Origin: Oscillospiraceae bacterium
Lineage (GTDB): Bacteria; Bacillota; Clostridia; Oscillospirales; Ruminococcaceae
DNA length: 64,000 nucleotides
Reading direction: 5' to 3'
Assembly (NCBI GenBank): GCA_017465665.1
Contig: JAFTVU010000002.1
Coordinates: 93,002 to 157,001, forward strand
Shown: in pieces, positions 1-64,000 of the stretch
Layout: the number at the start of each line of letters is the position of its first letter
How positions within the stretch are numbered: the first letter of the stretch is position 1
The notes under the pieces: generated by a model
Database searches by the model: none
What the model was told of the DNA's origin: nothing
The model's input: only the letters and a program-made list of their open reading frames with translations
Translations under genes and position numbers: made by a program

Positions 1-1
1 C

Positions 2-61
2 GATGAGCTGTATATCAGCACAAACGGCAAGACCTTCAAGAAGACAGACGTTGAGTTCTAA
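2..61 (+). CDS. C-terminal end of an unidentified protein (partial)
   Basis: An open frame enters from the left edge and stops at TAA 59-61, giving the last 19 residues, ending KKTDVEF. It is followed at once by a strong terminator, which supports it as a real gene end. Nothing in the fragment identifies a family. Confidence 0.55.
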   Translation, partial: DELYISTNGKTFKKTDVEF

Positions 62-80
62 AACATAATATCCATAGAAA

Positions 81-113
81 AAGAGGAGATGTACGCATCT
101 CCTCTTAGTTTTT
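81..113 (+). terminator. Intrinsic terminator of the left-edge gene
   Basis: An 11-bp perfect stem (81-91 with 96-106) closes a TACG tetraloop and is followed by AGTTTTT. An A-rich run precedes it, so it could also work on the other strand. Confidence 0.85.
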
Positions 114-122
114 GTATATATA

Positions 123-150
123 ACAAAACAGCCGCAGTTTCCTGCGGCTG
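123..150 (-). terminator. Terminator of the serC-serA operon
   Basis: A 9-bp GC-rich stem (129-137 with 142-150, loop TTTC) is followed on the minus strand by a T-rich stretch (TGTTTTGTT). It lies 25 bases past the serA stop. Confidence 0.8.
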
Positions 151-174
151 TAAATGTATTCGGATGAATTGCAA

Positions 175-1341
175 TTACTTGATAACTCTTACTGCGATAA
201 CGCCGTCAAATCCCTTCAGCTTTGTCTCGATGCCATCTGTACTTGCTGCGGTAACGTCCAGAACAGTGTAAGCCATTTCCTTCTTGGATTTGCATACCAT
301 ATTCTCGATGTTCATACCTGCCTCTGTGCAAGCGCCTGTCAGGTTGTTGAGGATACCCTCTGCGTTCTTGTGGATAACACAGATCTTAGCGTCGCCGGAC
401 ATAGGAACTGTCACGTTGGGCAGGTTTACGCTGTTGATGATATCGCCCTTTTCGAGATAAGCGATGATCTCGTTTACTGCCATAACTGCACAGTTGTCCT
501 CGCTCTCAGGAGAGGAAGCGCCAAGGTGAGGCATTGCTGTAACGCCATCGATACCGATGAGGTCATCTGTTACGAAGTCTGTAACGTAAGCAGCCATACC
601 GCTGTTTGCGAGAGCGTCGATGATAGCCTTGCTGTCTACCAGATCAGCACGAGCGAAGTTCAGGATACGAACATTCTTCTTCATTGTAGCGATAGACTCA
701 GCATTGATCATGCCCTTTGTCTCAGCTGTAGCAGGAGCGTGCAGAGTGATGTAATCGCACTGCTCGAAGATCTCCTTGTTGCTCTTAACATAGTGAACTC
801 TGTCAGAGAGGTGGAGAGCGCCGTCAACGGAGAGGAAAGGATCTGCGCCGTATACTTCCATACCGAGATCAACTGCTGCGTTTGCAACCAGAGCACCGAT
901 AGCGCCCAGACCGATAACACCCAGCTTCTTGCCCTTGATCTCAGGACCTGCGAACTGGCTCTTGCCCTTTTCTACCAGCTTGCCTACGTTGTCGCCCTCG
1001 CCCTTGAGAGTCTTGAGCCAATCCATGGAAGCTGCAACCTTTCTGGAAGCCATGAACAGACCGCAGAGCACCAGCTCCTTAACAGCGTTAGCGTTAGCGC
1101 CGGGGGTATTGAATACTACGATACCCTTTTCGCTGCACTTGTCGATCGGGATGTTGTTTGTGCCTGCGCCTGCTCTTGCAATAGCGAGGAGGTTAGCGGG
1201 CAGCTCCATCTCATGCATGGAAGCGGAGCGTACCAGTACTGCATCGGGATCAGCCATGTCTTCAGCAAAAGTGTACTTGCTCTTGTCGAACAGATCTGTA
1301 CCGCATGCTGCGATCTTGTTGAGTGTAAGAATATTGTACAT
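175..1341 (-). CDS. serA: D-3-phosphoglycerate dehydrogenase
   Basis: First step of serine synthesis: oxidises 3-phosphoglycerate to 3-phosphohydroxypyruvate with NAD in the cytoplasm. The 388-residue protein has the D-2-hydroxyacid dehydrogenase fold. The Rossmann glycine motif GLGAIG is at about 144-149, the catalytic arginine lies in FARADLV (about R231), and the catalytic histidine is in PHLGAS (about H272). A C-terminal ACT domain (about 315-388) is the usual site for serine feedback. The arginine motif has AD where many family members have G, a change I recall from clostridial SerA proteins. The start is ATG with AAGGAG eight bases upstream. serC lies 75 bases upstream on the same strand, so the two form a serine operon; the gap holds a 19-bp palindrome. 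Confidence 0.93.
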   Translation of the reverse strand: MYNILTLNKIAACGTDLFDKSKYTFAEDMADPDAVLVRSASMHEMELPANLLAIARAGAGTNNIPIDKCSEKGIVVFNTPGANANAVKELVLCGLFMASRKVAASMDWLKTLKGEGDNVGKLVEKGKSQFAGPEIKGKKLGVIGLGAIGALVANAAVDLGMEVYGADPFLSVDGALHLSDRVHYVKSNKEIFEQCDYITLHAPATAETKGMINAESIATMKKNVRILNFARADLVDSKAIIDALANSGMAAYVTDFVTDDLIGIDGVTAMPHLGASSPESEDNCAVMAVNEIIAYLEKGDIINSVNLPNVTVPMSGDAKICVIHKNAEGILNNLTGACTEAGMNIENMVCKSKKEMAYTVLDVTAASTDGIETKLKGFDGVIAVRVIK

Positions 1342-1375
1342 TGTCGTATTCTCCTTATGATATGAATATATGTAG

Positions 1376-1394
1376 GGGCGACCAGTGGTCGCCC
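1376..1394. repeat. GGGCGACC palindrome, copy 1
   Basis: A perfect 9+1+9 inverted repeat sits in the serC-serA gap. A near copy is at 17250-17268, also in the gap between two minus-strand genes. A short dispersed palindrome is the simplest reading; it is not followed by a T run on either strand. Confidence 0.6.
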
Positions 1395-1416
1395 GCTATA
1401 TAGTTGTGTAGGATGA

Positions 1417-2499
1417 TTATGCGTTCTCTTCCTCAAACTTCTTCATGAAGTCTACCAGAGCCTGAACGCCCTCGATAGGCATAGCGTTGTAGATAGAAGC
1501 TCTCATACCGCCAACGGAACGGTGCCCCTTAAGGTTCTCAAAGCCTGCAGCCTTTGCTTCCTTAACGAACTTAGCATCCAGCTCCTCGTTGCCTGTAACA
1601 AAGGGAACGTTCATCAGAGAACGGTCCTTAGCCTCAACTGTACCCTTGAACAGCTTGCTGCTGTCGAGGAAATCGTACAGGATCTTAGCCTTCTTCTCGT
1701 TGTGAGCCTTCATAGCCTCAAGACCGCCCATCTTCTTGATCCACTTGAATACCTTGCCGCAGATGTAGATGCCGTAGCAGGGAGGAGTGTTGTAGAGGGA
1801 GTCATTGTCAGCCTGTGTCTTCCACTTGAGCATTGTAGGTGTGCCGGGGAGAACATCGTCAGTGATGAGATCCTCACGGATGATAGCGATAACAACGCCT
1901 GCGGGACCAACGTTCTTCTGAACACCGCCGTAGATAACAGCATACTTGCTTACATCTACAGGCTCAGACAGGAAGCAGGAGGATACGTCAGCTACGAGAT
2001 CCTTGCCCTTTGTGTTGGGGAGCTCCCAGAACTTTGTACCGTAAATGGTGTTGTTCTCACAGATGTATACATAGTCAGCGTCCTCGGGGATAGCGAGGTC
2101 GGAGCAATCGGGGATATAGGAGAATGTCTTGTCTGCGGAGGATGCAACGTCGATAGCCTCACCGTACATCTTAGCCTCCTGCCAAGCCTTCTTAGCCCAC
2201 TGACCTGTGATTATGTAAGCTGCCTTCTTATTCTTCATCATGTTCATGGGAACCTCTGCGAAGAACTGGGAAGCACCGCCCTGCAGGAACAGTACCTTGT
2301 AGTTGTCGGGGATGTTCATCAGCTCACGGAGATCCTTCTCAGCGTCCTTGATGATCTCATCATAAGCCTTGGAACGGTGGGACATCTCCATAACGGACAT
2401 ACCTGTTCCGCGGTAGTCCATCATTTCGTCTGCTGCTTCTCTCAGAACTTCCTCAGGGAGAACAGCGGGGCCTGCGCTGAAGTTGTAAACTCTACTCAT
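1417..2499 (-). CDS. serC: Phosphoserine aminotransferase
   Basis: Second step of serine synthesis: moves the amino group of glutamate to 3-phosphohydroxypyruvate using pyridoxal phosphate. The 360 residues match the usual length of about 360. The N-terminus NFSAGPAVLP is a family hallmark, and the PLP lysine is in GGVQKNVGPAG (about K195). The start is ATG behind AGGAGG. It is the first gene of the serC-serA operon and has a near-consensus promoter 70-100 bases upstream carrying a dyad in its spacer. Confidence 0.95.
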   Translation of the reverse strand: MSRVYNFSAGPAVLPEEVLREAADEMMDYRGTGMSVMEMSHRSKAYDEIIKDAEKDLRELMNIPDNYKVLFLQGGASQFFAEVPMNMMKNKKAAYIITGQWAKKAWQEAKMYGEAIDVASSADKTFSYIPDCSDLAIPEDADYVYICENNTIYGTKFWELPNTKGKDLVADVSSCFLSEPVDVSKYAVIYGGVQKNVGPAGVVIAIIREDLITDDVLPGTPTMLKWKTQADNDSLYNTPPCYGIYICGKVFKWIKKMGGLEAMKAHNEKKAKILYDFLDSSKLFKGTVEAKDRSLMNVPFVTGNEELDAKFVKEAKAAGFENLKGHRSVGGMRASIYNAMPIEGVQALVDFMKKFEEENA

Positions 2500-2566
2500 A
2501 AGTTTGCCTCCTGTTGATTTAACGGCAGGGTATTCTGCCGCTGTGATTAATTAAAATAACATATTT

Positions 2567-2595
2567 ATTATACGGCAATTTTGCCGATATGTCAA
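2567..2595 (-). promoter_or_regulatory. serC-serA promoter with operator-like dyads
   Basis: On the minus strand TTGACA (2590-2595) is followed after 17 bases by TATAAT (2567-2572), both perfect sigma-A boxes. The spacer is almost filled by an inverted repeat, CGGCAA-N2-TTGCCG (2573-2586). A second dyad with the same half-site, CGGCAG-N6-CTGCCG (2523-2540), lies in the untranslated leader. No matching regulator gene can be named. Confidence 0.8.
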
Positions 2596-2724
2596 GTGTG
2601 AAATACATATTATGAGGATTTTTTTTACCTTTTTTATGATGCCGCCAGACCTTGTCGACGCACTGGATAAACCGTCGCTTTTTTGAAATACTATCATTAA
2701 CAGAACACGAAAGGAGGATAGCTT

Positions 2725-2877
2725 ATGAGATACGAGTGCCCATGCGGTTATGTGTACGATGAAGAAAAGGGCGATCCTGCACATGGTATAGCGGCAGGAA
2801 CAAAGTTTGAGGATATCCCCGATGACTGGGTCTGCCCTGTCTGCGGTCTCGGTAAGGAGAGCTTTGAAAAGCTATGA
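2725..2877 (+). CDS. Rubredoxin
   Basis: Small cytoplasmic electron carrier with one iron held by four cysteines, usually serving oxidative-stress or ferredoxin-linked reactions in anaerobes. The 50-residue protein has ECPCGYVYD near the N-terminus and DDWVCPVCG at about 33-41, both rubredoxin knuckles. The first knuckle is C-P-C-G (Cys5 and Cys7), one residue shorter than the textbook C-x-x-C-G; the second is a normal CPVC. The start is ATG seven bases after AAGGAGG. A hairpin directly after the stop separates it from the convergent next gene. It appears monocistronic. Confidence 0.92.
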
Positions 2878-2884
2878 GACAAAT

Positions 2885-2907
2885 CGGCGGGATAGCTCCC
2901 GCCGTTT
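2885..2907. terminator. Terminator between rubredoxin and the isomerase gene
   Basis: A 7-bp GC stem (2885-2891 with 2898-2904) followed by TTTCTTATTTT lies between two convergent stop codons, eight bases after the rubredoxin stop. Confidence 0.8.
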
Positions 2908-2908
2908 C

Positions 2909-3691
2909 TTATTTTATCAGTATTTCAGCCAGTGTTTCAGCGCAGGCTGTCAGCTCGTCAAAATCCGAGTAGTTGTGACGATACAGTTCTACGATGTAGC
3001 TGCCGTCATATCCGAATGCAGACATTCGTTCGTGCAGCGCCCTGAAATCAAAGCTGCCCTTGCCGACTGGCAGACAATCACAGTCGTCATTATGATCGCT
3101 GACATGGCAGTGAACGATATTGCTGCCAAGAGCATCCACATAATCAATGGCATTTGCACCGCTGCGGTGTGCCTGCTTTAAGTCTAACACGAAATTTGCA
3201 TATTCGCCAAGCTCGCGTTTCATCATCTTCAGGAAGTCAAGCTCGCCCGAAAGACAGTAGCATACATTTTCCTGTGCCACGGTGATACCGTATTCTTTTC
3301 CTACCTCTGCAAGCATATGGAACTGCTTCACATAATGTTCAGGGGTACATTTGCTGCTTTTGATCGCACCGTGCACTACGAATATCTCAGCGCCCAGCTT
3401 GTTCATGCTTTCGAAAAAGCCGCGGTACAGCGTCATCATTTCCTCGATACGGCGGTCGTATGTTCCGAACAGGAACACCGATTCCATAGGCGAGGAGAAC
3501 GGATGCAGCGAGCGCACGGACATTCCGTGCGCTGACATGGTGCTCTTCATCATAGAGATATACGGTTCCTGAGCTTCACAGGTGCTGTTTGCGAACACCT
3601 CGACTGTTTTTACGCCGCGCACTGCCAGCTCTCTGAATGCGTCCTCCACATGAAGTGGATACAGAGACGCAGTGGATACACCGATGTTCAC
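2909..3691 (-). CDS. Sugar phosphate isomerase/epimerase family protein
   Basis: A xylose-isomerase-like TIM-barrel protein of about 260 residues, cytoplasmic. Family features visible include the N-terminal strand VNIGVST, VVHGA (about 108), AQENVCY (about 141) with the metal-site glutamate, FVLDLKQAHRSG (about 170), HCHVSDHN (about 195) and the final VELYRHN. The histidine, aspartate and glutamate ligands are typical of a divalent-metal site. The substrate cannot be told; relatives act on inositol derivatives, tagatose/psicose or sugar phosphates. I chose GTG at 3691 because GGAGG ends about eight bases upstream; a GTG at 3700 would overlap that ribosome site. Confidence 0.85.
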   Translation of the reverse strand: MNIGVSTASLYPLHVEDAFRELAVRGVKTVEVFANSTCEAQEPYISMMKSTMSAHGMSVRSLHPFSSPMESVFLFGTYDRRIEEMMTLYRGFFESMNKLGAEIFVVHGAIKSSKCTPEHYVKQFHMLAEVGKEYGITVAQENVCYCLSGELDFLKMMKRELGEYANFVLDLKQAHRSGANAIDYVDALGSNIVHCHVSDHNDDCDCLPVGKGSFDFRALHERMSAFGYDGSYIVELYRHNYSDFDELTACAETLAEILIK

Positions 3692-3790
3692 AAATATCAC
3701 CTCCGAATTATCTTCTGTTAAAATAATAACATATATTCATGATAAATGCAATAGTTATTTACATATTTATACTAATTACTGTTTGAATAA

Positions 3791-3908
3791 AGGAAAAGAT
3801 TTGCGGAAAGACAGCGCTGATATCAAGGAAAAGAAACGCAGGCGTACTGTATGTACGTCAAGTTTCTTTGACGCCGATAGCAGTGCTGGATTTCTGCAAA
3901 GATTTCCT
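3791..3908. repeat. Long imperfect inverted repeat
   Basis: Two arms of about 57 bases (3791-3850 and 3851-3908) can fold back on each other with roughly 42 pairs plus several G-U pairs, closing at GTAC-TGTAT-GTAC. It fills much of the gap between the isomerase start and the kinase gene. No start codon with a ribosome site is present. Confidence 0.7.
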
Positions 3909-3942
3909 GAGTTTAAACGGTTATTAGTATCATGCAAAATAA

Positions 3943-3969
3943 TACCGCGGAGATGAATACTCCGCGGTA
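3943..3969 (-). terminator. Terminator of the two-component operon
   Basis: A 9-bp perfect stem (3943-3951 with 3961-3969) is followed on the minus strand by ATTATTTTG, six bases past the kinase stop. Confidence 0.8.
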
Positions 3970-3974
3970 CGAAC

Positions 3975-5555
3975 TCAGAATTTAATTGTTGCTGTGAAGT
4001 TGTTTCCCTCAGGCTTCAGCTCAAGAGAAAACTTCTGGCGCGCACAGGCATTCTTTGCTATTGCAAGACCTATTCCCGTGCCCGTTCTGTCGGAGCGGCT
4101 CTCGCTGCCCTTTACGAAAGGAGCGGTAAGATCGAGAGATCTCAGCTCGGCAGCGTTGCTGCAGGTATTTGAGATGCTTATGCTCTTTGCTTCGGCTGTT
4201 ACTGTAATGCTTCCACCGTTTGGTGTGAATTTCACTGCATTCGTGATGAGGTTTTCCAGTGCCTGCGAAGTCAGAGCCTTATCTGCGCTTATTGTGCAGC
4301 TGCCATTGGAGCTGTACGAGATATCCTTGCTCTCCGCCTGAGGACGATACTTTTCGTACAGTTCATTGACAAGTGCGGTGATATCCACCTGCTCCTTATT
4401 CACTGTGATGCAGTTTTCCACCTTTGAAAGCTCCAGCGTGGAGGTGATGATGGAGTTCATGTAATCTGCGTTCTCCATGATGGCTGAGGCATAGTGACCG
4501 CGCTTTTCGGGGTGAGTATCGGATGCGAGATTCTCCGCATAGCCCGAGATAGCGGTCAGCGGACTCTTGAGATCGTGTGCCAGAGCGTTCACCATGTTAC
4601 GGCGCAGCTCGTCTGAGTCATACTGTGCGCTGTATTTCGTGTGGGAGAGCTTCGCCCAGACAGCGGATACGATCAGGATCAATACCCCAAGGATGGTGTA
4701 ATCCACGATGAACATACCGCCCAGTTCACCCCACAGATCATAGGTAGCAAGGCTGTACAATGCATATTCTCTGCCTTTGAATTTGAAAGTGTCGTATTCG
4801 GTGTGGAGTACATTGTCTTCGTTCTTATAAAGCTCGTGAACTGCATCGTAAGCCTCAAGTGCGGGCTTGCCCTTTACAGCTTCGGTGAGCTTGCAGATGC
4901 TTTCATTGTCGTCTATCGCTCCTACGGAAATGGAGATCAATCTGTCAGCATCGCTGTAGTGCTGATAATTCTCCTGATCTGTGGGGGTGAAATCCTTTTC
5001 GATAAGGTTGTCAGGATCTCCGCCTAAAAAGCCGTCATCGATTTCTGTGACAGTCACAAGACCGGGCAGGAAGCTGCCGTCTTCCCGTACATACATATCA
5101 TTGAAATAAAAGTCCGTGTACAGTGGGTTTTGTTCTGTGAGGAAGTCCAGCACAGCCTTGTCCTCGCAGATGTAGATGTTGGGTCTTTCATCGCCCTCGT
5201 TCCTGTGGAAAACGTACAGCGCAAATCCCGAATCCACGATGATCTCGCCTGTTTCTGCATCTGCGATCACCATAGCTTTCTGTGTGCCCATAACGTTATC
5301 TATGACGTGATCGGAGTAGATCGCCGTTCTGTACTTCATAAGTGTTTCGGGCATGCCGTTGAAGTTGTCCTCAAGGATAGCTGCCTTTGTGTTGGCAAAT
5401 TCAAAGGAGCACATGGTTTCATAGTTAGTCCATACCATGCTGCCTATCGCGATAGTTCCGATAACGCACAGAAGCGTTCCTGCAATAAGCAGCGGTATGA
5501 AGCGCTTTAAAAAGAAATGCTTAAAGCTGAGTTTTTTTCGTGTCTTTCCTGTCAT
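3975..5555 (-). CDS. Sensor histidine kinase
   Basis: Membrane kinase of a two-component system, about 526 residues. From the N-terminus it has a transmembrane helix (about 18-42), an extracellular sensor of about 230 residues, a second helix (about 281-303), and then a dimerisation/phosphoacceptor domain with HDLKSPLTAISGY (His at about 327). The ATP domain carries the N box LENLITNAVKF and the G box GTGIGLAI. The start is ATG at 5555, behind AGGGGG; a TTG at 5588 would overlap the regulator stop and lacks a ribosome site. It is second in an operon with the response regulator, 29 bases downstream. A divergent ABC transporter suggests drug or peptide sensing, which is inference. Confidence 0.92.
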   Translation of the reverse strand: MTGKTRKKLSFKHFFLKRFIPLLIAGTLLCVIGTIAIGSMVWTNYETMCSFEFANTKAAILEDNFNGMPETLMKYRTAIYSDHVIDNVMGTQKAMVIADAETGEIIVDSGFALYVFHRNEGDERPNIYICEDKAVLDFLTEQNPLYTDFYFNDMYVREDGSFLPGLVTVTEIDDGFLGGDPDNLIEKDFTPTDQENYQHYSDADRLISISVGAIDDNESICKLTEAVKGKPALEAYDAVHELYKNEDNVLHTEYDTFKFKGREYALYSLATYDLWGELGGMFIVDYTILGVLILIVSAVWAKLSHTKYSAQYDSDELRRNMVNALAHDLKSPLTAISGYAENLASDTHPEKRGHYASAIMENADYMNSIITSTLELSKVENCITVNKEQVDITALVNELYEKYRPQAESKDISYSSNGSCTISADKALTSQALENLITNAVKFTPNGGSITVTAEAKSISISNTCSNAAELRSLDLTAPFVKGSESRSDRTGTGIGLAIAKNACARQKFSLELKPEGNNFTATIKF

Positions 5556-5584
5556 AAATAATTGCCCCCTCGGGATATATCCCG

Positions 5585-6259
5585 TCAATCTGTTATTTTG
5601 TAGCCTTTCTTGATGACTGTTTTTATCTGATCGCCTGCGGAGCCGAGTGATCTTCTCAGCTTCTTGATGTGGTTATCCACAGTTCTGTCATTGCCGAAAT
5701 AATCATAGCCCCATATCCTGCTGAGCAATGTATCACGGTCAACAGCCCAGTTCTTGTGTTCCATCAGATATTTAAGTATCGCAAATTCTTTCGGAGCAAG
5801 CTCCACCTCTCTGCCGTCTGATATTACAGTCAGAGTAATAGGGTCAAGGCGTATTTTGCCGCAGACAAGCTCCTTTTTAAGCACCATGCCCTTGGAGCGC
5901 TTCAGCAGTGCCTGCACCTTTGCGTACAGCTCAGCAAGTGAGAATGGCTTCACGATGTAGTCGTCACAGCCGAGCTCGTAGCCGTAAAGGACGTCCTCCT
6001 CGCGGGCTCTTGCCGTGAGGAACAATACGGGTACATCGCTCTTCCTGCGTATCTCACGGCACAGCGAGAAACCATCGATGTTCGGCAGCATCACATCCAG
6101 CATGATGAGATCGAACACTCCGCTCCCGATAAGCTCAAGCCCTTCGCCACCGTCTGCTGCCATGATGAGCGCCGTATCCTCGTCCTTGCCGCTGAAATAA
6201 TCTGAGATGACCTCGCGTATGCTGCTGTCATCCTCGACAAGAAGTATCCTGTAAGCCAT
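5585..6259 (-). CDS. OmpR-family response regulator
   Basis: DNA-binding partner of the kinase downstream, 224 residues. The receiver domain (1-115) has the acidic pair E9-D10-D11, phosphoacceptor D55 in LIMLDVMLPN, T82 and K104. The C-terminal winged helix (about 128-224) carries the pattern APKEFAILKYL and RTVDNHIKKLRRSL. It starts with ATG behind GGAGGTGA. The region between it and the divergent ABC operon holds an 11-bp-spaced direct repeat that would suit a dimer of this family, so it may control both operons. Confidence 0.95.
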   Translation of the reverse strand: MAYRILLVEDDSSIREVISDYFSGKDEDTALIMAADGGEGLELIGSGVFDLIMLDVMLPNIDGFSLCREIRRKSDVPVLFLTARAREEDVLYGYELGCDDYIVKPFSLAELYAKVQALLKRSKGMVLKKELVCGKIRLDPITLTVISDGREVELAPKEFAILKYLMEHKNWAVDRDTLLSRIWGYDYFGNDRTVDNHIKKLRRSLGSAGDQIKTVIKKGYKITD

Positions 6260-6296
6260 CTGCTCACCTCCGATGTCATAAGTCTACCATGCGGAT

Positions 6297-6327
6297 GTAT
6301 CCTCTTTGTATCCTTTCTGCGTATCTT
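6297..6327. promoter_or_regulatory. Direct repeats, candidate response-regulator site
   Basis: GTATCCT occurs at 6297-6303 and 6308-6314, exactly 11 bases apart, with a weaker third copy GTATCTT at 6321-6327. OmpR-family regulators bind direct repeats about one helical turn apart. The site sits between the regulator gene and the divergent ABC operon. Confidence 0.5.
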
Positions 6328-6373
6328 AGGGGGCTTTTTTGATACTGCAGGATATTGCGGAGCATACATAAGA

Positions 6374-6402
6374 TTGACTTTTTATTACAAAACCATTATA
6401 CT
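6374..6402 (+). promoter_or_regulatory. Promoter of the ABC-2 transporter operon
   Basis: TTGACT (6374-6379), a 17-base spacer and TATACT (6397-6402), close to the sigma-A consensus, 36 bases upstream of the ATPase start. Confidence 0.75.
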
Positions 6403-6437
6403 ATAATCAAAGAAAAAAAGAAAGAGGGGTGTCCTGC

Positions 6438-7085
6438 GTGAGCTACATAGTTTTTGAGGATGTAAATAAGAGCTTCGGCGGTATACCTGTTATAAGATCT
6501 GCAGGCTTTTCGATAGAAAAGGGCGAGATATGCGGCTTTGTTGGAAGAAACGGCAGCGGCAAGACAGTGCTGTTCAAGCTGATGACAGGTCTGCTCCTCC
6601 CTGATAAGGGCAGGATAACTGTGGATGGCATACAGATATCAAAAGCTCACCGTTTTTACGATTCCCTCGGTGTTATGATAGAAACTCCCGGCTTTATCCC
6701 GCATTACAGTGGACTGAAGAATCTGAAGATACTCAATTCCATGAGCCACGATCCTGCTACAGTTCCCGAGATATGCGCCCTTATGAAGCGCCTTGGGCTT
6801 GATCCTAAAGACCGCCGCCCTGTGCGTGCATATTCGCTCGGTATGCGTCAGAAGCTGGGCATCATACAGGCAGTGATGAACCGCCCTGAGCTGCTGGTAC
6901 TGGATGAGCCCATGAACAGCCTTGATACAGCTTCCGTTGCGGAGATACGCAGGCTGTTTACAGAGCTTAACGATCTTGGCACAACAATAATACTTGCCAG
7001 TCATTTCGCAGAGGATATAGAGCAGCTTTGTACGCGTACATTCCGTATAGATAATGCGGAGGTCACAGAGGAGAAGACGTCATGA
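6438..7085 (+). CDS. ABC transporter ATP-binding protein
   Basis: Cytoplasmic ATPase of an ABC-2 exporter, about 215 residues. The Walker A motif is GRNGSGKT, the signature is the non-standard YSLGMRQKL, and Walker B is LLVLDEPMNSLD followed by a switch histidine in ASHF. SLGMRQ is common in lantibiotic-immunity and Nod-type exporters. GTG at 6438 is preferred because AGAGGGG lies about eight bases upstream; a GTG at 6429 overlaps that site. It overlaps the first permease gene by four bases, so the two are translationally coupled. With two short permeases and the adjacent two-component genes, the set resembles peptide-antibiotic resistance exporters, but the substrate is unproven. Confidence 0.92.
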   Translation: MSYIVFEDVNKSFGGIPVIRSAGFSIEKGEICGFVGRNGSGKTVLFKLMTGLLLPDKGRITVDGIQISKAHRFYDSLGVMIETPGFIPHYSGLKNLKILNSMSHDPATVPEICALMKRLGLDPKDRRPVRAYSLGMRQKLGIIQAVMNRPELLVLDEPMNSLDTASVAEIRRLFTELNDLGTTIILASHFAEDIEQLCTRTFRIDNAEVTEEKTS

Positions 7086-7762
7086 GATTTATCCTGACCG
7101 ATCTTAAACGCATATTCACCGAGCCTGCGTTCTATATAAGCCTTGTGCTCGGACTGCTGCTGTATTTCGGTGCGTTTGCATTCCTGCTGATAAATGGCGG
7201 CACAGACAGGCTGTATCTTATGGCGCAATCCATGCTGCTGCCTTTTGTTGCTCCTCTGCTTGCGGCGATGCCGTATTCGGTGATGATAATGCAGGAAAAA
7301 GAAACGTGTTATTCCTCTCTTATGAAGATAAAGCTTAGAAAGCGTGGCTATCAGCTTAAAAGACTGCTTACCTGCGGCATATCTGGAGCAGCGGTGCTGT
7401 TTATTCCACAGCTGATCCTGTTTGTAGTATGTGCGGTCATGGGCGGAGTTGAGAGCTTCTTATACGAAGCTGCAACGCTTATATTGCCTGTGACATTCGG
7501 CTTTGGCTACGCTGCGATATCTTACGGACTTACCTTTGTCAATTCCCAGAGATATGTTCCGCTTGTTATGCCTCAGGTGCTGTATCTGCTGTGCATCTAT
7601 GCGTTTCCGCACCTTAAGCTGGAGGAATTTTATCCTCCGCTGGATATATCCCCATCCATCTATGGCGGAGAGATAACATTAACTCGGTTTGCTTTGCCGT
7701 TGCTGCTTGCTGTTACAGCATTACTGCTGACGCTTTTCGGAAAGGCGGGTGAGCGCAGATGA
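7082..7762 (+). CDS. ABC-2 type permease, first subunit
   Basis: Integral membrane protein of 226 residues with about six hydrophobic segments: a strong pair near 16-70, a pair near 100-150 and two near 160-220. The N-terminus MRFILTDLKRIF resembles lantibiotic-immunity EG-type permeases. Its start overlaps the ATPase stop and its stop overlaps the next permease start, each by four bases. No conserved catalytic motif is expected. The role as exporter subunit is inferred from the operon. Confidence 0.8.
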   Translation: MRFILTDLKRIFTEPAFYISLVLGLLLYFGAFAFLLINGGTDRLYLMAQSMLLPFVAPLLAAMPYSVMIMQEKETCYSSLMKIKLRKRGYQLKRLLTCGISGAAVLFIPQLILFVVCAVMGGVESFLYEAATLILPVTFGFGYAAISYGLTFVNSQRYVPLVMPQVLYLLCIYAFPHLKLEEFYPPLDISPSIYGGEITLTRFALPLLLAVTALLLTLFGKAGERR

Positions 7763-8517
7763 AAAAAAGGCTTCGCGGACTTGGTTTCAGCCTGTCCGAG
7801 CACATCCCTGTTGCAAGATGGTGTCTTGCACTTGTAGTAATAGCGTTTGCGGCGCTGGTCAGTGTATACAAGTATATCGATCTTGCAGATACCGCTACCT
7901 TTTCCGCGCTTGAGGTGCTGTTTCTTATACTTACGGACGCTATGAATATCGTGTTCATCTATCTGCCACTGTACCTGTTCATTGTGAGCGGAATATCGTT
8001 TGACAGAGGCTACGGCGGCATAGAGGTGCTGCGCTGCGGCAGCAGGAATGCATGGCTTGGAGGCAAGCTCGTGACATATCTTGTGAATACGCTGATATTT
8101 TTTACGGCGCTCATCCTCATAAATATTGCCGTTTGTGCGGGTGCGTTCAGCTTCAGCAGCGCATGGAGCGGTGATTTTGTGGGATTTCGGGTGATGACAG
8201 GTCAGCCTGCAGCGGATTTCTCCGTTTCACCCATACCTGTAATAATCTCTGCCTGCTGCGCGGTGTTGATGTTCTATGTGTTCTGCGGCGTTGTTAATCT
8301 GCTTGCAGCGCTGATAAGCGGCAGGGAAGCGGTTGCGCTGTTTACATCTCTATTTATCGGGATAGCTTTTGGGCTTGCGAATATGCTTGTTTCTACAAAC
8401 GGACTGATAAGTCAGCTTATACGCTGCGGAGCGCTGCTTGCGGCTTCGGCTGTGATATACGCGGTCTGCTTTATCGCGGTGCGTAAAAAGGATTTCGGCG
8501 GCAAGAAAATGTATTGA
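7759..8517 (+). CDS. ABC-2 type permease, second subunit
   Basis: A 252-residue membrane protein with six hydrophobic stretches (near 20-42, 52-78, 105-130, 155-185, 190-212, 218-240). A cytoplasmic loop with FDRGYGGIEVLRCGSR between helices is typical of ABC-2 subunits. It is coupled to the preceding permease by a four-base overlap, and an ATPase with two different permeases is the pattern of LanFEG-like exporters. The gene after it begins 19 bases downstream. Confidence 0.78.
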   Translation: MKKRLRGLGFSLSEHIPVARWCLALVVIAFAALVSVYKYIDLADTATFSALEVLFLILTDAMNIVFIYLPLYLFIVSGISFDRGYGGIEVLRCGSRNAWLGGKLVTYLVNTLIFFTALILINIAVCAGAFSFSSAWSGDFVGFRVMTGQPAADFSVSPIPVIISACCAVLMFYVFCGVVNLLAALISGREAVALFTSLFIGIAFGLANMLVSTNGLISQLIRCGALLAASAVIYAVCFIAVRKKDFGGKKMY

Positions 8518-8536
8518 TACGGAAAGGAGCGTGCTT

Positions 8537-9556
8537 ATGAAGATAGTCAAGATAATTGCAATACTGATCGTGGGTGCGCTCAGCCTGTTTGCGGCAGTGC
8601 ATTTCACAAGAAATTATGTTACAGAGACCGCTCAGCGTGAAAAATCTCTTGCTGAGGCGCTATTGCAGAATCAGATAAAGCAGGAGATACAGAACGCAGA
8701 GGACAAGGCAAAAGAGGAGCTAGGCGAGACCCTTGTGACGACAGTAGTAACGACTCGTCCTCCTGAGCCTGTGGTACTACCCGAAACAGAGGAAACGCAG
8801 GAAACAAAGCAGGTGATCGAAACAACAGAAGTCACCGAGGAGCCTGCCGAAACAGAAGAGCAGCCGAAAGAGGAGATAGTGACAGAGTTCACCAGAGGCG
8901 GTATTCTTCCGACTGACCGCACGAATATCCCCTCGCGCACAATGCTCGGACTGACCTCTTCGGAGCTGAACAGGGTAGCTGATTTCCTTATAGAGCACTA
9001 CTTCCTTGACGGAGCGGTATATGTAGGAACAGAAACACGGCCGCGTCTGAAAGCAAAGAAGCAGCTTGCCTATGATATGGAGAAAGGCGCAATAAAGGCG
9101 CTGAACATGATATACGGCAGCATAGATATATCGGATATCTCGTCTGTAATGCGTGTAGATTACGATGAGCTCAGACGGGAGATAATGATACTGCGCGATC
9201 AGTTTAAAAAGGAATATCGCGATTGCAGGGTACACGGAAAGCAGTTCGGTGAGCTGTATGATGGCTGCCTTGCATATTATGAGCGGCTGATACAGGCAAT
9301 GAGCAGACTTGATACTGTTGCAAAGGAATACAATAATTCCACAAATCCCATTCTTGCGGCGGCGCTGCTTATGTCTAAGGTGGAGGATGTAATAATTCCT
9401 GAGGTCATGGCGGTGCTGGAGAGCTCGTTCGATCTTATTGAAGTCTCTCACGATATATTTCTTGAGGGTACACAGGGAACTAAGCTGCTGTCAAGGCAGG
9501 AGGTAACGGACATTATAGTAAATCCTGCACTGATACTTGATACAGGGCTGGCATAA
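8537..9556 (+). CDS. Membrane-anchored protein with acidic linker, unknown function
   Basis: 339 residues. An N-terminal transmembrane helix (about 4-23) is followed by a charged, probably helical stretch (about 30-62), a threonine/glutamate/proline-rich linker (about 65-115) and a helical C-terminal domain (about 125-339) with many charged residues. I recognise no domain family. ATG at 8537 fits the ribosome site GGAAAGGAG seven bases upstream; a GTG at 8531 is too close. It is the last gene of the ABC-2 operon and probably faces outward, so it may be an accessory or substrate-binding part of the exporter. That is inference from position only. Confidence 0.72.
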   Translation: MKIVKIIAILIVGALSLFAAVHFTRNYVTETAQREKSLAEALLQNQIKQEIQNAEDKAKEELGETLVTTVVTTRPPEPVVLPETEETQETKQVIETTEVTEEPAETEEQPKEEIVTEFTRGGILPTDRTNIPSRTMLGLTSSELNRVADFLIEHYFLDGAVYVGTETRPRLKAKKQLAYDMEKGAIKALNMIYGSIDISDISSVMRVDYDELRREIMILRDQFKKEYRDCRVHGKQFGELYDGCLAYYERLIQAMSRLDTVAKEYNNSTNPILAAALLMSKVEDVIIPEVMAVLESSFDLIEVSHDIFLEGTQGTKLLSRQEVTDIIVNPALILDTGLA

Positions 9557-9560
9557 AAAT

Positions 9561-9596
9561 ACACGGCACTATCTTCGGATAATGCCGTGTTCTTTT
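9561..9596. terminator. Terminator after the ABC-2 operon
   Basis: An 8-bp stem ACACGGCA/TGCCGTGT, extended inward by TATC/GATA around a TTCG loop (9561-9590), is followed by TCTTTTATT. It also has an A run on the other side, so it serves the convergent lipoprotein gene too. Confidence 0.85.
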
Positions 9597-10899
9597 ATTC
9601 GGGGAGTATCATGTTGATACCTACGCGCTTGCGAAGCGGTCCTGATGGGTCTGTGGCGTCAAGGATATATGCGGTAAGCTTGCCGTTAGATATATCCATA
9701 CCATTAAAGCTGCCTGCGTTAAAATACACTGCTTCTCCTGTTGCTATATCGTATGCGGCATACAGACCATCAGCGTCTGTTCCTGTCCTGAACGGGATAT
9801 ACAGTATATCGCCGTTCAGCATGATATCTTTGGTGTTATTTGCCTGCTGATGATACAGCTCCTCGGAAAAATCCTTGTAGTAGAGTGTTTCTATAAGCCC
9901 TGTATCATTATGTGTGATGGAGATATATTGTTCGGGATAAGCATTTGTACTAGCAGCGGATATTTTATATTTTGAGTTCGCTTCAATGCTTTCATCACGT
10001 ATGTGGATGAGCCCGTAGCGGTCGCTTTTTGTTACTGTGCCGTCAGGCAGGGAGAGCTCATACACGCCCTCGTTATCGATATAGTACAGCAGTATGTCAT
10101 CCATTAATCTTATCATAGTGCCGTCAAATCGGCTCTGATAGATATCGGTGGAAAGTACGCTTCCGCTGTCTCGGATGTATATTTCGGTAACATTATCGCT
10201 GAAATTTGTGAATACGATATATTTGTCATTTATTGCGTCAACTGAGGAGATGCTTTCACTGATAAGCTGAAGCTCCATCGTTACGGTGTCAAGGCGATAC
10301 AAGCCATCATGCGCTCTGGAGATGAACACCTCGCCGTCATATACTTTTAATGCGGCAGGATCGCCCTCAAATAACATTTCCGATACCATACCGTCTTTTA
10401 TGTAGAATACACGTCCGTGGTACGCATTGGATATGCCCTCGTAATAGCAAAGATCGTAATTTGCACAGCCTATCCAGTCAGCAGTGTCATTTCCGAGATA
10501 TACTGTCTGGAGCATTATTGTATTGTAATTCTGTGTGATATATTGTTGCTTCAGAGCAGAATCGGGCATTGCGTCGGTATATTCTATCGCTGCCTGTCGG
10601 TCTTCTTCGGTATAGTATGAGTTCATAGGAGCGTCATATCCTAGCTGAGCGATTATATCCTCCTCGCAGAACTCATGCACCTGTTGTATTTCTACCTTTT
10701 TCGCATCTATTTTTGTTTCGCGGATGCTTTCGGTCGTATCCTCTGCAGATAAGGATGTCTGCGGAGCTGATGTGCTTTCCGCTGTCTGGACAGTCTCTAT
10801 CGTTGGCTCTGCAGTCTGTTCTGTTCCTATGCTCTCAGATGCATCAGCACAGCCTGTCAGAAGCACAAACGCAAGTAAAAACGCTGAAGATCTTTTCAT
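9595..10899 (-). CDS. Lipoprotein, probably beta-propeller, unknown function
   Basis: 434 residues with a lipoprotein signal: hydrophobic 5-15, then LLTGC with Cys17. A threonine/serine/glutamate-rich linker (about 20-65) leads to a mostly beta domain. Repeating pieces of the form D-G-x-V/I with aromatic residues (FYIKDGMV, VYDGEVFI, INDKYIVF, LMDDILLYYI, LNGDILYIPF) look like propeller blades of the DUF5050/YWTD kind. It would sit on the outer face of the membrane. ATG follows GGAGGT. No partner gene is adjacent: topB starts a separate unit upstream. Function unassigned. Confidence 0.75.
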   Translation of the reverse strand: MKRSSAFLLAFVLLTGCADASESIGTEQTAEPTIETVQTAESTSAPQTSLSAEDTTESIRETKIDAKKVEIQQVHEFCEEDIIAQLGYDAPMNSYYTEEDRQAAIEYTDAMPDSALKQQYITQNYNTIMLQTVYLGNDTADWIGCANYDLCYYEGISNAYHGRVFYIKDGMVSEMLFEGDPAALKVYDGEVFISRAHDGLYRLDTVTMELQLISESISSVDAINDKYIVFTNFSDNVTEIYIRDSGSVLSTDIYQSRFDGTMIRLMDDILLYYIDNEGVYELSLPDGTVTKSDRYGLIHIRDESIEANSKYKISAASTNAYPEQYISITHNDTGLIETLYYKDFSEELYHQQANNTKDIMLNGDILYIPFRTGTDADGLYAAYDIATGEAVYFNAGSFNGMDISNGKLTAYILDATDPSGPLRKRVGINMILPE

Positions 10900-11000
10900 G
10901 ATGCTACCTCCATCAGATGTATCTGAGGCTATTGTATCACATTATCTTCAGCGTTTCAATATTTATTACAGGATTGTAACCGTTTGTTTCCAAACTGTAA

Positions 11001-13094
11001 TTATTCTTTCTCTATCTCCACTCTCACGCGGAAATCGTCACCCAGTACCAGCTTTCCGCTTACGATATCGCCGCGCCTGGTGGTGAAGCCCTTGAGTACT
11101 ATGGAGCTGCCCTTTTCCAGTACTCGCTTTGCCTGGGTCTCGGATATCTCCTTGCCCCACATCTCCTTCATGAAGAAGAAGCCGCAGGCGCTGTGGCTGT
11201 CTTCGCAGGAATAGGACTTCTGGAACGCGTATACGTTCTTTCCGCACTTTGGACATTTGCCCATTACAGGGAGCTTTGAGAAACGGAACGGATTATTCTC
11301 GCGTGCGGAGGCGGTCTTGTTATCACGGATGAGAGCCTTTACAAACTCGATTATCTCGGTAAGGAACTGTTCGTCGTCCGCCTGACCCTTTGCGATGCGC
11401 TGGAGCGTGGTCTCCCACTCGGCGGTCATCTTTGCGGATTTTACGTTCTCGGGAACTACATCAATAACACGTCTGCCCTTGTCTGTGGGGATGAGCTGCT
11501 TGCCCTTGCGTTCCACATACTGGCGCTTAACCAGCGTTTCGATGATGGCGGCACGGGTCGCAGGAGTGCCGAGACCCTTTTTCTCCACATCGGAATCCTC
11601 GTCGTAGTCATCGTTGCCTGCATGCTCCATTGCGGAGAGCAGCATATCCTCGGTATAGCGCTTTGGAGGAGTTGTCTTGTGCTCGGAGAGCTTTGCACTC
11701 TTGACAGTCACGGTCTTACCCACCTCCAGCGGAGGCAGAGTGCCTGTTGCTTCTTCCTCATCCTCGTCAGCGGTATCGGCAACGATACCCTTCATGTGAG
11801 CCTTTATGTCGCTTTCAAGAGCTTTCCAGCCGCCCTGAACGACTGTCTTGCCCTTAGCGGTAAACTCAGTATCTCCGCAGGCGAGGGTAGCTGTAACGGT
11901 ATCAAATGTGTGCTTCGGAGCAACAGCGCAAAGCAGTCTTGCCGCAACCAGACACAGTACGTTATAGCATTCCTCGGTGAGGTTATCGAAGTTATAGCGG
12001 CTTATCTCCTTAGTGGGGAGAAGCGCATGGTGATCTGATACCTTGTCATTATTTATAAGGCGCTTGATGTCAGGCTCGCAGTTCAGCTCATCATAGCTTG
12101 CACCGAACGGGAACACTCTTGCGCTGAGCTTCACCATCTCAGCAGCCTGGGCTTCCATGTCGTCTGTTATGTAGTTGCTGTCAGTTCTGGGGTAGGTGAG
12201 CAGCTTGTTTTCGTACAGCTTCTGAGCGCAGTCCAGCGTCTGCTGGGCGGTGTAGCCGTACAGCTTGTTGCAGTCACGCTGGAGCATGGTGAGATCGTAC
12301 AGCTTGGGAGGATTTGCGTTCTTCTGCTCCTTGACTACGTTCTTTACCTCGGCTTCCTTGCCGCAGGCGGATACCTTTTTCTCAGCGGTGAGCTGACCCT
12401 CGATCTTCTCGCTTTCTGCGGTGAACTTTCCGCAGTTCAGCACTACGGAATAGTACTTGGAGGAGTTGAACTGCTCTATCTTCTTTTCGCGCTCCACAAG
12501 CATTGCAAGTGTGGGAGTCTGTACACGTCCGACAGAGAGCATATTGCGGTATTTTACAGTGAAAAGCTGAGTTGCGTTCATGCCAACTATCCAGTCTGCC
12601 TTGTTGCGTGCAAGACCTGAGCGGTACAGCGCATCGTATTCGCTGCCGTCACGCAGGTTGCTGAAGCCGTCGCGGATGGCTTCGTCCGTCATGGAGCTTA
12701 TCCACAGTCTTTTGAACGGCTTTGTGCAGCCTGCAAGATTATATACATAGCGGAATACACATTCACCCTCGCGTCCCGCGTCGGTAGCGCAGATTATCTC
12801 ATCTACGTCATCGCGCAGCATGAGCGCCTTGAGATTTTCGAACTGGGGCGCTGTGCTCTCCGCAACCACCCATTTGAATTCTTCGGGCAGTATGGGGAGG
12901 TTTTCAAACTTCCATGGCTTCTGGTACTTCTTATCGTAGTCCTCGGGCGGCGCAAGCGCCACAAGATGACCATAGCACCATGATACTATATATCCGCCGC
13001 CTTCGGTGTAGCCTTCGTTCCTGCGCTTGTTTGCGCCGATTACCTTTGCTATTGAGTTGCCGACAGACGGCTTTTCTGCGATCACTAATTTCAT
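11001..13094 (-). CDS. topB: DNA topoisomerase III
   Basis: Type IA topoisomerase, about 697 residues, which passes single strands to relax or decatenate DNA. The TOPRIM domain starts MKLVIAEKPSVG and carries the acidic site in ATDAGREGE. Next come the conserved LSVGRVQTPTLAML and the active-site tyrosine in LTYPRTDSNYI (about Y301). A C-terminal four-cysteine finger (CPKC and CEDSHSAC) follows, which is often found in TopB/TraE-like enzymes. The start ATG at 13094 has AGGAAGG upstream; a longer frame upstream lacks a ribosome site. TopB-type proteins occur on both chromosomes and mobile elements; nothing next to it suggests a mobile one. Confidence 0.94.
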   Translation of the reverse strand: MKLVIAEKPSVGNSIAKVIGANKRRNEGYTEGGGYIVSWCYGHLVALAPPEDYDKKYQKPWKFENLPILPEEFKWVVAESTAPQFENLKALMLRDDVDEIICATDAGREGECVFRYVYNLAGCTKPFKRLWISSMTDEAIRDGFSNLRDGSEYDALYRSGLARNKADWIVGMNATQLFTVKYRNMLSVGRVQTPTLAMLVEREKKIEQFNSSKYYSVVLNCGKFTAESEKIEGQLTAEKKVSACGKEAEVKNVVKEQKNANPPKLYDLTMLQRDCNKLYGYTAQQTLDCAQKLYENKLLTYPRTDSNYITDDMEAQAAEMVKLSARVFPFGASYDELNCEPDIKRLINNDKVSDHHALLPTKEISRYNFDNLTEECYNVLCLVAARLLCAVAPKHTFDTVTATLACGDTEFTAKGKTVVQGGWKALESDIKAHMKGIVADTADEDEEEATGTLPPLEVGKTVTVKSAKLSEHKTTPPKRYTEDMLLSAMEHAGNDDYDEDSDVEKKGLGTPATRAAIIETLVKRQYVERKGKQLIPTDKGRRVIDVVPENVKSAKMTAEWETTLQRIAKGQADDEQFLTEIIEFVKALIRDNKTASARENNPFRFSKLPVMGKCPKCGKNVYAFQKSYSCEDSHSACGFFFMKEMWGKEISETQAKRVLEKGSSIVLKGFTTRRGDIVSGKLVLGDDFRVRVEIEKE

Positions 13095-13214
13095 TGTTTT
13101 ACCTTCCTGTAACTGATGTTGCCGCAAAACGCGACTTTATCATTGTACCATATTTTCAGAAAATGTGCAATATATAAGTCTCTGAAATGGAGGTCGATAA
13201 TTTATAAAGCAGTA

Positions 13215-13243
13215 TAACCCGTGAAGAGTGGCTTCACAGGTTA
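13215..13243 (-). terminator. Hairpin after the XRE regulator
   Basis: A near-perfect 12-bp stem (13215-13226 with 13232-13243) lies 33 bases past the regulator stop. The T run on the minus strand is poor, so termination is likely but not certain. Confidence 0.5.
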
Positions 13244-13275
13244 TTATCAATATGTAAGGTGAATTGGAATTTGTT

Positions 13276-13746
13276 TTAATTTGTTCTAAACATATTCATA
13301 TAAAAATCATAGGCTGTTGAACACTCTTCGATTTGTAGACCTGTTTCCTTAGTTAGATAATCAACGGCTGCTTCCTTGCTTCCGAATTGCTTCAATGTCG
13401 TCGTGACTTCTGCTATTTTGTTCAACGCATTATCAAAATCTGCAAAAGCGATACTTTTATCGCTTAATTGATATAATTTATATTTTAACATTTGCATTAA
13501 ATTTGCATCTGCTATTCTTTGATAATCCTCATTATTGATCTTTTGACCTGCAAACAATTCATTTATTGTTATACACAATATATCACACAATGGTTCATAC
13601 AAAGATGCATCCGGCAAGCAGATGCCGTTTTCCCATTTAGAAACTGATTTATTGGTTGTATTCAACAATTCAGCAAGTTGGCTTTGCGTCATGTTTTTCC
13701 TTTTACGGCATTCTGCGATGAACTTTCCAATTTGAATTTGATCCAT
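13276..13746 (-). CDS. XRE-family transcriptional regulator
   Basis: 156 residues. An N-terminal helix-turn-helix (about 7-60) reads IGKFIAECRKRKNMTQSQLAE, then NKSVSKWENGICLPD, a classic Cro/CI-like pattern. The C-terminal half is helical with no recognised domain. ATG follows AGGAGTGG. Base composition is clearly lower in G+C than the flanking genes, and codons are richer in A/T, which suggests recent acquisition. A palindromic repeat (13883-13918) lies upstream, between it and the HAD gene. Target unknown. Confidence 0.87.
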   Translation of the reverse strand: MDQIQIGKFIAECRKRKNMTQSQLAELLNTTNKSVSKWENGICLPDASLYEPLCDILCITINELFAGQKINNEDYQRIADANLMQMLKYKLYQLSDKSIAFADFDNALNKIAEVTTTLKQFGSKEAAVDYLTKETGLQIEECSTAYDFYMNMFRTN

Positions 13747-13882
13747 AATACCACTCCTTTCGATACATAGTATATCATCATATAGTGGGCTTTTAAACCT
13801 ATCAAAAGTAGAATTGTGAAATCTTGTTTTCTGTTAAAATTATTGTACCAAACAAATGAAAATCAATGCTGTAATCAAATGC

Positions 13883-13918
13883 AAAGCCACTTCTGACATC
13901 AATATCAAAAGTGGCTTT
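13883..13918. repeat. AAAGCCACTT palindrome, copy A
   Basis: Inverted repeat of about 36 bases with arms AAAGCCACTT and AAGTGGCTTT. Very close copies occur at 49309-49345 and 58401-58437. Here it lies 32 bases past the HAD stop and may act as its terminator, with TTTTC after it on the plus strand. Confidence 0.85.
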
Positions 13919-13949
13919 TCATACATCTATATTGCCGCCCGATATAAAA

Positions 13950-14654
13950 TCACATCAGACTGAGCACATACTCCACAGCCTCGTCAAGAGTACCCTGAGG
14001 CAGTGCGGAATGATCCGCATCCTGCGGATTTTCAAGGAACTCGGGTACTAAGAATACCTTGAGCCCTGCCTTTACAGCTGCCATATCATCCTGCACGCTG
14101 TTGCCGATCATCACACATTCCTCGGGCTTTACGCCGAGCTTTTCAGCTATCTCGGTGAAGTAACCGGGGAACGGTTTGCAGTATGTACAGTTATCGTAAT
14201 GAGTGACAAGATCGAAGTCATCGGGTGAAAGACCTACCCAGCTCAGGCGGGTGTTCATACCGTCTGACGGGAACAGGGGATTTGTTGCAAGAACTATCTT
14301 CAGTCCCTTTTCGCGGAGCTTGGTGATAAGCGGCTTGCGGTCCACCTGATATTTTACGATGCATTTTGCTCTGTTGAATTCATTGGTGTAGAATTCGTCA
14401 CACAGCTCCTTGGCATCGGGCAGTCCCTCGTTCATGGAGCGGAATACCTCCCAGAACAGCTCGGAATTGAGCCTTGAGCCATCGTTCTTTATCATTGCCT
14501 TTGTGCCTGCCCAAATTGAATCTACGGTGTGCTTGGGCTCGTAGCCGAGAGGCGCAAGCTTTTTGCACAGCTCCCCGAAATACACCTTGATAAAGTCATC
14601 CTGCTGAAACGGAATAAGTGTTCCGTCCATATCAAACATTACTGTTGTTATCAT
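13950..14654 (-). CDS. HAD-family hydrolase
   Basis: A haloacid-dehalogenase-type phosphatase of 234 residues, cytoplasmic. Motif I is VMFDMDGTL (nucleophile D8, acid/base D10), motif II has the threonine in ATNP (about 120), motif III a lysine near YCKP, and motif IV is MIGNSVQDDMAA with the two metal aspartates. The helical cap lies after motif I. The substrate cannot be told; many such proteins dephosphorylate sugar phosphates or nucleotides. It overlaps the end of the exonuclease gene by 23 bases, so it is translated from the same transcript. Confidence 0.88.
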   Translation of the reverse strand: MITTVMFDMDGTLIPFQQDDFIKVYFGELCKKLAPLGYEPKHTVDSIWAGTKAMIKNDGSRLNSELFWEVFRSMNEGLPDAKELCDEFYTNEFNRAKCIVKYQVDRKPLITKLREKGLKIVLATNPLFPSDGMNTRLSWVGLSPDDFDLVTHYDNCTYCKPFPGYFTEIAEKLGVKPEECVMIGNSVQDDMAAVKAGLKVFLVPEFLENPQDADHSALPQGTLDEAVEYVLSLM

Positions 14655-15573
14655 CCGTTTTCCTTTCAGATCTGCGTTTCGCGATTATCTCGCGCTGTTT
14701 TGCCAGTTTCTTTTCGTAGGATGCTATTGCGTCCTCGTCGGCACGGTATATCGTTCTTGCAGCGTTCCAGAGGGTAGCGCTTGCTTTCTTGCAGCTGAGC
14801 TTCACAAGGAACTTGCCGTGCTGCGTACACTCTGCTATCACTGATTTTCTGCCTCCGCCGAAGCTGAGCCATTCCTGTGATCTCATCACAGCCTGACAAT
14901 CAGGGCAGGGAATATCGCGTACTCTGGGATCGGCAAGCACCTGCTTGTATTCGGTGATGTTCTTAATGACATCACGGCGCAGAGGTATCCTTGCACCTGC
15001 GGACATGCAGGAATATTCTGCGAGTCCCTTCTGCATATCCAGCCTGCGGCATATCTCGTAGGTGAACCATGCATCGTTCATAGCGTCATGCGCCTGAATA
15101 TCCATCGGTATCTGCAGACGCTCCACCGCGTCAGACAAAGCCCACTGAGTGCGCTCATTGTCTATCTGGTTTTTATAGATGAGCTGCAGATTGATATAAT
15201 CGCTGCCCCATGAGGGGTCAAAGCCGTGCAGCGCCATATTATCGGAGAGCATAGCCACATCGTCAAAGCCCCATGTGATGAAGCGGAAGTCATCTCCGCA
15301 CCATGCCTTGAAGCGCTCAAATGCGGCAGGGAATTTCTCACCCTTTGCAAGCTGAGCGTTGGTGATGCCTGTTATCTTCTCCACATGGCGGTTCATTTTA
15401 CGATAATACTTCGGTGCTATGTTTATCTTCATCCTGTCTATCAGGTTGAAGCTCTCGTCTGTTTTTACAGCGCCTATCTGGATTACCTCTCCGCGGAGTA
15501 TCACAGGCGACTGTACCACCTTTGAGCGGTCTACCGCCTGATTCCACTCCATATCGAGAATGATATAGTTCAT
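14632..15573 (-). CDS. DEDDh-type 3'-5' exonuclease
   Basis: About 313 residues. The N-terminal exonuclease fold begins MNYIILDMEWN with the first acidic pair D7/E9, then the Asp of WGFDD, and the HD motif AHDAMNDA near 165, fitting the DEDDh class. The C-terminal third has CPDC and two further cysteines, which could form a zinc ribbon, and ends in a basic tail. Relatives include KapD-type and ribonuclease T-like enzymes. ATG at 15573 is preferred: it begins exactly at the conserved strand and sits 22 bases after the ABC-F stop. Nucleic-acid substrate unknown. Confidence 0.85.
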   Translation of the reverse strand: MNYIILDMEWNQAVDRSKVVQSPVILRGEVIQIGAVKTDESFNLIDRMKINIAPKYYRKMNRHVEKITGITNAQLAKGEKFPAAFERFKAWCGDDFRFITWGFDDVAMLSDNMALHGFDPSWGSDYINLQLIYKNQIDNERTQWALSDAVERLQIPMDIQAHDAMNDAWFTYEICRRLDMQKGLAEYSCMSAGARIPLRRDVIKNITEYKQVLADPRVRDIPCPDCQAVMRSQEWLSFGGGRKSVIAECTQHGKFLVKLSCKKASATLWNAARTIYRADEDAIASYEKKLAKQREIIAKRRSERKTDDNNSNV

Positions 15574-15595
15574 TGTATCACGTTCCTGATTCAGA

Positions 15596-17209
15596 TTAAA
15601 GCATGAGCTTACCGCCGACTGCTTCCTTGCGCCACTCAACGAAGTCATCGTAGGTGCCCATTCTGTCAAAGCAGCCTGTCTCGGTTATCTCGATTATACG
15701 ATTAGCAGCGGTCTGGAGTATCTCGTGGTCGTGGGAAGCAAACAGGATGTTGCCCTTGAACTCCGAAAGACCGTTGTTGACTGCAGTGATGCTTTCAAGA
15801 TCGAGGTGGTTTGTGGGACGGTCGAGTATGAGCACGTTGCTCTGGAAAAGCATCATACGTGAGAACATACAGCGCACTTTCTCGCCACCTGAAAGTACGT
15901 TTACAGGCTTGAAAACGTCGTCGCCGCTGAACAGCATACGTCCGAGGAAGCCGCGCAGGTAGCTTTCGGTCTCATCCTTGGAATACTGGCGCATCCAGTC
16001 AAGGATAGAGAGTTGGCAGTCGTTGAAGAATTCACTGTTATCGTTAGGGAAGTAGCTTACAGATGTTGTACTGCCCCACTTATAGAAGCCCTCGTCAGGC
16101 TCCATTTCACCCATGAGTATCTTGAACAGAGTAGTAACAGCGATCTCGTTGTTGCCTACAAATGCTATCTTGTCGTTCTTGCCGACGGTGAAGCTGACAT
16201 CATTAAGCACCTTTACACCGTCTACGGTCTTGGAAAGACCTGATACCTGCAGGATATCCTTACCTACCTCACGTTCCATATCGAAGCCGATGTAGGGATA
16301 TTTTCTGCTGGATGCAGGCAGCTCCTCAACTGTCAGCTTATCGATGAGCTTTCTTCTGGAGGTCGCCTGCTTGGATTTTGATTTGTTTGCAGAGAATCGT
16401 GCGATGAAGTTCTGCAGTTCCTTGATCTTTTCTTCAGCACGCTTATTCTGCTGCTTTATCATACGCTGGATGAGCTGAGAGGATTCATACCAGAACTCAT
16501 AGTTACCAACGTACATCTTTATCTTGCCATAGTCAATATCAACTATATGGGTACATACATTGTTGAGGAAGTGACGGTCATGGGATACTACGATAACCGT
16601 ACCGAAATACTCTGCAAGGAAATCCTCCAGCCATGAAACAGCGTCGATATCGAGGTGGTTTGTAGGCTCGTCCATGAGGATGATATCGGGATTTCCGAAC
16701 AGGCACTGTGCCAGCAGCACCTTTACCTTTTCGTTACCTGTAAGGCTCTCCATCTTCTGATAGAGTATCTCCTCGGGCAGACCTAAGCCCTGTATCAGCT
16801 TGGATGCGTCGGATTCAGCCTCCCAGCCGTTGAGCTCTGCAAACTCGCCCTCAAGAACAGCCGCTCTGTCGCCGTCTTCGTCAGAGAAATCCTCCTTGGC
16901 ATACAGTGCGTCCTTTTCCTGGATAATATCATACAGGCGCTTGTTGCCCATGATGACGGTATCCTGTACGGTATATTCATCGTAAGCGTAGTGATCCTGC
17001 TTAAGCACGCTCATACGCAGCTCGTCAGGCATGGATACTGAGCCCTTTGTAGGCTCAAGCTCGCCGCAGAGCGCTCTCAGGAATGTGGATTTACCTGCGC
17101 CGTTTGCGCCGATAACGCCGTAGCAGTTGCCGGGAGTGAATTTCAGCTCAACGTCCTTGAACAGAAGCTGTCCGCCGAAGCTGATGCTTAAATTTGAAAC
17201 TGTAATCAA
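15596..17209 (-). CDS. ABC-F family ATPase, YkpA/YbiT-like
   Basis: A soluble protein of 537 residues with two ATPase domains and no membrane segment. ABC-F proteins act on the ribosome in translation control or antibiotic protection. Domain 1 has a normal Walker A (GANGAGKS, about 34-41) and Walker B (LMDEPTNHLD) but a weak signature, LTGNEK. Domain 2 has a normal signature (LSGGEK), but its Walker A is GNNEIAVT and its Walker B reads LILDRPTNHLD, with Arg in place of the catalytic Glu. So the composite site using domain-1 Walker motifs is intact and the other is degenerate throughout. A basic linker (about 245-300) joins them. The exonuclease follows 22 bases on. Confidence 0.9.
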   Translation of the reverse strand: MITVSNLSISFGGQLLFKDVELKFTPGNCYGVIGANGAGKSTFLRALCGELEPTKGSVSMPDELRMSVLKQDHYAYDEYTVQDTVIMGNKRLYDIIQEKDALYAKEDFSDEDGDRAAVLEGEFAELNGWEAESDASKLIQGLGLPEEILYQKMESLTGNEKVKVLLAQCLFGNPDIILMDEPTNHLDIDAVSWLEDFLAEYFGTVIVVSHDRHFLNNVCTHIVDIDYGKIKMYVGNYEFWYESSQLIQRMIKQQNKRAEEKIKELQNFIARFSANKSKSKQATSRRKLIDKLTVEELPASSRKYPYIGFDMEREVGKDILQVSGLSKTVDGVKVLNDVSFTVGKNDKIAFVGNNEIAVTTLFKILMGEMEPDEGFYKWGSTTSVSYFPNDNSEFFNDCQLSILDWMRQYSKDETESYLRGFLGRMLFSGDDVFKPVNVLSGGEKVRCMFSRMMLFQSNVLILDRPTNHLDLESITAVNNGLSEFKGNILFASHDHEILQTAANRIIEITETGCFDRMGTYDDFVEWRKEAVGGKLML

Positions 17210-17249
17210 ATCTATTCTCCTTTATTTTGTCTGTATTTTTTATTGTTTC

Positions 17250-17268
17250 GGGCGACCTGTGGCCGCCC
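17250..17268. repeat. GGGCGACC palindrome, copy 2
   Basis: A 9+1+9 inverted repeat with mismatches, matching the copy at 1376-1394 in its left arm (GGGCGACC). It lies between the metY stop and the ABC-F start. Confidence 0.6.
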
Positions 17269-17294
17269 GTTCATGTTCAGCTGATATTATGCGA

Positions 17295-18560
17295 TCAGAT
17301 CTTAGCGAAAGCCTGCTCGATATCGGCAATGATATCGTCAACGTTCTCCAGACCAACAGAGAAACGGATAAGTCCGCCGTCAATGCCTGCTGCAACCAGC
17401 TGCTCATCGGTAAGCTGACGGTGTGTTGCGGATGCAGGGTGAAGTACACAGGTGCGGATATCAGCTACGTGTACCTCGTTGGAAGCCAGCTTCAGGCTGT
17501 CCATGAACTTAACTGCTGTGGAACGTCCGCCCTTGATGGAGAAAGAGATAACGCCGCTTGTTCCGAGGGGCATGTACTTCTTCGCAAGGGCATTCTGCTT
17601 GGAGGATGCGAGTGCGGGATATGTCACGAACTCTGCCTTGCCGCTCTTTTCGATGTACTCAGCAACCTTGATGGCATTCTCACAGTAGCGCTGCATACGT
17701 ACAGCCAGTGTTTCGAGGCCAAGGTTGAGCAGGAAAGAGCTGTGAGCTGCAGGGTAGCAGCCGAAATCTCTCATAAGCTGCATTCTTGCCTTTACAATGT
17801 AGGGCGCGAATGCGTAATCTCTTGTGTAAACTGTGCCGTGGTAGCTGTCGTCAGGCTCGGTCATGCATGGGAACTTGCCGCTGGTCCAGTCAAACTTGCC
17901 GCTGTCAACGATAACGCCGCCTACCTGTACTGCGTGACCGTCCATGTACTTGGATGTGGAGTGGATAACGATATCAGCACCCCACTCGATAGGTCTGCAC
18001 AGGATAGGAGTAGCAAATGTATTGTCGATGATGAGGGGCACGCCGTGCTCATGAGCTACCTTAGCCCACATCTCGATATCAAGAACTGTGATAGCAGGGT
18101 TTGCGAGAGTTTCGCCGAAAACTGCCTTTGTGTTCTCCTTGAATGCAGCAGCAAGCTGTTCCTCGGTAGCGTCATGCTCTACAAAGATGCATTCGATGCC
18201 CATTCTCTTCAGGGTCACGGCAAACAGGTTGATAGTTCCGCCGTAGATGGAGGAGGATGCAATGAAGCTGTCGCCTGCCTGACAGATGTTCAGGATAGAG
18301 ATAAGGGAAGCTGCCTGTCCGCTGGAGGTGCACATTGCAGCAACGCCGCCCTCAAGTGCTGCGATCTTCTTTTCAACGCAGTCTGTGGTGGGGTTTTCAA
18401 AGCGGGAGTAGATGAGGCTCTTTGTGGGATCATCAAAAACAGCCGCTACATCATCAGTGGAGTCGTATACATAGGTAGTGCTCTGGACGATGGGCATTAC
18501 TCTGGGCTCGCCGTTCTTGGGAGTATAGCCTTCATGCAGGCACTGGGTCTCGATCTTCAT
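17295..18560 (-). CDS. O-acetylhomoserine sulfhydrylase, MetY-type
   Basis: A pyridoxal-phosphate enzyme of the Cys/Met metabolism family, 421 residues, the usual length for O-acetylhomoserine aminocarboxypropyltransferase (family range about 420-430; cystathionine synthases are nearer 380). It would make homocysteine from O-acetylhomoserine and sulfide. Visible motifs are YSRFENPTTD (about 51-60), TSSGQAA (about 78), the PLP-contact IIDNTFATP and the lysine in HSTSKYMDGH (about K204). It ends RFSVGLEN...DIEQAF, as expected. ATG follows AAAGGAA. A promoter with a short triloop hairpin in the leader is upstream. Close relatives can also use O-acetylserine. Confidence 0.9.
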   Translation of the reverse strand: MKIETQCLHEGYTPKNGEPRVMPIVQSTTYVYDSTDDVAAVFDDPTKSLIYSRFENPTTDCVEKKIAALEGGVAAMCTSSGQAASLISILNICQAGDSFIASSSIYGGTINLFAVTLKRMGIECIFVEHDATEEQLAAAFKENTKAVFGETLANPAITVLDIEMWAKVAHEHGVPLIIDNTFATPILCRPIEWGADIVIHSTSKYMDGHAVQVGGVIVDSGKFDWTSGKFPCMTEPDDSYHGTVYTRDYAFAPYIVKARMQLMRDFGCYPAAHSSFLLNLGLETLAVRMQRYCENAIKVAEYIEKSGKAEFVTYPALASSKQNALAKKYMPLGTSGVISFSIKGGRSTAVKFMDSLKLASNEVHVADIRTCVLHPASATHRQLTDEQLVAAGIDGGLIRFSVGLENVDDIIADIEQAFAKI

Positions 18561-18619
18561 AATGTTTATTCCTTTCTTTTATCCGCTTTGCGGAGATGTT
18601 TTTTGTACATACATCCAAT

Positions 18620-18648
18620 AGTATACCATATATTTATAGTTTTTACAA
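18620..18648 (-). promoter_or_regulatory. Promoter of the metY-type gene
   Basis: On the minus strand TTGTAA (18643-18648), a 17-base spacer and TATACT (18620-18625). The transcript leader holds a TCCGC-AAA-GCGGA hairpin near 18583-18595. Confidence 0.65.
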
Positions 18649-18734
18649 GAGGGAATTTGCATCTTATGCGTCAATCACACATTTCAGCCATCGGAATATT
18701 ATGTAATACCGAAGCGTAAACAGGAGGTGATCAT

Positions 18735-18899
18735 ATGCGCAGACCAAACAAGCGCCGCGGCGGAGGTATATGCTGTCTGCTGGCGGTGGCGGCTTTTTTC
18801 GGGGCGGTGATGTGCATTTCGTTCTTTTCTGTCAAGTTCCTGCTGTGCGCTGTGGCGGTGATCTTTATCGTGCTGGGGATTTTCCTTATTAGGCTATGA
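18735..18899 (+). CDS. Small membrane protein, 54 residues, next to spoVM
   Basis: A short gene with a perfect ribosome site (AGGAGGTGA, four bases before ATG). The basic start MRRPNKRRGGG is followed by two hydrophobic stretches (about 12-30 and 33-53), so it is a two-helix membrane protein with positive residues probably inside. I recognise no family. It ends 14 bases before spoVM on the same strand, so the two are probably co-transcribed, which hints at a role in the forespore or spore coat. That link is inference from position. Confidence 0.7.
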   Translation: MRRPNKRRGGGICCLLAVAAFFGAVMCISFFSVKFLLCAVAVIFIVLGIFLIRL

Positions 18900-18913
18900 A
18901 AGGGGAGTACATA

Positions 18914-19003
18914 ATGAAGATAGTCGTAGTTAAGAGCCCGAAGCTGTTCGCAGGTATTTTAAGGCTGATGTTCGGCATCAAGAAGCAGCCTGTGACGGAA
19001 TAA
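18914..19003 (+). CDS. spoVM: Stage V sporulation protein M
   Basis: A 29-residue peptide beginning MKIVVVKSPKLFAGILRLMF and ending KKQPVTE. It matches the SpoVM pattern: an amphipathic helix after MK-(hydrophobic)-K-x-P, with the proline at position 9 and basic residues at the end. In Bacillus, SpoVM lies on the forespore surface, senses positive membrane curvature, anchors the coat ATPase SpoIVA and inhibits FtsH; Pro9 is needed for that localisation. The ribosome site AAAGGGGAG is about seven bases upstream. A strong terminator follows the stop. Its presence fits the spoIIIA operon 3 kb away. Confidence 0.85.
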   Translation: MKIVVVKSPKLFAGILRLMFGIKKQPVTE

Positions 19004-19008
19004 TGCAA

Positions 19009-19037
19009 GCGGCTGACCTTTTGGGTCAGCCGCAGCT
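19009..19037. terminator. Terminator of spoVM, shared with ridA
   Basis: A 10-bp perfect stem (19009-19018 with 19024-19033, loop TTTTG) followed by AGCTTTA, between the convergent stops of spoVM and ridA. Confidence 0.8.
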
Positions 19038-19043
19038 TTATAT

Positions 19044-19415
19044 TCAAATCTCAGCGATTATCTCAACTTCCACAAGTACGCCTTTGGGCAGATCCAGTCC
19101 GCCTACACAGCTTCGTGCAGGCTTTCCTGTGAAATATTCGGAATAAATTGCGTTGAACGCAGCAAAATCGTTTATATCATGCAGAAAGCAGGTAGTCTTT
19201 ATCACGTTTTCGTAGGTAAGGCCTGCTTCGTTCAGCAGAGCTCCGATATTTTCGCACACCTGTCTTGTCTGGGCTTCAATGCCACCGTCTGCTATCTCTC
19301 CTGTTTCGGGGATGATAGCTATCTGGCCCGAAGCGAACATGAATCCGCCTGCGATCTTTGCCTGACTGTACGGACCTATCGCCGCGGGAGCTTTATCTGT
19401 GCTTATTGTTTTCAT
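19044..19415 (-). CDS. ridA: RidA family enamine/imine deaminase
   Basis: A 123-residue cytoplasmic trimer-forming protein that hydrolyses reactive enamines such as 2-aminoacrylate and 2-aminocrotonate. Family motifs visible are APAAIGPYSQA (about 9-19), ASGQI (about 28-32), the substrate arginine in PARSCVGG (about R101) and the C-terminal VEVEIIAEI. It starts with ATG and lies 12 bases downstream of ilvA on the same strand. The pairing makes sense, because threonine dehydratase releases the very enamine that RidA clears. This is one of the best context-supported calls here. Confidence 0.94.
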   Translation of the reverse strand: MKTISTDKAPAAIGPYSQAKIAGGFMFASGQIAIIPETGEIADGGIEAQTRQVCENIGALLNEAGLTYENVIKTTCFLHDINDFAAFNAIYSEYFTGKPARSCVGGLDLPKGVLVEVEIIAEI

Positions 19416-19427
19416 TAATATACCTCC

Positions 19428-20627
19428 TCAGGATGCAACTATCTTGAAGCCCTTATCGGTAAGAGCCTGCTTGATTTCGTTAAGGTGTTCGAAGTTTCTT
19501 GTTTCCAGCTGTATACGCAGGAAGCAGACGTTGATATCTGAATTAGCATCGGCGCGCTCGTGGTGCACCGCTGTAACATTGCCGCCGAGCTTTGCGATGA
19601 TAGTTGCGACTCCTGTGAGCTGCCCAGGCTTATCCACGAGCTGGATGGTGAGCAGACAGTTCCTGCCTGATTTCACCAGACCTCTGCGGATCACACGGGA
19701 GAGGATGGTAACATCGATATTTCCGCCCGAAACAAGGCAAACTACCTTTTTCCCCTTGACAGGCACCTTGTTGAACATCACAGCCGCCACGGATACGGCG
19801 CCTGCACCCTCCGCAATGAGCTTCTGCTGTTCGATCAGAGCAAGGATAGCACCTGATATCTCGTCTTCGGTAACGGTCACTATCTCATCAACGTATTCCT
19901 TTACCAGTTCAAACGTATTTGTGCCGGGTTCTTTCACGGCGATGCCGTCTGCAATGGTGGATACGGCTTCAAGACGCTGTATTTTGCCGTCTGCGATGGA
20001 GTTTGCCATGCTTGGCGCGCCTGCCGCCTGTACTCCGTAAACCTTTATTTTGGGGTTGAGCTGCTTGATGGCGTATGCAACTCCGCTGATAAGGCCGCCT
20101 CCGCCGATGGGTACTACCACTGCGTCCATATCGGGCAGCTGATCCAGCAGCTCCAGACCGATAGTGCCCTGACCTGCAATGACGTTTTCATCATCAAACG
20201 GATGGATGAATGTGTAGCCCTTTTCGTCACGAAGCTCCAGCGCTTTTTTGTATGCGTCATCGTATACGCCCTCAACAAGGCAGACCTCTGCGCCGTAGGC
20301 TTTGGTTGCCTCAACCTTTGAGATGGGCGCGCCATCGGGCAGACAGATCAGTGATCTTATTCCTGCCTTGGTAGCGGCAAGAGCCACGCCCTGTGCGTGA
20401 TTTCCCGCAGAGCAGGCGATAACTCCCTTTGCTTTTTCCTCCTCGGACAGCTGGGATATCTTGTAGTATGCGCCTCTGACCTTGAAAGAGCCTGTCACCT
20501 GAAGATTTTCCGTTTTGAGATATACATCTGCATCGGGATTGATCTTGGGGGCCTTGATGAGGTCTGTTGTGCGGATGACTTCTTTGAGTGTGTGTGAAGC
20601 CTTGTAGATCTTGTCGAGTGTGAGCAT
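19428..20627 (-). CDS. ilvA: Threonine ammonia-lyase (threonine dehydratase)
   Basis: A pyridoxal-phosphate enzyme that turns threonine into 2-oxobutanoate and ammonia, the entry to isoleucine synthesis. It has 399 residues: the catalytic domain (about 1-310) with the PLP lysine in GSFKVRGA (about K49), SAGNHAQG (about 94-101) and the glycine-rich phosphate loop PIGGGGLISG (about 177-186), then one ACT domain (about 325-399). The single ACT domain marks the shorter, TdcB-like form common in Firmicutes. ATG follows AGGAGG. A leader with a near-perfect promoter and an attenuator-like terminator suggests amino-acid-dependent control. Confidence 0.94.
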   Translation of the reverse strand: MLTLDKIYKASHTLKEVIRTTDLIKAPKINPDADVYLKTENLQVTGSFKVRGAYYKISQLSEEEKAKGVIACSAGNHAQGVALAATKAGIRSLICLPDGAPISKVEATKAYGAEVCLVEGVYDDAYKKALELRDEKGYTFIHPFDDENVIAGQGTIGLELLDQLPDMDAVVVPIGGGGLISGVAYAIKQLNPKIKVYGVQAAGAPSMANSIADGKIQRLEAVSTIADGIAVKEPGTNTFELVKEYVDEIVTVTEDEISGAILALIEQQKLIAEGAGAVSVAAVMFNKVPVKGKKVVCLVSGGNIDVTILSRVIRRGLVKSGRNCLLTIQLVDKPGQLTGVATIIAKLGGNVTAVHHERADANSDINVCFLRIQLETRNFEHLNEIKQALTDKGFKIVAS

Positions 20628-20675
20628 AAAAAAATCCTCCTTTTAATGTCGTGTGCAGAGGAGGGGTTCAAAAAA

Positions 20676-20703
20676 GCCCTCTTACCTTGAATGGAAAGAG
20701 GGC
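20676..20703 (-). terminator. Attenuator terminator in the ilvA leader
   Basis: An 8-bp stem (20676-20683 with 20696-20703) followed on the minus strand by TTTTTT, 48 bases before the ilvA start. Its place between promoter and gene implies conditional termination. Confidence 0.8.
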
Positions 20704-20930
20704 AATAATACACAAAACTCAGCCTCTGTACATCCAGCAATGCACTTCCCTGTAACGGTGGAAATCCGTACCCTCCTACTTTCACAGATGTGTTTCGGAA
20801 GATCTGCTACGGGTGGATCGTGTGTTCTGTCCTTACTGCCTCGCACCAGACGGCAGCTCTCTGAAAAGGGTGGTGGAACGCACGGCGGTATAACCGCACC
20901 CATCAACGCATTTATCAAGTTTGGTCTACG
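20704..20930 (-). promoter_or_regulatory. T-box-like leader of ilvA-ridA
   Basis: The leader is about 230 bases. Read on the minus strand it begins with a base helix (GGGTG with CACCC) and a distal part, CAGAGAGCTGCC...GGTGCGAGGCAG, much like T-box stem I. A later block with GAAAGTAG, ACGG and CCGTTA (near 20746-20790) is like the T-box stem II region. An intrinsic terminator follows. The hallmark AGGGTGG-ACCGCG antiterminator element is not seen in canonical form; a TGGA lies near 20733. So the class is probable, not proven. An ATC triplet near the stem base could be an isoleucine specifier, but I cannot place the specifier loop. Confidence 0.5.
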
Positions 20931-20935
20931 CTTTA

Positions 20936-20964
20936 ATTATACAACGCTTTAAAGTGATTGTCAA
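20936..20964 (-). promoter_or_regulatory. ilvA promoter
   Basis: On the minus strand TTGACA (20959-20964), exactly 17 bases, then TATAAT (20936-20941): a perfect sigma-A promoter about 310 bases before the coding start. Confidence 0.88.
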
Positions 20965-20983
20965 TAGGTTGAGTGAAATTTTT

Positions 20984-21361
20984 TCAGATTATTTTCCAGA
21001 ATGTCGGAATATGCATATCCCGGAACATTTCTATCTGCGCCTGTGCCCTGTCGCAGGAGGCGTATATCTCCTCGTTGTTATCCTCGGCAAAGGATTGTAT
21101 CTCGGCTATCGAGGAGGTTATCTCCACTGCATGTCCAAGATCGTTTATCAATATGCTGTAGTGCATCATATCATCCCAGATATGAGAAAGCTCCTTTGCT
21201 GCGGTAACGCAAAGCTCAGTTTCTCCTGCGGTGAATGCCTGCTCCACTATATCTACCTGCTCGCTCATGCGTGCTGTGATGTGTATCGTTGCAAGCACGG
21301 ATGCGGTACAGCCTGCCGCCATCACCGAAAGTATGCCAATGCTCACGCCAAGTCTGTTCAT
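20984..21361 (-). CDS. DUF4363 family protein
   Basis: 125 residues with one N-terminal hydrophobic helix (about 5-27), then a long amphipathic helical region rich in Ala, Glu and Ile with conserved-looking LSHIWDDMMHYSILIND. The size and layout match the DUF4363 proteins found beside DUF421 genes in clostridia. Its start overlaps the DUF421 stop by four bases, so both are made together. The function is unknown; the partner family is linked to spores in some Firmicutes. Confidence 0.75.
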   Translation of the reverse strand: MNRLGVSIGILSVMAAGCTASVLATIHITARMSEQVDIVEQAFTAGETELCVTAAKELSHIWDDMMHYSILINDLGHAVEITSSIAEIQSFAEDNNEEIYASCDRAQAQIEMFRDMHIPTFWKII

Positions 21362-22038
21362 GCTTTCTTCGCCGCCTTTCTGATGAGATTGACAGTGCCG
21401 TTCCTGTCCGCTGTCATGAGAAATACCTCCTTTATCGGAACATTCTGCTCATGCAGCTTGCTGTTGAGCCATTTTTCACCAAGTCCGAGACGCATGAGCT
21501 GTTCCTCGTCCTTTACACCGTCACGGATGATTACGGCAGGCGGATCGATGGTAGTGCCGCCGTGCCCTGTATCGGAGCGTGTTGCGTTCTGGCAGTCTTT
21601 TTTCTGCATGAAATGTATCTTTCCGTTGGTCTCGACTATTGCGTAGTGAACCTCGGAAAGATCGAATATCTGCTGCTCGCGCATGGCTTCCACAAGGTCA
21701 TCCACAGTATAGCGCAGACGTTTCATTTCCTGCTGCTGGACAACGCCCTCGGAAATCACCACTCGCGGGCTGCCGATGATAAATCTGCGGAAGCGCGCGG
21801 ATCTGACCATTATCGCAGATACTATGACATCAAGGCTCACCAGTGTGAATATGGGGATGATGCCCATCAGCATCGGCACGGAGGAATCCTCCACAGGCAT
21901 GGAGGCTATGTTGGAGATAAGGATAGTTACCACCAGCTCTGAGGGCTGCAGCTCGCCCAGCTGACGTTTGCCCATCAGCCGCAGCGAAAAGGTGATGATG
22001 ACATAAAGGATACAAGCGCGAATAAGAATGACCGCCAC
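21358..22038 (-). CDS. DUF421 family membrane protein (YetF/YcaP-like)
   Basis: 226 residues. There are three transmembrane helices in the first 80 residues, with the hallmark SLRLMGKRQLGELQPSELVV (about 18-37), then a soluble alpha/beta part with PRVVISEGVV and DLVEAMREQQIFDLSEVHYAIVE. These are standard DUF421 motifs. The start is GTG at 22038, six bases after GAGGT. Both the ribosome site and the start codon lie inside one arm of a long hairpin (22031-22080), which may throttle translation. It lies 63 bases after spoIIIAH, so it may be read through from the spo operon. Confidence 0.85.
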   Translation of the reverse strand: MAVILIRACILYVIITFSLRLMGKRQLGELQPSELVVTILISNIASMPVEDSSVPMLMGIIPIFTLVSLDVIVSAIMVRSARFRRFIIGSPRVVISEGVVQQQEMKRLRYTVDDLVEAMREQQIFDLSEVHYAIVETNGKIHFMQKKDCQNATRSDTGHGGTTIDPPAVIIRDGVKDEEQLMRLGLGEKWLNSKLHEQNVPIKEVFLMTADRNGTVNLIRKAAKKA

Positions 22039-22080
22039 AATAATACCTCTTTTCTGTTAAGCTGAGGTTATTGTGGCGGT
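22031..22080 (-). promoter_or_regulatory. Hairpin covering the DUF421 ribosome site and start
   Basis: On the minus-strand RNA the 5' arm (22080-22064) pairs with the 3' arm (22049-22031) over about 16 bp with a two-base bulge. The 3' arm includes the GAGGT ribosome site and the GTG start codon. On the plus strand the same hairpin is followed by TTTTTTC and would look like a terminator, but no plus-strand gene ends here. Confidence 0.65.
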
Positions 22081-22101
22081 TTTTTCGCGGAATATTCTGT
22101 T

Positions 22102-22641
22102 TTAATTGATCTCAACGATAGTGATGCCGTCGCTGCTGACTTCGTATTCGGAAAGGAGCGTGCTCTTGATCTTAGCTGCCTGTACTGCGTCCAGCCCCTC
22201 GGTCTTTACGATGATGTTTGCACTGTTATCGCTGAGATAGCAAAGCGCGTCTTCAAAGCCCTGTGCCTTTAACAGGGATTCGATGGTGTTCTCGCTTTCA
22301 ATGAGTGAGCTTAGCTGCAATGCATCGTTTGCTACCATACCGAGCTCGTCTGTGGTGAGATCTCCGCCCTGATACATGGAAGCAAGCACCTCTGCAGCTT
22401 CATCGCGGCTTGCCTGCTTGTCAAGCCTTGCCTGGGCAAAATAAGAATCTGTAGAAGATGTATCGGATACCAGCTCTGCCTCGCCGTAGTTCGTGGAGGA
22501 TACCTCCTTTGCAGGCTCGGTGATGTCCTGCTTTGCGGAGCTGTTCACGAAATAATTCACTGTTACCGCCGCGCCCAGCAGTACGGTAAGTCCTGCGATG
22601 GCAAGCTGCTTTTTGCCGATGATGAGATTGAGTCTTTTCAT
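22102..22641 (-). CDS. spoIIIAH: Stage III sporulation protein AH
   Basis: The mother-cell half of the SpoIIIAH-SpoIIQ channel that joins mother cell and forespore. About 179 residues: a short basic N-terminus, one transmembrane helix (about 10-32) and an extracytoplasmic domain ending in a ring-building fold (about 90-179) with VKTEGLDAVQAAKIKSTLL and DGITIVEI. ATG at 22641 is chosen because AAAGGAA lies before it. It is last of eight spoIIIA genes in the order AA to AH. SpoIIQ itself is not in this window. Confidence 0.92.
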   Translation of the reverse strand: MKRLNLIIGKKQLAIAGLTVLLGAAVTVNYFVNSSAKQDITEPAKEVSSTNYGEAELVSDTSSTDSYFAQARLDKQASRDEAAEVLASMYQGGDLTTDELGMVANDALQLSSLIESENTIESLLKAQGFEDALCYLSDNSANIIVKTEGLDAVQAAKIKSTLLSEYEVSSDGITIVEIN

Positions 22642-22657
22642 GATATATTCCTTTCTG

Positions 22658-23185
22658 TCAATATGTAACATATATTCTTGATGAACTGATATTCAGTACG
22701 CCCGATACCGTATTCACCACCTTTTCCTTAATGGATGGATCCTCTGCACCGCCGCATACTACGGCCACTCCTCGTACTTTCGGGAGTATGGTGCTCTGCT
22801 CCAGTGCATTCTTGCTGCTTCCGCTGCCTACCAGCACGACTGAGGTCTCGCTGTCTCCGCTGTAGGCTGAGCTGCCCTCTCCTGAGGTTTCGGATGAGCC
22901 GTTTCTGCTGTCGCGGGCGTATACCCGTTCAGAGGTGCTGTCCAGCGTGACCATCACGTCGGGCGCAGTAACTCCGTTTATTCCGCTGAGCAGGTGCTCC
23001 AGCCTTTGTTCAAGCTCACGCTCGATGGCGGCGGTGTTCTCGGTCGGGGGGCCGCTCTGCTCTTTTTGCGGCGTGAGCGTGCTCAGGAACAGCAGCAATA
23101 TCACTATGATCCCTGCCGCGACTATTATGTTTCTGGTTCTTTTCCCTGACAGCAGTCCCTTGCAGTCAGCTATCTTCAGCTGCAT
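22658..23185 (-). CDS. spoIIIAG: Stage III sporulation protein AG
   Basis: 175 residues, one transmembrane helix (about 18-36) and an outer domain of the ring-building type. In Bacillus this protein forms a large ring in the feeding channel. Visible are a family-like ELEQRLEHLLSGINGV, a serine/glycine-rich insertion (about 90-115) and a conserved C-terminal block with RGVAVVCGGAEDP. It sits between AH and AF with small gaps, as in other sporulating Firmicutes. Confidence 0.93.
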   Translation of the reverse strand: MQLKIADCKGLLSGKRTRNIIVAAGIIVILLLFLSTLTPQKEQSGPPTENTAAIERELEQRLEHLLSGINGVTAPDVMVTLDSTSERVYARDSRNGSSETSGEGSSAYSGDSETSVVLVGSGSSKNALEQSTILPKVRGVAVVCGGAEDPSIKEKVVNTVSGVLNISSSRIYVTY

Positions 23186-23192
23186 TTTGACT

Positions 23193-23660
23193 TCACCTCT
23201 TTATTTCGGTCTTGAGCTCTATTTCCTGAGGGAGTATTTCGGAAAGCAGTTCGGACGCTCTTTGCGAATCTGCTTCTTTGCCCTCGGGAAATACGAGCTT
23301 CACCTGTGTAATAGATATGCTGTACAGCCCTGAAATATTAACGTTTATGTGGATTTGTTCAGGAAAGATATCATTTTGGCTCAGTACGGCGGATATCTCA
23401 TTCTTCATATCCGTGCATATCTTCTTTTGCAGAGATCTGTTCACATCTCCTGAAAATCCGATATAGTCGGTATCTCCGCTTATGTTGTACTGATCCGTAT
23501 CCGGAGAAAGCTCTGCGCCTGTAACAGCATTGATCGTCACCAGTACGAATACGCAGGCTATCAGCAGAGATATCTGCTTTGTGAATTTGCTTTCGGGCAC
23601 GAGCAGACGGAACAAAGCGGCTGCTATTGCTGCCATGCAGACGGTGGTGAGAAATTCCAT
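23193..23660 (-). CDS. spoIIIAF: Stage III sporulation protein AF
   Basis: 155 residues with two N-terminal membrane helices (about 4-20 and 28-46) and an outer domain. The opening MEFLTTVCMAAIAAALFRLLVP and the pattern PESKFTKQISLL are like SpoIIIAF. It is 10 bases downstream of spoIIIAE and eight bases upstream of spoIIIAG. It is assigned mainly by operon position and topology, since AF is one of the less conserved members. Confidence 0.88.
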   Translation of the reverse strand: MEFLTTVCMAAIAAALFRLLVPESKFTKQISLLIACVFVLVTINAVTGAELSPDTDQYNISGDTDYIGFSGDVNRSLQKKICTDMKNEISAVLSQNDIFPEQIHINVNISGLYSISITQVKLVFPEGKEADSQRASELLSEILPQEIELKTEIKR

Positions 23661-23670
23661 GCTGCACCTC

Positions 23671-24783
23671 CTAAGCTGTGCCGTTGCCTATGGCGAGCAG
23701 TATAACTGCGGCTATCGTATTCAGCAGCAGAAAGCACACTATCACCGCCTGGATTATCGACATGACCGCGCCGCAGCTCTTCAGCAGAGAAGATAGCTCG
23801 CTGACGCCGAAAACATCGCTGAGAGTTTCAGCCGCAGTGAGCGACAGGCGGTAGCAGGCAACGTTGATAAGCGTGGGAAGAACGATGATCGCCGCAGCAA
23901 GCATACCGTATGTGCCTACGCTGCTTCGGATGAGCGAAAGGCTGCTGTGCACTGTGCCTACGGCATCTGAGATAGTTCCGCCTACTATAGGAACTCCTGA
24001 GGATACCGCGAATTTTGCGGTGCGGATAAGCACGTTATCGGCAGAACTTGTAACGAATGTCTGGAGCGAGAGTATGCTCATGAATACCGTCATAAGCAGC
24101 CCGAGCACCCATGTCACTATCTTTTTTACGAATTCTCCGAGCTTGCCAAGATTGAGCTGTGGATGTATCGCGCCTGTTATTGAAAGCCCCATCACAGCTC
24201 CGCAAAGGGGAGCAAGGAAGTTTACGGCAAGCTGAGAAAACAACTGCGTTGCGGCAAGTGTGACAGAGTTTATCACAGAGGCGGAGGCTGTTCGTCCCAT
24301 CACCGAGAGCACTCCCGCAAAAAGCGGAATAAACGTGGTGATGAAGACCGATGCGGAGCTGAGCAGCTCCAGCGTATCGGTCAGCACGTCTGATACCGCT
24401 GCCACAGTCATTCCTGCGCCTGCAAGAACACCGACTGTGGTGAACAATGAGCTGAGCTTGTCCGAACCATCGGAAACTCCCGCTGAAAGTCCGCATAGCA
24501 GTATCACGCCGCACAGTGCGGTCAGCAGCCGCAGCGGCCCTCCGATATTATCAAATATCATCTGCTTCAGCAGATCCAGTGCGCCTGAAAATGATAGTTG
24601 CGTTACTCCGTTGTTGTCAGGTGTTATGCCGCTACCGTCAAGTATCTCGGCAGCTTCGGGAGGAACTGCCTGCTCCAGCCGTTCTTTTCCGTAATCATAT
24701 ATCTCGGCTGTTTCGGCACGGGCTGATATCCCGACAGAAAACAGCAGTATGATGGCGAGGAGCATAGTTAATATCTTGTGCAT
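23671..24783 (-). CDS. spoIIIAE: Stage III sporulation protein AE
   Basis: 370 residues (about 400 in Bacillus). A cleavable signal (SVGISARAE, about 16-24) is followed by about seven or eight hydrophobic segments. The conserved stretch VSSGVPIVGGTISDAVGTV and the preceding KIVTWVLGLLMTVFMSILSLQ are family hallmarks. It is the polytopic membrane core of the SpoIIIA complex in the mother-cell membrane. ATG is 11 bases past the AD stop. Confidence 0.93.
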   Translation of the reverse strand: MHKILTMLLAIILLFSVGISARAETAEIYDYGKERLEQAVPPEAAEILDGSGITPDNNGVTQLSFSGALDLLKQMIFDNIGGPLRLLTALCGVILLCGLSAGVSDGSDKLSSLFTTVGVLAGAGMTVAAVSDVLTDTLELLSSASVFITTFIPLFAGVLSVMGRTASASVINSVTLAATQLFSQLAVNFLAPLCGAVMGLSITGAIHPQLNLGKLGEFVKKIVTWVLGLLMTVFMSILSLQTFVTSSADNVLIRTAKFAVSSGVPIVGGTISDAVGTVHSSLSLIRSSVGTYGMLAAAIIVLPTLINVACYRLSLTAAETLSDVFGVSELSSLLKSCGAVMSIIQAVIVCFLLLNTIAAVILLAIGNGTA

Positions 24784-24793
24784 TTTTTCGTCC

Positions 24794-25186
24794 TTATATT
24801 ACGTTTATGAGGTCTGTTACGAGCTCTGCCAGTGAAGCGAATACAGGAAGAGATATAGCCACTATCGCTGCCTTTCCTGCAAGCTCTATCTTTGATGCTA
24901 TGGCGCTTTCGCCTGCGTCACGGCAGCTGTCCGAGGCAAGCTGTGTTATATAGCAGACCGCCAGCGCTTTCATAAGCGCCTGAGCATAGCCGTTGTCAAG
25001 ACCTGCGGCGGAGGTGAGTTCGGTAATTGCCGATATGGATGGCGCGAGCATATCCATCACCGCCATCATTATAAGAACACCGCAGGCTATGCTTATTCCT
25101 ATGGCGGCATCGGGCTTGAAGCGGCGAACTATCATGCACAGCACAGCCGACAGTATCCCAAGCCCTGCGATCGAGGTTATATCCAT
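24794..25186 (-). CDS. spoIIIAD: Stage III sporulation protein AD
   Basis: 130 residues with four hydrophobic segments, matching the usual length of about 130. The opening MDITSIAGLGILSAVL and the motif ALAVCYITQLASDSCRDAGESAIASKIELAGKAA are typical. ATG at 25186 is preferred over an in-frame upstream start because it fits the family and the four-base gap to spoIIIAC. Confidence 0.93.
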   Translation of the reverse strand: MDITSIAGLGILSAVLCMIVRRFKPDAAIGISIACGVLIMMAVMDMLAPSISAITELTSAAGLDNGYAQALMKALAVCYITQLASDSCRDAGESAIASKIELAGKAAIVAISLPVFASLAELVTDLINVI

Positions 25187-25190
25187 TTTG

Positions 25191-25388
25191 TCACCACAAT
25201 CCGAACACCGAGCGTATCGTCTCAAAAAGCTCGTCTATGGCAGGGATGAGCATCATCAGCACGATTATCAGACCTGCCACTGTCATCATCATTGCCTGCT
25301 CGTCATGGTCGGTCTTTTTCAGTATCTGGTTTAGTACCGCTACGATTATTCCGACTGCGGCTATTTTGAATATCAGATCAAGCTCCAT
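25191..25388 (-). CDS. spoIIIAC: Stage III sporulation protein AC
   Basis: 65 residues with two membrane helices separated by a charged turn (LNQILKKTDHDEQAM), the exact pattern of SpoIIIAC, which is 68 residues in Bacillus. It opens MELDLIFKIAAVGIIV. It lies between AB and AD in the canonical order. Confidence 0.93.
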   Translation of the reverse strand: MELDLIFKIAAVGIIVAVLNQILKKTDHDEQAMMMTVAGLIIVLMMLIPAIDELFETIRSVFGLW

Positions 25389-25399
25389 ATTTCACCGTC

Positions 25400-25888
25400 C
25401 TAAATTATCAATATAGCCAGACCTGCACCGAGCAATGAACCTACCGAGCGGTATAGCTTGCCCTTGCCGCGCACTTCTTCCTCCGCTTCGGCGGATAGTT
25501 TCTCTAGCCGTGCGCCGTGCAGCTCCAGAAGCGATAGCTGCCCCTCCGCCGAGCAGGTGCCCAGCTCGCGTCCGAGCTCAGCGAGCAGTTCGGCCTCTGC
25601 CTTACCGCAGAAGCTGCAGGAGCGCAGCTGCTCTACCGCGTCCGTCCATGCGGTCTTTATATCGGCAGTATCCTTTCTGCTTTCGCGCAGAAGCTCGCCG
25701 AAAATGCCGCTACAGCTTTCGGCAAGCTCATCCAGAGTGGGGGAGGTACAGCGTATCGCGATGGAAAATTCCGCCGTAGTGCGGCTCAGCTCCGAAAGCA
25801 GCTGTGAGCGCTTGCGAAGCTCTGTGCTTTTTGCAATGCCGCAGAATGTGCATAATAAAAACGCTGCTGCGGCAGGAATGAGGTTCAC
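25400..25888 (-). CDS. spoIIIAB: Stage III sporulation protein AB
   Basis: 162 residues. Membrane helices lie at each end (about 2-18 and 145-160), with a long helical, charged middle that includes LRKRSQLLSELSRTTAEFSIAIR. The topology resembles GspF-type secretion platform proteins, to which AB is distantly related. Its start overlaps the AA stop by four bases, which couples the two. Confidence 0.93.
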   Translation of the reverse strand: MNLIPAAAAFLLCTFCGIAKSTELRKRSQLLSELSRTTAEFSIAIRCTSPTLDELAESCSGIFGELLRESRKDTADIKTAWTDAVEQLRSCSFCGKAEAELLAELGRELGTCSAEGQLSLLELHGARLEKLSAEAEEEVRGKGKLYRSVGSLLGAGLAILII

Positions 25889-26748
25889 AGCGCAGCTCCT
25901 TTCCTCTGATGCCTGATCTCAGCAAGAGCACCCTTTGAGCCGAGGACGGCTATGCTGTCAAAGCTCTCTGCTATGCTGCGCGTGATCGTATCTGAATACA
26001 GCTCGTCTACGGAATCGGCGTGGATAGTTGCAAGCAGCTTCACACCGCAGTTAAGGCAGTGCTTTATTGATGCGGTATCTCCGCTTATCTCATCGCATAG
26101 GATGATATCAGGGCTGAGTGTGCGCAGGGCTATCATAATACCCTCTGTTCTTGGGTAGCCGCTTAGCACGTCCGTGTTCTCTCCCACGTCGAGGGTTGGT
26201 GTGCCTTTGTGTGAGGCTGCAAGCTCATCGCGGCTGTCTATAAGCGCGACTCTGTGACGTGCTCCCAGCAGACGTGCCAGATCACGCAGGATGGTGGTCT
26301 TGCCCGACATGGGCTTTCCCACTATAAGCAGCGAGCGCAGACCGTTTCGGAATACGGCATTGTACAGCTCCTCGCCGCAGCCTTTTATCTCTCTTGCTAG
26401 TCTGATATTTATTGAGGATATATCACGCAGAGTGACGAGCTTTCCGTCCTGCATGACAGCCGTTCCGCAGAAGCCTGCTCTGTGTCCGCCTGGGAGTGTT
26501 ATGTAGCCCTCGCGTATCTCCCGAGCATAGCTGTGCACGGAATGGCGGCAAAGCTCCTGAAAGCAGGCTTCGATATCATCCCGCGTAAGTATATCGGAGC
26601 AGCTTGATATCCGCCCGTCAGCCATTACCGCTGCGGCACGCCTGCCTGCCCGAAGCCGTATCTCGCACAGCTTTTCCGCACCCTGAGGCGGCTTCACCAG
26701 CTCTGCAGCTGTTTTCAGAGGAATATCCCATGTTCTTGCAGCTATCAT
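25885..26748 (-). CDS. spoIIIAA: Stage III sporulation protein AA, ATPase
   Basis: About 287 residues. It is a secretion-type ATPase thought to power the SpoIIIA channel. Walker A is VGKPMSGKTTILRDLAR, Walker B is IILCDEISGD, and the family block GGHRAGFCGTAV (about 104-115) lies before them. First gene of the operon. ATG at 26748 is chosen because GAGGGA lies before it and the family N-terminus starts near there; the frame stays open upstream into the next promoter region. No clear sigma-E promoter could be picked by eye. Confidence 0.92.
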   Translation of the reverse strand: MIAARTWDIPLKTAAELVKPPQGAEKLCEIRLRAGRRAAAVMADGRISSCSDILTRDDIEACFQELCRHSVHSYAREIREGYITLPGGHRAGFCGTAVMQDGKLVTLRDISSINIRLAREIKGCGEELYNAVFRNGLRSLLIVGKPMSGKTTILRDLARLLGARHRVALIDSRDELAASHKGTPTLDVGENTDVLSGYPRTEGIMIALRTLSPDIILCDEISGDTASIKHCLNCGVKLLATIHADSVDELYSDTITRSIAESFDSIAVLGSKGALAEIRHQRKGAAL

Positions 26749-26849
26749 TTTACATTCCCTCGCTTTCGTTTTGTAAAGTCTATGATGTACTTGTCCGAGA
26801 TAGAACAGGAAAATATCATCGTATATCAGCGAAAATGTTGAAAAAACAC

Positions 26850-26878
26850 TTGTACAAACGATGAAAATATGATATACT
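26850..26878 (+). promoter_or_regulatory. Promoter of the asp23-nusB-recN cluster
   Basis: TTGTAC (26850-26855), a 17-base spacer and TATACT (26873-26878), 49 bases before the first gene. Confidence 0.75.
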
Positions 26879-26927
26879 ATACTAGAATAACTTTGTTCAT
26901 ACGACTCTAAACAGGAGGAAATATAAT

Positions 26928-27272
26928 ATGGAAGCAAATGCAAACAAGCCCGTTGGCTCTATTCAGGTGTCTGATTCGGTCCTTGTGAAGATCGCTGAGG
27001 TAGCGGCAACAGAGATTGAGGGAGTTGACTGCAACGGTCAGTCGCTCACACCTGCAAGCACAAAGGCAAAGCTGTTCACAAAGAGCGTGCGCTCCAAGCT
27101 CACAGGAGAATCTGTGGCTATAGCACTGGATATAGTTGTGCTGGAGGGCTTCAACGCAGTTACAGTGGCAGAGCACGTTCAGAAGAGCGTAAAATCCGCC
27201 GTGCAGAGCATGACAGGCTTTACTGTAACAAAGGTGGATGTCAACGTAGTGGGCATAAAATTCAAGCAGTAA
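26928..27272 (+). CDS. Asp23/Gls24 family protein (YqhY-like)
   Basis: 114 residues, no membrane segment. The fold opens with GSIQVSDSVLVKIAEVAATEIEGV, the typical Asp23 start, and has IALDIVVLEGFNAVTVAEHVQKSVKSAVQSMTG in the second half. In Bacillus the equivalent gene yqhY sits just before nusB and affects acetyl-CoA carboxylase activity; that exact position is kept here. The ribosome site AGGAGG is strong. The first gene of a long plus-strand operon. Confidence 0.92.
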   Translation: MEANANKPVGSIQVSDSVLVKIAEVAATEIEGVDCNGQSLTPASTKAKLFTKSVRSKLTGESVAIALDIVVLEGFNAVTVAEHVQKSVKSAVQSMTGFTVTKVDVNVVGIKFKQ

Positions 27273-27284
27273 GAGGAAGACAAG

Positions 27285-27701
27285 ATGGAAGAAAGATTGA
27301 CAAGACGAGAAGTTCGTGAGGGCGCATTCATAATCCTTTATCAGACTCTTTTCGGAGTGGATACCGAGGAGATCTGCGCTGCAAACGAGGAAGCCTTTGG
27401 TCTTGCAAAGAACGAGGAAACGGACGAGATAGTAAACGGTGTTCTTGCTCATGACAAGGAGCTGGAGGAGATAATCGCAAAATTCAGTACTACACGTTCC
27501 GTAGCAAGAATCGCAAAGATAAACATGGTGATAATGAAGATCGCCGTATATGAGATGAAGTACTGCGACAGAGTTCCCAATGCAGCTGCTATCAATGAGG
27601 CTGTGGAGCTTGCGAAGAAGTACGCATACAAGGCAGATAGTGGCTTTATCAACGGTGTGCTGAACGCATATCTCGGAGAGCTGGATGGAAACAAGGAATA
27701 A
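27285..27701 (+). CDS. nusB: Transcription antitermination factor NusB
   Basis: 138 residues, all helical. NusB binds BoxA RNA with NusE and supports rRNA antitermination. Visible motifs are LTRREVREGAFIILYQ near the start (basic, RNA-binding), the central RVARIAKINMVIMKIAVYEM and the C-terminal VPNAAAINEAVELAKKYA followed by FINGVLNAYL. It overlaps xseA by 17 bases. The insertion between the first and second helices is slightly longer than in Bacillus. Confidence 0.95.
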   Translation: MEERLTRREVREGAFIILYQTLFGVDTEEICAANEEAFGLAKNEETDEIVNGVLAHDKELEEIIAKFSTTRSVARIAKINMVIMKIAVYEMKYCDRVPNAAAINEAVELAKKYAYKADSGFINGVLNAYLGELDGNKE

Positions 27702-28890
27702 ACCTCCCATAGTTACCGTATCTCAGGTCAACCGCGTAGTGGGTATGCTCATTAAGAGTGATAAAAGGCTTCAGAATGTGGCGGTAAAGGGAGAGGTATC
27801 CAATTTCACCCGTCACTACAAGACAGGCCATCTTTATTTTACTTTGAAAGATGAGCAGACCCAGCTAAAGGCTGTGATGTTTGCAGGAAATGCGGCAGGG
27901 CTTCGTTTTGATCCCGATAACGGAGACAAGTTAGTGTGCTATGGCGCGATAACCGTGTATGAGCCCAATGGCGTGTATCAGATAAACTGTACCGCTATGG
28001 AAAAGGACGGCGAGGGTGAGCAGGCTGCTGCTCTTGAGGAGCTGAAAAAGCGCCTTTATGATGAGGGCTTGTTTTCCCGTAAAAGACCTGTTCCGTCCAT
28101 GCCTAAGAAGATAGCTGTGATCACCTCCGCAGGCGGTGCGGCTTTGCAGGATATCATCAATATCATTTCCCGCAGATATCCGCTCGTAACGCTTGTTGTG
28201 ATCCCTGCACAGGTGCAGGGCGTCGGTGCGGCGGAGTCGGTGGCAGGGGCGATCGGCAGAGCACAGAATACAGGTGCGGATACCATCATCTTCGGACGCG
28301 GCGGCGGCTCTTCGGAGGATCTCAGCGCGTTCAATGCGGAGATAGTTGCGCGTGCTGTCTATAACAGCGCCATCCCGACGATATCTGCAGTAGGCCATGA
28401 GACAGATTTCACTCTGGCTGATCTTGCGGCTGACATGAGAGCGCCTACGCCCTCGGCAGCAGCAGAGCTGGCAGTGCCTGATATAGCAGCGTTTCTTTCT
28501 GCTATAGACGGTATGGAGCGCAGGATAGGCATAAACACAAAGCGCTGTATTTCGGAGCAGGAAAGCAGGCTGGAATATCTCAGCAGCATAACAAAGGCGC
28601 GCTCACCGCAGAACAGGATAGACTTGCTGTCGCAGCGGCTGGAGAATATATCGGAAACGATATGCGGCAGAGTTCACTCCTCTCTTGACAGAGCGGAGCA
28701 CACGCTTACAGCAAATGCGGAGATGATATCGGCACTGAATCCTCTTGCGGTACTGGTGCGCGGATATTCTGTCACAAGCTGCAACGGAAGCATAGTAACT
28801 GACGCTGCGGAGCTTTCAAAGGGCGATGCGGTGGATATACGTCTTGCAAAGGGCAGCGTAAGGGCTGAGATTACAGAGATCGGAAGGTAA
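27685..28890 (+). CDS. xseA: Exodeoxyribonuclease VII large subunit
   Basis: 401 residues. With XseB it degrades single-stranded DNA from both ends. The N-terminal OB fold (about 5-100) carries VKGEVSNFTRHYKTGHLYFTLKD, and the catalytic domain has IAVITSAGGAALQDI, RGGGSSEDLSAFN and ISAVGHETDFTLADLAAD. A coiled-coil region (about 260-340) follows, where XseB would bind. The start lies inside nusB, behind GGAGAG. Confidence 0.96.
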   Translation: METRNKPPIVTVSQVNRVVGMLIKSDKRLQNVAVKGEVSNFTRHYKTGHLYFTLKDEQTQLKAVMFAGNAAGLRFDPDNGDKLVCYGAITVYEPNGVYQINCTAMEKDGEGEQAAALEELKKRLYDEGLFSRKRPVPSMPKKIAVITSAGGAALQDIINIISRRYPLVTLVVIPAQVQGVGAAESVAGAIGRAQNTGADTIIFGRGGGSSEDLSAFNAEIVARAVYNSAIPTISAVGHETDFTLADLAADMRAPTPSAAAELAVPDIAAFLSAIDGMERRIGINTKRCISEQESRLEYLSSITKARSPQNRIDLLSQRLENISETICGRVHSSLDRAEHTLTANAEMISALNPLAVLVRGYSVTSCNGSIVTDAAELSKGDAVDIRLAKGSVRAEITEIGR

Positions 28891-28894
28891 CATG

Positions 28895-29071
28895 ATGGAT
28901 TTTGAAAAGTCTATGGCAAGGCTTCAGGAGATATCCGAGCGCATGAGCGGTGAGCTCGCGCTGGAAGAATCTATGAAGCTCTACACAGAGGCTGTGGAGC
29001 TTACGAAGCAGTGCCGTGAATATATAAATGCCGCAAAGCTTACGATAGAGCAGCTTGAAGCGGCTGAGTGA
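28895..29071 (+). CDS. xseB: Exodeoxyribonuclease VII small subunit
   Basis: 58 residues, helical. It has FEKSMARLQEISERMSGELALEESMKLYTEAVELTKQC, the XseB pattern. Two in-frame ATG codons (28892, 28895) follow GGAAGG; the second has the better spacing of seven bases. It begins four bases after the xseA stop. Confidence 0.93.
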   Translation: MDFEKSMARLQEISERMSGELALEESMKLYTEAVELTKQCREYINAAKLTIEQLEAAE

Positions 29072-29079
29072 GGATATTT

Positions 29080-29964
29080 ATGGTAAAGGAACAGCTGGAA
29101 TATTATGCGGAGCTGACCGAAGCTGCATTGGAGGGGTATCTTCCCGAAACGCAGTGTCTGCAGAAAAATGTCATCCTTGCGGCACGTCATAGCCTTAAGG
29201 CAGGCGGCAAGAGGATACGTCCTGCGCTGGTCATGGAGTTCTGCCGTGTGTGCGGAGGAGAGCCTGAGGATGCACTTCCCGTGGCATGCGCTATCGAGAT
29301 GATGCACACATTCTCCCTGATACACGACGATCTCCCCTGCATGGATGATGATGATATGCGTAGGGGTCAGCCGAGCTGTCACAAGGCTTACGGCGAGGCG
29401 AATGCGCTTCTTGCAGGTGACGCACTGGCAATGCTGCCGTATCAGATAATCGCACAGGCGGCACTGAAAAAGAGAATGGAACAGACTGCTGCGCTGAAGA
29501 TAATATCGCTCCTTGGCGAGAGTGCAGGCATCTTCGGTATGATAGGCGGTCAGGTGATAGATACTGAAAACGAGGGCAGGCAGCTGCCTGTGAATATCCT
29601 GCTGGAGATGTACCGTATGAAAACGGGTGCGCTGCTTGATTTCTGCTGCCGTGCAGGCTGTATCGCGGCAGGTGCAGGCGCAGATAAGCAGCTTGCCGCA
29701 GGCGACTATGCCAAAAAGCTGGGCCTTGCATTCCAGATAATCGACGATATCCTTGATGTTACCGCGGATGAAAAGCTTCTGGGCAAGCCTGTGGGCAGTG
29801 ATGCGGACAGCGGCAAGTTTACATACGTTACGGCAGTAGGTCTTGATGAAGCCCGTGCCGAGGCTGAAAGGCTGACAGCGCAGGCGCTTAAAGTACTTGA
29901 CGCTTTCGAGGATACAGAGTTCCTCAGAGGACTTACAGATATGCTTCTTAAAAGGAATTATTAA
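29080..29964 (+). CDS. ispA: Farnesyl/geranyl diphosphate synthase
   Basis: About 294 residues. It condenses isopentenyl diphosphate with allylic diphosphates. The first aspartate-rich motif is HDDLPCMDDDDMRRG (about 82-96), which contains the DDxxxxD spacing of bacterial enzymes, and the second is FQIIDDILD near 222. ARHSLKAGGKRIRP (about 40-53) binds diphosphate. ATG at 29080 fits GAGG about eight bases upstream; a GTG at 29068 overlaps xseB. With dxs further down it forms an isoprenoid group. The product chain length is inferred from the family. Confidence 0.93.
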   Translation: MVKEQLEYYAELTEAALEGYLPETQCLQKNVILAARHSLKAGGKRIRPALVMEFCRVCGGEPEDALPVACAIEMMHTFSLIHDDLPCMDDDDMRRGQPSCHKAYGEANALLAGDALAMLPYQIIAQAALKKRMEQTAALKIISLLGESAGIFGMIGGQVIDTENEGRQLPVNILLEMYRMKTGALLDFCCRAGCIAAGAGADKQLAAGDYAKKLGLAFQIIDDILDVTADEKLLGKPVGSDADSGKFTYVTAVGLDEARAEAERLTAQALKVLDAFEDTEFLRGLTDMLLKRNY

Positions 29965-29967
29965 GGT

Positions 29968-30459
29968 ATGATGAAAATATTAATGGCAAATCCTATCATG
30001 TCGGTAGGCTTTATTGCATGGATGGCAGCACAGATAATCAAAACGCTGGTCCATGCGATCAAGGTAAAATCATTCAATCCCGAAAGACTAGTGGGTGCAG
30101 GCGGTATGCCGTCCTCGCACTCTGCGCTGGTTATTTCCGTTGCGCTTTATACAGGCCGTGCCGAGGGCTATGGCTCAACTTTCTTTGCGTTGGCTATGAT
30201 GCTGGCAGTCATAGTTATCTATGACGCTATGAGCGTTCGTTACAACGCAGGTCTGCACGCAAAGGAGCTCAACCGTATGCGTAAGGTGATCGATGAGATG
30301 GATGACGAGATATCTCAGCTTTGCGGCGCGGATGAGGATGATATTGACGATCTTTCCGATGCAAAGGATCTCAAGGAGTTTCTGGGTCACACGCCTATAG
30401 AGGTGCTGGCGGGCTCTATGCTCGGAATAATTATCGCCATGGTATTTCCTGTGGCTTGA
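29968..30459 (+). CDS. Divergent PAP2 family membrane protein
   Basis: 163 residues with about four membrane helices. The motif GGMPSSHSALV (about 49-59) is the divergent PAP2 (DUF212) signature, followed by YDAMSVRYNAGLHAKELN and a C-terminal LGHTPIEVLAGSMLG. Proteins of this group may dephosphorylate lipid or isoprenoid phosphates; here it sits between ispA and dxs, which fits an undecaprenyl or isoprenyl substrate, though that is inferred. It begins three bases after ispA. Confidence 0.88.
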   Translation: MMKILMANPIMSVGFIAWMAAQIIKTLVHAIKVKSFNPERLVGAGGMPSSHSALVISVALYTGRAEGYGSTFFALAMMLAVIVIYDAMSVRYNAGLHAKELNRMRKVIDEMDDEISQLCGADEDDIDDLSDAKDLKEFLGHTPIEVLAGSMLGIIIAMVFPVA

Positions 30460-30472
30460 TAGAGGAGCTATA

Positions 30473-32296
30473 ATGTTTCTTAATGATAACATCAACCATG
30501 ATATAATTGCAGAAATGACGCTACCGCAGCTTAAAGGCTTATGCCGAGAGCTGCGGGGCTGTATTTTAAGAACTGTAAACAAAACAGGCGGACATCTTTC
30601 CTCCAATCTCGGTACTGTGGAGCTTACTGTGGCTCTGCATTACGTTTTTGATACCTCGCGTGACCGTATCCTGTGGGATGTGGGACATCAGTCGTATGCT
30701 CACAAGTTGCTGACAGGAAGATACTCCCGCTTTGATACTCTGCGTACTCTCGGTGGAATCTCAGGCTTTACAAGACGCAGCGAGAGCGAGGCGGATTCGT
30801 TTATCTCAGGCCATAGCAGCACATCCATTTCTGCTGCCTGCGGTATAGCTACCGCAATGAAGCTGAGCGGCAAAAAAGGCAGTGTTGCAGCGGTCATCGG
30901 TGACGGAGCATTCACAGGCGGTATGGCTTACGAGGGTCTGAATAACGGTGCAAAGCTGAAATCAGGTCTTGTGGTGGTGCTGAATGATAATGCGATGTCC
31001 ATTTCAAAAAGCACGGGAGCGCTGGCGAGATACCTTGCGCAGATACGCTCCACGCGTAGGTATTACTGCGCCAAGGAGCAGTTCAAAACTGCGCTTTCCA
31101 GAGTTCCGTTAGTGGGTGAGCGACTGGAAAGAACAGTTCGCGCGGCGAAAAACCTTGTTAAGGATGCGCTTTACGGCAGCAGCACTCTGTTTGAAAATCT
31201 CGGTTACACCTATATTGGCCCTGTGAACGGACACGATATGGCGGATATGATAGAGGCGCTTTCCGTTGCTAAGATGATGGGACGCCCCTGTGTTGTGCAC
31301 GTATTCACCACAAAGGGCAAGGGCTACAGACCTGCAGAGCTGAATCCCGGCGAGTACCATGCTGTCGGAAAGAAAGGCAGTATTGCTCCTGTGCTGACCT
31401 ATTCCGAGGTATTTGGCAGAGAGCTTGAGCGTTTAGGCAGAGCAGATGACAGAATTTGCGCCATCACTGCAGCGATGAAATATGCAACGGGTCTGAATTT
31501 CTTCAACAATGCGTTCCCTGAGCGGTTTTTCGATACAGGCATAGCGGAGCAGCACTCCGTAACCTTTGCTGCAGGTCTTGCGGTGGAGGGCTTGCTGCCT
31601 GTTTTTGCTGTGTATTCCACTTTTCTGCAGCGTGGTTATGACCAGCTCATCCATGACTGCGCGATAGAAAATACTCACGTTACTCTCGCGATAGACCGTG
31701 CGGGCCTTGTGGGAGAGGACGGCGAAACACATCAGGGTATTTTTGATGTGGCTATGCTCTCTGCGATACCCAATACAACGATATATTCTCCTGCAGGCTA
31801 TTCCGAGCTTACGGATTGCCTTGTGCGTGCACTGTATGATACAAAGGGCGTCGCAGCAGTGAGATATCCTAAGGGAGCAGAGTATGGTATGCTTCCTGTG
31901 GGTGTTACAGCACCGAACGGCAGTGCGGTATCGTCTAATTTCGTTTATGGCGGAAAAAGCAGCGGTACTCTTGCTATTAGCTACGGCAGGACAGGCGCGT
32001 GGCTGCATGAAGCGGCATATCAGACTGGTTCTGACTGGCTGAGGCTCATCAAGATACATCCGCTGCCCGAAAGCGCTGTGGAGATAGCTGCCCAGTATGA
32101 CAGGATCGTGTTCTTTGAAGAGGGTATCCTTGCAGGCGGTATAGCTGAAAAGCTATGTGCGGCGCTCAGAAAGCGCGGCTTCAGGGGCAGCTTTGATATG
32201 GTAGGAATCGATCGTTTCGTGCCTGCTGCAGCAGTTGATGAGCAGCTTGCCATGTTCGGTCTGAATAAGGAAAGCATGATTAGAAGATTACGATAA
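30473..32296 (+). CDS. dxs: 1-deoxy-D-xylulose-5-phosphate synthase
   Basis: 607 residues, near the usual 620. A thiamine-diphosphate enzyme making the first intermediate of the non-mevalonate isoprenoid pathway from pyruvate and glyceraldehyde 3-phosphate. Visible motifs are GGHLSSNLGTVELTVALHYVF, DVGHQSYAHKLLTGR, the TPP site GDGAFTGGMAYEGLNN, the second-domain IAEQHSVTFAAGLA with the catalytic Glu, and DRAGLVGEDGETHQG. GAGGAG precedes the ATG. In an operon with ispA. Confidence 0.96.
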   Translation: MFLNDNINHDIIAEMTLPQLKGLCRELRGCILRTVNKTGGHLSSNLGTVELTVALHYVFDTSRDRILWDVGHQSYAHKLLTGRYSRFDTLRTLGGISGFTRRSESEADSFISGHSSTSISAACGIATAMKLSGKKGSVAAVIGDGAFTGGMAYEGLNNGAKLKSGLVVVLNDNAMSISKSTGALARYLAQIRSTRRYYCAKEQFKTALSRVPLVGERLERTVRAAKNLVKDALYGSSTLFENLGYTYIGPVNGHDMADMIEALSVAKMMGRPCVVHVFTTKGKGYRPAELNPGEYHAVGKKGSIAPVLTYSEVFGRELERLGRADDRICAITAAMKYATGLNFFNNAFPERFFDTGIAEQHSVTFAAGLAVEGLLPVFAVYSTFLQRGYDQLIHDCAIENTHVTLAIDRAGLVGEDGETHQGIFDVAMLSAIPNTTIYSPAGYSELTDCLVRALYDTKGVAAVRYPKGAEYGMLPVGVTAPNGSAVSSNFVYGGKSSGTLAISYGRTGAWLHEAAYQTGSDWLRLIKIHPLPESAVEIAAQYDRIVFFEEGILAGGIAEKLCAALRKRGFRGSFDMVGIDRFVPAAAVDEQLAMFGLNKESMIRRLR

Positions 32297-32310
32297 AGGC
32301 GGTGGATGAT

Positions 32311-33036
32311 GTGCGGCTTGATCAATACCTTGCTGAAAAGGGACTCTGCAAGAGCCGTACAGCGGCACAGAGCCTTATAAAAAGCGGCGGAGTTTCAGTG
32401 AACGGAGCAGTTTGCAATAAGCCCTCCTGTGATGTTTCGGAGGATGATAATATTATAATTATCGGTGAGCAGCTTAAATACGTCGGCAGAGGCGGACTTA
32501 AGCTGGAGGGTGCTGTAAATGCGTTCGGGATAGAGCTTTCAGGGCTTGTGTGCCTTGATATCGGCTCTTCGACGGGTGGTTTTACCGATTGTATGCTGCA
32601 GTACGGTGCGGCAAGGGTCTACGCTGTGGATGTGGGCACGGATCAGCTTGATGCGAAACTCAGAGCGGACAGCAGAGTGGTAGTGATGGAGCAGACGGAT
32701 ATACGCACTGCTCAGCTCCCTGAACAGGTGGATTTTGTCGGTACGGATGTGTCGTTCATATCACTGAAGCAGGTGATACCGCATATCAGCAGGCTGCTGA
32801 AACTGCACGGAAGAGCTGTGGCGCTCATCAAGCCGCAGTTTGAAGCAGGACGACAGGCGCTGAACAAAAAAGGCATCGTAAAGGATGAAAAGGTGCGCTG
32901 CCGCGTGGTGGAGGATATCACGCAGTTCGCACAGCAGTGCGGTTTCGTGGTACTGGGTGTGACGGATTCTCCCGTGCAGGGCGGCGATGGAAATACAGAG
33001 TACCTTATGTACATTGAAAAGGCGGCGGAATTATGA
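32311..33036 (+). CDS. tlyA: TlyA family rRNA 2'-O-methyltransferase
   Basis: About 241 residues. The N-terminal S4 RNA-binding domain (about 1-60) begins RLDQYLAEKGLCKSRTAAQSLI. The Rossmann methyltransferase domain follows, with CLDIGSSTGGFTDCMLQYGA (SAM site) and VKPQFEAGRQ-like IKPQFEAGRQ. TlyA-type enzymes methylate ribose in 16S and 23S rRNA; the old name haemolysin is misleading. I chose GTG at 32311 because the family starts at (M)RLD; a GTG at 32302 is also possible. Overlaps nadK by four bases. Confidence 0.92.
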   Translation: MRLDQYLAEKGLCKSRTAAQSLIKSGGVSVNGAVCNKPSCDVSEDDNIIIIGEQLKYVGRGGLKLEGAVNAFGIELSGLVCLDIGSSTGGFTDCMLQYGAARVYAVDVGTDQLDAKLRADSRVVVMEQTDIRTAQLPEQVDFVGTDVSFISLKQVIPHISRLLKLHGRAVALIKPQFEAGRQALNKKGIVKDEKVRCRVVEDITQFAQQCGFVVLGVTDSPVQGGDGNTEYLMYIEKAAEL

Positions 33037-33845
33037 GCAAGCGTGTGATAATTACATACAATACTCAGGATAGCGCAGCGGCAGCGCTTGCGGAGGATAT
33101 CCGTACACTGTTGGATAAGAGCGGCTTCGCGGCAGAGATATATCAGCGCGGCTGTGAGCTTCACGGCGCACTGTGCATGATAACCGTCGGCGGCGACGGT
33201 ACGATACTTCACTGGGGAAAGCTTGCTGCGATGTACGGGCTTCCCTTGCTTGGAGTAAACCGCGGCAGACTCGGTTTTATGGCGACATTAGAGCCTGCGG
33301 ATATATCACAGATACCTGATATTCTCGCTGATTTCAAAGCAAGCAGGCGAATGATAATGAGTGTTGAGATACACCGTGCAGACGGCACCTGTGAAACGCG
33401 TGAAGCGCTGAACGATGTGGTGGTGGAGCGCACAAGGGCATCAAAGCTCCCTGAATTCCGCATCTCCTGCGGTAACAGCGAGGTATCGAGAGTTCATGCG
33501 GATGGTGTGATATTCAGCACTCCTACAGGTTCTACAGCTTATGCGCTTTCTGCAGGCGGCGCGATAATCGCTCCCGATATGGAGTGTATTGAGTGTACGC
33601 CTTTGTGTCCGCACACGCTGTTTTCGCGCCCTATGATCTTTTCGGCGGAAAGATATATATCCCTGCGCTGCACTTCCTATCAGGGCAGCGTGGTGACGAT
33701 AAGTGTGGATGGCGAGCGTGGTATCCCGTTCGGTGACGGAGATACGCTTCTGTTGTACAAATTCGATAAGCCGCTGGAGCTGATAGAAGCAGGTGAGGGC
33801 TTCTTCGGAGCGGTAAGAAACAAGCTTATGACACCATTGAAATAA
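33033..33845 (+). CDS. nadK: NAD kinase
   Basis: 270 residues. It phosphorylates NAD to NADP. The hallmark GGDGT is in TVGGDGTILHWGK (about 52-64), followed by GVNRGRLGFMATLE and the NE/D-type site ALNDVVVERTR. The conserved DGVIFSTPTGSTAYALSAGG block follows. Coupled to tlyA by a four-base overlap; the tlyA-nadK-argR-recN order is standard in clostridia. Confidence 0.96.
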   Translation: MSKRVIITYNTQDSAAAALAEDIRTLLDKSGFAAEIYQRGCELHGALCMITVGGDGTILHWGKLAAMYGLPLLGVNRGRLGFMATLEPADISQIPDILADFKASRRMIMSVEIHRADGTCETREALNDVVVERTRASKLPEFRISCGNSEVSRVHADGVIFSTPTGSTAYALSAGGAIIAPDMECIECTPLCPHTLFSRPMIFSAERYISLRCTSYQGSVVTISVDGERGIPFGDGDTLLLYKFDKPLELIEAGEGFFGAVRNKLMTPLK

Positions 33846-33860
33846 AAGAGGTGACACACC

Positions 33861-34310
33861 ATGGATAAAAAGCAGCGCCATGCTGCGATACTTTCCATCA
33901 TCATTGAAAACGAGGTGGAAACGCAGCAGGAATTGCAGATACTGCTCAAGCAGGCAGGCTACAAGGTAACTCAGGCAACGGTATCCCGTGATATGCATGA
34001 GCTGAAGATAACAAAGGGCATGTCCGAAAACGGAGTGAACTGCTACTTTTCCGCTGCGATGGGCAAGGCTCCTGCCTATAACAGCTTGTTCGCACAGGCT
34101 GTTACGGAGCTTGATTATGCGATGAATACCGTGGTGATAAAGTGCAGGAGCGGTCTTGCAAACGCTGCCTGTGCGGTGCTTGATGAGCAGAAGTTCGGTT
34201 TTGTGGTGGGAACTATCGCGGGTGATGATACGATATTCGTGCTGACCCGTTCGGAAAATCACGCTGTTCAGCTTATCGAGCAGCTCAAAAAAATGATGAG
34301 AAACAATTGA
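33861..34310 (+). CDS. argR: Arginine repressor
   Basis: 149 residues. The N-terminal winged helix-turn-helix is (about 1-70) KKQRHAAILSIIIENEVETQQELQ and TQATVSRDMHELKITK; the C-terminal hexamer domain binds arginine, with AGDDTIFVLTRS near 122. It carries the conserved GTIAGDDT piece. Ribosome site AGAGGTGA. Usually controls arginine genes, none of which are in this window. Confidence 0.95.
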   Translation: MDKKQRHAAILSIIIENEVETQQELQILLKQAGYKVTQATVSRDMHELKITKGMSENGVNCYFSAAMGKAPAYNSLFAQAVTELDYAMNTVVIKCRSGLANAACAVLDEQKFGFVVGTIAGDDTIFVLTRSENHAVQLIEQLKKMMRNN

Positions 34311-34323
34311 GGAGGGAAGCGTT

Positions 34324-35982
34324 TTGCTGCGTGAGCTTTCAATAGAAAACCTTGCTGTTATCGAAAAAGCGACGGCACAGTTCGGTGGGAACTTCAATGT
34401 GTTCACGGGCGAGACCGGCGCAGGTAAGAGTATACTTATCGGCGGAATAAACGCTATTCTCGGACAGAGGACTACAAAGGATATCGTCCGTACAGGTGCG
34501 CCTAAGGCGGTCATCACGGCGTTTTTTGACGATATCCCTCAGTCTGTGGCGGACAAGCTGGATGAGATGGGCTTTTCTGCCGAGGACGGTGAGCTTATGC
34601 TCATGCGCGAGATATCCGCGGACGGCAAAAGCAGCGCCAGGATAAACGGCCGCTCTGCCACAGCTGCAATGCTGCGTGAGATAGGCTCGATGCTGGTGGA
34701 TGTTCATGGTCAGCATGAGAACAGGATACTGATGTCCGCTGATAATCAGCGTGACATTCTTGATAATTACGGCAGGCTTCGAGATATCCTGTCCGAATAT
34801 AAGGAGAAATTCCGCAGCTTTTCGCAGATATCAAAGCGCATACACAAATTACAGACAGAAAACGAAACACGTGCACTGAAAATGCAGCGACTTACTATGA
34901 TAGTTGAGGAGCTGGAGGAGTTGAATCTCGAAAAGGGCGAGGGCGACCGTCTTGAAGCGGAATTTGCAAAGTGCCGTAATTTTGTGAAGATACAATCCGC
35001 GCTGTACTCGGCTTATGGCTGCCTGAACGGAGAGGATACAGCAGGCGCACTGGATCAGCTCAGACGTGCGATGAACACGCTTGCATCCGTATCTGCGTTC
35101 ATGCCTGAGGCGGATGAGCTTGCAAAGCGTATCGGCGGTATCATTCCCGAAGCGGAGGACATAGCCGCTGAGATCTCATCCCTTACAAATGAGGACAGCG
35201 GTGCAGCAAGAGAAGCAGCGCTGGAGGACAGAGTGTCCGCGCTGAAGCACGCAAAGCGTAAGTACAACATGGATTCCGACCAGCTGGTGGATTATCTTGA
35301 TGAATGCAGGGCAGAACTTCTGGAGCTGGATGGAGCGGATGGCGAGCTTGAGCAGCTTGTTCAGCAGAAGCATGAGCTTGCTGAGGAGGTAAAGAGATCT
35401 GCAGCAGAGATCACAAGGCTCAGATGCGAAGCAGCTGAAAAGCTCAGCGCCGAGATATGTGAGCAGCTTAAATTCCTTGATATGCCGAATGTACGCATCA
35501 TCTTTTCTGTTACAAAGGACAAGGTAACGATAAACGGCATGGATGCTGTGGAGATGCTCATTTCCGCGAATGCAGGCGAGGAGCCCAAGCCGCTCAGCAA
35601 GATAGCCAGCGGCGGCGAGCTTTCCCGTATAATGCTGGCGATAAAGAGCGTGCTTGCGGATAATGATGATATTCCCACACTCATTTTTGATGAGGTGGAT
35701 GCAGGTATCAGCGGCAGGGCAGCGCAGAAAGTCGGAATAAAGCTGGCGGAGACCGCTCAGAAGCGTCAGGTGCTGTGTATAACTCATCTTGCGCAGATAG
35801 CTTCCCAGGCAGAGCACCATCTGCTTATTGAAAAGAACACCGAGGGAGAGCGCACCTTTACACGCATACAGCAGCTCGATCACGAGGGCAGAAAGGCGGA
35901 GCTTGCCCGTATCATCGATGGCGATGGCAGCAGCGAGAGCAGCCTGATGGCGGCAGAGGAGATGCTGCGCCGTAACAGTTAG
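34324..35982 (+). CDS. recN: DNA repair protein RecN
   Basis: 552 residues, an SMC-like ATPase acting in double-strand break repair. Walker A is FTGETGAGKSILI (about 28-40), there is a long coiled coil (about 150-420) split by a hinge-like part, then the signature SGGELSRIMLAIKSV and Walker B LIFDEVDAGISG. It starts with TTG, with GGAGGG eight bases upstream. It ends the long plus-strand cluster; a strong bidirectional terminator follows. Confidence 0.95.
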   Translation: MLRELSIENLAVIEKATAQFGGNFNVFTGETGAGKSILIGGINAILGQRTTKDIVRTGAPKAVITAFFDDIPQSVADKLDEMGFSAEDGELMLMREISADGKSSARINGRSATAAMLREIGSMLVDVHGQHENRILMSADNQRDILDNYGRLRDILSEYKEKFRSFSQISKRIHKLQTENETRALKMQRLTMIVEELEELNLEKGEGDRLEAEFAKCRNFVKIQSALYSAYGCLNGEDTAGALDQLRRAMNTLASVSAFMPEADELAKRIGGIIPEAEDIAAEISSLTNEDSGAAREAALEDRVSALKHAKRKYNMDSDQLVDYLDECRAELLELDGADGELEQLVQQKHELAEEVKRSAAEITRLRCEAAEKLSAEICEQLKFLDMPNVRIIFSVTKDKVTINGMDAVEMLISANAGEEPKPLSKIASGGELSRIMLAIKSVLADNDDIPTLIFDEVDAGISGRAAQKVGIKLAETAQKRQVLCITHLAQIASQAEHHLLIEKNTEGERTFTRIQQLDHEGRKAELARIIDGDGSSESSLMAAEEMLRRNS

Positions 35983-35994
35983 ATCAAATAAAGA

Positions 35995-36036
35995 AAAGAC
36001 CGTTTTCTGTCTGCACACAGGAAACGGTCTTTTTGT
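35995..36036. terminator. Bidirectional terminator after recN
   Basis: A 16-bp stem with one mismatch (35995-36010 with 36017-36032), a six-base loop and TTTTTGTTTT after it. The A-rich left flank serves the convergent amidase gene. Confidence 0.9.
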
Positions 36037-36037
36037 T

Positions 36038-36733
36038 TTATTCGTTTATCTCCACAATGAACGCGGAGTAGCCATCAGCTTTTGCCTGCTGAACATAAGC
36101 GGAAGCATTGGCATAGCTTCTGAATGCGCCTATCTGTACGCGGTACAGTTTATCTGTGGGTCTGAGAGCTTCTACCTGTGCCCTGAACCAGTTCATATCC
36201 CTGCCGAATTTCGCAAGCCAGTGATCGGGGTCGGCATGGTTATTTGCGTAGCCGAGCGCATGAGCCTCCTTGTGACCTACAACGTTTTCCAGGGGGATAT
36301 CAAATTTGTCGCACCATTCGCGGCAGAGCTGAGCGGCAAGCCCGAATGCCTGTGCAAAGTAATCCTCGTCATACAGACCATCCTCGCATATCTCAAACTG
36401 TAAATATGCAGGAGAATAATTGTACGAGCCCTTGCTGCCGCTTGAGCTGTTCCAGCAGCATATATCGTAGGGCAGCAGCTTTGCTGCGCGTACTTTGCCG
36501 TCCTTATCCCTGCCGATGACCGCATGCGGGCACGCCTGCCAATCGGGGCGGTCATAGTAGTTTTTGTAGATGTTCTCACCTACGATATCAGGTGCGTTTA
36601 CATATCGTCTGAGCCATGGATTGTTAGCGCCTGTGCTGTGCACGACTATACCCTCGGGCTTGCCCTCAGGCATGGGCTGTGCCGCCTGATAACACGGGTT
36701 GTTTACAGCAAGCGCGTCAAATGTTACAGCCAT
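36038..36733 (-). CDS. N-acetylmuramoyl-L-alanine amidase with SPOR-like tail
   Basis: About 231 residues. It is an Amidase_2 domain (about 27-185) with the zinc histidine in IVVHSTG (H32), and GHKEAH (H154/H158) plus NNHADPDHW (H166, D168) for the second ligand set and catalysis. A C-terminal SPOR-like segment (about 195-231) reads YRVQIGAFRSYANASAYVQQAK. It has no signal peptide. That and the two tiny membrane genes directly upstream mark it as a phage-type endolysin exported by a holin. ATG follows AGGAGGAG. Confidence 0.88.
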   Translation of the reverse strand: MAVTFDALAVNNPCYQAAQPMPEGKPEGIVVHSTGANNPWLRRYVNAPDIVGENIYKNYYDRPDWQACPHAVIGRDKDGKVRAAKLLPYDICCWNSSSGSKGSYNYSPAYLQFEICEDGLYDEDYFAQAFGLAAQLCREWCDKFDIPLENVVGHKEAHALGYANNHADPDHWLAKFGRDMNWFRAQVEALRPTDKLYRVQIGAFRSYANASAYVQQAKADGYSAFIVEINE

Positions 36734-36734
36734 A

Positions 36735-36950
36735 TCATTTCTCCTCCTTTTCTGTGGTAGCGGCGCAGCTGTCGGCAAATCCCTCGCCGATGATGTATGC
36801 CACTACAGCTGCTCCTGACATAAGGCAGCCGCTGACGGTATCAGCCATAGCCTCGCCTCCGCCAAAGGCAATTATAAGTCCGCTGACGAAAGCTGCCAGC
36901 GCCAGCCAGAATTTACGGGAGGTGAGCTTCCTTACGATCGCGTTTTTCAT
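36735..36950 (-). CDS. Holin-like small membrane protein
   Basis: 71 residues with a basic N-terminus (MKNAIVRKLTSRKFW), two hydrophobic segments (about 15-33 and 40-60) and an acidic/lysine tail. The form matches small phage holins next to endolysins. Its stop is one base from the amidase start. Confidence 0.7.
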   Translation of the reverse strand: MKNAIVRKLTSRKFWLALAAFVSGLIIAFGGGEAMADTVSGCLMSGAAVVAYIIGEGFADSCAATTEKEEK

Positions 36951-36954
36951 TTTC

Positions 36955-37170
36955 TCAGCCTCCCTCCAGATCGTTCAAACGATGATTTATTACCTTTATC
37001 TGCTCCTCGATGACAGGCATTCTGCGCGCGAAGTTGTTGTGCTCCGCTACTCTGCATTCAAGCTGCTGTATGCGATAGGCTGTCAGCTTTCCGCTGACCA
37101 GTATTCCTCCCAGAGAGCCTATCAGAGTGCCCGCAAGAGAGATAAGGGCGATTATTACGGAATTATCCAT
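36955..37170 (-). CDS. Small phage-type membrane protein with coiled coil
   Basis: 71 residues. One N-terminal membrane helix (about 5-27, glycine-rich) is followed by a helix with heptad-like leucines and QQLECRVAEHNNFARRMPVIEEQIKVINHRL. This resembles the XhlA-like/phage lysis-accessory proteins encoded before holins. First gene of the three-gene lysis cassette; four bases before the holin start. Confidence 0.65.
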   Translation of the reverse strand: MDNSVIIALISLAGTLIGSLGGILVSGKLTAYRIQQLECRVAEHNNFARRMPVIEEQIKVINHRLNDLEGG

Positions 37171-37275
37171 ATCCTCTCCTTTCTCGGGAGCAGTATATTT
37201 TATGCGGATATATCCGTTGCTGCTCCCTGATGGGATGATAACACCAGATATACTGCATTTTTGTGCAAAAACCGA

Positions 37276-37304
37276 TTGACAATCACTTTTATATATGGTA
37301 TCAT
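37276..37304 (+). promoter_or_regulatory. Promoter of the 37.3-kb lipoprotein gene
   Basis: TTGACA (37276-37281), a 17-base spacer and TATCAT (37299-37304), 45 bases before the start codon. Confidence 0.8.
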
Positions 37305-37348
37305 CAAGTTATAAAGATAAAGGCACATGGCATGAAAGGGGTTAATAT

Positions 37349-38149
37349 ATGAAGATGAAGAAATTACTTTCGCTGATGCTCGTATCAGCAGCTTTGGCGA
37401 CAGGCTGTGCTTCTGCAGAAGTATCATCGGATGTGGATACGGATGAGGCGGATGTTCAGACAATTGTGATCGATACCATAGAAACAGATGAGGCGGATGC
37501 GCCTGCTGCAGCTCCCGTTCCTGTTACCGAGGATGCCGTTACAACTGAATATGCTGACACCGAAGAGACCGTCAGCGCTTCTCAGGAGGAAAAGACAGTA
37601 TTTCCTGCCGGTACATGGATGTTGTATGAGGTGACAGCGCTGGATGAGCTTATCCCGATAGGCTACTGCTTTACGAATGACGACGGCAGGAGCGGAGAGA
37701 ACTGGCTGTTCGAGGATGGTTCAGGCTATCAGTTTGAATATGAGATCGGCATAAATGAGATACGCGTTGCCGTTGACGGACAGGATGTGATCGTACCCGT
37801 AGCAGGCGGTGATCTTTCTTATGTTATGCTTGATATTCCCGATTGCGGCAGAGTAAATATGGTGCATTTTTCCGACGGCACAAAGGCGGATATCCCTGAG
37901 TTTTATTCTAATGAGCAGCTTGGACTGATGGCTCAGCAGTATTATACTATACTGAATGAGTACACACCATCCTGCGTGGGCACACAGAGTAATGCAGATG
38001 GTACGGTCACTATTCAGCTTTATGACAGCTTTGAGGATCACAATTCCACCAGTGCATGGTACACTGTAGACCGTTGGTCCACAGTTGGTACAGATGATAT
38101 CATGGGCGAAGAGATCAATCTGCTCCATGTTCTGCTGCAGGAGGAATAA
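37349..38149 (+). CDS. Lipoprotein of unknown function
   Basis: 266 residues. A lipoprotein signal ends LATGC (Cys20), then an acidic, threonine-rich linker (about 25-85). The folded part (about 88-266) has two halves: a beta-rich piece around TWMLYEVTALDELIPIGYCFTNDDG and a C-terminal piece with YTPSCVG...DSFEDHNSTSAWYTVDRWSTVGTDDI. I recall the last pattern from other ruminococcal lipoproteins but cannot name a function. Ribosome site AAAGGGG. It forms its own unit with promoter and terminator. Confidence 0.75.
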   Translation: MKMKKLLSLMLVSAALATGCASAEVSSDVDTDEADVQTIVIDTIETDEADAPAAAPVPVTEDAVTTEYADTEETVSASQEEKTVFPAGTWMLYEVTALDELIPIGYCFTNDDGRSGENWLFEDGSGYQFEYEIGINEIRVAVDGQDVIVPVAGGDLSYVMLDIPDCGRVNMVHFSDGTKADIPEFYSNEQLGLMAQQYYTILNEYTPSCVGTQSNADGTVTIQLYDSFEDHNSTSAWYTVDRWSTVGTDDIMGEEINLLHVLLQEE

Positions 38150-38182
38150 TATACTCGTTTTGTAACGGAATTGAATAAACAG

Positions 38183-38214
38183 AACGTCCCGTGGAAAGAT
38201 CACGGGACGTTTTG
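38183..38214. terminator. Terminator between the lipoprotein and AlbA_2 genes
   Basis: An 11-bp perfect stem (38183-38193 with 38201-38211) and TTTT, between convergent stops. Confidence 0.85.
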
Positions 38215-38229
38215 ATATATGTGTTGTAA

Positions 38230-39444
38230 TCATGGCAGCTTGTATATGGTCTTTTTTCCGACTCCGCTTGCGATCAGCAGCTCCTCTGCCACCATTTCTT
38301 TTATGAGGTTATATGCCGCCGTTGTCTTGAGGCCTGCGAGCTCCTCTACATCGCTGCGAACAACAAAGCCTTTTTCCTTGGCGCGTTCAAGCACAAGTGC
38401 CTTGTAGCCATCGGGCACGGCGTGCTGCTTTCCTGTTGTGTGTATATTTGGCAGCGTTACACGGAAAGCGCCGTCTGCCGCTTCAAATAACGGTGTTTGG
38501 CCGTGCTTTGCATATAGCCCCCTTATCCTGCCGATGCCGCTTCCGCAGCAATCCATCAGCTCCAGACGAGTGAGAGCGTCCGCGAGCCGTGGGTATCTGG
38601 GTTGGGATATTCCCATAGCTATCGCGTTCATGGATATTCCCTGTGGCAGGCTGCCGAGCGATACTATCTCCATGCGATCGGTGAATATGCTGATTATGGT
38701 GCTGCCGCTGTAAGAGTAATTGCGGTGTACCAGCGCATTAAGTATAGCCTCGCTTACTGCTTCGGTAGGATAACAGCCGTTCGCAAGCTTTTCTGTGAGC
38801 CTGCAGGCTTCCGCGTATTGTCTTAGCAGAGAGCCGTTTATAGTACAGCTGTATTTGATCGCAGCTCTGTCTGCGTCTTCATACTGAGTAACCTTTATAT
38901 TATATGGGCACTGTTCGGATAACAGCAGGGCGAGGTTTGTATATCGCCCATCGTTGTCATAAATGTTCAGCAAACGCAGAGTCTCGCTGTCCGAGGAAAG
39001 CTCACAGGCTTCCATTATGAGCTTCAGCGAAGAGAAGCTGAGCCCAGCGGTACATGGCGCAGCTTCATTAAAGCTCCCGGCTGTATCGGGGAGCTGTGCA
39101 GGCGAGTGGGCGGGTGCTGCTTCCTGCGGTGCTTCTTGTGTGCCGATTCGGGAATATGGCTTCTCTGTGCCCTTACCGACCATTACAGCCACAAGATCCT
39201 TTCCCTTGAGCTGTACTGTCCTTACCTGCACCACGGAAGAGATATCGGGCTGTATCGAGCTTACGATATCCTGCGCGGCGCGGGCTGCAATGCCTGCGGG
39301 ATCTGATATTCCTGTAACAGTGCTGTCCTCACAGATGCCGATGTAAATAACTCCGCCGTCTGCATTTGCAAAGCTTATGACTTCATCTATGATATCAGGC
39401 GTATAGAGCTCTTTCAGCTTGGTGCTGTAATTTTTATCGGGCAT
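38230..39444 (-). CDS. AlbA_2/Schlafen-type regulator with winged helix
   Basis: 404 residues. The N-terminal AlbA_2 domain (about 10-110) includes ISFANADGGVIYIGICEDSTVTGI. A middle HATPase_c-like part has YPTEAVSEAILNALVHRNYSYSG and ISIFTDRMEIVSLGSLPQGI. A winged helix at the end (about 345-404) has KEKGFVVRSDVEELAGLKTTAAYNLIKEM. Such proteins are ATP-binding transcription regulators, often next to stress or defence genes, with unknown ligands. It has its own promoter with a nearby dyad, so self-control is possible. Confidence 0.87.
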   Translation of the reverse strand: MPDKNYSTKLKELYTPDIIDEVISFANADGGVIYIGICEDSTVTGISDPAGIAARAAQDIVSSIQPDISSVVQVRTVQLKGKDLVAVMVGKGTEKPYSRIGTQEAPQEAAPAHSPAQLPDTAGSFNEAAPCTAGLSFSSLKLIMEACELSSDSETLRLLNIYDNDGRYTNLALLLSEQCPYNIKVTQYEDADRAAIKYSCTINGSLLRQYAEACRLTEKLANGCYPTEAVSEAILNALVHRNYSYSGSTIISIFTDRMEIVSLGSLPQGISMNAIAMGISQPRYPRLADALTRLELMDCCGSGIGRIRGLYAKHGQTPLFEAADGAFRVTLPNIHTTGKQHAVPDGYKALVLERAKEKGFVVRSDVEELAGLKTTAAYNLIKEMVAEELLIASGVGKKTIYKLP

Positions 39445-39483
39445 TGAGAGACACCATCCTTTTGTTTACTTTCGTTTGCCTTT

Positions 39484-39534
39484 ATTGTAGCATTTTGGAG
39501 CAATTTTGTCAATATTTCGGTGCTGAAACACCGA
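39484..39534 (-). promoter_or_regulatory. AlbA_2 gene promoter with upstream dyad
   Basis: On the minus strand TTGACA (39507-39512), 17 bases, TACAAT (39484-39489). A perfect 6+6 dyad, TCGGTG-N6-CACCGA (39517-39534), touches the upstream side of the -35 box and could be an operator. Confidence 0.7.
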
Positions 39535-39760
39535 GCCTGTTAATATATAATAGGTAATAGACATAGAAATGCAGATAGTCGATGTTTTTTAGGTAAATCG
39601 TTTTCATTTTTTACTCGCATTTAGGCGCGTTTTTTCAAGAAATACAGATCGGTGCTTAATTTACTTAAAAAATAACTTAGACGCTGCGGATTTGTTGTGC
39701 AAATTATATAAAATGTTTTAGCTTCAATTAATCACTGTTGATAAACTTTGCTTTTAACTA
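39535..39760. other. AT-rich intergenic stretch, no gene seen
   Basis: Between the AlbA_2 promoter and the sugar-importer promoter lie about 225 AT-rich bases. I see no start codon with a ribosome site and no strong hairpin. Confidence 0.6.
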
Positions 39761-39788
39761 TTGACATGAAGTAATTTTTGAGTATAAT
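39761..39788 (+). promoter_or_regulatory. Promoter of the sugar ABC importer
   Basis: TTGACA (39761-39766), a 16-base spacer and TATAAT (39783-39788), about 95 bases before the coding start. Confidence 0.85.
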
Positions 39789-39789
39789 A

Positions 39790-39824
39790 TTAACTAGATT
39801 AAGTGCGCGTTTAATCGAAATTAA
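39790..39824. promoter_or_regulatory. LacI-operator-like dyads at the importer promoter
   Basis: TTAACTAGATTAA (39790-39802) overlaps the likely transcription start and TTAATCGAAATTAA (39811-39824), with a central CG, follows. TTAATCGATATTA occurs again at 44591-44603 near the GH5 gene. A LacI-family gene lies between the two sites. Confidence 0.5.
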
Positions 39825-39883
39825 CTTGTAGATGAGACCGTGCTTGAACAAATTAAATTTTTGATATCAGGAGGAAATTTTCT

Positions 39884-41314
39884 ATGAAGTTCAGAAGAAT
39901 CCTTGCGGGTATTCTCGCAGCAACAACAATGCTGTCCTTCGCAGCTTGCTCCGGCGATGAGACAAGCACAGGCTCTGATGCAGGCAACTCTGTAGCAGGC
40001 GGCAATGACACATCCAATTCTAGCGACGCAGGTAATGCAGGCGACGCAGGTAACGCAGGCTCCAACGAGGGCGAGCAGCTGGTACTTAAGGTACTCACAT
40101 GCCGTACCGACCGTGTTGAGGATGGTTCTCTCGATGCTGTTACAGACGCTTTCGAGCAGGCTAACAACTGTATCGTTGAGTATCAGGGCTACACTGATTA
40201 TGAGAGCGATGTTTCCACAATGATGAACACAACCGAGTACGGTGATGTTCTGATGATCCCCGGCACAGTTAAGCTGGCTGACCTGGGCAACTTCTTCGAG
40301 CCCCTCGGTACATATGACGAGATGAGCCAGAAGTACAACTGGGTTGACGCTAAGATGTATGACAACACTGTATACGGTCTGCCAATCTGGGGCGGCGTAT
40401 CCGGCGGTATCTGCTACAACAAGCGCATCTGGGCTGAGGCAGGCGTTACAGAGCTTCCCACAACACCCGATGAGTTCCTCGCAGCTCTGAAGCTGATCGA
40501 TGAGAATACAGATGCTATTCCTTACTACACCAACTACGCAGACGCTAGCTGGACACTGGTTCAGTGGGCTTCTCTCGTAAACTCCGCATCCGGTAGCGCT
40601 ACTCACGAAACAGACAAGATGATCGCTAAGGAAGATCTGTTCATTGACGGTCAGGCATACTATGAAGTATATGAGCTGATGTTCGATATCTTCAGCAACC
40701 CCTCCCTCATTGAGGAAGATCCCATGACAACTGACTGGGAAGGCTGCAAGAAGGCTATCAACGATGGTAAGATCGCAACAATGGTAATGGGTTCCTGGGC
40801 AGTTGCACAGTTCCAGGAGGCAGGCGAGAACCCCGATGATATCGGCTATATGCCCGCTCCCTTCAATGTAGACGGCAAGCAGTACGCTGAGTCTTCTCCC
40901 GACTATTCTCTCGGTATCAACAAGAACAGAAGCGCTGAGATCAAGGATCTCGCTAAGAAGTACATCACATGGTTCGTTGAGGATTCCGGCTTTGCAGTTA
41001 AGGAAGGCTGCGTTGGTACACTCAAGGGCTCTGAGATGCCTGCATACCTCGACGCATTTGCTGATTGCGTAATGTTCACAACTGAGCCTGCTCCCGATGG
41101 CCTTGTAGGTGTTTGGGATACAATCAACAACGATTCCGAAGTTGGTACATGGCAGGGTGACGCTGCTAACTTCAAGATCCTCATCGCTGAAGCTGCTTTC
41201 GCAGGCGAGAGCAAGGATGCAATGGTTGAGATCATGAACGAAGCAAACGCTAAGTGGGCTGCTACAAGAGACGCTAACGCTGATCTCGCAGCATATCTCG
41301 AAAACAACGGTTGA
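39884..41314 (+). CDS. Sugar ABC transporter substrate-binding lipoprotein
   Basis: 476 residues. Lipobox FAAC with Cys22, then a serine/asparagine/glycine-rich linker (about 25-60) and a family-1 extracellular binding fold. Typical pieces are VSGGICYNKRIWAEAGVTELPTTPDEFLAALKLI, MVMGSWAVAQFQEAG and DYSLGINKNRSAEIKDLAKKYITWF. AGGAGG precedes the ATG. Codons are strongly biased, as in highly expressed genes. The neighbouring LacI gene and beta-mannanase suggest a gluco- or manno-oligosaccharide ligand (inference). Separated from its permeases by a terminator-like hairpin. Confidence 0.93.
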   Translation: MKFRRILAGILAATTMLSFAACSGDETSTGSDAGNSVAGGNDTSNSSDAGNAGDAGNAGSNEGEQLVLKVLTCRTDRVEDGSLDAVTDAFEQANNCIVEYQGYTDYESDVSTMMNTTEYGDVLMIPGTVKLADLGNFFEPLGTYDEMSQKYNWVDAKMYDNTVYGLPIWGGVSGGICYNKRIWAEAGVTELPTTPDEFLAALKLIDENTDAIPYYTNYADASWTLVQWASLVNSASGSATHETDKMIAKEDLFIDGQAYYEVYELMFDIFSNPSLIEEDPMTTDWEGCKKAINDGKIATMVMGSWAVAQFQEAGENPDDIGYMPAPFNVDGKQYAESSPDYSLGINKNRSAEIKDLAKKYITWFVEDSGFAVKEGCVGTLKGSEMPAYLDAFADCVMFTTEPAPDGLVGVWDTINNDSEVGTWQGDAANFKILIAEAAFAGESKDAMVEIMNEANAKWAATRDANADLAAYLENNG

Positions 41315-41342
41315 TCCATTTCATAGTTTCTCCCAAAACGTA

Positions 41343-41372
41343 TCGGGAGGGAGTATTCCCTCCCGAAATGCG
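41343..41372 (+). terminator. Partial terminator between binding protein and permeases
   Basis: A 10-bp perfect stem (41343-41352 with 41357-41366, loop GTAT), extended by AACG/CGTT pairs, with TTTTACTT after it. It would give more binding-protein than permease transcript, a common scheme in sugar importers. Confidence 0.75.
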
Positions 41373-41410
41373 TTTTACTTAAAAGTATCTGACAAGAAAG
41401 GTTCGATCTT

Positions 41411-42334
41411 ATGTCCGAGCTTACAGGAAAAAAACGTACACTCGTGCAGTGGCTCAAGGGCTACACAGGACAGAAGTATATGATAACCATACTGTTCCTG
41501 CTGATACCTCTTGCTCTGCTTATTTTATTTACTATCATCCCCGCAGCTAATATGGTGATCTACAGCTTCCAGAAGCGTGACCAGCTCGGTGTTTCCGTTG
41601 AGTGGGTAGGTCTGGATAACTATATAAGATTGTTCACCGATGCTAGCTATCTTAAAACCTTTGTCAACAGTATCTATTATCTGTTCGGCTCGTTTGTTCA
41701 GCTTTCGCTGGCTTTATTCATTGCGACTCTGCTGTGCTCCAAGATAAAGTTCGCTAACGTGTTCAAGGGTGTAATGTTCTTCCCCTATCTTATGAACGGT
41801 GTTGCGGTATCCCTTATCTTCCGCCGCTTCTTCCAGAAGGGCGATGGCGTTACAAACACAGAGGGTACGCTCAACAGTATAATTCAGATGTTTGGCGGCG
41901 ATCCTGTAAAATGGCTCTCCGATCCGAGTATAGTTAATTTCTGCCTGGTGTTTGTATCTATCTGGCGATACATAGGCTTTGATATCATCATGTTTATCGG
42001 AGCTATCCAGTCTATTTCTCCCGAAATCTATGAAGCTGCTGACCTTGATGGTGCAAACGCATGGCAGCGCTTCTGGTATATAGTATTCCCCTCCATCAGA
42101 CCCATCGTAGCACTTCAGCTGATACTTGCTATCAAGGGTGCAGCTTCCGTTTTCGAGATCCCCTATATCATCACAGGCGGACGAAGCGGCACAAACACAT
42201 TCGTTATCAAGACGATAGAAACGGCGTTCCAGTATCAGAAGGTGGGATTGGCATCGGCGATGGCGATAGTCCTGCTGATAATAATCCTGATAGTAACGGG
42301 AATACAGAAGCTTTGCTTCAGAGAAAGGAAGTGA
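41411..42334 (+). CDS. Sugar ABC transporter permease, MalF/UgpA-type
   Basis: 307 residues with six membrane helices. The EAA loop is in IYEAADLDGANAWQRFWYIVFPSIRP (about 198-223), the ATPase contact. The N-terminal region has the first helix at about 24-48. AGAAAGG is nine bases before ATG. It forms a pair with the next permease. Confidence 0.93.
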   Translation: MSELTGKKRTLVQWLKGYTGQKYMITILFLLIPLALLILFTIIPAANMVIYSFQKRDQLGVSVEWVGLDNYIRLFTDASYLKTFVNSIYYLFGSFVQLSLALFIATLLCSKIKFANVFKGVMFFPYLMNGVAVSLIFRRFFQKGDGVTNTEGTLNSIIQMFGGDPVKWLSDPSIVNFCLVFVSIWRYIGFDIIMFIGAIQSISPEIYEAADLDGANAWQRFWYIVFPSIRPIVALQLILAIKGAASVFEIPYIITGGRSGTNTFVIKTIETAFQYQKVGLASAMAIVLLIIILIVTGIQKLCFRERK

Positions 42335-42341
42335 CGTCGGC

Positions 42342-43226
42342 ATGGCAAAAGCTACACAGGAGTTTGATCTGAAGAATTATCAGTTCAAGGAAACTCCCCG
42401 CGCGGTGAAGATACTCTTCAAGGTGCTGACGTATATGTTCCTTGTGCTCTGCTGCCTGGTGGTGATCATCCCGCTTCTGGTAGTGCTTATCGGTGCGTTC
42501 AAGACACATGATGAGTACATCACTACAAATGTATTTACACTTCCCGAAACACCACAGTTCCAGAATTTCGTTACCGCCTTTGTTGAGGGTGACGTTATGC
42601 TGGGTCTGCTGAACACAGGTATCATACTTGTTGTATCCTGCGTTGGTACTATCGTGACAGGTACAATGACTGCGTTCGTTCTCCAGCGCTTCGGAATGAT
42701 GTTCACAAAGGTGGTAAAGGCGCTGTTCCTGTTTGCTTCGCTGCTGCCGAATATCTCTATGCAGGTAACGGTATTCCAGATCGTAAGCAAGCTGGGTCTG
42801 TATGACAGCCTTTTAGCTCCCTGTATCCTGTACATAGGTACGGATATCATATCTATTACGATATTCATTCAGTTCCTCAACAACATCTCTGTATCACTGG
42901 ATGAAAGTGCGATACTTGACGGCGCAAGCTATCCCCGCGTTTACTGGAGCATCATTCTTCCGATGCTTCGTCCTGCTATCGCAACAGTGCTTGTAATCAA
43001 GTTCGTAGGTATCTACAACGACTTCTACACCGCAAACCTCTATATGCCCAGCGATAGGCTCGCTGTAGTATCCACGGCGCTGTACCGCTTTATTGGTCCT
43101 TACGGCGCAAAGTGGGAGATCATTTTTGCGGGTATCATAATATGTATCATACCATCGCTGGTAGTGTTCCTCTGCTTGCAGAAGTTCATCTACAGCAACC
43201 TTGTCACAGGCTCGGTCAAGGAATAA
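42342..43226 (+). CDS. Sugar ABC transporter permease, MalG-type
   Basis: 294 residues with six membrane helices. The EAA loop is ESAILDGASYPRVYWSIILPMLRP (about 187-210). It ends LQKFIYSNLVTGSVKE, the usual MalG-type tail. ATG is eight bases after the first permease. No ATP-binding gene follows, so a shared MsmX-like ATPase encoded elsewhere is expected. Confidence 0.94.
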   Translation: MAKATQEFDLKNYQFKETPRAVKILFKVLTYMFLVLCCLVVIIPLLVVLIGAFKTHDEYITTNVFTLPETPQFQNFVTAFVEGDVMLGLLNTGIILVVSCVGTIVTGTMTAFVLQRFGMMFTKVVKALFLFASLLPNISMQVTVFQIVSKLGLYDSLLAPCILYIGTDIISITIFIQFLNNISVSLDESAILDGASYPRVYWSIILPMLRPAIATVLVIKFVGIYNDFYTANLYMPSDRLAVVSTALYRFIGPYGAKWEIIFAGIIICIIPSLVVFLCLQKFIYSNLVTGSVKE

Positions 43227-43258
43227 CAAAGCTAATTTCATTGTATGTGCCTTCATAC

Positions 43259-43316
43259 CTTGGAGGATAGTCCTCCAAAAAAACACCTGTACCTTACCCC
43301 GTACAGGTCGTTTTTT
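43259..43316 (+). terminator. Two tandem terminators after the permeases
   Basis: The first is TTGGAGGA-TAG-TCCTCCAA followed by AAAAAA (43260-43283), the second is ACCTGTAC/GTACAGGT followed by a run of seven T (43285-43317). Confidence 0.8.
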
Positions 43317-43333
43317 TGCCCGCAATAAAAATG

Positions 43334-43366
43334 CGTCCGCACGAAATAAGAAGTGCGGACGTTTTC
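43334..43366 (-). terminator. Terminator of the LacI-type gene
   Basis: A 9-bp perfect stem (43334-43342 with 43353-43361), followed on the minus strand by ATTTTTATTG. It lies just past the regulator stop. Confidence 0.8.
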
Positions 43367-43367
43367 T

Positions 43368-44363
43368 TTATATCTTTTTAACGGATGCCTTTTCTATAAG
43401 CTTGCCATCGAGTATCTGTATCCTTGTGGGAAGCTTCTTGTTGCGTATGCGGTCGATCAGGGTAGTGACAGCGAGATCAGCCATTTCCTTTGAGTCTACG
43501 TTTATGGTGGTAATGGGCGGCTCTGATATCTCGGATATCAGGTAATTATCATAACCCACTATGGAGATGTCATCTGGTACGCTGTAGCCCAGTGCTTTAA
43601 GATCTCGTATAGCCTTGAAAGCGGTCTCGTCGCAGTTGCATACAAACGCTGTCGGCATTTCCTCAGGGAACGGGAGAGCCTCATACAGCTCGTTGTGGAT
43701 ATCCCTGTCGGCTATCAGCCATTTGTCGTCAGCAGTAAGACCTTGCTCGAGCATAGCTTTCATGTAGCCCATATAGCGGTCGAATATACTTGAGGTCGCG
43801 AGGCGGGTGCCGATATATCCGATCTTTTTGTGCCCCTGTTTGATAAGGTGGCAGGTCAGCTTGTAGCCGCCGAAAAAACCATTGGTGACGATACTGTCTA
43901 CATCCAGGCCGTTGATATAGTAATCCAGCATAAGCAGCGGTTTATCCATTGCGGCCAGCTTTCTTGCATATTTGTCGCTGGGCTGTCCGAGCGAGATTAT
44001 GCCGACGATATTCTGTCCGCCCGGGAAAGAGGGCATTATCAGTGCGTCTTCCTCTTCAGCTGTCAGTATCTCCTGTATGCAGGAGAAATTCTCTGATTTG
44101 AGACGCTGGACGATGTTGTTGTACAAAGCCCAGTAAAATGAGCCGTTGGGGTTGATAAAACGCTGGGGGATGATAACTCCGATCACGCCGCCGTTTATAG
44201 CCGAGCGATTTGGGGTGTATCCAAGCTTATCGGCGGTGGAGAGTATTTTTTCGCGCAGTTCATTGCTCATGCCCCTTTTACCTGCAAGGGCTTTTGATAC
44301 AGTTACATTGCTTGTTCCGCATATCTCGGCGATATCGGTCAGTGTTATCTGTTTCTTTGACAT
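43368..44363 (-). CDS. LacI-family transcriptional regulator
   Basis: About 331 residues. The N-terminal helix-turn-helix and hinge (about 1-60) read ITLTDIAEICGTSNVTVSKALAGKRGMS, and the sugar-binding core includes IGVIIPQRF, GHKKIGYIGTR and DDISIVGYDNYLISEISEPPITTI. Two ATG codons (44363, 44366) follow GGAAAGGA; the inner one has the better spacing. It is convergent with the importer and divergent from the GH5 gene, so it probably represses one or both through the TTAATCGA-type sites. Confidence 0.93.
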   Translation of the reverse strand: MSKKQITLTDIAEICGTSNVTVSKALAGKRGMSNELREKILSTADKLGYTPNRSAINGGVIGVIIPQRFINPNGSFYWALYNNIVQRLKSENFSCIQEILTAEEEDALIMPSFPGGQNIVGIISLGQPSDKYARKLAAMDKPLLMLDYYINGLDVDSIVTNGFFGGYKLTCHLIKQGHKKIGYIGTRLATSSIFDRYMGYMKAMLEQGLTADDKWLIADRDIHNELYEALPFPEEMPTAFVCNCDETAFKAIRDLKALGYSVPDDISIVGYDNYLISEISEPPITTINVDSKEMADLAVTTLIDRIRNKKLPTRIQILDGKLIEKASVKKI

Positions 44364-44454
44364 CATCGCGTTCCTTTCCGAAGAATAAATGCAAGTATTA
44401 ATATATCTTAACAGTGAAGAACAGTGCTCTTGCTGTGTTTTTGCATACAATACT

Positions 44455-44484
44455 ATTATAATATATTTTGGTGTATTTTGTCAA
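44455..44484 (-). promoter_or_regulatory. Promoter of the LacI-type gene
   Basis: On the minus strand TTGACA (44479-44484), an 18-base spacer and TATAAT (44455-44460). Confidence 0.7.
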
Positions 44485-44770
44485 TAACTGTACGAGATTA
44501 ATTTAACTTTTTTTAATATTAATGTAATTGAATATTTTTATATAACTTTGCTTGTGCTAGATAAATTTCTGTGAAAAAATTAACCAACTATTAATCGATA
44601 TTATTTAGGTTAATACGCAAAATTGCTTAATAAAGCAGATGAAGTTTTTAAAGTGCCGATAAACGGCTTTGCTATGCGATTTGTGCTGTGAGGAATAAAC
44701 AAAAAACTTCAAATTCTGTTGTGCGTTTGTACAAAATTCTTTCAACTGTGGGGAAAATTCTAAATTAATA
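44485..44770. other. AT-rich regulatory gap between lacI-type and GH5 genes
   Basis: No coding signal seen. It holds TTAATCGATATTA (44591-44603) and the block AATTAACCAACTATTAATC (near 44579-44597), whose near copy AATTAATCAACATTTAACC lies at 44837-44855 in the GH5 leader. Confidence 0.55.
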
Positions 44771-44799
44771 TTGACAAAATGTTTAAGCTGTGATAAATT
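44771..44799 (+). promoter_or_regulatory. GH5 mannanase promoter
   Basis: TTGACA (44771-44776), 17 bases, TAAATT (44794-44799). The leader of about 90 bases contains TTAATCAACATTTAACC, similar to a block further upstream. Confidence 0.7.
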
Positions 44800-44897
44800 A
44801 ATATTAAGCAATAGATTGGTTGCAGGTTACGGGAAAAATTAATCAACATTTAACCAATTTACGGCTGATATTAATCTGATGATAAGGAGACAGACCT

Positions 44898-46826
44898 ATG
44901 ACAAACGCGAAACACCATTCCGTCAAAAAGCTGACCGCGGTATTGCTGGTGCTCTTCCTGCTCATTTCCTGTATGAGCGGTCTTACTGTATCGGCTTCTG
45001 CAGCAGGCGGCTTCTATGTAAGCGGCACTACAATCTGTGATTCCAACGGCAACGCATTTGAAATGCGCGGAGTAAACATCCCCCACGCGTGGTATTCATC
45101 CTATACCGAAACATCCATCAAGGGTGCGGCGGCGCTGGGTGCCAACACCGTAAGAATCGTTCTGGGCGACGGACAGAAGTACACAAAGACATCCTACAGT
45201 GAAGTGTCACAGATAATCGACTGGTGCAAGAAGTACAAGGTTATCTGTATCCTTGAAGTACATGATGCAACAGGCAGCGACAGCACATCCGATCTCAATG
45301 CGGCAGTAAACTACTGGAAAGAGCTCAAGAATCTCTTAAATGCAAACACTGATTATGTTATCCTGAACATTGCTAACGAGTGGTTTGGCTCATGGGATGG
45401 ATATGCATGGGCAGAGGGCAACAAGAGCGCCATCAAGGCTCTCAGAAGCGCAGGCATCAACAACATGATAATGGTTGACAGCGCAGGTTGGGGTCAGTAT
45501 CCTGATTCCATCAAGAATTACGGCAAGTCCGTGTTCAATGCTGATACAAAGAAGAACACAGTTTTCTCCATTCACATGTATGAATATGCAGGCGGCAACG
45601 CAAACACTGTAAAGACTAATATCGACAATGCACTTTCCACAGGTGTCCCTGTAGTTATCGGCGAGTTTGGCGGACAGCATACAGACGGCGATGTTGATGA
45701 ATACACCATCATGAGCTATTGCGAGCAAAAGGGTGTAGGCTACCTCGGCTGGTCCTGGAAGGGCAACAGCGGCGGTCTTGATTACCTTGATATCGCAAAC
45801 AGCTGGGATGGTTCTTCGCTCTCCACATGGGGCAAGACCCTGTTCTATGATGCAAACGGCATAAGCAAGACTGCGTCTGTATGCTCAGTTTACGGCGGCA
45901 CATCCTCAGGCGGATCTTCCTCCTCGGGAAGTTCTTCCGGCTCTTCCTCTTCCGGTTCTTCTACTGATACATCTGCAAGCTACACCTCCCTGTTCTACGG
46001 CTCTGCAAAGTCCTCCAACTGGGGTCAGGCGGTATCCGTTGCAACAACAAGAGCTGGCGGCAGCTTCGACGCTTCCTCAATCACCTCGGGCGGACACTTC
46101 TATGTTGAGTACAAGGGCACTGAGGGCAAGGTAGAGCTTATTCTCCAGAGCTGGTCTGGCGGTTCAAGCTGGGGCAAGGTAACTGCAACCGAAACAGGAA
46201 CAGCAAACGGCAATTATTACGCTAAGTTCTCCTATGATAGCTGCGTATCCACTTTTGGCTCAAAGGATTTTGCGAGCAAGCTGGATATGGTCCACGTGGG
46301 AGCAATGGATGCCTCTGTCGAAGTAGTTTCCGTATGCTATGACAAGGGCAGCTCATCATCTTCCAATAACTCATCTTCTTCTAATAATACCTCAAATAAT
46401 ACATCCAACAATAATACTTCTTCCGATAATACATCTTCAGATTCTGCAGTGAACTACACATCCCTGTTCTATGGCTCTGCAAAGTCCTCCAACTGGGGTC
46501 AGGCGGTATCCGTTGCAACAACAAGAGCTGGCGGCAGCTTCGACGCTTCCTCAATCACCTCGGGCGGACACTTCTATGTTGAGTACAAGGGCACTGAGGG
46601 TAAGGTAGAGCTCATTCTCCAGAGCTGGTCAGGCGGCTCAAGCTGGGGCAAGGTAACAGCTACAGAGAGTGGTACCGCAAACGGTAACTATTATGTGAAG
46701 TATTCCTATAACAGCTGCGCTTCCGCCTTTGGTTCAAAGGATTTTTCAGGCAAGCTGGATATGATACATGTCGGAGCGATGGATGCTTCTATTGAAGTTG
46801 TATCTGTATGCTATGACAAGGGTTGA
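44898..46826 (+). CDS. Secreted GH5 beta-mannanase with two repeated C-terminal modules
   Basis: 642 residues. Signal peptide (1-36, ending ASA-A), then a GH5 domain (about 37-330). The acid/base Glu is in NIANEW (E161) and the nucleophile in VIGEFGG (E256). FYVSGTTICDSNGN, MRGVN and ILEVHDATG match subfamily 8, whose members cut beta-1,4-mannan. A serine/glycine linker (335-360) leads to a module (about 361-484), an asparagine/serine linker and a second copy (about 518-642). The modules resemble carbohydrate-binding domains of ruminococcal enzymes, but I cannot place the family. No dockerin and no wall anchor. GATAAGGAG precedes ATG. A cellulase role is less likely. Confidence 0.9.
   Translation: MTNAKHHSVKKLTAVLLVLFLLISCMSGLTVSASAAGGFYVSGTTICDSNGNAFEMRGVNIPHAWYSSYTETSIKGAAALGANTVRIVLGDGQKYTKTSYSEVSQIIDWCKKYKVICILEVHDATGSDSTSDLNAAVNYWKELKNLLNANTDYVILNIANEWFGSWDGYAWAEGNKSAIKALRSAGINNMIMVDSAGWGQYPDSIKNYGKSVFNADTKKNTVFSIHMYEYAGGNANTVKTNIDNALSTGVPVVIGEFGGQHTDGDVDEYTIMSYCEQKGVGYLGWSWKGNSGGLDYLDIANSWDGSSLSTWGKTLFYDANGISKTASVCSVYGGTSSGGSSSSGSSSGSSSSGSSTDTSASYTSLFYGSAKSSNWGQAVSVATTRAGGSFDASSITSGGHFYVEYKGTEGKVELILQSWSGGSSWGKVTATETGTANGNYYAKFSYDSCVSTFGSKDFASKLDMVHVGAMDASVEVVSVCYDKGSSSSSNNSSSSNNTSNNTSNNNTSSDNTSSDSAVNYTSLFYGSAKSSNWGQAVSVATTRAGGSFDASSITSGGHFYVEYKGTEGKVELILQSWSGGSSWGKVTATESGTANGNYYVKYSYNSCASAFGSKDFSGKLDMIHVGAMDASIEVVSVCYDKG
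45999..46126 (+). repeat. 128-bp exact DNA repeat in the GH5 modules, copy 1
   Basis: Identical base for base to 46473-46600, 474 bases downstream, while the rest of the two modules has diverged at third positions. This points to recent duplication or gene conversion. Confidence 0.9.
46473..46600 (+). repeat. 128-bp exact DNA repeat in the GH5 modules, copy 2
   Basis: Second copy of 45999-46126; it encodes the N-terminal half of the second module. Confidence 0.9.
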
Positions 46827-46865
46827 TACGCTTACACAGTTTCTCCTATAAAATACCTGCATTTG

Positions 46866-46902
46866 CGGCGTCCGAGAGGGCGCCGTATTTGCGTTTTACT
46901 GC
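46866..46902 (+). terminator. Terminator of the GH5 gene
   Basis: A 10-bp stem with G-U pairs (TGCGGCGTCC with GGGCGCCGTA) around GAGA, followed by TTTGCGTTTT. Confidence 0.65.
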
Positions 46903-46931
46903 TTGACATAAGATTGGTTTTGTAATATAAT
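46903..46931 (+). promoter_or_regulatory. Promoter of the PstS-like fusion gene
   Basis: TTGACA (46903-46908), 17 bases, TATAAT (46926-46931): a perfect sigma-A promoter, 37 bases before ATG. Confidence 0.85.
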
Positions 46932-46968
46932 CAAATTGATAATATAAACTAATTGAAAGGGGAACAAT

Positions 46969-49254
46969 ATGAGAAGATCATTTCCTTTTCTTCTCGCTGC
47001 GATGCTGCTTCTGAGCGGCTGCAGCGGCAATACAGAGAGCATTTCTCAGACAGCGGAAGCCACAGAGGAAAGCTCGGATATTCTGGTTACTGAGGAGGCT
47101 GTGACAACCCCTGTCGTTACTACCACATCACAGCCTGTTTCTGAGGAAACTACAAGTACTGTACCCGAAACCGCTGAAACGGATGAAACTATAGAAACAG
47201 CTGAAACCATCGAGCCTGTACCAGAGATACAGCTTCCGTCGATGGATGGTTCGACCTCTGCGATACCGCTTGAGGCAGGACTCAGAGCGGAGCTTCTGGA
47301 TATAACTTATACAGAGGCGCTTTCACAGGTGGAGCACACAAAGACTCACACATCCTTTCAGTGTCTGCTGGACGGCGAGGTGGATCTGATATTCACAGTT
47401 CCGATCTCAGCGGAGCAGCAGGGCATGGCTGACGCGGCAGGGGTTGAGCTTATCTCCGTGCCTGTGGCAAAGGAGGGCTTCGTGTTCGTTGTGAACAAGG
47501 ATAACCCTGTGGAGAGCCTTACGCAGCAGCAGATACGCGATATCTACAGCGGCAGGATAACCAACTGGAAAGAGGTCGGCGGAAATGACGCGGAGATAAT
47601 CGCATACCAGCGCAATGCGGATTCGGGCAGCCAGAATTATATGGTGGAGTTCATGGGTGACGTTCCGCTTACACAGGCGGAAACTGAGCTTTATGCTACA
47701 GGAATGGGCGGACTTATGGACAGGATAGCGCTGTATGATAACTCTGTTGACGCTATCGGATATTCCGTGTATTCCTATGCGGCGCAGATGTATGCGAATG
47801 AGAACGCGGTGAAGTTCATTGAGGTCGATGGTATCGCTCCCGCAAAGGAAACTATGGCGGATAACAGCTATCCTCTCTGCAGCGAGACTTATATAATGTT
47901 CACCGATAAGGCGGATGATATCACACGGGATTTCACTGATTGGGTGACTTCGGATGAGGGACAGTTATGCGTTCTGAGAAGCGGCTATCTCCCCGTAAAT
48001 GGTATGGAGATACCTGCGGAGTACATGCCTTATTCCGCGGTGGGAACTGGTAAGCCAAAGCCTGCGGACTACAAGCCGTCAGAGAAGTATCAGTATGCAG
48101 GCACATATCAGGATGAATTTTTCGGCACGCGCGGCGGTGGATATTACTACATCAAGGGTCTTACAGATGATGAGTTCGAGGAGCAGATAAACGCAGATAT
48201 CAAGGAAGCGCAGGATCACATCATGCAGTTCGCTCCCGATATGACAGGCTGTACGGACAGCTACATGATCGATATGTGTAAGCTTGCTTTCAATGCTGAC
48301 AGCATAAACGGATATCTTTCCATAAAGCTCAGCTACTGGACTCCCGATGTGAATATAGACTATATGTCTGCATATCCCTATGGCTGCTATGAGCACGCGG
48401 TAAGCCTTGTGTATGATCTGGTGGAGCAGAAGCGTATAACGGAATTTTCTGATCTGTTCTACGAGGGCGAGGATTTTGTCCCCATGCTTAACAACGCCTT
48501 TGCGGAGCATGCGGATATGTACGCGATAGATACAGACATTGAAAAGAAGAGCGATTTTTCGGGCCTTCTGGGAGATGTTGAGGTATTCACACTGGATGGT
48601 GTGTGCCTTAATGAGAACAACAGCTATTTCAACGGCATGCCGCTGCTCTCATTCGATCACTGCGACCCTATAAAGGACAGCATGGTGATATGGGAATACA
48701 GGGATTGCACAGGCATATTTGACAGCACCATATATCTGAATGATTATCCTGCACAGGAGTTTGTTTACGGCTACTACGATGTTGAGGGAGTGAAGTTTGA
48801 GAAATACGAAAGCTCACGCTTCCACACACAGGAGGAGCTGGATAAGCTCAACGAGGATTACCACACTCTGCAGATGAAGCTGCTTGAATATTATAAGAGC
48901 ATCGGCACGATCCCGTTCAGATTTAACATATCGTACGGACAGAATCTGTATATGAATTCGTGGGATCGTTATGATGCGTATAGTCTGGTCTATTTCGATG
49001 CCGATACACTGGAGCCGCTTGCTCCCGAGGAGCTTCTCTGCGAAAACTGGCGCAATTATTTCGATGAGGAGCTGCGTGATGAGATCAGCTTTGTGCATTT
49101 CATGGATCCTGACGACATCGATGAGATCACGATTTTTGCTGAATATCCTGTAAGAGATGAATATGGAGAGCCAACAGGCGGATTCAGAGGGGCAAGCGCT
49201 ATCATACCACGCTCGGCTCTGAATCCCAGATATTTCGGCAAAACGGCTGAATAA
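46969..49254 (+). CDS. Lipoprotein fusing a PstS-like domain with a DUF3298-like domain
   Basis: 761 residues. Lipobox LSGC (Cys18), then a threonine/glutamate-rich linker (about 25-85). Next comes a phosphate-binding-protein-like domain (about 85-350). It has VDLIFTVPISAEQQ, FVVNKDNPVESLTQQQIRDIYSGRITNWKEVGG, YQRNADSGSQNYMVEFMG and AIGYSVYSYA, all PstS-like. The C-terminal part (about 380-600) has YEHAVSLVYDLVEQKRITEFSDLFYEGEDFVPMLNNAF, like DUF3298/RsiV-type outer domains. Whether it binds phosphate is unknown: no Pst permease is nearby. I know of no fixed name for this fusion. Confidence 0.78.
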   Translation: MRRSFPFLLAAMLLLSGCSGNTESISQTAEATEESSDILVTEEAVTTPVVTTTSQPVSEETTSTVPETAETDETIETAETIEPVPEIQLPSMDGSTSAIPLEAGLRAELLDITYTEALSQVEHTKTHTSFQCLLDGEVDLIFTVPISAEQQGMADAAGVELISVPVAKEGFVFVVNKDNPVESLTQQQIRDIYSGRITNWKEVGGNDAEIIAYQRNADSGSQNYMVEFMGDVPLTQAETELYATGMGGLMDRIALYDNSVDAIGYSVYSYAAQMYANENAVKFIEVDGIAPAKETMADNSYPLCSETYIMFTDKADDITRDFTDWVTSDEGQLCVLRSGYLPVNGMEIPAEYMPYSAVGTGKPKPADYKPSEKYQYAGTYQDEFFGTRGGGYYYIKGLTDDEFEEQINADIKEAQDHIMQFAPDMTGCTDSYMIDMCKLAFNADSINGYLSIKLSYWTPDVNIDYMSAYPYGCYEHAVSLVYDLVEQKRITEFSDLFYEGEDFVPMLNNAFAEHADMYAIDTDIEKKSDFSGLLGDVEVFTLDGVCLNENNSYFNGMPLLSFDHCDPIKDSMVIWEYRDCTGIFDSTIYLNDYPAQEFVYGYYDVEGVKFEKYESSRFHTQEELDKLNEDYHTLQMKLLEYYKSIGTIPFRFNISYGQNLYMNSWDRYDAYSLVYFDADTLEPLAPEELLCENWRNYFDEELRDEISFVHFMDPDDIDEITIFAEYPVRDEYGEPTGGFRGASAIIPRSALNPRYFGKTAE

Positions 49255-49308
49255 TATCATAACATAAAAGCATCTGCAGAGTTTAGTGCGATAGTCGTAT
49301 AGAAGTAT

Positions 49309-49345
49309 AAAAGCCACTTTTGATGTTGATGTCAAAAGTGGCTTT
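49309..49345. repeat. AAAGCCACTT palindrome, copy B
   Basis: Arms AAAAGCCACTTTTGA and TCAAAAGTGGCTTT flank a short centre. It shares the left flank AGAAGTAT with copy C. It lies 55 bases after the fusion gene and 84 before the acetyltransferase. Confidence 0.88.
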
Positions 49346-49428
49346 GCGTTGCTTATAACGTTGACTTTTTATATCAACAATGCTATAATTAACTGACCGA
49401 TAAACTTGAGTTTAAAGGAGGTAGGGAA

Positions 49429-49956
49429 ATGCACAACTATATCATAGAAACAGAGAGATTAATATTGCGTCCTCTTAAAATTGATGATGCGAAAGCTGTA
49501 TATCAATGGGTCAGTGATGAAAGAGTTGCAAAATATATGGTTTATAATACATACACATCATTACAGGCAGTTGTTGAATGGCTTACTACACTTCAGGAAC
49601 CGGATGAAGAATACCATTTTGGTTTTGTGAGAATAGAAGATGGTTTGCTTATTGGAAGCGGAAGTATTGGACCGGACAGTGCCAGAAAAGATTTCTGGGG
49701 CTTTGGTTACAATTTGCGATATGATTGCTGGGGGAGCGGTTATGCTACTGAAGCTACTAAAGCAATGATGAAGTTTGCCAATGAACACTTTGGGGTAGTT
49801 AAGTTTTCTTCTAGTCATGTTGAGCAGAACAAAGCATCTGGTCATGTTATGGAAAAATGTGGTCTTCGTTTTGTTAAATATGGTCAGTTTCAAAAACTTG
49901 ATTGTAGCAACAAGATGCGTTCGATGGAATACGAAGGAGAAGTTAATAGCTTTTAA
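49429..49956 (+). CDS. GNAT family acetyltransferase (RimJ/RimL-like)
   Basis: 175 residues. It opens NYIIETERLILRPLKIDDAKAVYQWVSDERVAKYM, a RimJ/RimL hallmark, and has the acetyl-CoA loop in RYDCWGSGYATEATKAMMKFA followed by SSHVEQNKASGHVMEKCGLRFV. Likely acetylates a small amine, peptide or antibiotic; target unknown. Low G+C and AT-rich codons set it apart from neighbours, and a dispersed palindrome sits just upstream. AGGAGG precedes the ATG. Confidence 0.92.
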   Translation: MHNYIIETERLILRPLKIDDAKAVYQWVSDERVAKYMVYNTYTSLQAVVEWLTTLQEPDEEYHFGFVRIEDGLLIGSGSIGPDSARKDFWGFGYNLRYDCWGSGYATEATKAMMKFANEHFGVVKFSSSHVEQNKASGHVMEKCGLRFVKYGQFQKLDCSNKMRSMEYEGEVNSF

Positions 49957-50024
49957 ATGAAGAATATGGAAATTAAGTTTGTCGGAGCGATAAATCCCAA
50001 GTTTGTCGAACTGAATATAAAATA

Positions 50025-50062
50025 AACTCCAGAGAAGACGTTTTCTTCTCTGGAGTTACTTC
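50025..50062. terminator. Terminator between the acetyltransferase and AraC genes
   Basis: A 13-bp stem (50025-50037 with 50045-50057) between convergent genes, with ACTTCTTT after it and an A-rich left flank. Confidence 0.8.
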
Positions 50063-50099
50063 TTTGTAGCTACCGCTCTTTTTTGCGGATATTTCCTTT

Positions 50100-50867
50100 T
50101 TAACGGGCTGCGGCCTCTTTGTGTTCAGCCTTGGTCCAGTCGCTGCGGAAATGGCGGTTGCGGTACTGCTTAGGGGTCATGCCTGTCTTTTTCTTGAATA
50201 TGCTTATGAAATGGCTGTGCGAGCTGAAGCAGAGATAATTCGCAATATCAAGTGAAGTATACTCGGAATACTTCAGCAGATTTTTAGCAGCCTCTATGCG
50301 CTTCGTGGTGATGTACTCGCTTATCGTAACGCCGACCTCCTTGTGGAACATCCTTGAAAGGTATCCCTCGCTGAGGTGCATTTCCGCCGCTATGTCTCTT
50401 ACGGTCAGCCTTGTGTGGAGATTGTTGAAGATATAGTCCATGCAAAGCATAGCCTGTCTTGAATATACCTTTTCATGGGCGAGATTCTTCATGCAGCGTG
50501 CGAATTCCTGCGTCATCTCCAGATTGAGCTCGTTCACCTCTGCAACAGTCTTGCAGAGATCGCCACGGTTTATGTAGTAATCGCTCATGGTGTAGGCTGT
50601 CTCCATCTCAAGACCGCCCTCCACGCAGTAGCGTGTGATGAGAGCCGCAGTAATAACGAAGTGATACTTTGTGTTCCTGAGATCATCCTGAGAGAGCCTG
50701 CCTGCGCCCTTGCCGCCAAGCTCGTTTATCAGCTCTCCTACGCGCTTCACATCACCTGAGCGGACGCACTCGTAGAATTCAAATTCTTTTTCATAAGGGG
50801 AATGACGCTCGCCATCCTCACGCTGCTTGAACAGTCTGGATGTGAGCTGTCTGTTCACGCTATCCAT
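50100..50867 (-). CDS. AraC-family regulator, paralogue 1
   Basis: 255 residues. The C-terminal AraC double helix-turn-helix (about 150-245) has LTVRDIAAEMHLSEGYLSRMFHKEVG and SLDIANYLCFSSHSHFISIFKKKTGMTPKQYRNRHF. The N-terminal part is helical with a conserved ITRYCVEGGLEMETAY and no cupin. It closely resembles the regulator at 60914-61660 along its length. It is 26 bases downstream of the GH5 gene and on the same strand, so it is likely co-transcribed. Confidence 0.93.
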   Translation of the reverse strand: MDSVNRQLTSRLFKQREDGERHSPYEKEFEFYECVRSGDVKRVGELINELGGKGAGRLSQDDLRNTKYHFVITAALITRYCVEGGLEMETAYTMSDYYINRGDLCKTVAEVNELNLEMTQEFARCMKNLAHEKVYSRQAMLCMDYIFNNLHTRLTVRDIAAEMHLSEGYLSRMFHKEVGVTISEYITTKRIEAAKNLLKYSEYTSLDIANYLCFSSHSHFISIFKKKTGMTPKQYRNRHFRSDWTKAEHKEAAAR

Positions 50868-50893
50868 AGGTCAGCCTCCTTTGGGAATGAAGC

Positions 50894-51991
50894 TTATCCG
50901 CGCCAGGGCGAGTTTGCTGTTCTCTCCTGGATAAGACCACGGATGTAAATGCCTGTATCGCTTATCTGAGCGTCAGAACTAAATACGCTGGAGCCCTCGT
51001 CTTTATCGTTGATAGCCCAGTTGCAGCTGGAAAGACCGTTAGCGTCTATCCATGCAAACCACTCGGCGGTGGACTGCTCGTTGGGTCTGCCGTTGCCGTC
51101 AGCGTTTACGCTGCCCCACTCGGTAACGAACAGCGGAATACCTGCGTTCATTGCCTTTGTGCCGTTGTCACGCAGCCACTGGGTATGAGTGCCTGCATAG
51201 AAGTGCAGTGCATAAGCAATGTTGTCGCCTACGACGGGATCGTTTGCAGCGGCAACCACATCCTGTGACCAGTTAGGTGTGCCAACGATAATAAGGTTAT
51301 CGGAATACTTGCGTATCTCGGGGATAACGATCTCAGCATATTCCTTTATCTGGGCCCAGCCCACATTCATAGGCTCGTTATAGATCTCGAATACAAGATT
51401 ATCATACTGACCGTACTTCTGTGCCAGTTCAGTGAAGAATGCGATGGATTCCTCAGGATTGTTGTGAGCACCGTGGGCATGCCAGTCTACCAGCACATAA
51501 ACACCGCGCTCGATAGCCTGCTCGATAACATCATATATCAGCGGAACACAGGAGGGATCATAAGGCACGCCGTTATCCTGTATACCATAGGAGCAGCGCA
51601 CTACCTCGCACTGGAAGTCGTCTACCATAAGATCAACGTATTCCTTTGTGTAGTACTTCTGAGACCAGTTGCTCCAGAAGAAGCTCATACCTGTAACACG
51701 CATGTGCTGATTTGTTTTGCTGCCGATTATCTGATTGCCGTTTGCTATCATTTCGCCATAGTAGCCGACAGGTGTGGCAGGCGCTGCGGGCTCGGGAGCC
51801 TGTTCGGTGGTCTCCTGCTTTGCAGGCTCGTCTGCGGCAGGTTCATCTGTTACCATCGCTTCGGATGTGGATGGAGTAGTTGGCGCAGAGGTGTTTTCAT
51901 CTGCCGACCAGGGCTTCCATACCAGAAGTGTTACGACCGCTGCAACGACAACCACAGCAGCAACAGCTATTGCAATTAACTTTTTGTTCAT
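50894..51991 (-). CDS. GH5 endoglucanase, membrane-tethered or secreted
   Basis: 365 residues. An N-terminal hydrophobic helix (about 5-24) with no clear cleavage site is followed by a threonine/proline/glutamate linker (about 32-75) and a GH5 domain. Key residues are the acid/base E206 in EIYNEP and the nucleophile E291 in FVTEWGS, with VDWHAHGA between. The pattern fits subfamily 2, mostly beta-1,4-endoglucanases. The ATG at 51991 has no clear ribosome site. A strong AAGGAG with an ATG at 52034 opens a different frame that overlaps this start, so translation may be coupled. First gene of a pair with the AraC regulator. Confidence 0.88.
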   Translation of the reverse strand: MNKKLIAIAVAAVVVVAAVVTLLVWKPWSADENTSAPTTPSTSEAMVTDEPAADEPAKQETTEQAPEPAAPATPVGYYGEMIANGNQIIGSKTNQHMRVTGMSFFWSNWSQKYYTKEYVDLMVDDFQCEVVRCSYGIQDNGVPYDPSCVPLIYDVIEQAIERGVYVLVDWHAHGAHNNPEESIAFFTELAQKYGQYDNLVFEIYNEPMNVGWAQIKEYAEIVIPEIRKYSDNLIIVGTPNWSQDVVAAANDPVVGDNIAYALHFYAGTHTQWLRDNGTKAMNAGIPLFVTEWGSVNADGNGRPNEQSTAEWFAWIDANGLSSCNWAINDKDEGSSVFSSDAQISDTGIYIRGLIQERTANSPWRG

Positions 51992-52062
51992 AATCGTTCT
52001 CAAGCGATGGATAAGATTGCCTTACGGCATACATCGCTTCTCCTTGTATTAGAATGTATCAT

Positions 52063-52104
52063 ATATCTCACTTTTATTATATCAGATTTTTGACTGTTGT
52101 ACAA
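52063..52104 (-). promoter_or_regulatory. GH5 (51 kb) promoter and AAAAGTG site
   Basis: On the minus strand TTGTAC (52099-52104), 17 bases, TATAAT (52076-52081). ATAAAAGTGAGATAT (52063-52077) overlaps the -10 end and the transcription start; similar words occur at four other places in the hydrolase region. Confidence 0.75.
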
Positions 52105-52301
52105 TATCTGTGACTAAAAGTATTATTTTTATGTTGTTTTCAGGTGTGAGTGGTGACATAGGCGTGTTATTAATTTCATGCGGCAGGGATGATGAATAAA
52201 GACAGCGTCCGCATAATATATCACAAAAAGACCGTCCGGTTTTTAGCTGGACGGTCTTCTGTATGGGAGATCTATTTTCTGCCTTAAGTGTAAAAGTCAG
52301 A

Positions 52302-54398
52302 TCATCCGAATGTAAGTCCGCTGATGGTAAGATTGTAGGTAACAGAGGTATATGGTACTTCCATACCGTCTACGATCAGCGCCATGCGATAGCCTATCCA
52401 GCTTATCGTAGTTTCGGCGGCAACCAGACCGCATTCTTCTGTTCCGTAAATAACAGTACCTATCTCTGCGCCTTTCCATCCGTTTTCAAGCCCGTTTTTG
52501 GTGTTGCTGGTGGGGTCGAGCTCTACATCCACAGGAATCTCAACTATTCCGTTTTCTGTTTCAAGTCCGAGGGACTTCACATATACCTTGTAGGTAGCGG
52601 AAGTATCTGTATTGATGAAGCCGAGGTTCAGCATTTCGCTCTCTTTTGCGAAAGAAGATGACTTCACAGAGTAATCTCCATCCTTTGTCATTTCGAGAAC
52701 AGCAGAGGGGCTGGGGCCGGGGTTTTCTGCCTGTGCGGAGATAACAAGAGTTACATATTCTGTCTCGGTCACCGAAATGTCCTCTTCGGGTCTGAGTTGC
52801 TCATCGCCCTTTGTAAACTGCCATGCTTTGAGTTCGATATCCGCATCTGAGAACACAAGATAGATATTGTGATTTCTGCCGTCAAACTGTTTGAATTCTG
52901 TTGATCGCACCTTTGCATAGTCGGCATTGTCGAACTCTATAAATGCAACAGCTTCGTTTGAGATATCGTCAAGGCGGATCTCTATCCTGCCCTTGCCCTT
53001 GACTTCTGCGGTGAAAGCAGATGCACCATAGCCGAAGTCCGCACCTCTTACATATATCCATGCACCGTCAGAATCGCTCTTTGCGGCAGGATTTGCTCCT
53101 GCTGTATATCCGATATCCGCAGAAGTGAACATCGCCGCACCGCTGTTTTCAGCGTAGGGATCAAGCAGCTTTATCTGCGATACACCCTGCCTTGAAGCGG
53201 CGGTTATCGGAATCTCGCCTGTTGCCGCATCCATAGGCAGATAGTCCACCATCATGCTGCGGAAGCCTGCTGTGCCTCCCATGAGCTCCTCTAAAAGGAG
53301 AGTGTGGTGGAGTATGTAATTCGTGCCCCGGTACTCGCAGAAATGTGTGTGGTTGTTGCCCCAGCGCAGACCTGATTCTCCCTTTTCGTTCTGTCCTGAA
53401 TTGTAGAAGTATGCACCTCTGTATTCCCAGCTTTCTGCGTCAAGGGGAGTTCTGGTGGTGAGGTATGCCATACTGCAGGTAGGAGGAGCGGAGATACCAT
53501 CGTAATCCCAGCCTGCGCCGCGTGCCTGCCAGTCGGTGCTGTAGGTGTAGTAGTATGTACCGTCGATGTAGTTGAGTTCGCTTGCTTCAAAGAAGTGGGG
53601 CGCGTCGATGGATACAAATTCACTGTCAAAGGAGAGCATATCCTCCCCCAGCTTCACTATCTTAGGGATATATGTATGCACTGCTGCGCCCGAGGCAGGT
53701 GTACCGCCGCCGAAAGAGAGCCAGCCTGTACCGTTTTCATCGATACAAACACCTGGGTCAAAGGGTGCGGGGCAGTTTTCAAGGCCAGGCATATTCTGAT
53801 ATACCAGCGGACCTCCTAAAGGGTCTGTCCAGCCTGTTACAGGGTCAGTTGAGGTGATAACTCCCACGCCTGAACCGTTGTTGGAGAAGTACAGATAGAA
53901 GTGTGTAAGCCCATCATCCTCTATACGTGAAACGATGGAGGGTGCCCATGAGTTGTATATCCAAGGTGCGATCTCGCCTGTTTCTATCCTGCCGTGATAT
54001 ATCCAGTTCACCATATCATCGGTTGAGAATACCACCAGTGATTTTATCTGGTCATAGTCGTTGACGGTGTCCTGTTCCGCCTGCTGGGTGTCATTGGTGC
54101 CGTATACATAAAGTCTGCCATCGTATTCCACGGCAGTGGGATCGGCGCAGAAAATGCTGCCCGAAATGGGATTTGCATTGCGCTCTGTCTTGTATACGTT
54201 ACCGCTTGTTTCGTCAATAACTATACCGCTGTTAAGGCTGTCAAGGATCTCTTCCTCGGTGACAGTATCAGCGATATCGGTAACGGTAGTGCCATCCGTT
54301 GCAGAGGCCTGGGTGCTTTCGCTGTTTTCATTTCCTGCACAGCCCGATACGATCAGCAAAGCGGATGCACAGAATAAAGCCAGTATCTTCTTTTTCAT
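52302..54398 (-). CDS. GH43 lipoprotein with CBM6-like module
   Basis: About 698 residues. Lipobox VSGC (Cys20), a serine/threonine linker, then a five-bladed GH43 domain (about 65-400) with the base Asp in FCADPTAVEYDGRLYVYGT, the Asp in CPAPFDPGVCID and the acid Glu in FFEASELNYIDGTYYYTYS. A CBM6-like beta sandwich (about 425-545) has WIYVRGADFG and IEIRLDD. The C-terminal 150 residues are unassigned, beta-rich. Such enzymes release arabinose or xylose from arabinoxylan at the cell surface. AAAGGAG precedes ATG at 54398. Monocistronic by context. Confidence 0.9.
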   Translation of the reverse strand: MKKKILALFCASALLIVSGCAGNENSESTQASATDGTTVTDIADTVTEEEILDSLNSGIVIDETSGNVYKTERNANPISGSIFCADPTAVEYDGRLYVYGTNDTQQAEQDTVNDYDQIKSLVVFSTDDMVNWIYHGRIETGEIAPWIYNSWAPSIVSRIEDDGLTHFYLYFSNNGSGVGVITSTDPVTGWTDPLGGPLVYQNMPGLENCPAPFDPGVCIDENGTGWLSFGGGTPASGAAVHTYIPKIVKLGEDMLSFDSEFVSIDAPHFFEASELNYIDGTYYYTYSTDWQARGAGWDYDGISAPPTCSMAYLTTRTPLDAESWEYRGAYFYNSGQNEKGESGLRWGNNHTHFCEYRGTNYILHHTLLLEELMGGTAGFRSMMVDYLPMDAATGEIPITAASRQGVSQIKLLDPYAENSGAAMFTSADIGYTAGANPAAKSDSDGAWIYVRGADFGYGASAFTAEVKGKGRIEIRLDDISNEAVAFIEFDNADYAKVRSTEFKQFDGRNHNIYLVFSDADIELKAWQFTKGDEQLRPEEDISVTETEYVTLVISAQAENPGPSPSAVLEMTKDGDYSVKSSSFAKESEMLNLGFINTDTSATYKVYVKSLGLETENGIVEIPVDVELDPTSNTKNGLENGWKGAEIGTVIYGTEECGLVAAETTISWIGYRMALIVDGMEVPYTSVTYNLTISGLTFG

Positions 54399-54514
54399 AG
54401 CTGCTCCTTTCATTCAGGTCACAATGTTCACGGTGAATGAATACCATTGTGGCGTCATGTTCGTTGATATCATTATACAAATGAATAATGCGAAAATCAA
54501 TGGGATATATTCTG

Positions 54515-54548
54515 ATAATCCACTTTTTAATCATAATCTGCACTTTTT
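54515..54548 (+). promoter_or_regulatory. Tandem operator-like repeats upstream of the three-part regulator
   Basis: ATAATCCACTTTTT (54515-54528) and ATAATCTGCACTTTTT (54533-54548) are direct repeats 18 bases apart, ending four bases before the -35 box. This is where AraC-type activators often bind. Confidence 0.6.
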
Positions 54549-54551
54549 CTG

Positions 54552-54580
54552 TTGACTTTTGTACTTTTCCGGGCTATACT
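54552..54580 (+). promoter_or_regulatory. Promoter of the three-part regulator
   Basis: TTGACT (54552-54557), 17 bases, TATACT (54575-54580), 21 bases before ATG. Confidence 0.8.
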
Positions 54581-54600
54581 GTACTAAAAGAGGTGATAAC

Positions 54601-56697
54601 ATGCCACGAAAGAGAATAGCGGTGATAACCGCAAGAGCAGACGATGCAGAGCAAAAGGAGATAATCTGCGGTATTGCAGAGGCTGCGTTCAATGCAGGAA
54701 CTGATGTTGTAGTGTATTCTAATATCTACAACCATTGGGCAGAGGACGAGCAGCTTAATCACGAGAACATGATCTACACCTTGTTTGAGCCTTGTTATTT
54801 CGACGGCGCTATAATCACAGCCGAGGCTTTCAGGGATATCTCGGTACTGGATGAAGCGGTTCATAAACTGAGGAAAGCAGCACTTCCCACTGTAGTCATA
54901 GGTGGTGAGCTGGATGGCTTCACAAGCGTGTATTCTGATGATGAAGCCGATATGGAAGCGATAGCTGAGCATCTTATCACCGTTCATGGTTATACGGATA
55001 TTGATATACTTACAGGCGCAGAGGAAGATGAAACTGCTTGCAGGAGAGCGGATGGTTGCATAAAGGCATTTAAAAAGTATGATGTAACATTCAGTGATAA
55101 CAAGCTCCATTATGGTAACTTCTGGAACGATTCAGGTGAGGCTTTGGCACAGTGCTATATCAGCGGAGAGCTTCACCTGCCTCAGGCAGTGATATGCACG
55201 AATGATTTCATGGCATACGGTCTGTGTGATGCGCTTACAGCGGCAGGTATCTCTGTTCCCGAAAAGGTCGCCGTTATGGGGTACGATCATACAGGCGGCA
55301 GGATATATCACTATCCGCTACTGACATCATACCGCAGAAACAGGCGGCAAATGGGTGCTGATGCAGTGAATATACTGCTGGGAACTGAGTATCATGCAAA
55401 TACTTCGGACAGATTTGTGTATGGAGACAGCTGTCCCTGCGGAACACATCAGGAGCAGCTTATAAATGAGCTGCTTTTAGAGAGGATAGGACAGTATCAT
55501 GTTATAATGAGCAATGTGGCGCAGTTTTCCAGCAGACTGACAATGTGTCGCACACTTGCCGAATACACTTCCGTTCTGGCGGAATTCCGTTATCTTCTTC
55601 ATGGTGCGGACAAGCTGCTTCTGTGCCTTGACACAGCATGGAACACAACGGATTATGAGGGCGAGGAATTTCTGTACTGCGATATAGGTGAGGAAGTGTC
55701 GCCTGTCAGGTATCACGGAATTCCGCCGGTGCTGGATAAGGACAGGGAATCGCCCGTGATATTCTATTTCAGCCCCATATGTTTTCATACAAGACTATTC
55801 GGATATACGGTGCTTTCTTATGGTTATCCCACAGGCTATGATTTCAGCTTCCGAGACTGGAGCAAGGCGGTGGCAGATACACTGGAATTTCTCCGCATGA
55901 AGAATGATATCCATTATCTGAAGCAGTGCCAGCGTGAATCATCCTTGTATGATTCGCTGACAGGCTTCTATAACCTGCGTGAGTTCAGACAGATAGCTGA
56001 TACTGTAGGTGGTCCTCATACGCTATGTGCGGTAAAGCTGGGTTTTCCTGCTGATGGAGAGTTTTTATACGGTGAGAATTATCGTAGTGATATCATTTCC
56101 GCAGCGGCAAGAGCAATTAAGCAGGCATGCATCGGTCATGAGATATGCTGCCGTGCTAATGACGATATCTTCCTCGTCCTTTGCAAGGGAGATGGCGAAG
56201 TATTCGCAGAGCGTATGCGTATAATGCTTCATAATGCGATGTGCGGCAGTTATGATGAGCGACAGGTAGTCATCAGCTATGCAATGGGTGAATGTTCTTT
56301 AGAGCAATTATGTTCAGAGGTTACCGATAAAAGCGAGCAGGATATGGCGGTGCTTTCCGAAAGAAAGACTATGCAGCACTACAGCAGCTTACTGGATATA
56401 CGCAGCAATGTCATGAAAGCACCTGAGAAAGCGCCTGCACTGGTGCAGGCGGCGAAACGTCTTTGCGTCAGCGAGGGATATTTTCGGGCTGTATATAAGC
56501 AGTGCTTTGGTATCAGCTACAATCAGGATTGCATAAACGCAAGAGTAATGAAAGCTTGCTATCTGCTCACTACTACCGCAATGAGCATTTATGCAGTGGC
56601 TGTCAGCTGTGGGTATGAGGATGAAAAATACTTTGCAAGGCAGTTCAGGCAGAGCACAGGTCACTCCCCGATGCAGTACAGGGGCAGAGGCGGATGA
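54601..56697 (+). CDS. Regulator: LacI-like sensor, degenerate GGDEF-like part, AraC output
   Basis: About 698 residues, no membrane segment. The N-terminal 280 residues are a periplasmic-binding-like fold of LacI/PurR type (IAVITARADDAEQKEIICGIAEAAF, PQAVICTNDFMAYGLCDAL, VAVMGYDHTGGRIYHYPLLTS). A middle region ends in SLYDSLTGFYNLREF (about 447-462), which resembles the start of GGDEF domains, but no GGDEF motif follows. The last 90 residues are an AraC helix-turn-helix with LCVSEGYFRAVYKQ and GYEDEKYFARQFRQSTGHSPMQYR. ATG 54601 fits AGAGGTGA. It lies between two GH43 genes, so a pentose or arabino-oligosaccharide signal is plausible. Confidence 0.85.
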   Translation: MPRKRIAVITARADDAEQKEIICGIAEAAFNAGTDVVVYSNIYNHWAEDEQLNHENMIYTLFEPCYFDGAIITAEAFRDISVLDEAVHKLRKAALPTVVIGGELDGFTSVYSDDEADMEAIAEHLITVHGYTDIDILTGAEEDETACRRADGCIKAFKKYDVTFSDNKLHYGNFWNDSGEALAQCYISGELHLPQAVICTNDFMAYGLCDALTAAGISVPEKVAVMGYDHTGGRIYHYPLLTSYRRNRRQMGADAVNILLGTEYHANTSDRFVYGDSCPCGTHQEQLINELLLERIGQYHVIMSNVAQFSSRLTMCRTLAEYTSVLAEFRYLLHGADKLLLCLDTAWNTTDYEGEEFLYCDIGEEVSPVRYHGIPPVLDKDRESPVIFYFSPICFHTRLFGYTVLSYGYPTGYDFSFRDWSKAVADTLEFLRMKNDIHYLKQCQRESSLYDSLTGFYNLREFRQIADTVGGPHTLCAVKLGFPADGEFLYGENYRSDIISAAARAIKQACIGHEICCRANDDIFLVLCKGDGEVFAERMRIMLHNAMCGSYDERQVVISYAMGECSLEQLCSEVTDKSEQDMAVLSERKTMQHYSSLLDIRSNVMKAPEKAPALVQAAKRLCVSEGYFRAVYKQCFGISYNQDCINARVMKACYLLTTTAMSIYAVAVSCGYEDEKYFARQFRQSTGHSPMQYRGRGG

Positions 56698-56708
56698 CAA
56701 ATAAAACC

Positions 56709-56739
56709 AACAGGAGCAGATAAAATGCTCCTGTTTTTT
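56709..56739 (+). terminator. Terminator of the three-part regulator
   Basis: A 10-bp perfect stem (56709-56718 with 56726-56735) followed by TTTT. Confidence 0.85.
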
Positions 56740-56792
56740 GCTTGCAAAAGTTCATATTTTGAACAACGGGTGGATTTTCCGAATATCAGATG

Positions 56793-56821
56793 TTGACTTC
56801 TTAATAAGAAGCAAATATAAT
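56793..56821 (+). promoter_or_regulatory. Promoter of the second GH43 gene
   Basis: TTGACT (56793-56798), 17 bases, TATAAT (56816-56821), 35 bases before ATG. An inverted repeat GTTCA-N5-TGAAC lies about 30 bases upstream. Confidence 0.78.
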
Positions 56822-56855
56822 GAAGTCAGAATATAAAAACAAGGAGTTAATGATC

Positions 56856-58175
56856 ATGGCTAATCCGTTTCTTCCCCTCTGGGAGTATATTCCCGATGGT
56901 GAGCCGAGAGTATTCGGCGACAGAGTATATATCTATGGCTCGCATGACAGAGCAGGCTCTGACAGCTTCTGTGATTACAAGCTGAAAGTGTGGTCTGCGC
57001 CAGTGGATGATCTGACGAACTGGAGCTGTCACGGTGATATCTTCCATACACGTCCTGACAGAGATCATCCGTCTGATACCGACTGGACGGATAATCCCCT
57101 TTATGCTCCCGATGCGGTGGAGAAAGACGGAAAATACTATCTCTACTGCTATATATTATGGAAAAAGGGATGTGTGGCGGTCAGCGACAGACCCGAGGGT
57201 CCGTTCAGACTTCTGTCACAGTATAAGTATGATCTTCCTGATGATCTGGTCGAGGGCGGCGCATTCGTAGATCCAGGCGTGCTGGTGGATGATGACGGAA
57301 GAGTGTATATCTACTGCGGCTTTGAGCGCTCATATATGGCGGAGCTGAAAAGCAATATGTATGAGGTCATTCCCGAAAGCTATATCCGTGATATCATACC
57401 TGCTGACAAAGAGGACGAAAAGGGCTTTTTTGAGGCGTGCTCCATGCGCAAGGTAGGAGATACATATTATCTCATCTATTCTCCGAATAAGGGTAACCGC
57501 CTGGATTATATGACAGCCGATTCTCCAACAGGACCATTCACTTACAGGGGCACGATAGTAGATAACGGTATAGATTATCCTGCAGGAAACGATCACGGTT
57601 CGATATGCTGTATCAATGGCCAGTGGTATATCTTCTATCACAGAATGACCAATGCTACCATCACATCAAGACGTGCTTGCGTTGAGCGTATAGAGATACT
57701 TCCCGATGGCACGATCCCGCAGGTGGAGATGACCTCGCTCGGCTTTGAGAGTGCGCTCAATCCTTACAGGATCACTGATGCGGATATCGCGTGTGTGCTC
57801 AAGGGCGGATGCTTTGTGACGGAGCTTGACCATTTTACAAGGCTTATCACAAATATAAAGCCTAATGCTGTTATCGGCTATAAGTACTATGATTTCGGTG
57901 AGGACTTCAGCTCAAAGACTATGGAGTTTGCAGCAAAGGTCTGCGGTACGGGTTGCAGCTCAACGATAAGGATACTTATCGATGGTGAGGATGGCACGGA
58001 AATAGGAAGATGCGTCATCGGGGCGGCAAGCGGCGAGTATTCCGCAGTAGTACAAAATGTCACAGGCAGACACTCGGTGTTCTTTGTGGTAGAACACAAT
58101 TATGAGGGATGGTTTGTTGACTGGTACAAGGACAGATGTCTTTTCGAGCTCGAGAGCTTTGTGTTTATGAAATAA
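56856..58175 (+). CDS. Cytoplasmic GH43 glycosidase
   Basis: About 439 residues with no signal peptide, so it acts inside the cell on imported oligosaccharides. The catalytic fold has MANPFLPLWEYIPDGEPRVFGDRVYIYGSHD near the start, the base/pKa aspartates in LYAPDAVEKDGKYYLYCY and FVDPGVLVDDDGRVYIYCG, and the acid Glu in GFFEACSMRKVGDTYYLIYS. The C-terminal 120 residues form a beta-sandwich. Products are likely arabinose or xylose. Of several ATG codons, 56856 fits AAGGAG best (nine bases). It is downstream of the three-part regulator with its own promoter. Confidence 0.9.
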   Translation: MANPFLPLWEYIPDGEPRVFGDRVYIYGSHDRAGSDSFCDYKLKVWSAPVDDLTNWSCHGDIFHTRPDRDHPSDTDWTDNPLYAPDAVEKDGKYYLYCYILWKKGCVAVSDRPEGPFRLLSQYKYDLPDDLVEGGAFVDPGVLVDDDGRVYIYCGFERSYMAELKSNMYEVIPESYIRDIIPADKEDEKGFFEACSMRKVGDTYYLIYSPNKGNRLDYMTADSPTGPFTYRGTIVDNGIDYPAGNDHGSICCINGQWYIFYHRMTNATITSRRACVERIEILPDGTIPQVEMTSLGFESALNPYRITDADIACVLKGGCFVTELDHFTRLITNIKPNAVIGYKYYDFGEDFSSKTMEFAAKVCGTGCSSTIRILIDGEDGTEIGRCVIGAASGEYSAVVQNVTGRHSVFFVVEHNYEGWFVDWYKDRCLFELESFVFMK

Positions 58176-58400
58176 AGATTCTATATGACTATTGCACTAA
58201 TTATTCATCGGTTATGCTCTTAAATCCACACTACAGGAGGATATTTTCAGGGCATCATCTTACCACATATTCATCCACCGACACTTGTGGACTATGTTAT
58301 GATGATATCACTGCTTACAGCAGGCGTAGCCTCATCACAGGCTGTGATATCAGCAATGAGGATAATATAGCTCTGAATATCTTTATAAATCAGAAGTATT
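58176..58400. other. Intergenic stretch with no supported gene
   Basis: A short frame ends at 58402 but has no recognised family and no fitting start. The stretch near 58183-58209 (with CTATTGCACTAATTATTCATCGG) is similar to 59984-60010 upstream of the binding-protein gene, so it may be a remnant of a duplicated control region. Confidence 0.4.
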
Positions 58401-58437
58401 AAAAGCCACTTTTGACACAATATCAAAAGTGGCTTTT
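58401..58437. repeat. AAAGCCACTT palindrome, copy C
   Basis: Arms AAAAGCCACTTTTGA and TCAAAAGTGGCTTTTA. It lies between convergent genes (GH43 stop 58175 and binding-protein stop 58494) and could end either transcript. Confidence 0.88.
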
Positions 58438-58493
58438 AATAGTATTATATGACCATCGGATATATTACAGGAGATACCTGTTTTCCTTAATTA

Positions 58494-59912
58494 TTATTCA
58501 GCAAGCTTGGCATTAGCGCCATCAAGCTCACCCTGTACTGCGGAGCGGATGGTTTCTCTTGTCTGAGTCCAGGAAACGCCATTGTTGTAGCCTTCCTTCA
58601 TGGGGTTGTTGATGTAGCCTGCTACCATATCGTTAACTGCGTTGTACAGCTCGATGACGGGGGCTTCAGCGGTCATATCACGAACTCGCTGATACATATC
58701 CCACTGCTCCTGAGTCCAGCCGTGCTCCTCAAATGCCTGGCGCATACCGATCTCCTTAGCGATCTCGCTGTCACGGCTTGCCATACAGCAGTTGAGATAT
58801 GCGCCTACGCCCTCGGGGTTCTTTGCGCCTGTGCACAGGGAGAAGCCTTCAACGATGGAGGGAAGATAGTATTTATCTGCATCGGGGCACTTGGGCATGG
58901 GCACGAACATTACATCCTCCATGTCGCCGAACTCCTGAATGATGTTGTTGTAGGGATACAGTGCATAAGTACCAACGGGATAGAACAGTGTCTTGCCGTT
59001 GCCGATGTTTGCGGGAACTATCTGCCAGGAATTTTCAGCCTTGGGGAAAGGAAGATCGTTCTTGTTCATGTTGTACATGAATTCCTGCGCCTTTTCCAGC
59101 ATACCGCTGTCGAGGTTGTGTACGATCTGACCGTCGTTCATGCCGATGTAGGGAACGCCTGTTGTCAGTGAGAATGCGCCCTCGAACCACCAGCCGTCAA
59201 CCGCGAACTGGCTCTTTTCTCTGTCGCAGAACTGCATCATCATATCCCAGAAAGTCTCCCATGTCCAGTTGCCATCATTCAGCAGCTCTACAGGGTCAGG
59301 CAGACCGTTTTCTGCAATGGTGTTCTTGTTGTAGAACATTACGCACTGGGACTCGGTGTTGTATGCACCTACATAGTGCTTGCCACCGAATGCAAACTGC
59401 TCGTTTACTGCGCTCATGGGTGCCCACAGCTCGGAATCGAAGTCTACATAATCATCCAGAGGCTGGAACATACCGTTGATAGCGCCCTTGGGGAATACAT
59501 CCATATCCGCTGCGCTGAACATATCAGGGGAGTCGTCCGCCTGAACCAGAGTTGCGAGCTTGGTGTAGCGCTCATCCCATGTGGTGTATACGAGTTCGAT
59601 GCTGCCGCCGTACTGTGTCTGGAACATCTCAAGAGATACGGGAACAGGGTTGCCCTCAGCAGGGTTGATATCCCAGGAGGAAAGGAACTTCACTGTTCCG
59701 TTATCCAGCTTTTCAGCACCGATATCGATCTCGGCAACCTTGGAAGCATCCTCTTCGTTCATAGTTGCCTTTGTGGTTTTTGCGGAGGTCGTAGGAGCGC
59801 CTGAGGTGGTGTTTGGTGCGCTGTTGATGGGTGCGCTCTCATCGCAGGCTGTGGAAGTCATTACACAAGCTATTGCAAGAGCTGCTGCGGTGATCTTCTT
59901 TAATGTTTTCAT
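58494..59912 (-). CDS. Orphan sugar-binding ABC lipoprotein
   Basis: 472 residues. Lipobox STAC (Cys23), then a serine/threonine/alanine linker (to about 55) and a family-1 binding fold with VTTWDER-like VYTTWDERYTKLATLVQADDSPDMFSAADMDVFP, VMFYNKNTIAENGLPDPVELL and FYPVGTYALYPYNNIIQEFG. Aromatic residues are plentiful, as in oligosaccharide binders. No permease or ATPase gene is adjacent. Codons are biased as in a highly expressed gene. It may feed the importer at 40 kb or one outside the window. Confidence 0.92.
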   Translation of the reverse strand: MKTLKKITAAALAIACVMTSTACDESAPINSAPNTTSGAPTTSAKTTKATMNEEDASKVAEIDIGAEKLDNGTVKFLSSWDINPAEGNPVPVSLEMFQTQYGGSIELVYTTWDERYTKLATLVQADDSPDMFSAADMDVFPKGAINGMFQPLDDYVDFDSELWAPMSAVNEQFAFGGKHYVGAYNTESQCVMFYNKNTIAENGLPDPVELLNDGNWTWETFWDMMMQFCDREKSQFAVDGWWFEGAFSLTTGVPYIGMNDGQIVHNLDSGMLEKAQEFMYNMNKNDLPFPKAENSWQIVPANIGNGKTLFYPVGTYALYPYNNIIQEFGDMEDVMFVPMPKCPDADKYYLPSIVEGFSLCTGAKNPEGVGAYLNCCMASRDSEIAKEIGMRQAFEEHGWTQEQWDMYQRVRDMTAEAPVIELYNAVNDMVAGYINNPMKEGYNNGVSWTQTRETIRSAVQGELDGANAKLAE

Positions 59913-60232
59913 ATCTTAAGCCGTCCTTTCATTCGGATTCGTTTTGTGTAATTAAATGATACATCAAACAGCAAACATATAATATCACTATATTGCACTT
60001 ATTGTCATGGTTTTTGTCAATTAAGTTTTTAGGTAACAGATATCCTGTCATAATATATAAATAAGGTGTGCTTGTATTTAAACGTTTACATGAAAAATCA
60101 CCATAACTATAGAAAAAACAGTAACAAAAAGCGTAATTATATGATATTTCCGAGCACAAATATCTGATATCATAAAATTACCGAAAGGGATACAGAATAT
60201 CCCCAATATAAACGTGAAAGGACATAATCGAT
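59913..60232. promoter_or_regulatory. Divergent control region of binding protein and wall protein
   Basis: AT-rich, no gene. For the plus-strand gene TTTACA (60085-60090), 17 bases and TATAGA (60108-60113) form a plausible promoter. On the minus strand AATAAGTGCAATATA (near 59990-60003) resembles the AAAAGTG motif, and TTGACA (near 60016-60021) lies upstream of it. Confidence 0.55.
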
Positions 60233-60829
60233 ATGAAACTCAGAAAGCTCATCACAGCTGTTGCGGCTTCCGCTTGTGCAGCAGCAGTTCTCGCACTCGG
60301 CGCATCCGCTTACGACCTCAATACAGATCTCAACATCTTCTGGAGTGCCAGCAAGACAGTTCCCGGTACAGAGTTTATCGGCGTTCAGGATGGCGCGTAC
60401 ATCACAGTTACTTATTCTGTAGATCAGTCCCTCGCTGATATGGCAGGCCATGATTACTGGTGCATCAAGCCCATGATCAATGATTCGGGCTGGCCCCTCG
60501 TAGACGGCATCGCAGAGCTTACTCCCTCTGAGGATGGCAGCTCCTACGTTATCGAGCCCGATTCTACCTCCATCACGTTCACTATCCCCGAGGCGCACGC
60601 AGAGCATGTAGAGATCGCAGGTCTTGCATTCATGGGACATGGCATCACACTGGAGACACTGACAGTATCCAACGAGGCTCCCGTAGTTGATACACCTGTG
60701 GTTGATACAACAGCTCCCGCAGAGGGCGGCAAGGGCAATCCCGATACAGGCGTTGAGGGTATGGCTGCTGTAGCTGCTGCAGCATCTGTTGCTGCAGGCA
60801 CTATGCTCCTCAGCAGAAAGAGAAATTAA
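60233..60829 (+). CDS. Cell-wall-anchored exported protein with NPDTG sorting signal
   Basis: 198 residues. Signal peptide (1-26, ending ASA-Y), a beta-rich domain of about 130 residues with many aromatic and aspartate residues (YDLNTDLNIFWSASKTVPG, WCIKPMINDSGW), a proline/valine/threonine linker, then NPDTG (about 172-176), a hydrophobic stretch and SRKRN. That is a complete sortase sorting signal with NPDTG in place of LPxTG. The domain may bind carbohydrate, like small wall-attached proteins of ruminococci, but this is a guess. ATG follows GAAAGGA. Highly biased codons suggest strong expression. Confidence 0.82.
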   Translation: MKLRKLITAVAASACAAAVLALGASAYDLNTDLNIFWSASKTVPGTEFIGVQDGAYITVTYSVDQSLADMAGHDYWCIKPMINDSGWPLVDGIAELTPSEDGSSYVIEPDSTSITFTIPEAHAEHVEIAGLAFMGHGITLETLTVSNEAPVVDTPVVDTTAPAEGGKGNPDTGVEGMAAVAAAASVAAGTMLLSRKRN

Positions 60830-60870
60830 TACTCACACTTCATAGAAAGATCCCCTATAAAACAGAATGA

Positions 60871-60898
60871 TCCCCCGTGCAGAAGCGCGGGGGAGTTT
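60871..60898. terminator. Terminator between the wall-protein and AraC genes
   Basis: A GC-rich 10-bp stem with one G-U pair (60871-60880 with 60885-60894, loop AGAA) followed by GTTTCT. Confidence 0.75.
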
Positions 60899-60913
60899 CT
60901 GTATATAAAATGA

Positions 60914-61660
60914 TCAACGGAAGTTATCAGGCTTACGGGTACGGAAGAATTGCTCACGGTAATTTTTCGGAGTGAACCCAGTGTGCTTTCTGAAAACCTG
61001 TATAAAGTGGCTTTCCGAGCTGAAGCAGAGATAATCGGAGATCTCGATGCATGAGTAATCGGAAAACTTCAGCATATTTGAAGCGGCTTCAACCCTCTTT
61101 GAGGTGATATAGCTTGTGATCGTTCTTCCCACTTCCTTGTGAAACAGCTTTGAGAGATATGCAGGGCTGAGCGAGGTTATATTTGCAAGCTCTTCAAGAG
61201 TTATCTTAGTATGTAGATTATCGTAGATATAATCAAGGCACATCGTTATAGCCTTTGGATAACGGTTCTGCTTGCGGATGATCTGCATTCGCTGTGCATA
61301 GTCGTCTACCACCTCATGATGAAGCAGGTTAATCTCCTCTTCAGAGCGACATTTGTCGATGCTTCGGATGTAGATATCACTAAGGTTGTAGGCAGCCTCC
61401 ATCTCCATGCCGCCCTCAATGCAATAGCGGGTAATAAAAGCAACTGTTATCGTGAGATGATATTTGAGATTACGCAGATTGTCTTCGCTGAGCTTGCCCA
61501 TTTCCTCACAGTTGAATGGCTTGAACAGACGCCTTGCCTCATCGGGGTCTCCGTTTTTAATGCTTTCAAAGAAAGCCATTTCACGTTCATAGGAGAGATG
61601 CGAAATATTATATTCCCTGTTTATGAATTCCACATGGGAGAGCTTTTTCTGAATATCCAT
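60914..61660 (-). CDS. AraC-family regulator, paralogue 2
   Basis: 248 residues, closely similar along its length to the regulator at 50100-50867, for example RNLKYHLTITVAFITRYCIEGGMEMEAAY and LSPAYLSKLFHKEVGRTITSYITSKRVEAASNMLKFSDYS. The C-terminal double helix-turn-helix ends SHFIQVFRKHTGFTPKNYREQF. No cupin. It lies 101 bases downstream of the GH16 gene with a terminator-like hairpin between. AGGTGAT precedes ATG. Confidence 0.93.
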   Translation of the reverse strand: MDIQKKLSHVEFINREYNISHLSYEREMAFFESIKNGDPDEARRLFKPFNCEEMGKLSEDNLRNLKYHLTITVAFITRYCIEGGMEMEAAYNLSDIYIRSIDKCRSEEEINLLHHEVVDDYAQRMQIIRKQNRYPKAITMCLDYIYDNLHTKITLEELANITSLSPAYLSKLFHKEVGRTITSYITSKRVEAASNMLKFSDYSCIEISDYLCFSSESHFIQVFRKHTGFTPKNYREQFFRTRKPDNFR

Positions 61661-61722
61661 ATCATCACCTCTAAAATATTGTACTACATTTATGCCCGAA
61701 AAGCAACCTTAATTTATGATAA

Positions 61723-61750
61723 AGTCTGCAACTCTGACGAGCCGCAGACT
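61723..61750 (-). terminator. Hairpin between GH16 and AraC genes
   Basis: A 7-bp perfect stem (61723-61729 with 61744-61750), followed on the minus strand by TTATC. It could attenuate read-through from the GH16 gene into the regulator. Confidence 0.5.
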
Positions 61751-61761
61751 GTTCTGTCATA

Positions 61762-62589
61762 TCATTCAAACGGAGTGAATCTTACCCACTGATATTCTGC
61801 AGTAAGAGGAACTGTAGTATCGTCAAAGGCGTTCAGCCAGCCGTCAACGCCCTTGCCGCACCATGCGTTCATCATTATCTTGCTTTCTGTCACAGGGATG
61901 TTATCGGTAGCGGAATACACCTCAACACCGTCAACGAACCACACGATCTTGTCCTCGTGCCATTCGAATGCATAGGTGTGGAAATCCTCCGCAGCGTCGA
62001 AGCCAAGCTGGTGGATGTACTCATGACCGCCTCTGCTGTCTGTGAAATAATTGAACTGTACGATGGTGGTATCCTTGCCCAGGAACTCGATATCTATCTC
62101 ATCCCAGGGATTGTTGTCTGACGGGCCTGTATAGGTGAAGAACGAGGATACCGTGCCGTCGTTCTTGATAGGCTTCATGCAGACTTCATATCTTCCGTAG
62201 CCGTAGAAATCCTTGCTGCGGAACTCTCCTCCCGAATAGGGAATACCACCCGTGGGAGTTTTATCATTATCGATGATGAGCTGCATATTTCCGTCGTTGA
62301 AGGTTACATTGCTCTTGCGCCATGTAACGTTGAACATACTGCCATTCGTCCAGCCGTCGGCGCACTCCCAGCCCTGCGGCATTCCTTTTGTAAACTCTGC
62401 GTAGGCATGTCCCTCGGGAATGATCATCTCGGGCTCTGCTTCGATGGATTCGGCTGTTGTAGTTGTAATGCTGCTCTCAGCCGGCAAAGACGCTTCATCG
62501 GTAACAGCTGTGGCTCCATTGTCGCTCTCACAAGCAGTGAGCATAGCTACTGATAATAATAAAGGAAGAATTTTTGTTGTGTATTTCAT
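61762..62589 (-). CDS. GH16 beta-glucanase (licheninase-type) lipoprotein
   Basis: 275 residues. Lipobox LTAC (Cys20), a short linker (to about 55), then a GH16 jelly-roll. The active site is WDEIDIEFLGKD (about 162-172), with nucleophile E164, D166 and acid/base E168. Motifs VQFNYFTD, FDAAEDFHTYAFEWHEDKIVWFVDG and MMNAWCGKGVDGWLNAFDD are typical of beta-1,3-1,4-glucanases rather than agarases or laminarinases. It would act on mixed-linkage glucan at the cell surface. AGGAGGT precedes ATG. Confidence 0.93.
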   Translation of the reverse strand: MKYTTKILPLLLSVAMLTACESDNGATAVTDEASLPAESSITTTTAESIEAEPEMIIPEGHAYAEFTKGMPQGWECADGWTNGSMFNVTWRKSNVTFNDGNMQLIIDNDKTPTGGIPYSGGEFRSKDFYGYGRYEVCMKPIKNDGTVSSFFTYTGPSDNNPWDEIDIEFLGKDTTIVQFNYFTDSRGGHEYIHQLGFDAAEDFHTYAFEWHEDKIVWFVDGVEVYSATDNIPVTESKIMMNAWCGKGVDGWLNAFDDTTVPLTAEYQWVRFTPFE

Positions 62590-62704
62590 TTGATATACCT
62601 CCTGTCTGGTTTATAATACCATTTTATCATTTGTATCATGATTTAATTGGCACAAAATTGCTGTTTATATCAAAGTTTTGCTGTATATCGGAGCTATATG
62701 ATCG

Positions 62705-62720
62705 CATAAAAGTGATATAA
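62705..62720. promoter_or_regulatory. AAAAGTG motif between divergent GH16 and GH5 genes
   Basis: CATAAAAGTGATATAAAG shares its core with ATAAAAGTGAGATAT at the other GH5 promoter. It lies about 80 bases before the plus-strand GH5 start and about 115 before the GH16 start. Confidence 0.5.
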
Positions 62721-62800
62721 AGCGTAAATTTGTGCTATTCTTTTGCTTGAAACTGTGTTATACTCATAACATAAAACAGCACGGAAAGGCGGAAAAACAA

Positions 62801-63754
62801 ATGTTAAAGATCAAAGGTTTTTATAAAGGAGTAAATCTGGGCGGCTGGTTTTCGCAATGCGATTACAGCGAGGACAGGCTTGACAATTTTATTACAGAGC
62901 CTGATTTTGCAAAGATAGCATCCTGGGGGATCGATCATGTGCGTATCCCTGTAGATTACAACATTTTTGAAAACGATGACGGAACTTATAGCGAGAGCGG
63001 CTTTAAGCGCATCGACAAGGCTTTCGAGCTTTGCGAGAAATATAACCTGAATGCTGTGCTGGATCTCCATAAAACAGCAGGCTTCTCCTTTGATAGCTAC
63101 GGCGAGAGCGAGAGCGGCTTTTTTGAAAGCGAGGAGCTTCAGGAGCGCTTTTACCGTCTATGGGAGCAGTTTGCCGTCCGTTATGGAAAGCTTAGCGACA
63201 GAGTAGCATTCGAGCTGCTGAACGAAGTTACCGACAAGAGCTTTATAGATACCTGGAACGATATCTCATGCAGGTGCATCCAGCGCATAAGAAAATATGC
63301 TCCCGATACCATCATCCTTGTTGGCAGCTACTGGAACAACAGCGTTACCGCTGTGCCTGATCTTGCAAAGCCCTGTGATGACAAGGTGGTGTATAATTTC
63401 CACTGCTACGACCCGCTGAAGTTCACCCATCAGGGAGCATACTGGACTGATATGATAAACAAGGATGAGCGCTTCTCCTTTGATGAGAGCGGTATTACGC
63501 CCGAATACTTTGAGGAGATGTTTTCTGTTGCAATAGAAGCAGCAAAGAAAAACAACACCTCGCTTTATTGCGGAGAATATGGAGTTATCAACATCGTTTC
63601 TCCCGAGGATACCGTGAAATGGTTCAGGTGTATCAACAGCGTGCTTGAAAAGTATGGCATTGCACGCAGCGCATGGAGCTATAAGGAAATGGATTTCGGA
63701 TTATCTGACAGCCGCCTTGACAGCGTGCGCGGAGAGCTGCTGAAATATTTGTAA
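62801..63754 (+). CDS. Cytoplasmic GH5 glycosidase
   Basis: 317 residues with no signal peptide. The acid/base Glu is in FELLNEV (E142) and the nucleophile in LYCGEYGV (E259); GVNLGGWF at the start and VLDLHKTAG are further family marks. It is smaller than secreted GH5 enzymes and likely trims imported beta-gluco- or manno-oligosaccharides to monosaccharides. ATG at 62801 follows AAGGCGG; an upstream in-frame ATG has no ribosome site. Divergent from the GH16 gene, with a shared control region. It is the last gene before the repeat array. Confidence 0.9.
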   Translation: MLKIKGFYKGVNLGGWFSQCDYSEDRLDNFITEPDFAKIASWGIDHVRIPVDYNIFENDDGTYSESGFKRIDKAFELCEKYNLNAVLDLHKTAGFSFDSYGESESGFFESEELQERFYRLWEQFAVRYGKLSDRVAFELLNEVTDKSFIDTWNDISCRCIQRIRKYAPDTIILVGSYWNNSVTAVPDLAKPCDDKVVYNFHCYDPLKFTHQGAYWTDMINKDERFSFDESGITPEYFEEMFSVAIEAAKKNNTSLYCGEYGVINIVSPEDTVKWFRCINSVLEKYGIARSAWSYKEMDFGLSDSRLDSVRGELLKYL

Positions 63755-64000
63755 TATTATAAGAACCACACGCCGTTCTCCAAATCAAAGATTTGGACGG
63801 CTGAGTGAACCTTTGAATATATGTTTGTTGCTTCGCAACTGCTGACTTCGTCAGCTTGTGAGAACTCCGTTCTCACAGCATATATTATAAGAACCACACG
63901 CCGTTCTCCAAATCAAAGATTTGGACGGCTGAGTGAACCTTTGAATATATGTTTGTTGCTTCGCAACTGCTGACTTCGTCAGCTTGTGAGAACTCCGTTC
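63754..64000. repeat. 128-bp tandem repeat of hairpins and a cloverleaf-like fold
   Basis: Unit 1 is 63754-63881; unit 2 begins at 63882 and runs off the window, identical over its visible 119 bases. Each unit has an outer hairpin GCCGT/ACGGC enclosing CCAAATC-AAA-GATTTGG (63772-63801). It also has three perfect triloop hairpins: GTTGC-TTC-GCAAC (63827-63839), GCTGAC-TTC-GTCAGC (63841-63855) and GTGAGAAC-TCC-GTTCTCAC (63858-63876). AATATATG (63816-63823) can pair with CATATATT (63879-63886), closing the three arms as a cloverleaf. No gene is seen in it. Confidence 0.9.

Follow-up and report, generated by a model that had tools for sequence, protein, structure and literature searches.

Among small mobile and repeated DNAs, the IS110/bridge-RNA elements have a structured non-coding end and a junction that builds a promoter, and the ERIC sequence is one long palindrome with a TA target. 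ERIC/RU-1 (127 bp), RU-2 and RU-3 are presented in PMC2759123 as small mobile enterobacterial repeats found between genes. REP sequences, which go with RAYT proteins, are defined in PMC6006769 and PMC3733652 by a GTAG/GTGG (or CGTC) foot and a hairpin of 20-65 nt; the words Clostridi and Ruminococcus have 0 occurrences in PMC3733652.

The repeat analysed here lies at the right-hand end of the window, the whole stretch of 64,000 nucleotides that was studied, and is apparently a copy of a large and apparently undescribed group of tiny mobile hairpin DNA elements of gut bacteria; no description of such an element was recognised in searches of the open-access PMC literature. Like IS200/IS605 elements and PATEs it has hairpins, clearest joints without duplication, structure on one strand and a fixed short target at the left end that is echoed at the right. 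Unlike IS200/IS605, it is without demonstrated linkage to a Y1 gene, which was not found in several carriers, and it has four hairpins including a closed multi-branch, the centre of a -10-like hexamer as its target, and head-to-tail arrays. An internal strand of the element pairs with its left end; in IS200/IS605 elements a guide tetranucleotide 5' of the hairpin foot pairs with the target. With REP/REPIN-RAYT and the GTAG/CGTC palindromes it shares being short, mostly intergenic, palindromic, non-coding and present in many copies, but its 128 bp compare with 20-65 for REP, many of its copies lie at promoters, and a conserved GTAG/GTGG/CGTC foot is absent from the family alignment described below (A2). 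ERIC/RU-1 is of nearly equal length, and is likewise an intergenic, MITE-like small mobile sequence, whereas the present element comes from another phylum and has its junction at a -10 box. Structured non-coding DNA and a promoter-forming junction recall IS110, although the main carriers tested, except G015, are without an IS110 transposase. In contrast to a classical MITE, moved by a DDE transposase, the element has direct ends (TATAAT at both) and its clearest joints show no duplication. A CRISPR array also differs, since here the whole 128-bp unit repeats without spacers, which bears out the judgement of an earlier, sequence-only reading that the unit is too long and too structured for a CRISPR repeat.

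Tandem Repeats Finder places the array at 63754-64000, with a period of 128, 1.9 copies, 100% matches and 0 indels, so that the two tandem units reported from the sequence alone are real. They stand head-to-tail and are 100% identical over the 247 visible bases, the second being cut by the end of contig C144 (157,001 bases), which shares its last base with the window. In element terms unit 1 is 63759-63886 (ATAAGAACC...CATATATT, 128 bp), and the features of the locus are as follows.

63752..63758, unstranded: host DNA up to the junction; the stop codon TAA of the upstream gene (63752-63754) lies directly at the insertion
63759..63886, - strand: unit 1, 128 bp (sequence, Tandem Repeats Finder, copies elsewhere)
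63761..63813, - strand: hairpin 1, long and imperfect, beside the right (TTAT) end; the part best conserved across the family
63816..63823, unstranded: one side of the 8-bp helix, AATATATG on the + strand, enclosing the three small hairpins (sequence and RNAfold)
63827..63839, - strand: small hairpin a, GTTGC-TTC-GCAAC, loop TTC on + and GAA on - (sequence and RNAfold)
63841..63855, - strand: small hairpin b, GCTGAC-TTC-GTCAGC, loop TTC on + and GAA on - (sequence and RNAfold)
63857..63877, - strand: small hairpin c, TGTGAGAAC-TCC-GTTCTCACA, loop TCC on + and GGA on - (sequence and RNAfold)
63879..63886, unstranded: other side of the 8-bp helix (CATATATT on +), which is the left end of the element on the - strand (AATATATG) (sequence and RNAfold)
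63884..63889, - strand: unit junction TAT/AAT, where two successive units together make up a complete TATAAT
63887..64000, - strand: unit 2, 114 of 128 bases, same sequence as unit 1, cut by the contig end

All four hairpins proposed in the sequence-only reading, and the 8-bp helix around three of them, are thus found in place, both in the sequence and in the RNAfold structure. The upper part of hairpin 1 is CCAAATC-AAA-GATTTGG, with the inner stem CCAAATC/GATTTGG, and its outer stems are of the CGC/GCG type and AAG/CTT. Read on the - strand, unit 1 runs from AATATATG through the three small hairpins, the helix strand and hairpin 1 to GGTTCTTAT, which is the orientation of the main-subfamily copies that lie behind host promoters elsewhere. 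The fold is more stable than expected by chance, since none of 200 shuffled sequences was equally stable on either strand (z = -7.0 on the + strand and -4.9 on the - strand). A likeness of GTGCGGTTC to domain V of group II introns was dropped because the pairing partners differ. The array is preceded by a secreted glucanase-like gene on the - strand (61762-62589) and by an endoglucanase-like gene on the + strand (62732-63754) whose stop codon abuts it, both families being a reading of the sequence. No promoter is seen on the visible side of the window's own array, whose outer end lies beyond contig C144.

The genome of the window (G000, 2.87 Mb) also carries the unit in full on contigs C42 and C34, as a fragment on C48 and at the end of C55, together with further copies of sister subfamilies. 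On C55 the window's unit again breaks off at the contig end, and the truncated unit lies upstream of, not inside, a promoter TTGACA-17-TATAAT belonging to a thiC-like gene with a TPP-riboswitch-like leader (names read from the sequence). C144 and C55 may be two sides of one array; the genes neighbouring the two copies are on different contigs (C13 and C9) in G061, a relative with long contigs, and also in the fragmented genome G008. Assembly duplication, which the sequence-only reading had named as one outcome that would overturn it, is unlikely as a general explanation of the arrays because arrays with their own diverged units exist in other genomes.

Pairing is kept, with compensatory changes, in an alignment (A2) of 18 full units from the window genome and seven other genomes, so that the pairing predicted for related copies is borne out. 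Measured on a computed consensus structure without the middle small hairpin, 97.7% of 684 cells are paired, and both sides have changed in 14 of 38 pairs (52 cells), these counts being of sequences and not of independent events. For four of five measures the observed value was reached by none of 500 shuffles; the fifth, further pair types, was no better than the shuffles (20, against a shuffled mean of 20.5). Sliding the partners by one to three columns lowers the pairing to 34.5-40.2%.

The search of related genomes with a covariance model, as had been suggested, revealed a dispersed family. Of two models, R1 describes the unit and R2 a sister subfamily; R1 has matches in 13 of 43 genomes of the genus, R2 in 15, and one or both in 17. 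R2 matches number 37 in G008, 21 each in G000 and G017 and 11 in G061, some of them being main-subfamily units or antisense shadows. Across the order, R1 matches occur in 28 of 394 sampled genomes, from several families. Scanning named genomes with an exact pattern gave 23 stretches, eight of them (nine pattern matches) in the Roseburia-labelled MAG JAMPCH, and among named records the core hairpin occurs in MAGs that bear the labels Oscillospiraceae, Clostridia, Clostridiales and Roseburia. JAMPCH (G067; loci L106-L128) appears within the family of the window genome as G406, with which it is equated because the match positions are identical, and its label may be wrong. No match was found in viral contigs with the exact pattern, nor in phages and plasmids with blastn. 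Elements measure about 127-141 bp in the main subfamilies and less in some others, and have no gene of their own. Several genomes contain arrays, of two to at least four units, and these units are specific to the subfamily (two in G004:C52 and in G028:C39, four in G061:C9 and in G008:C307).

Many copies elsewhere are placed on what their sequence predicts to be sigma-A -10 boxes. On the r strand, the strand opposite to that of the window finding, a main-subfamily copy reads NAT/AATATATG, three hairpins, hairpin 1, GGTTCTTAT/flank, the slash marking the joint. The -35 region was scored for the 33 of 62 printed matches that are outermost ends with flank, sister, inner, truncated and contig-end copies being left out. 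A perfect TTGACA lies exactly 17 nt upstream of the terminal hexamer in 10 of these 33 ends, against at most one at each of the other spacings from 5 to 44, and 23 are without a perfect -35 at 17 nt. Where the hexamer is exactly TATAAT, a subset of 17 ends chosen after seeing the data, 10 have the perfect -35, compared with 34 of 271 intergenic TATAAT away from elements in the DNA compared (P ~2e-5). In the sister subfamilies TATAAT is directly followed by hairpin 1, and it is the other element strand that the promoter reads. Sister scoring covered 61 of 64 loci, L276 (TATACT), L254 and L283 (no TATAAT at start) being left out, and the signal is diluted by inner units among the 61. At 17 nt there are at least four of six -35 matches in 27 of the 61, the next best of the spacings from 8 to 31 reaching six, and the -35 is perfect in seven; a TGN extended -10 is present in 52 of 61, compared with 63 of the 271 background sites. 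Sister -35 matches of at least five (15 of 61) are no commoner than in this background (67 of 271), so the hexamer alone may be the direct target, with selection perhaps removing insertions elsewhere. A gene start preceded by three to six of six matches to AGGAGG lies 11-91 nt downstream in 25 hand-chosen loci, the best start within 220 nt being taken. The ten downstream products checked are of varied and ordinary function, namely ribosomal protein L32, a class I tRNA synthetase, homoserine O-succinyltransferase, 4-alpha-glucanotransferase, aldehyde dehydrogenase, HPr kinase, an S4-domain protein, a glycosyltransferase, a NUDIX protein and PrmA.

The joints can be read most directly where a relative has the same site empty. 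Joined flanks were searched in 43 genomes for 12 loci (11 main-subfamily, one sister) and for 14 sister loci; the joins of L247 and L270 were imperfect, and the matches inspected are a selection. Usable empty orthologues were obtained at eight loci, with the insertion in or at the -10 hexamer in six and just behind it in two. At L092 (G031) the empty site in G016 (L141) reads TTGAAA-17-TATAATAATATTAAC and the filled one GTATAAT/AATATATAT...GGTTCTTAT/AATATTAAC. At L094 (G015), in front of hprK, the empty site in G004 (L337) is TTGAAA-17-TATAATATAG and the filled one is split at TAT^AAT. The empty relative of L082 (G003, metA) in G035 (L149) has TTGACA-17-TATAAT, the right end of the element being degenerate. 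For L282 (G009) the -10 is in place in all four empty relatives, and the three of L271 (G017) have TAG, not TGN, before the hexamer. L242 (G008), with three units, has TATAAT on its left and TATACT on its right, the empty site in G061 (L322) being TATACT. The two insertions behind the box are L071 (G008, rpmF), which against five relatives lies 17 nt downstream of the -10 hexamer, in CTATAAAAGAG, and fits exactly without a 3-bp duplication, and L090 (G015), which against G004 (L340) lies about 2 nt downstream of a TATACT box.

The clearest joints fit insertion at TAT^NNT without target duplication, as judged from the exact fits at L092 and L071 and from the asymmetry of the hexamers at L242. 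At several joints, for example L094, no duplication and a 3-bp duplication look alike; a 3-bp duplication of AAT fits many joints but not L071, L114 and L242. At L276 both flanking hexamers are TATACT, an outcome not expected from the no-duplication model and one that speaks for a 3-bp duplication or a mutated end. Right-hand hexamers vary in their second half (TATACT at L066, L236, L238, L242 and L276, TATAGT at L072, TATATT at L277), in a table of 38 rows of which several are mis-anchored. The triplet after the main-subfamily right end, GGTTCTTAT or a close variant of it, is AAT in 20 of 30 cases and differs in 10. Since the start of the element was itself located by looking for AAT, part of the constancy of this starting triplet in that count is built in, and the case for a constant AAT start rests on the empty sites.

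The stable loops are fixed to one strand of the element. Loops of the form G..A lie on the r strand in 35 of 72 distinct hairpins of the main subfamily and on the other strand in four, the rest having neither, and in the sisters they lie on the same element strand in 88 of 165 distinct hairpins, compared with five on the other, again with neither in the rest; triloops pooled over main and sister copies give 49 against 4 of 112. Host promoters read r in main-subfamily copies and + in sister copies. Because the G..A loops stay on one strand while the promoter reads opposite strands, the structured strand appears to be DNA. GNA loops form very stable minihairpins in DNA. A strand test based on G-U wobbles was inconsistent, with 10 on - and one on + in the 25 best rows and 27 against 31 in the 50 best, and a model-free tally gave 4 vs 5 and 2 vs 8; with no consistent strand, the test was not used.

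Taken from these sequence comparisons, the units are probably copies of a short non-autonomous mobile DNA element that inserts in a -10-like hexamer and re-forms TATAAT at both junctions; of the guesses made in the sequence-only reading, a DNA-hairpin mobile element was the best. The hexamer would be entered at its centre (TAT^NNT), with no target duplication. Because the element brings AAT at its 5' end and TAT at its 3' end, outer and unit junctions would read TATAAT or nearly so. The upstream promoter would keep a readable -10 box and the element would become the 5' leader of the gene. A fresh TATAAT would also remain available to a further copy, and because each junction regenerates the target, copies would line up head to tail with a period of one element length, 128 in the window. 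Movement would presumably be as a single folded DNA strand carrying the G..A loops, its hairpins recognised by an enzyme supplied in trans, much as in IS200/IS605 single-strand transposition.

No mobilising enzyme was identified, Y1 (Y1_Tnp) and IS110 having been checked as movers; neither is supported by its occurrence in carriers. IS110 transposase is present in three of 14 genomes tested, among them the carrier G015 and also G014, which has a weak single element match, and was not found in G067, G008, G017, G003, G000, G004 or G028. Y1_Tnp matches occur in nine of 43 genomes of the genus and do not track copy number. It is nonetheless possible, if doubtful, that a Y1 (HuH) transposase moves the repeat, which would then be a non-autonomous IS200/IS605 element (PATE) or of the REP type. 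The hairpins, the strand-specific loops and the clearest joints without duplication would all suit such a mover, and a short target beside the left end, repeated at the right end, can be compared with the mechanism set out in PMC6006769. Carriers G008, G015 and G028 have a Y1 gene, and G000 has interrupted pieces of one. Against this, Y1_Tnp is absent from carriers G017, G061, G003, G004 and JAMPCH/G067, several of them with high copy numbers, although this is weak evidence because several genomes are incomplete MAGs; the ten Y1 loci examined have one weak element-model match nearby, the alignment shows no GTAG/CGTC tag, and three small hairpins lie within an enclosing helix.

A tyrosine or serine recombinase that has a very short core and integrates circles joined at TATAAT seems an unlikely mover. 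The tandem junction TAT/AAT is what a circle junction is predicted to be and a crossover core of at most 2 bp also fits the joints, but L071 would require the core AA, not TA, and such a recombinase has no need of a strand-fixed loop signature.

That the fold works in the transcript, as a cis- or trans-acting leader RNA family spread together with its promoter, is quite improbable, and the proposal of a repeated structured RNA as the functional entity is not upheld. Covariation is strong, copies would be transcribed leaders if the promoters work, and G..A loops are stable in RNA too. The transcribed strand, however, is the G..A-loop strand in the main subfamily and the opposite one in the sisters, so that the promoter-derived transcript switches strand between subfamilies while the loop bias stays fixed to one DNA strand. 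Wobbles are moreover rare in the 18-row alignment (G-U in three of 684 cells on + and in nine on the other strand), and the 8-bp helix uses the AAT of the -10 box, which would lie upstream of the start site. No Rfam family reached its gathering score in 62500-64000 in a permissive-threshold search. Passive repeats spread by slippage or homologous recombination at palindromes, and in promoters by chance, are very improbable. Slippage or unequal exchange can build up arrays of identical units, but this reading does not account for the joints found at unrelated promoters whose orthologues are empty.

Returning to insertion in the -10-like hexamer, the box may be attractive because it is single-stranded in open promoter complexes, which is a guess. 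In this extended form, which we hold only tentatively and regard as doubtful, the gene-less elements would enter working promoters as folded single strands, at the melted -10 box, which they would rebuild on both sides, and open complexes, and not sequence alone, would be the landing site. If so, the elements could occupy ordinary promoters, such as those of the genes for ribosomal protein L32 and a class I tRNA synthetase and those of metA and hprK, without silencing them, arrays would stack, and transposition using the single-stranded DNA of the open complex would be tied to the start of transcription. The usual effect of a mobile element on a promoter is to damage or switch it, whereas the joints of this family leave a -10 box readable on both sides. 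In ordinary genes, and probably even in essential ones, the element would thus be able to sit downstream of the -10 box and ahead of the ribosome-binding site and to re-target its own junctions, and the family may account for hairpin-rich tandem leaders in the order and for some contig breaks in metagenome assemblies.

Several further observations concern neighbouring elements. At the hprK promoter a main-subfamily copy is present in two species (L092, L094) and G016 and G004 are empty, through shared ancestry or two insertions. Ahead of the sister copies at L099, L100 and L103 there is an inverted junction copy (ATTATACCATAACC-N4-GGTTATGGTATAAT). At the NUDIX promoter of L282 the relative G036 (L324) carries another kind of hairpin element at the equivalent position, apparently through an independent insertion; in L324 (G036:C35:19000-20000, printed 301-720) the last hairpin loop is TTGACA, and -35, 17 nt and TATAAT are found at both ends. 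A second hairpin element of about 85 bp also ends in TATAAT and is nested in, or lies directly beside, hairpin 1 of main-subfamily copies (L085:1039-1255, L075:1899-2117, L074:1843-1943).
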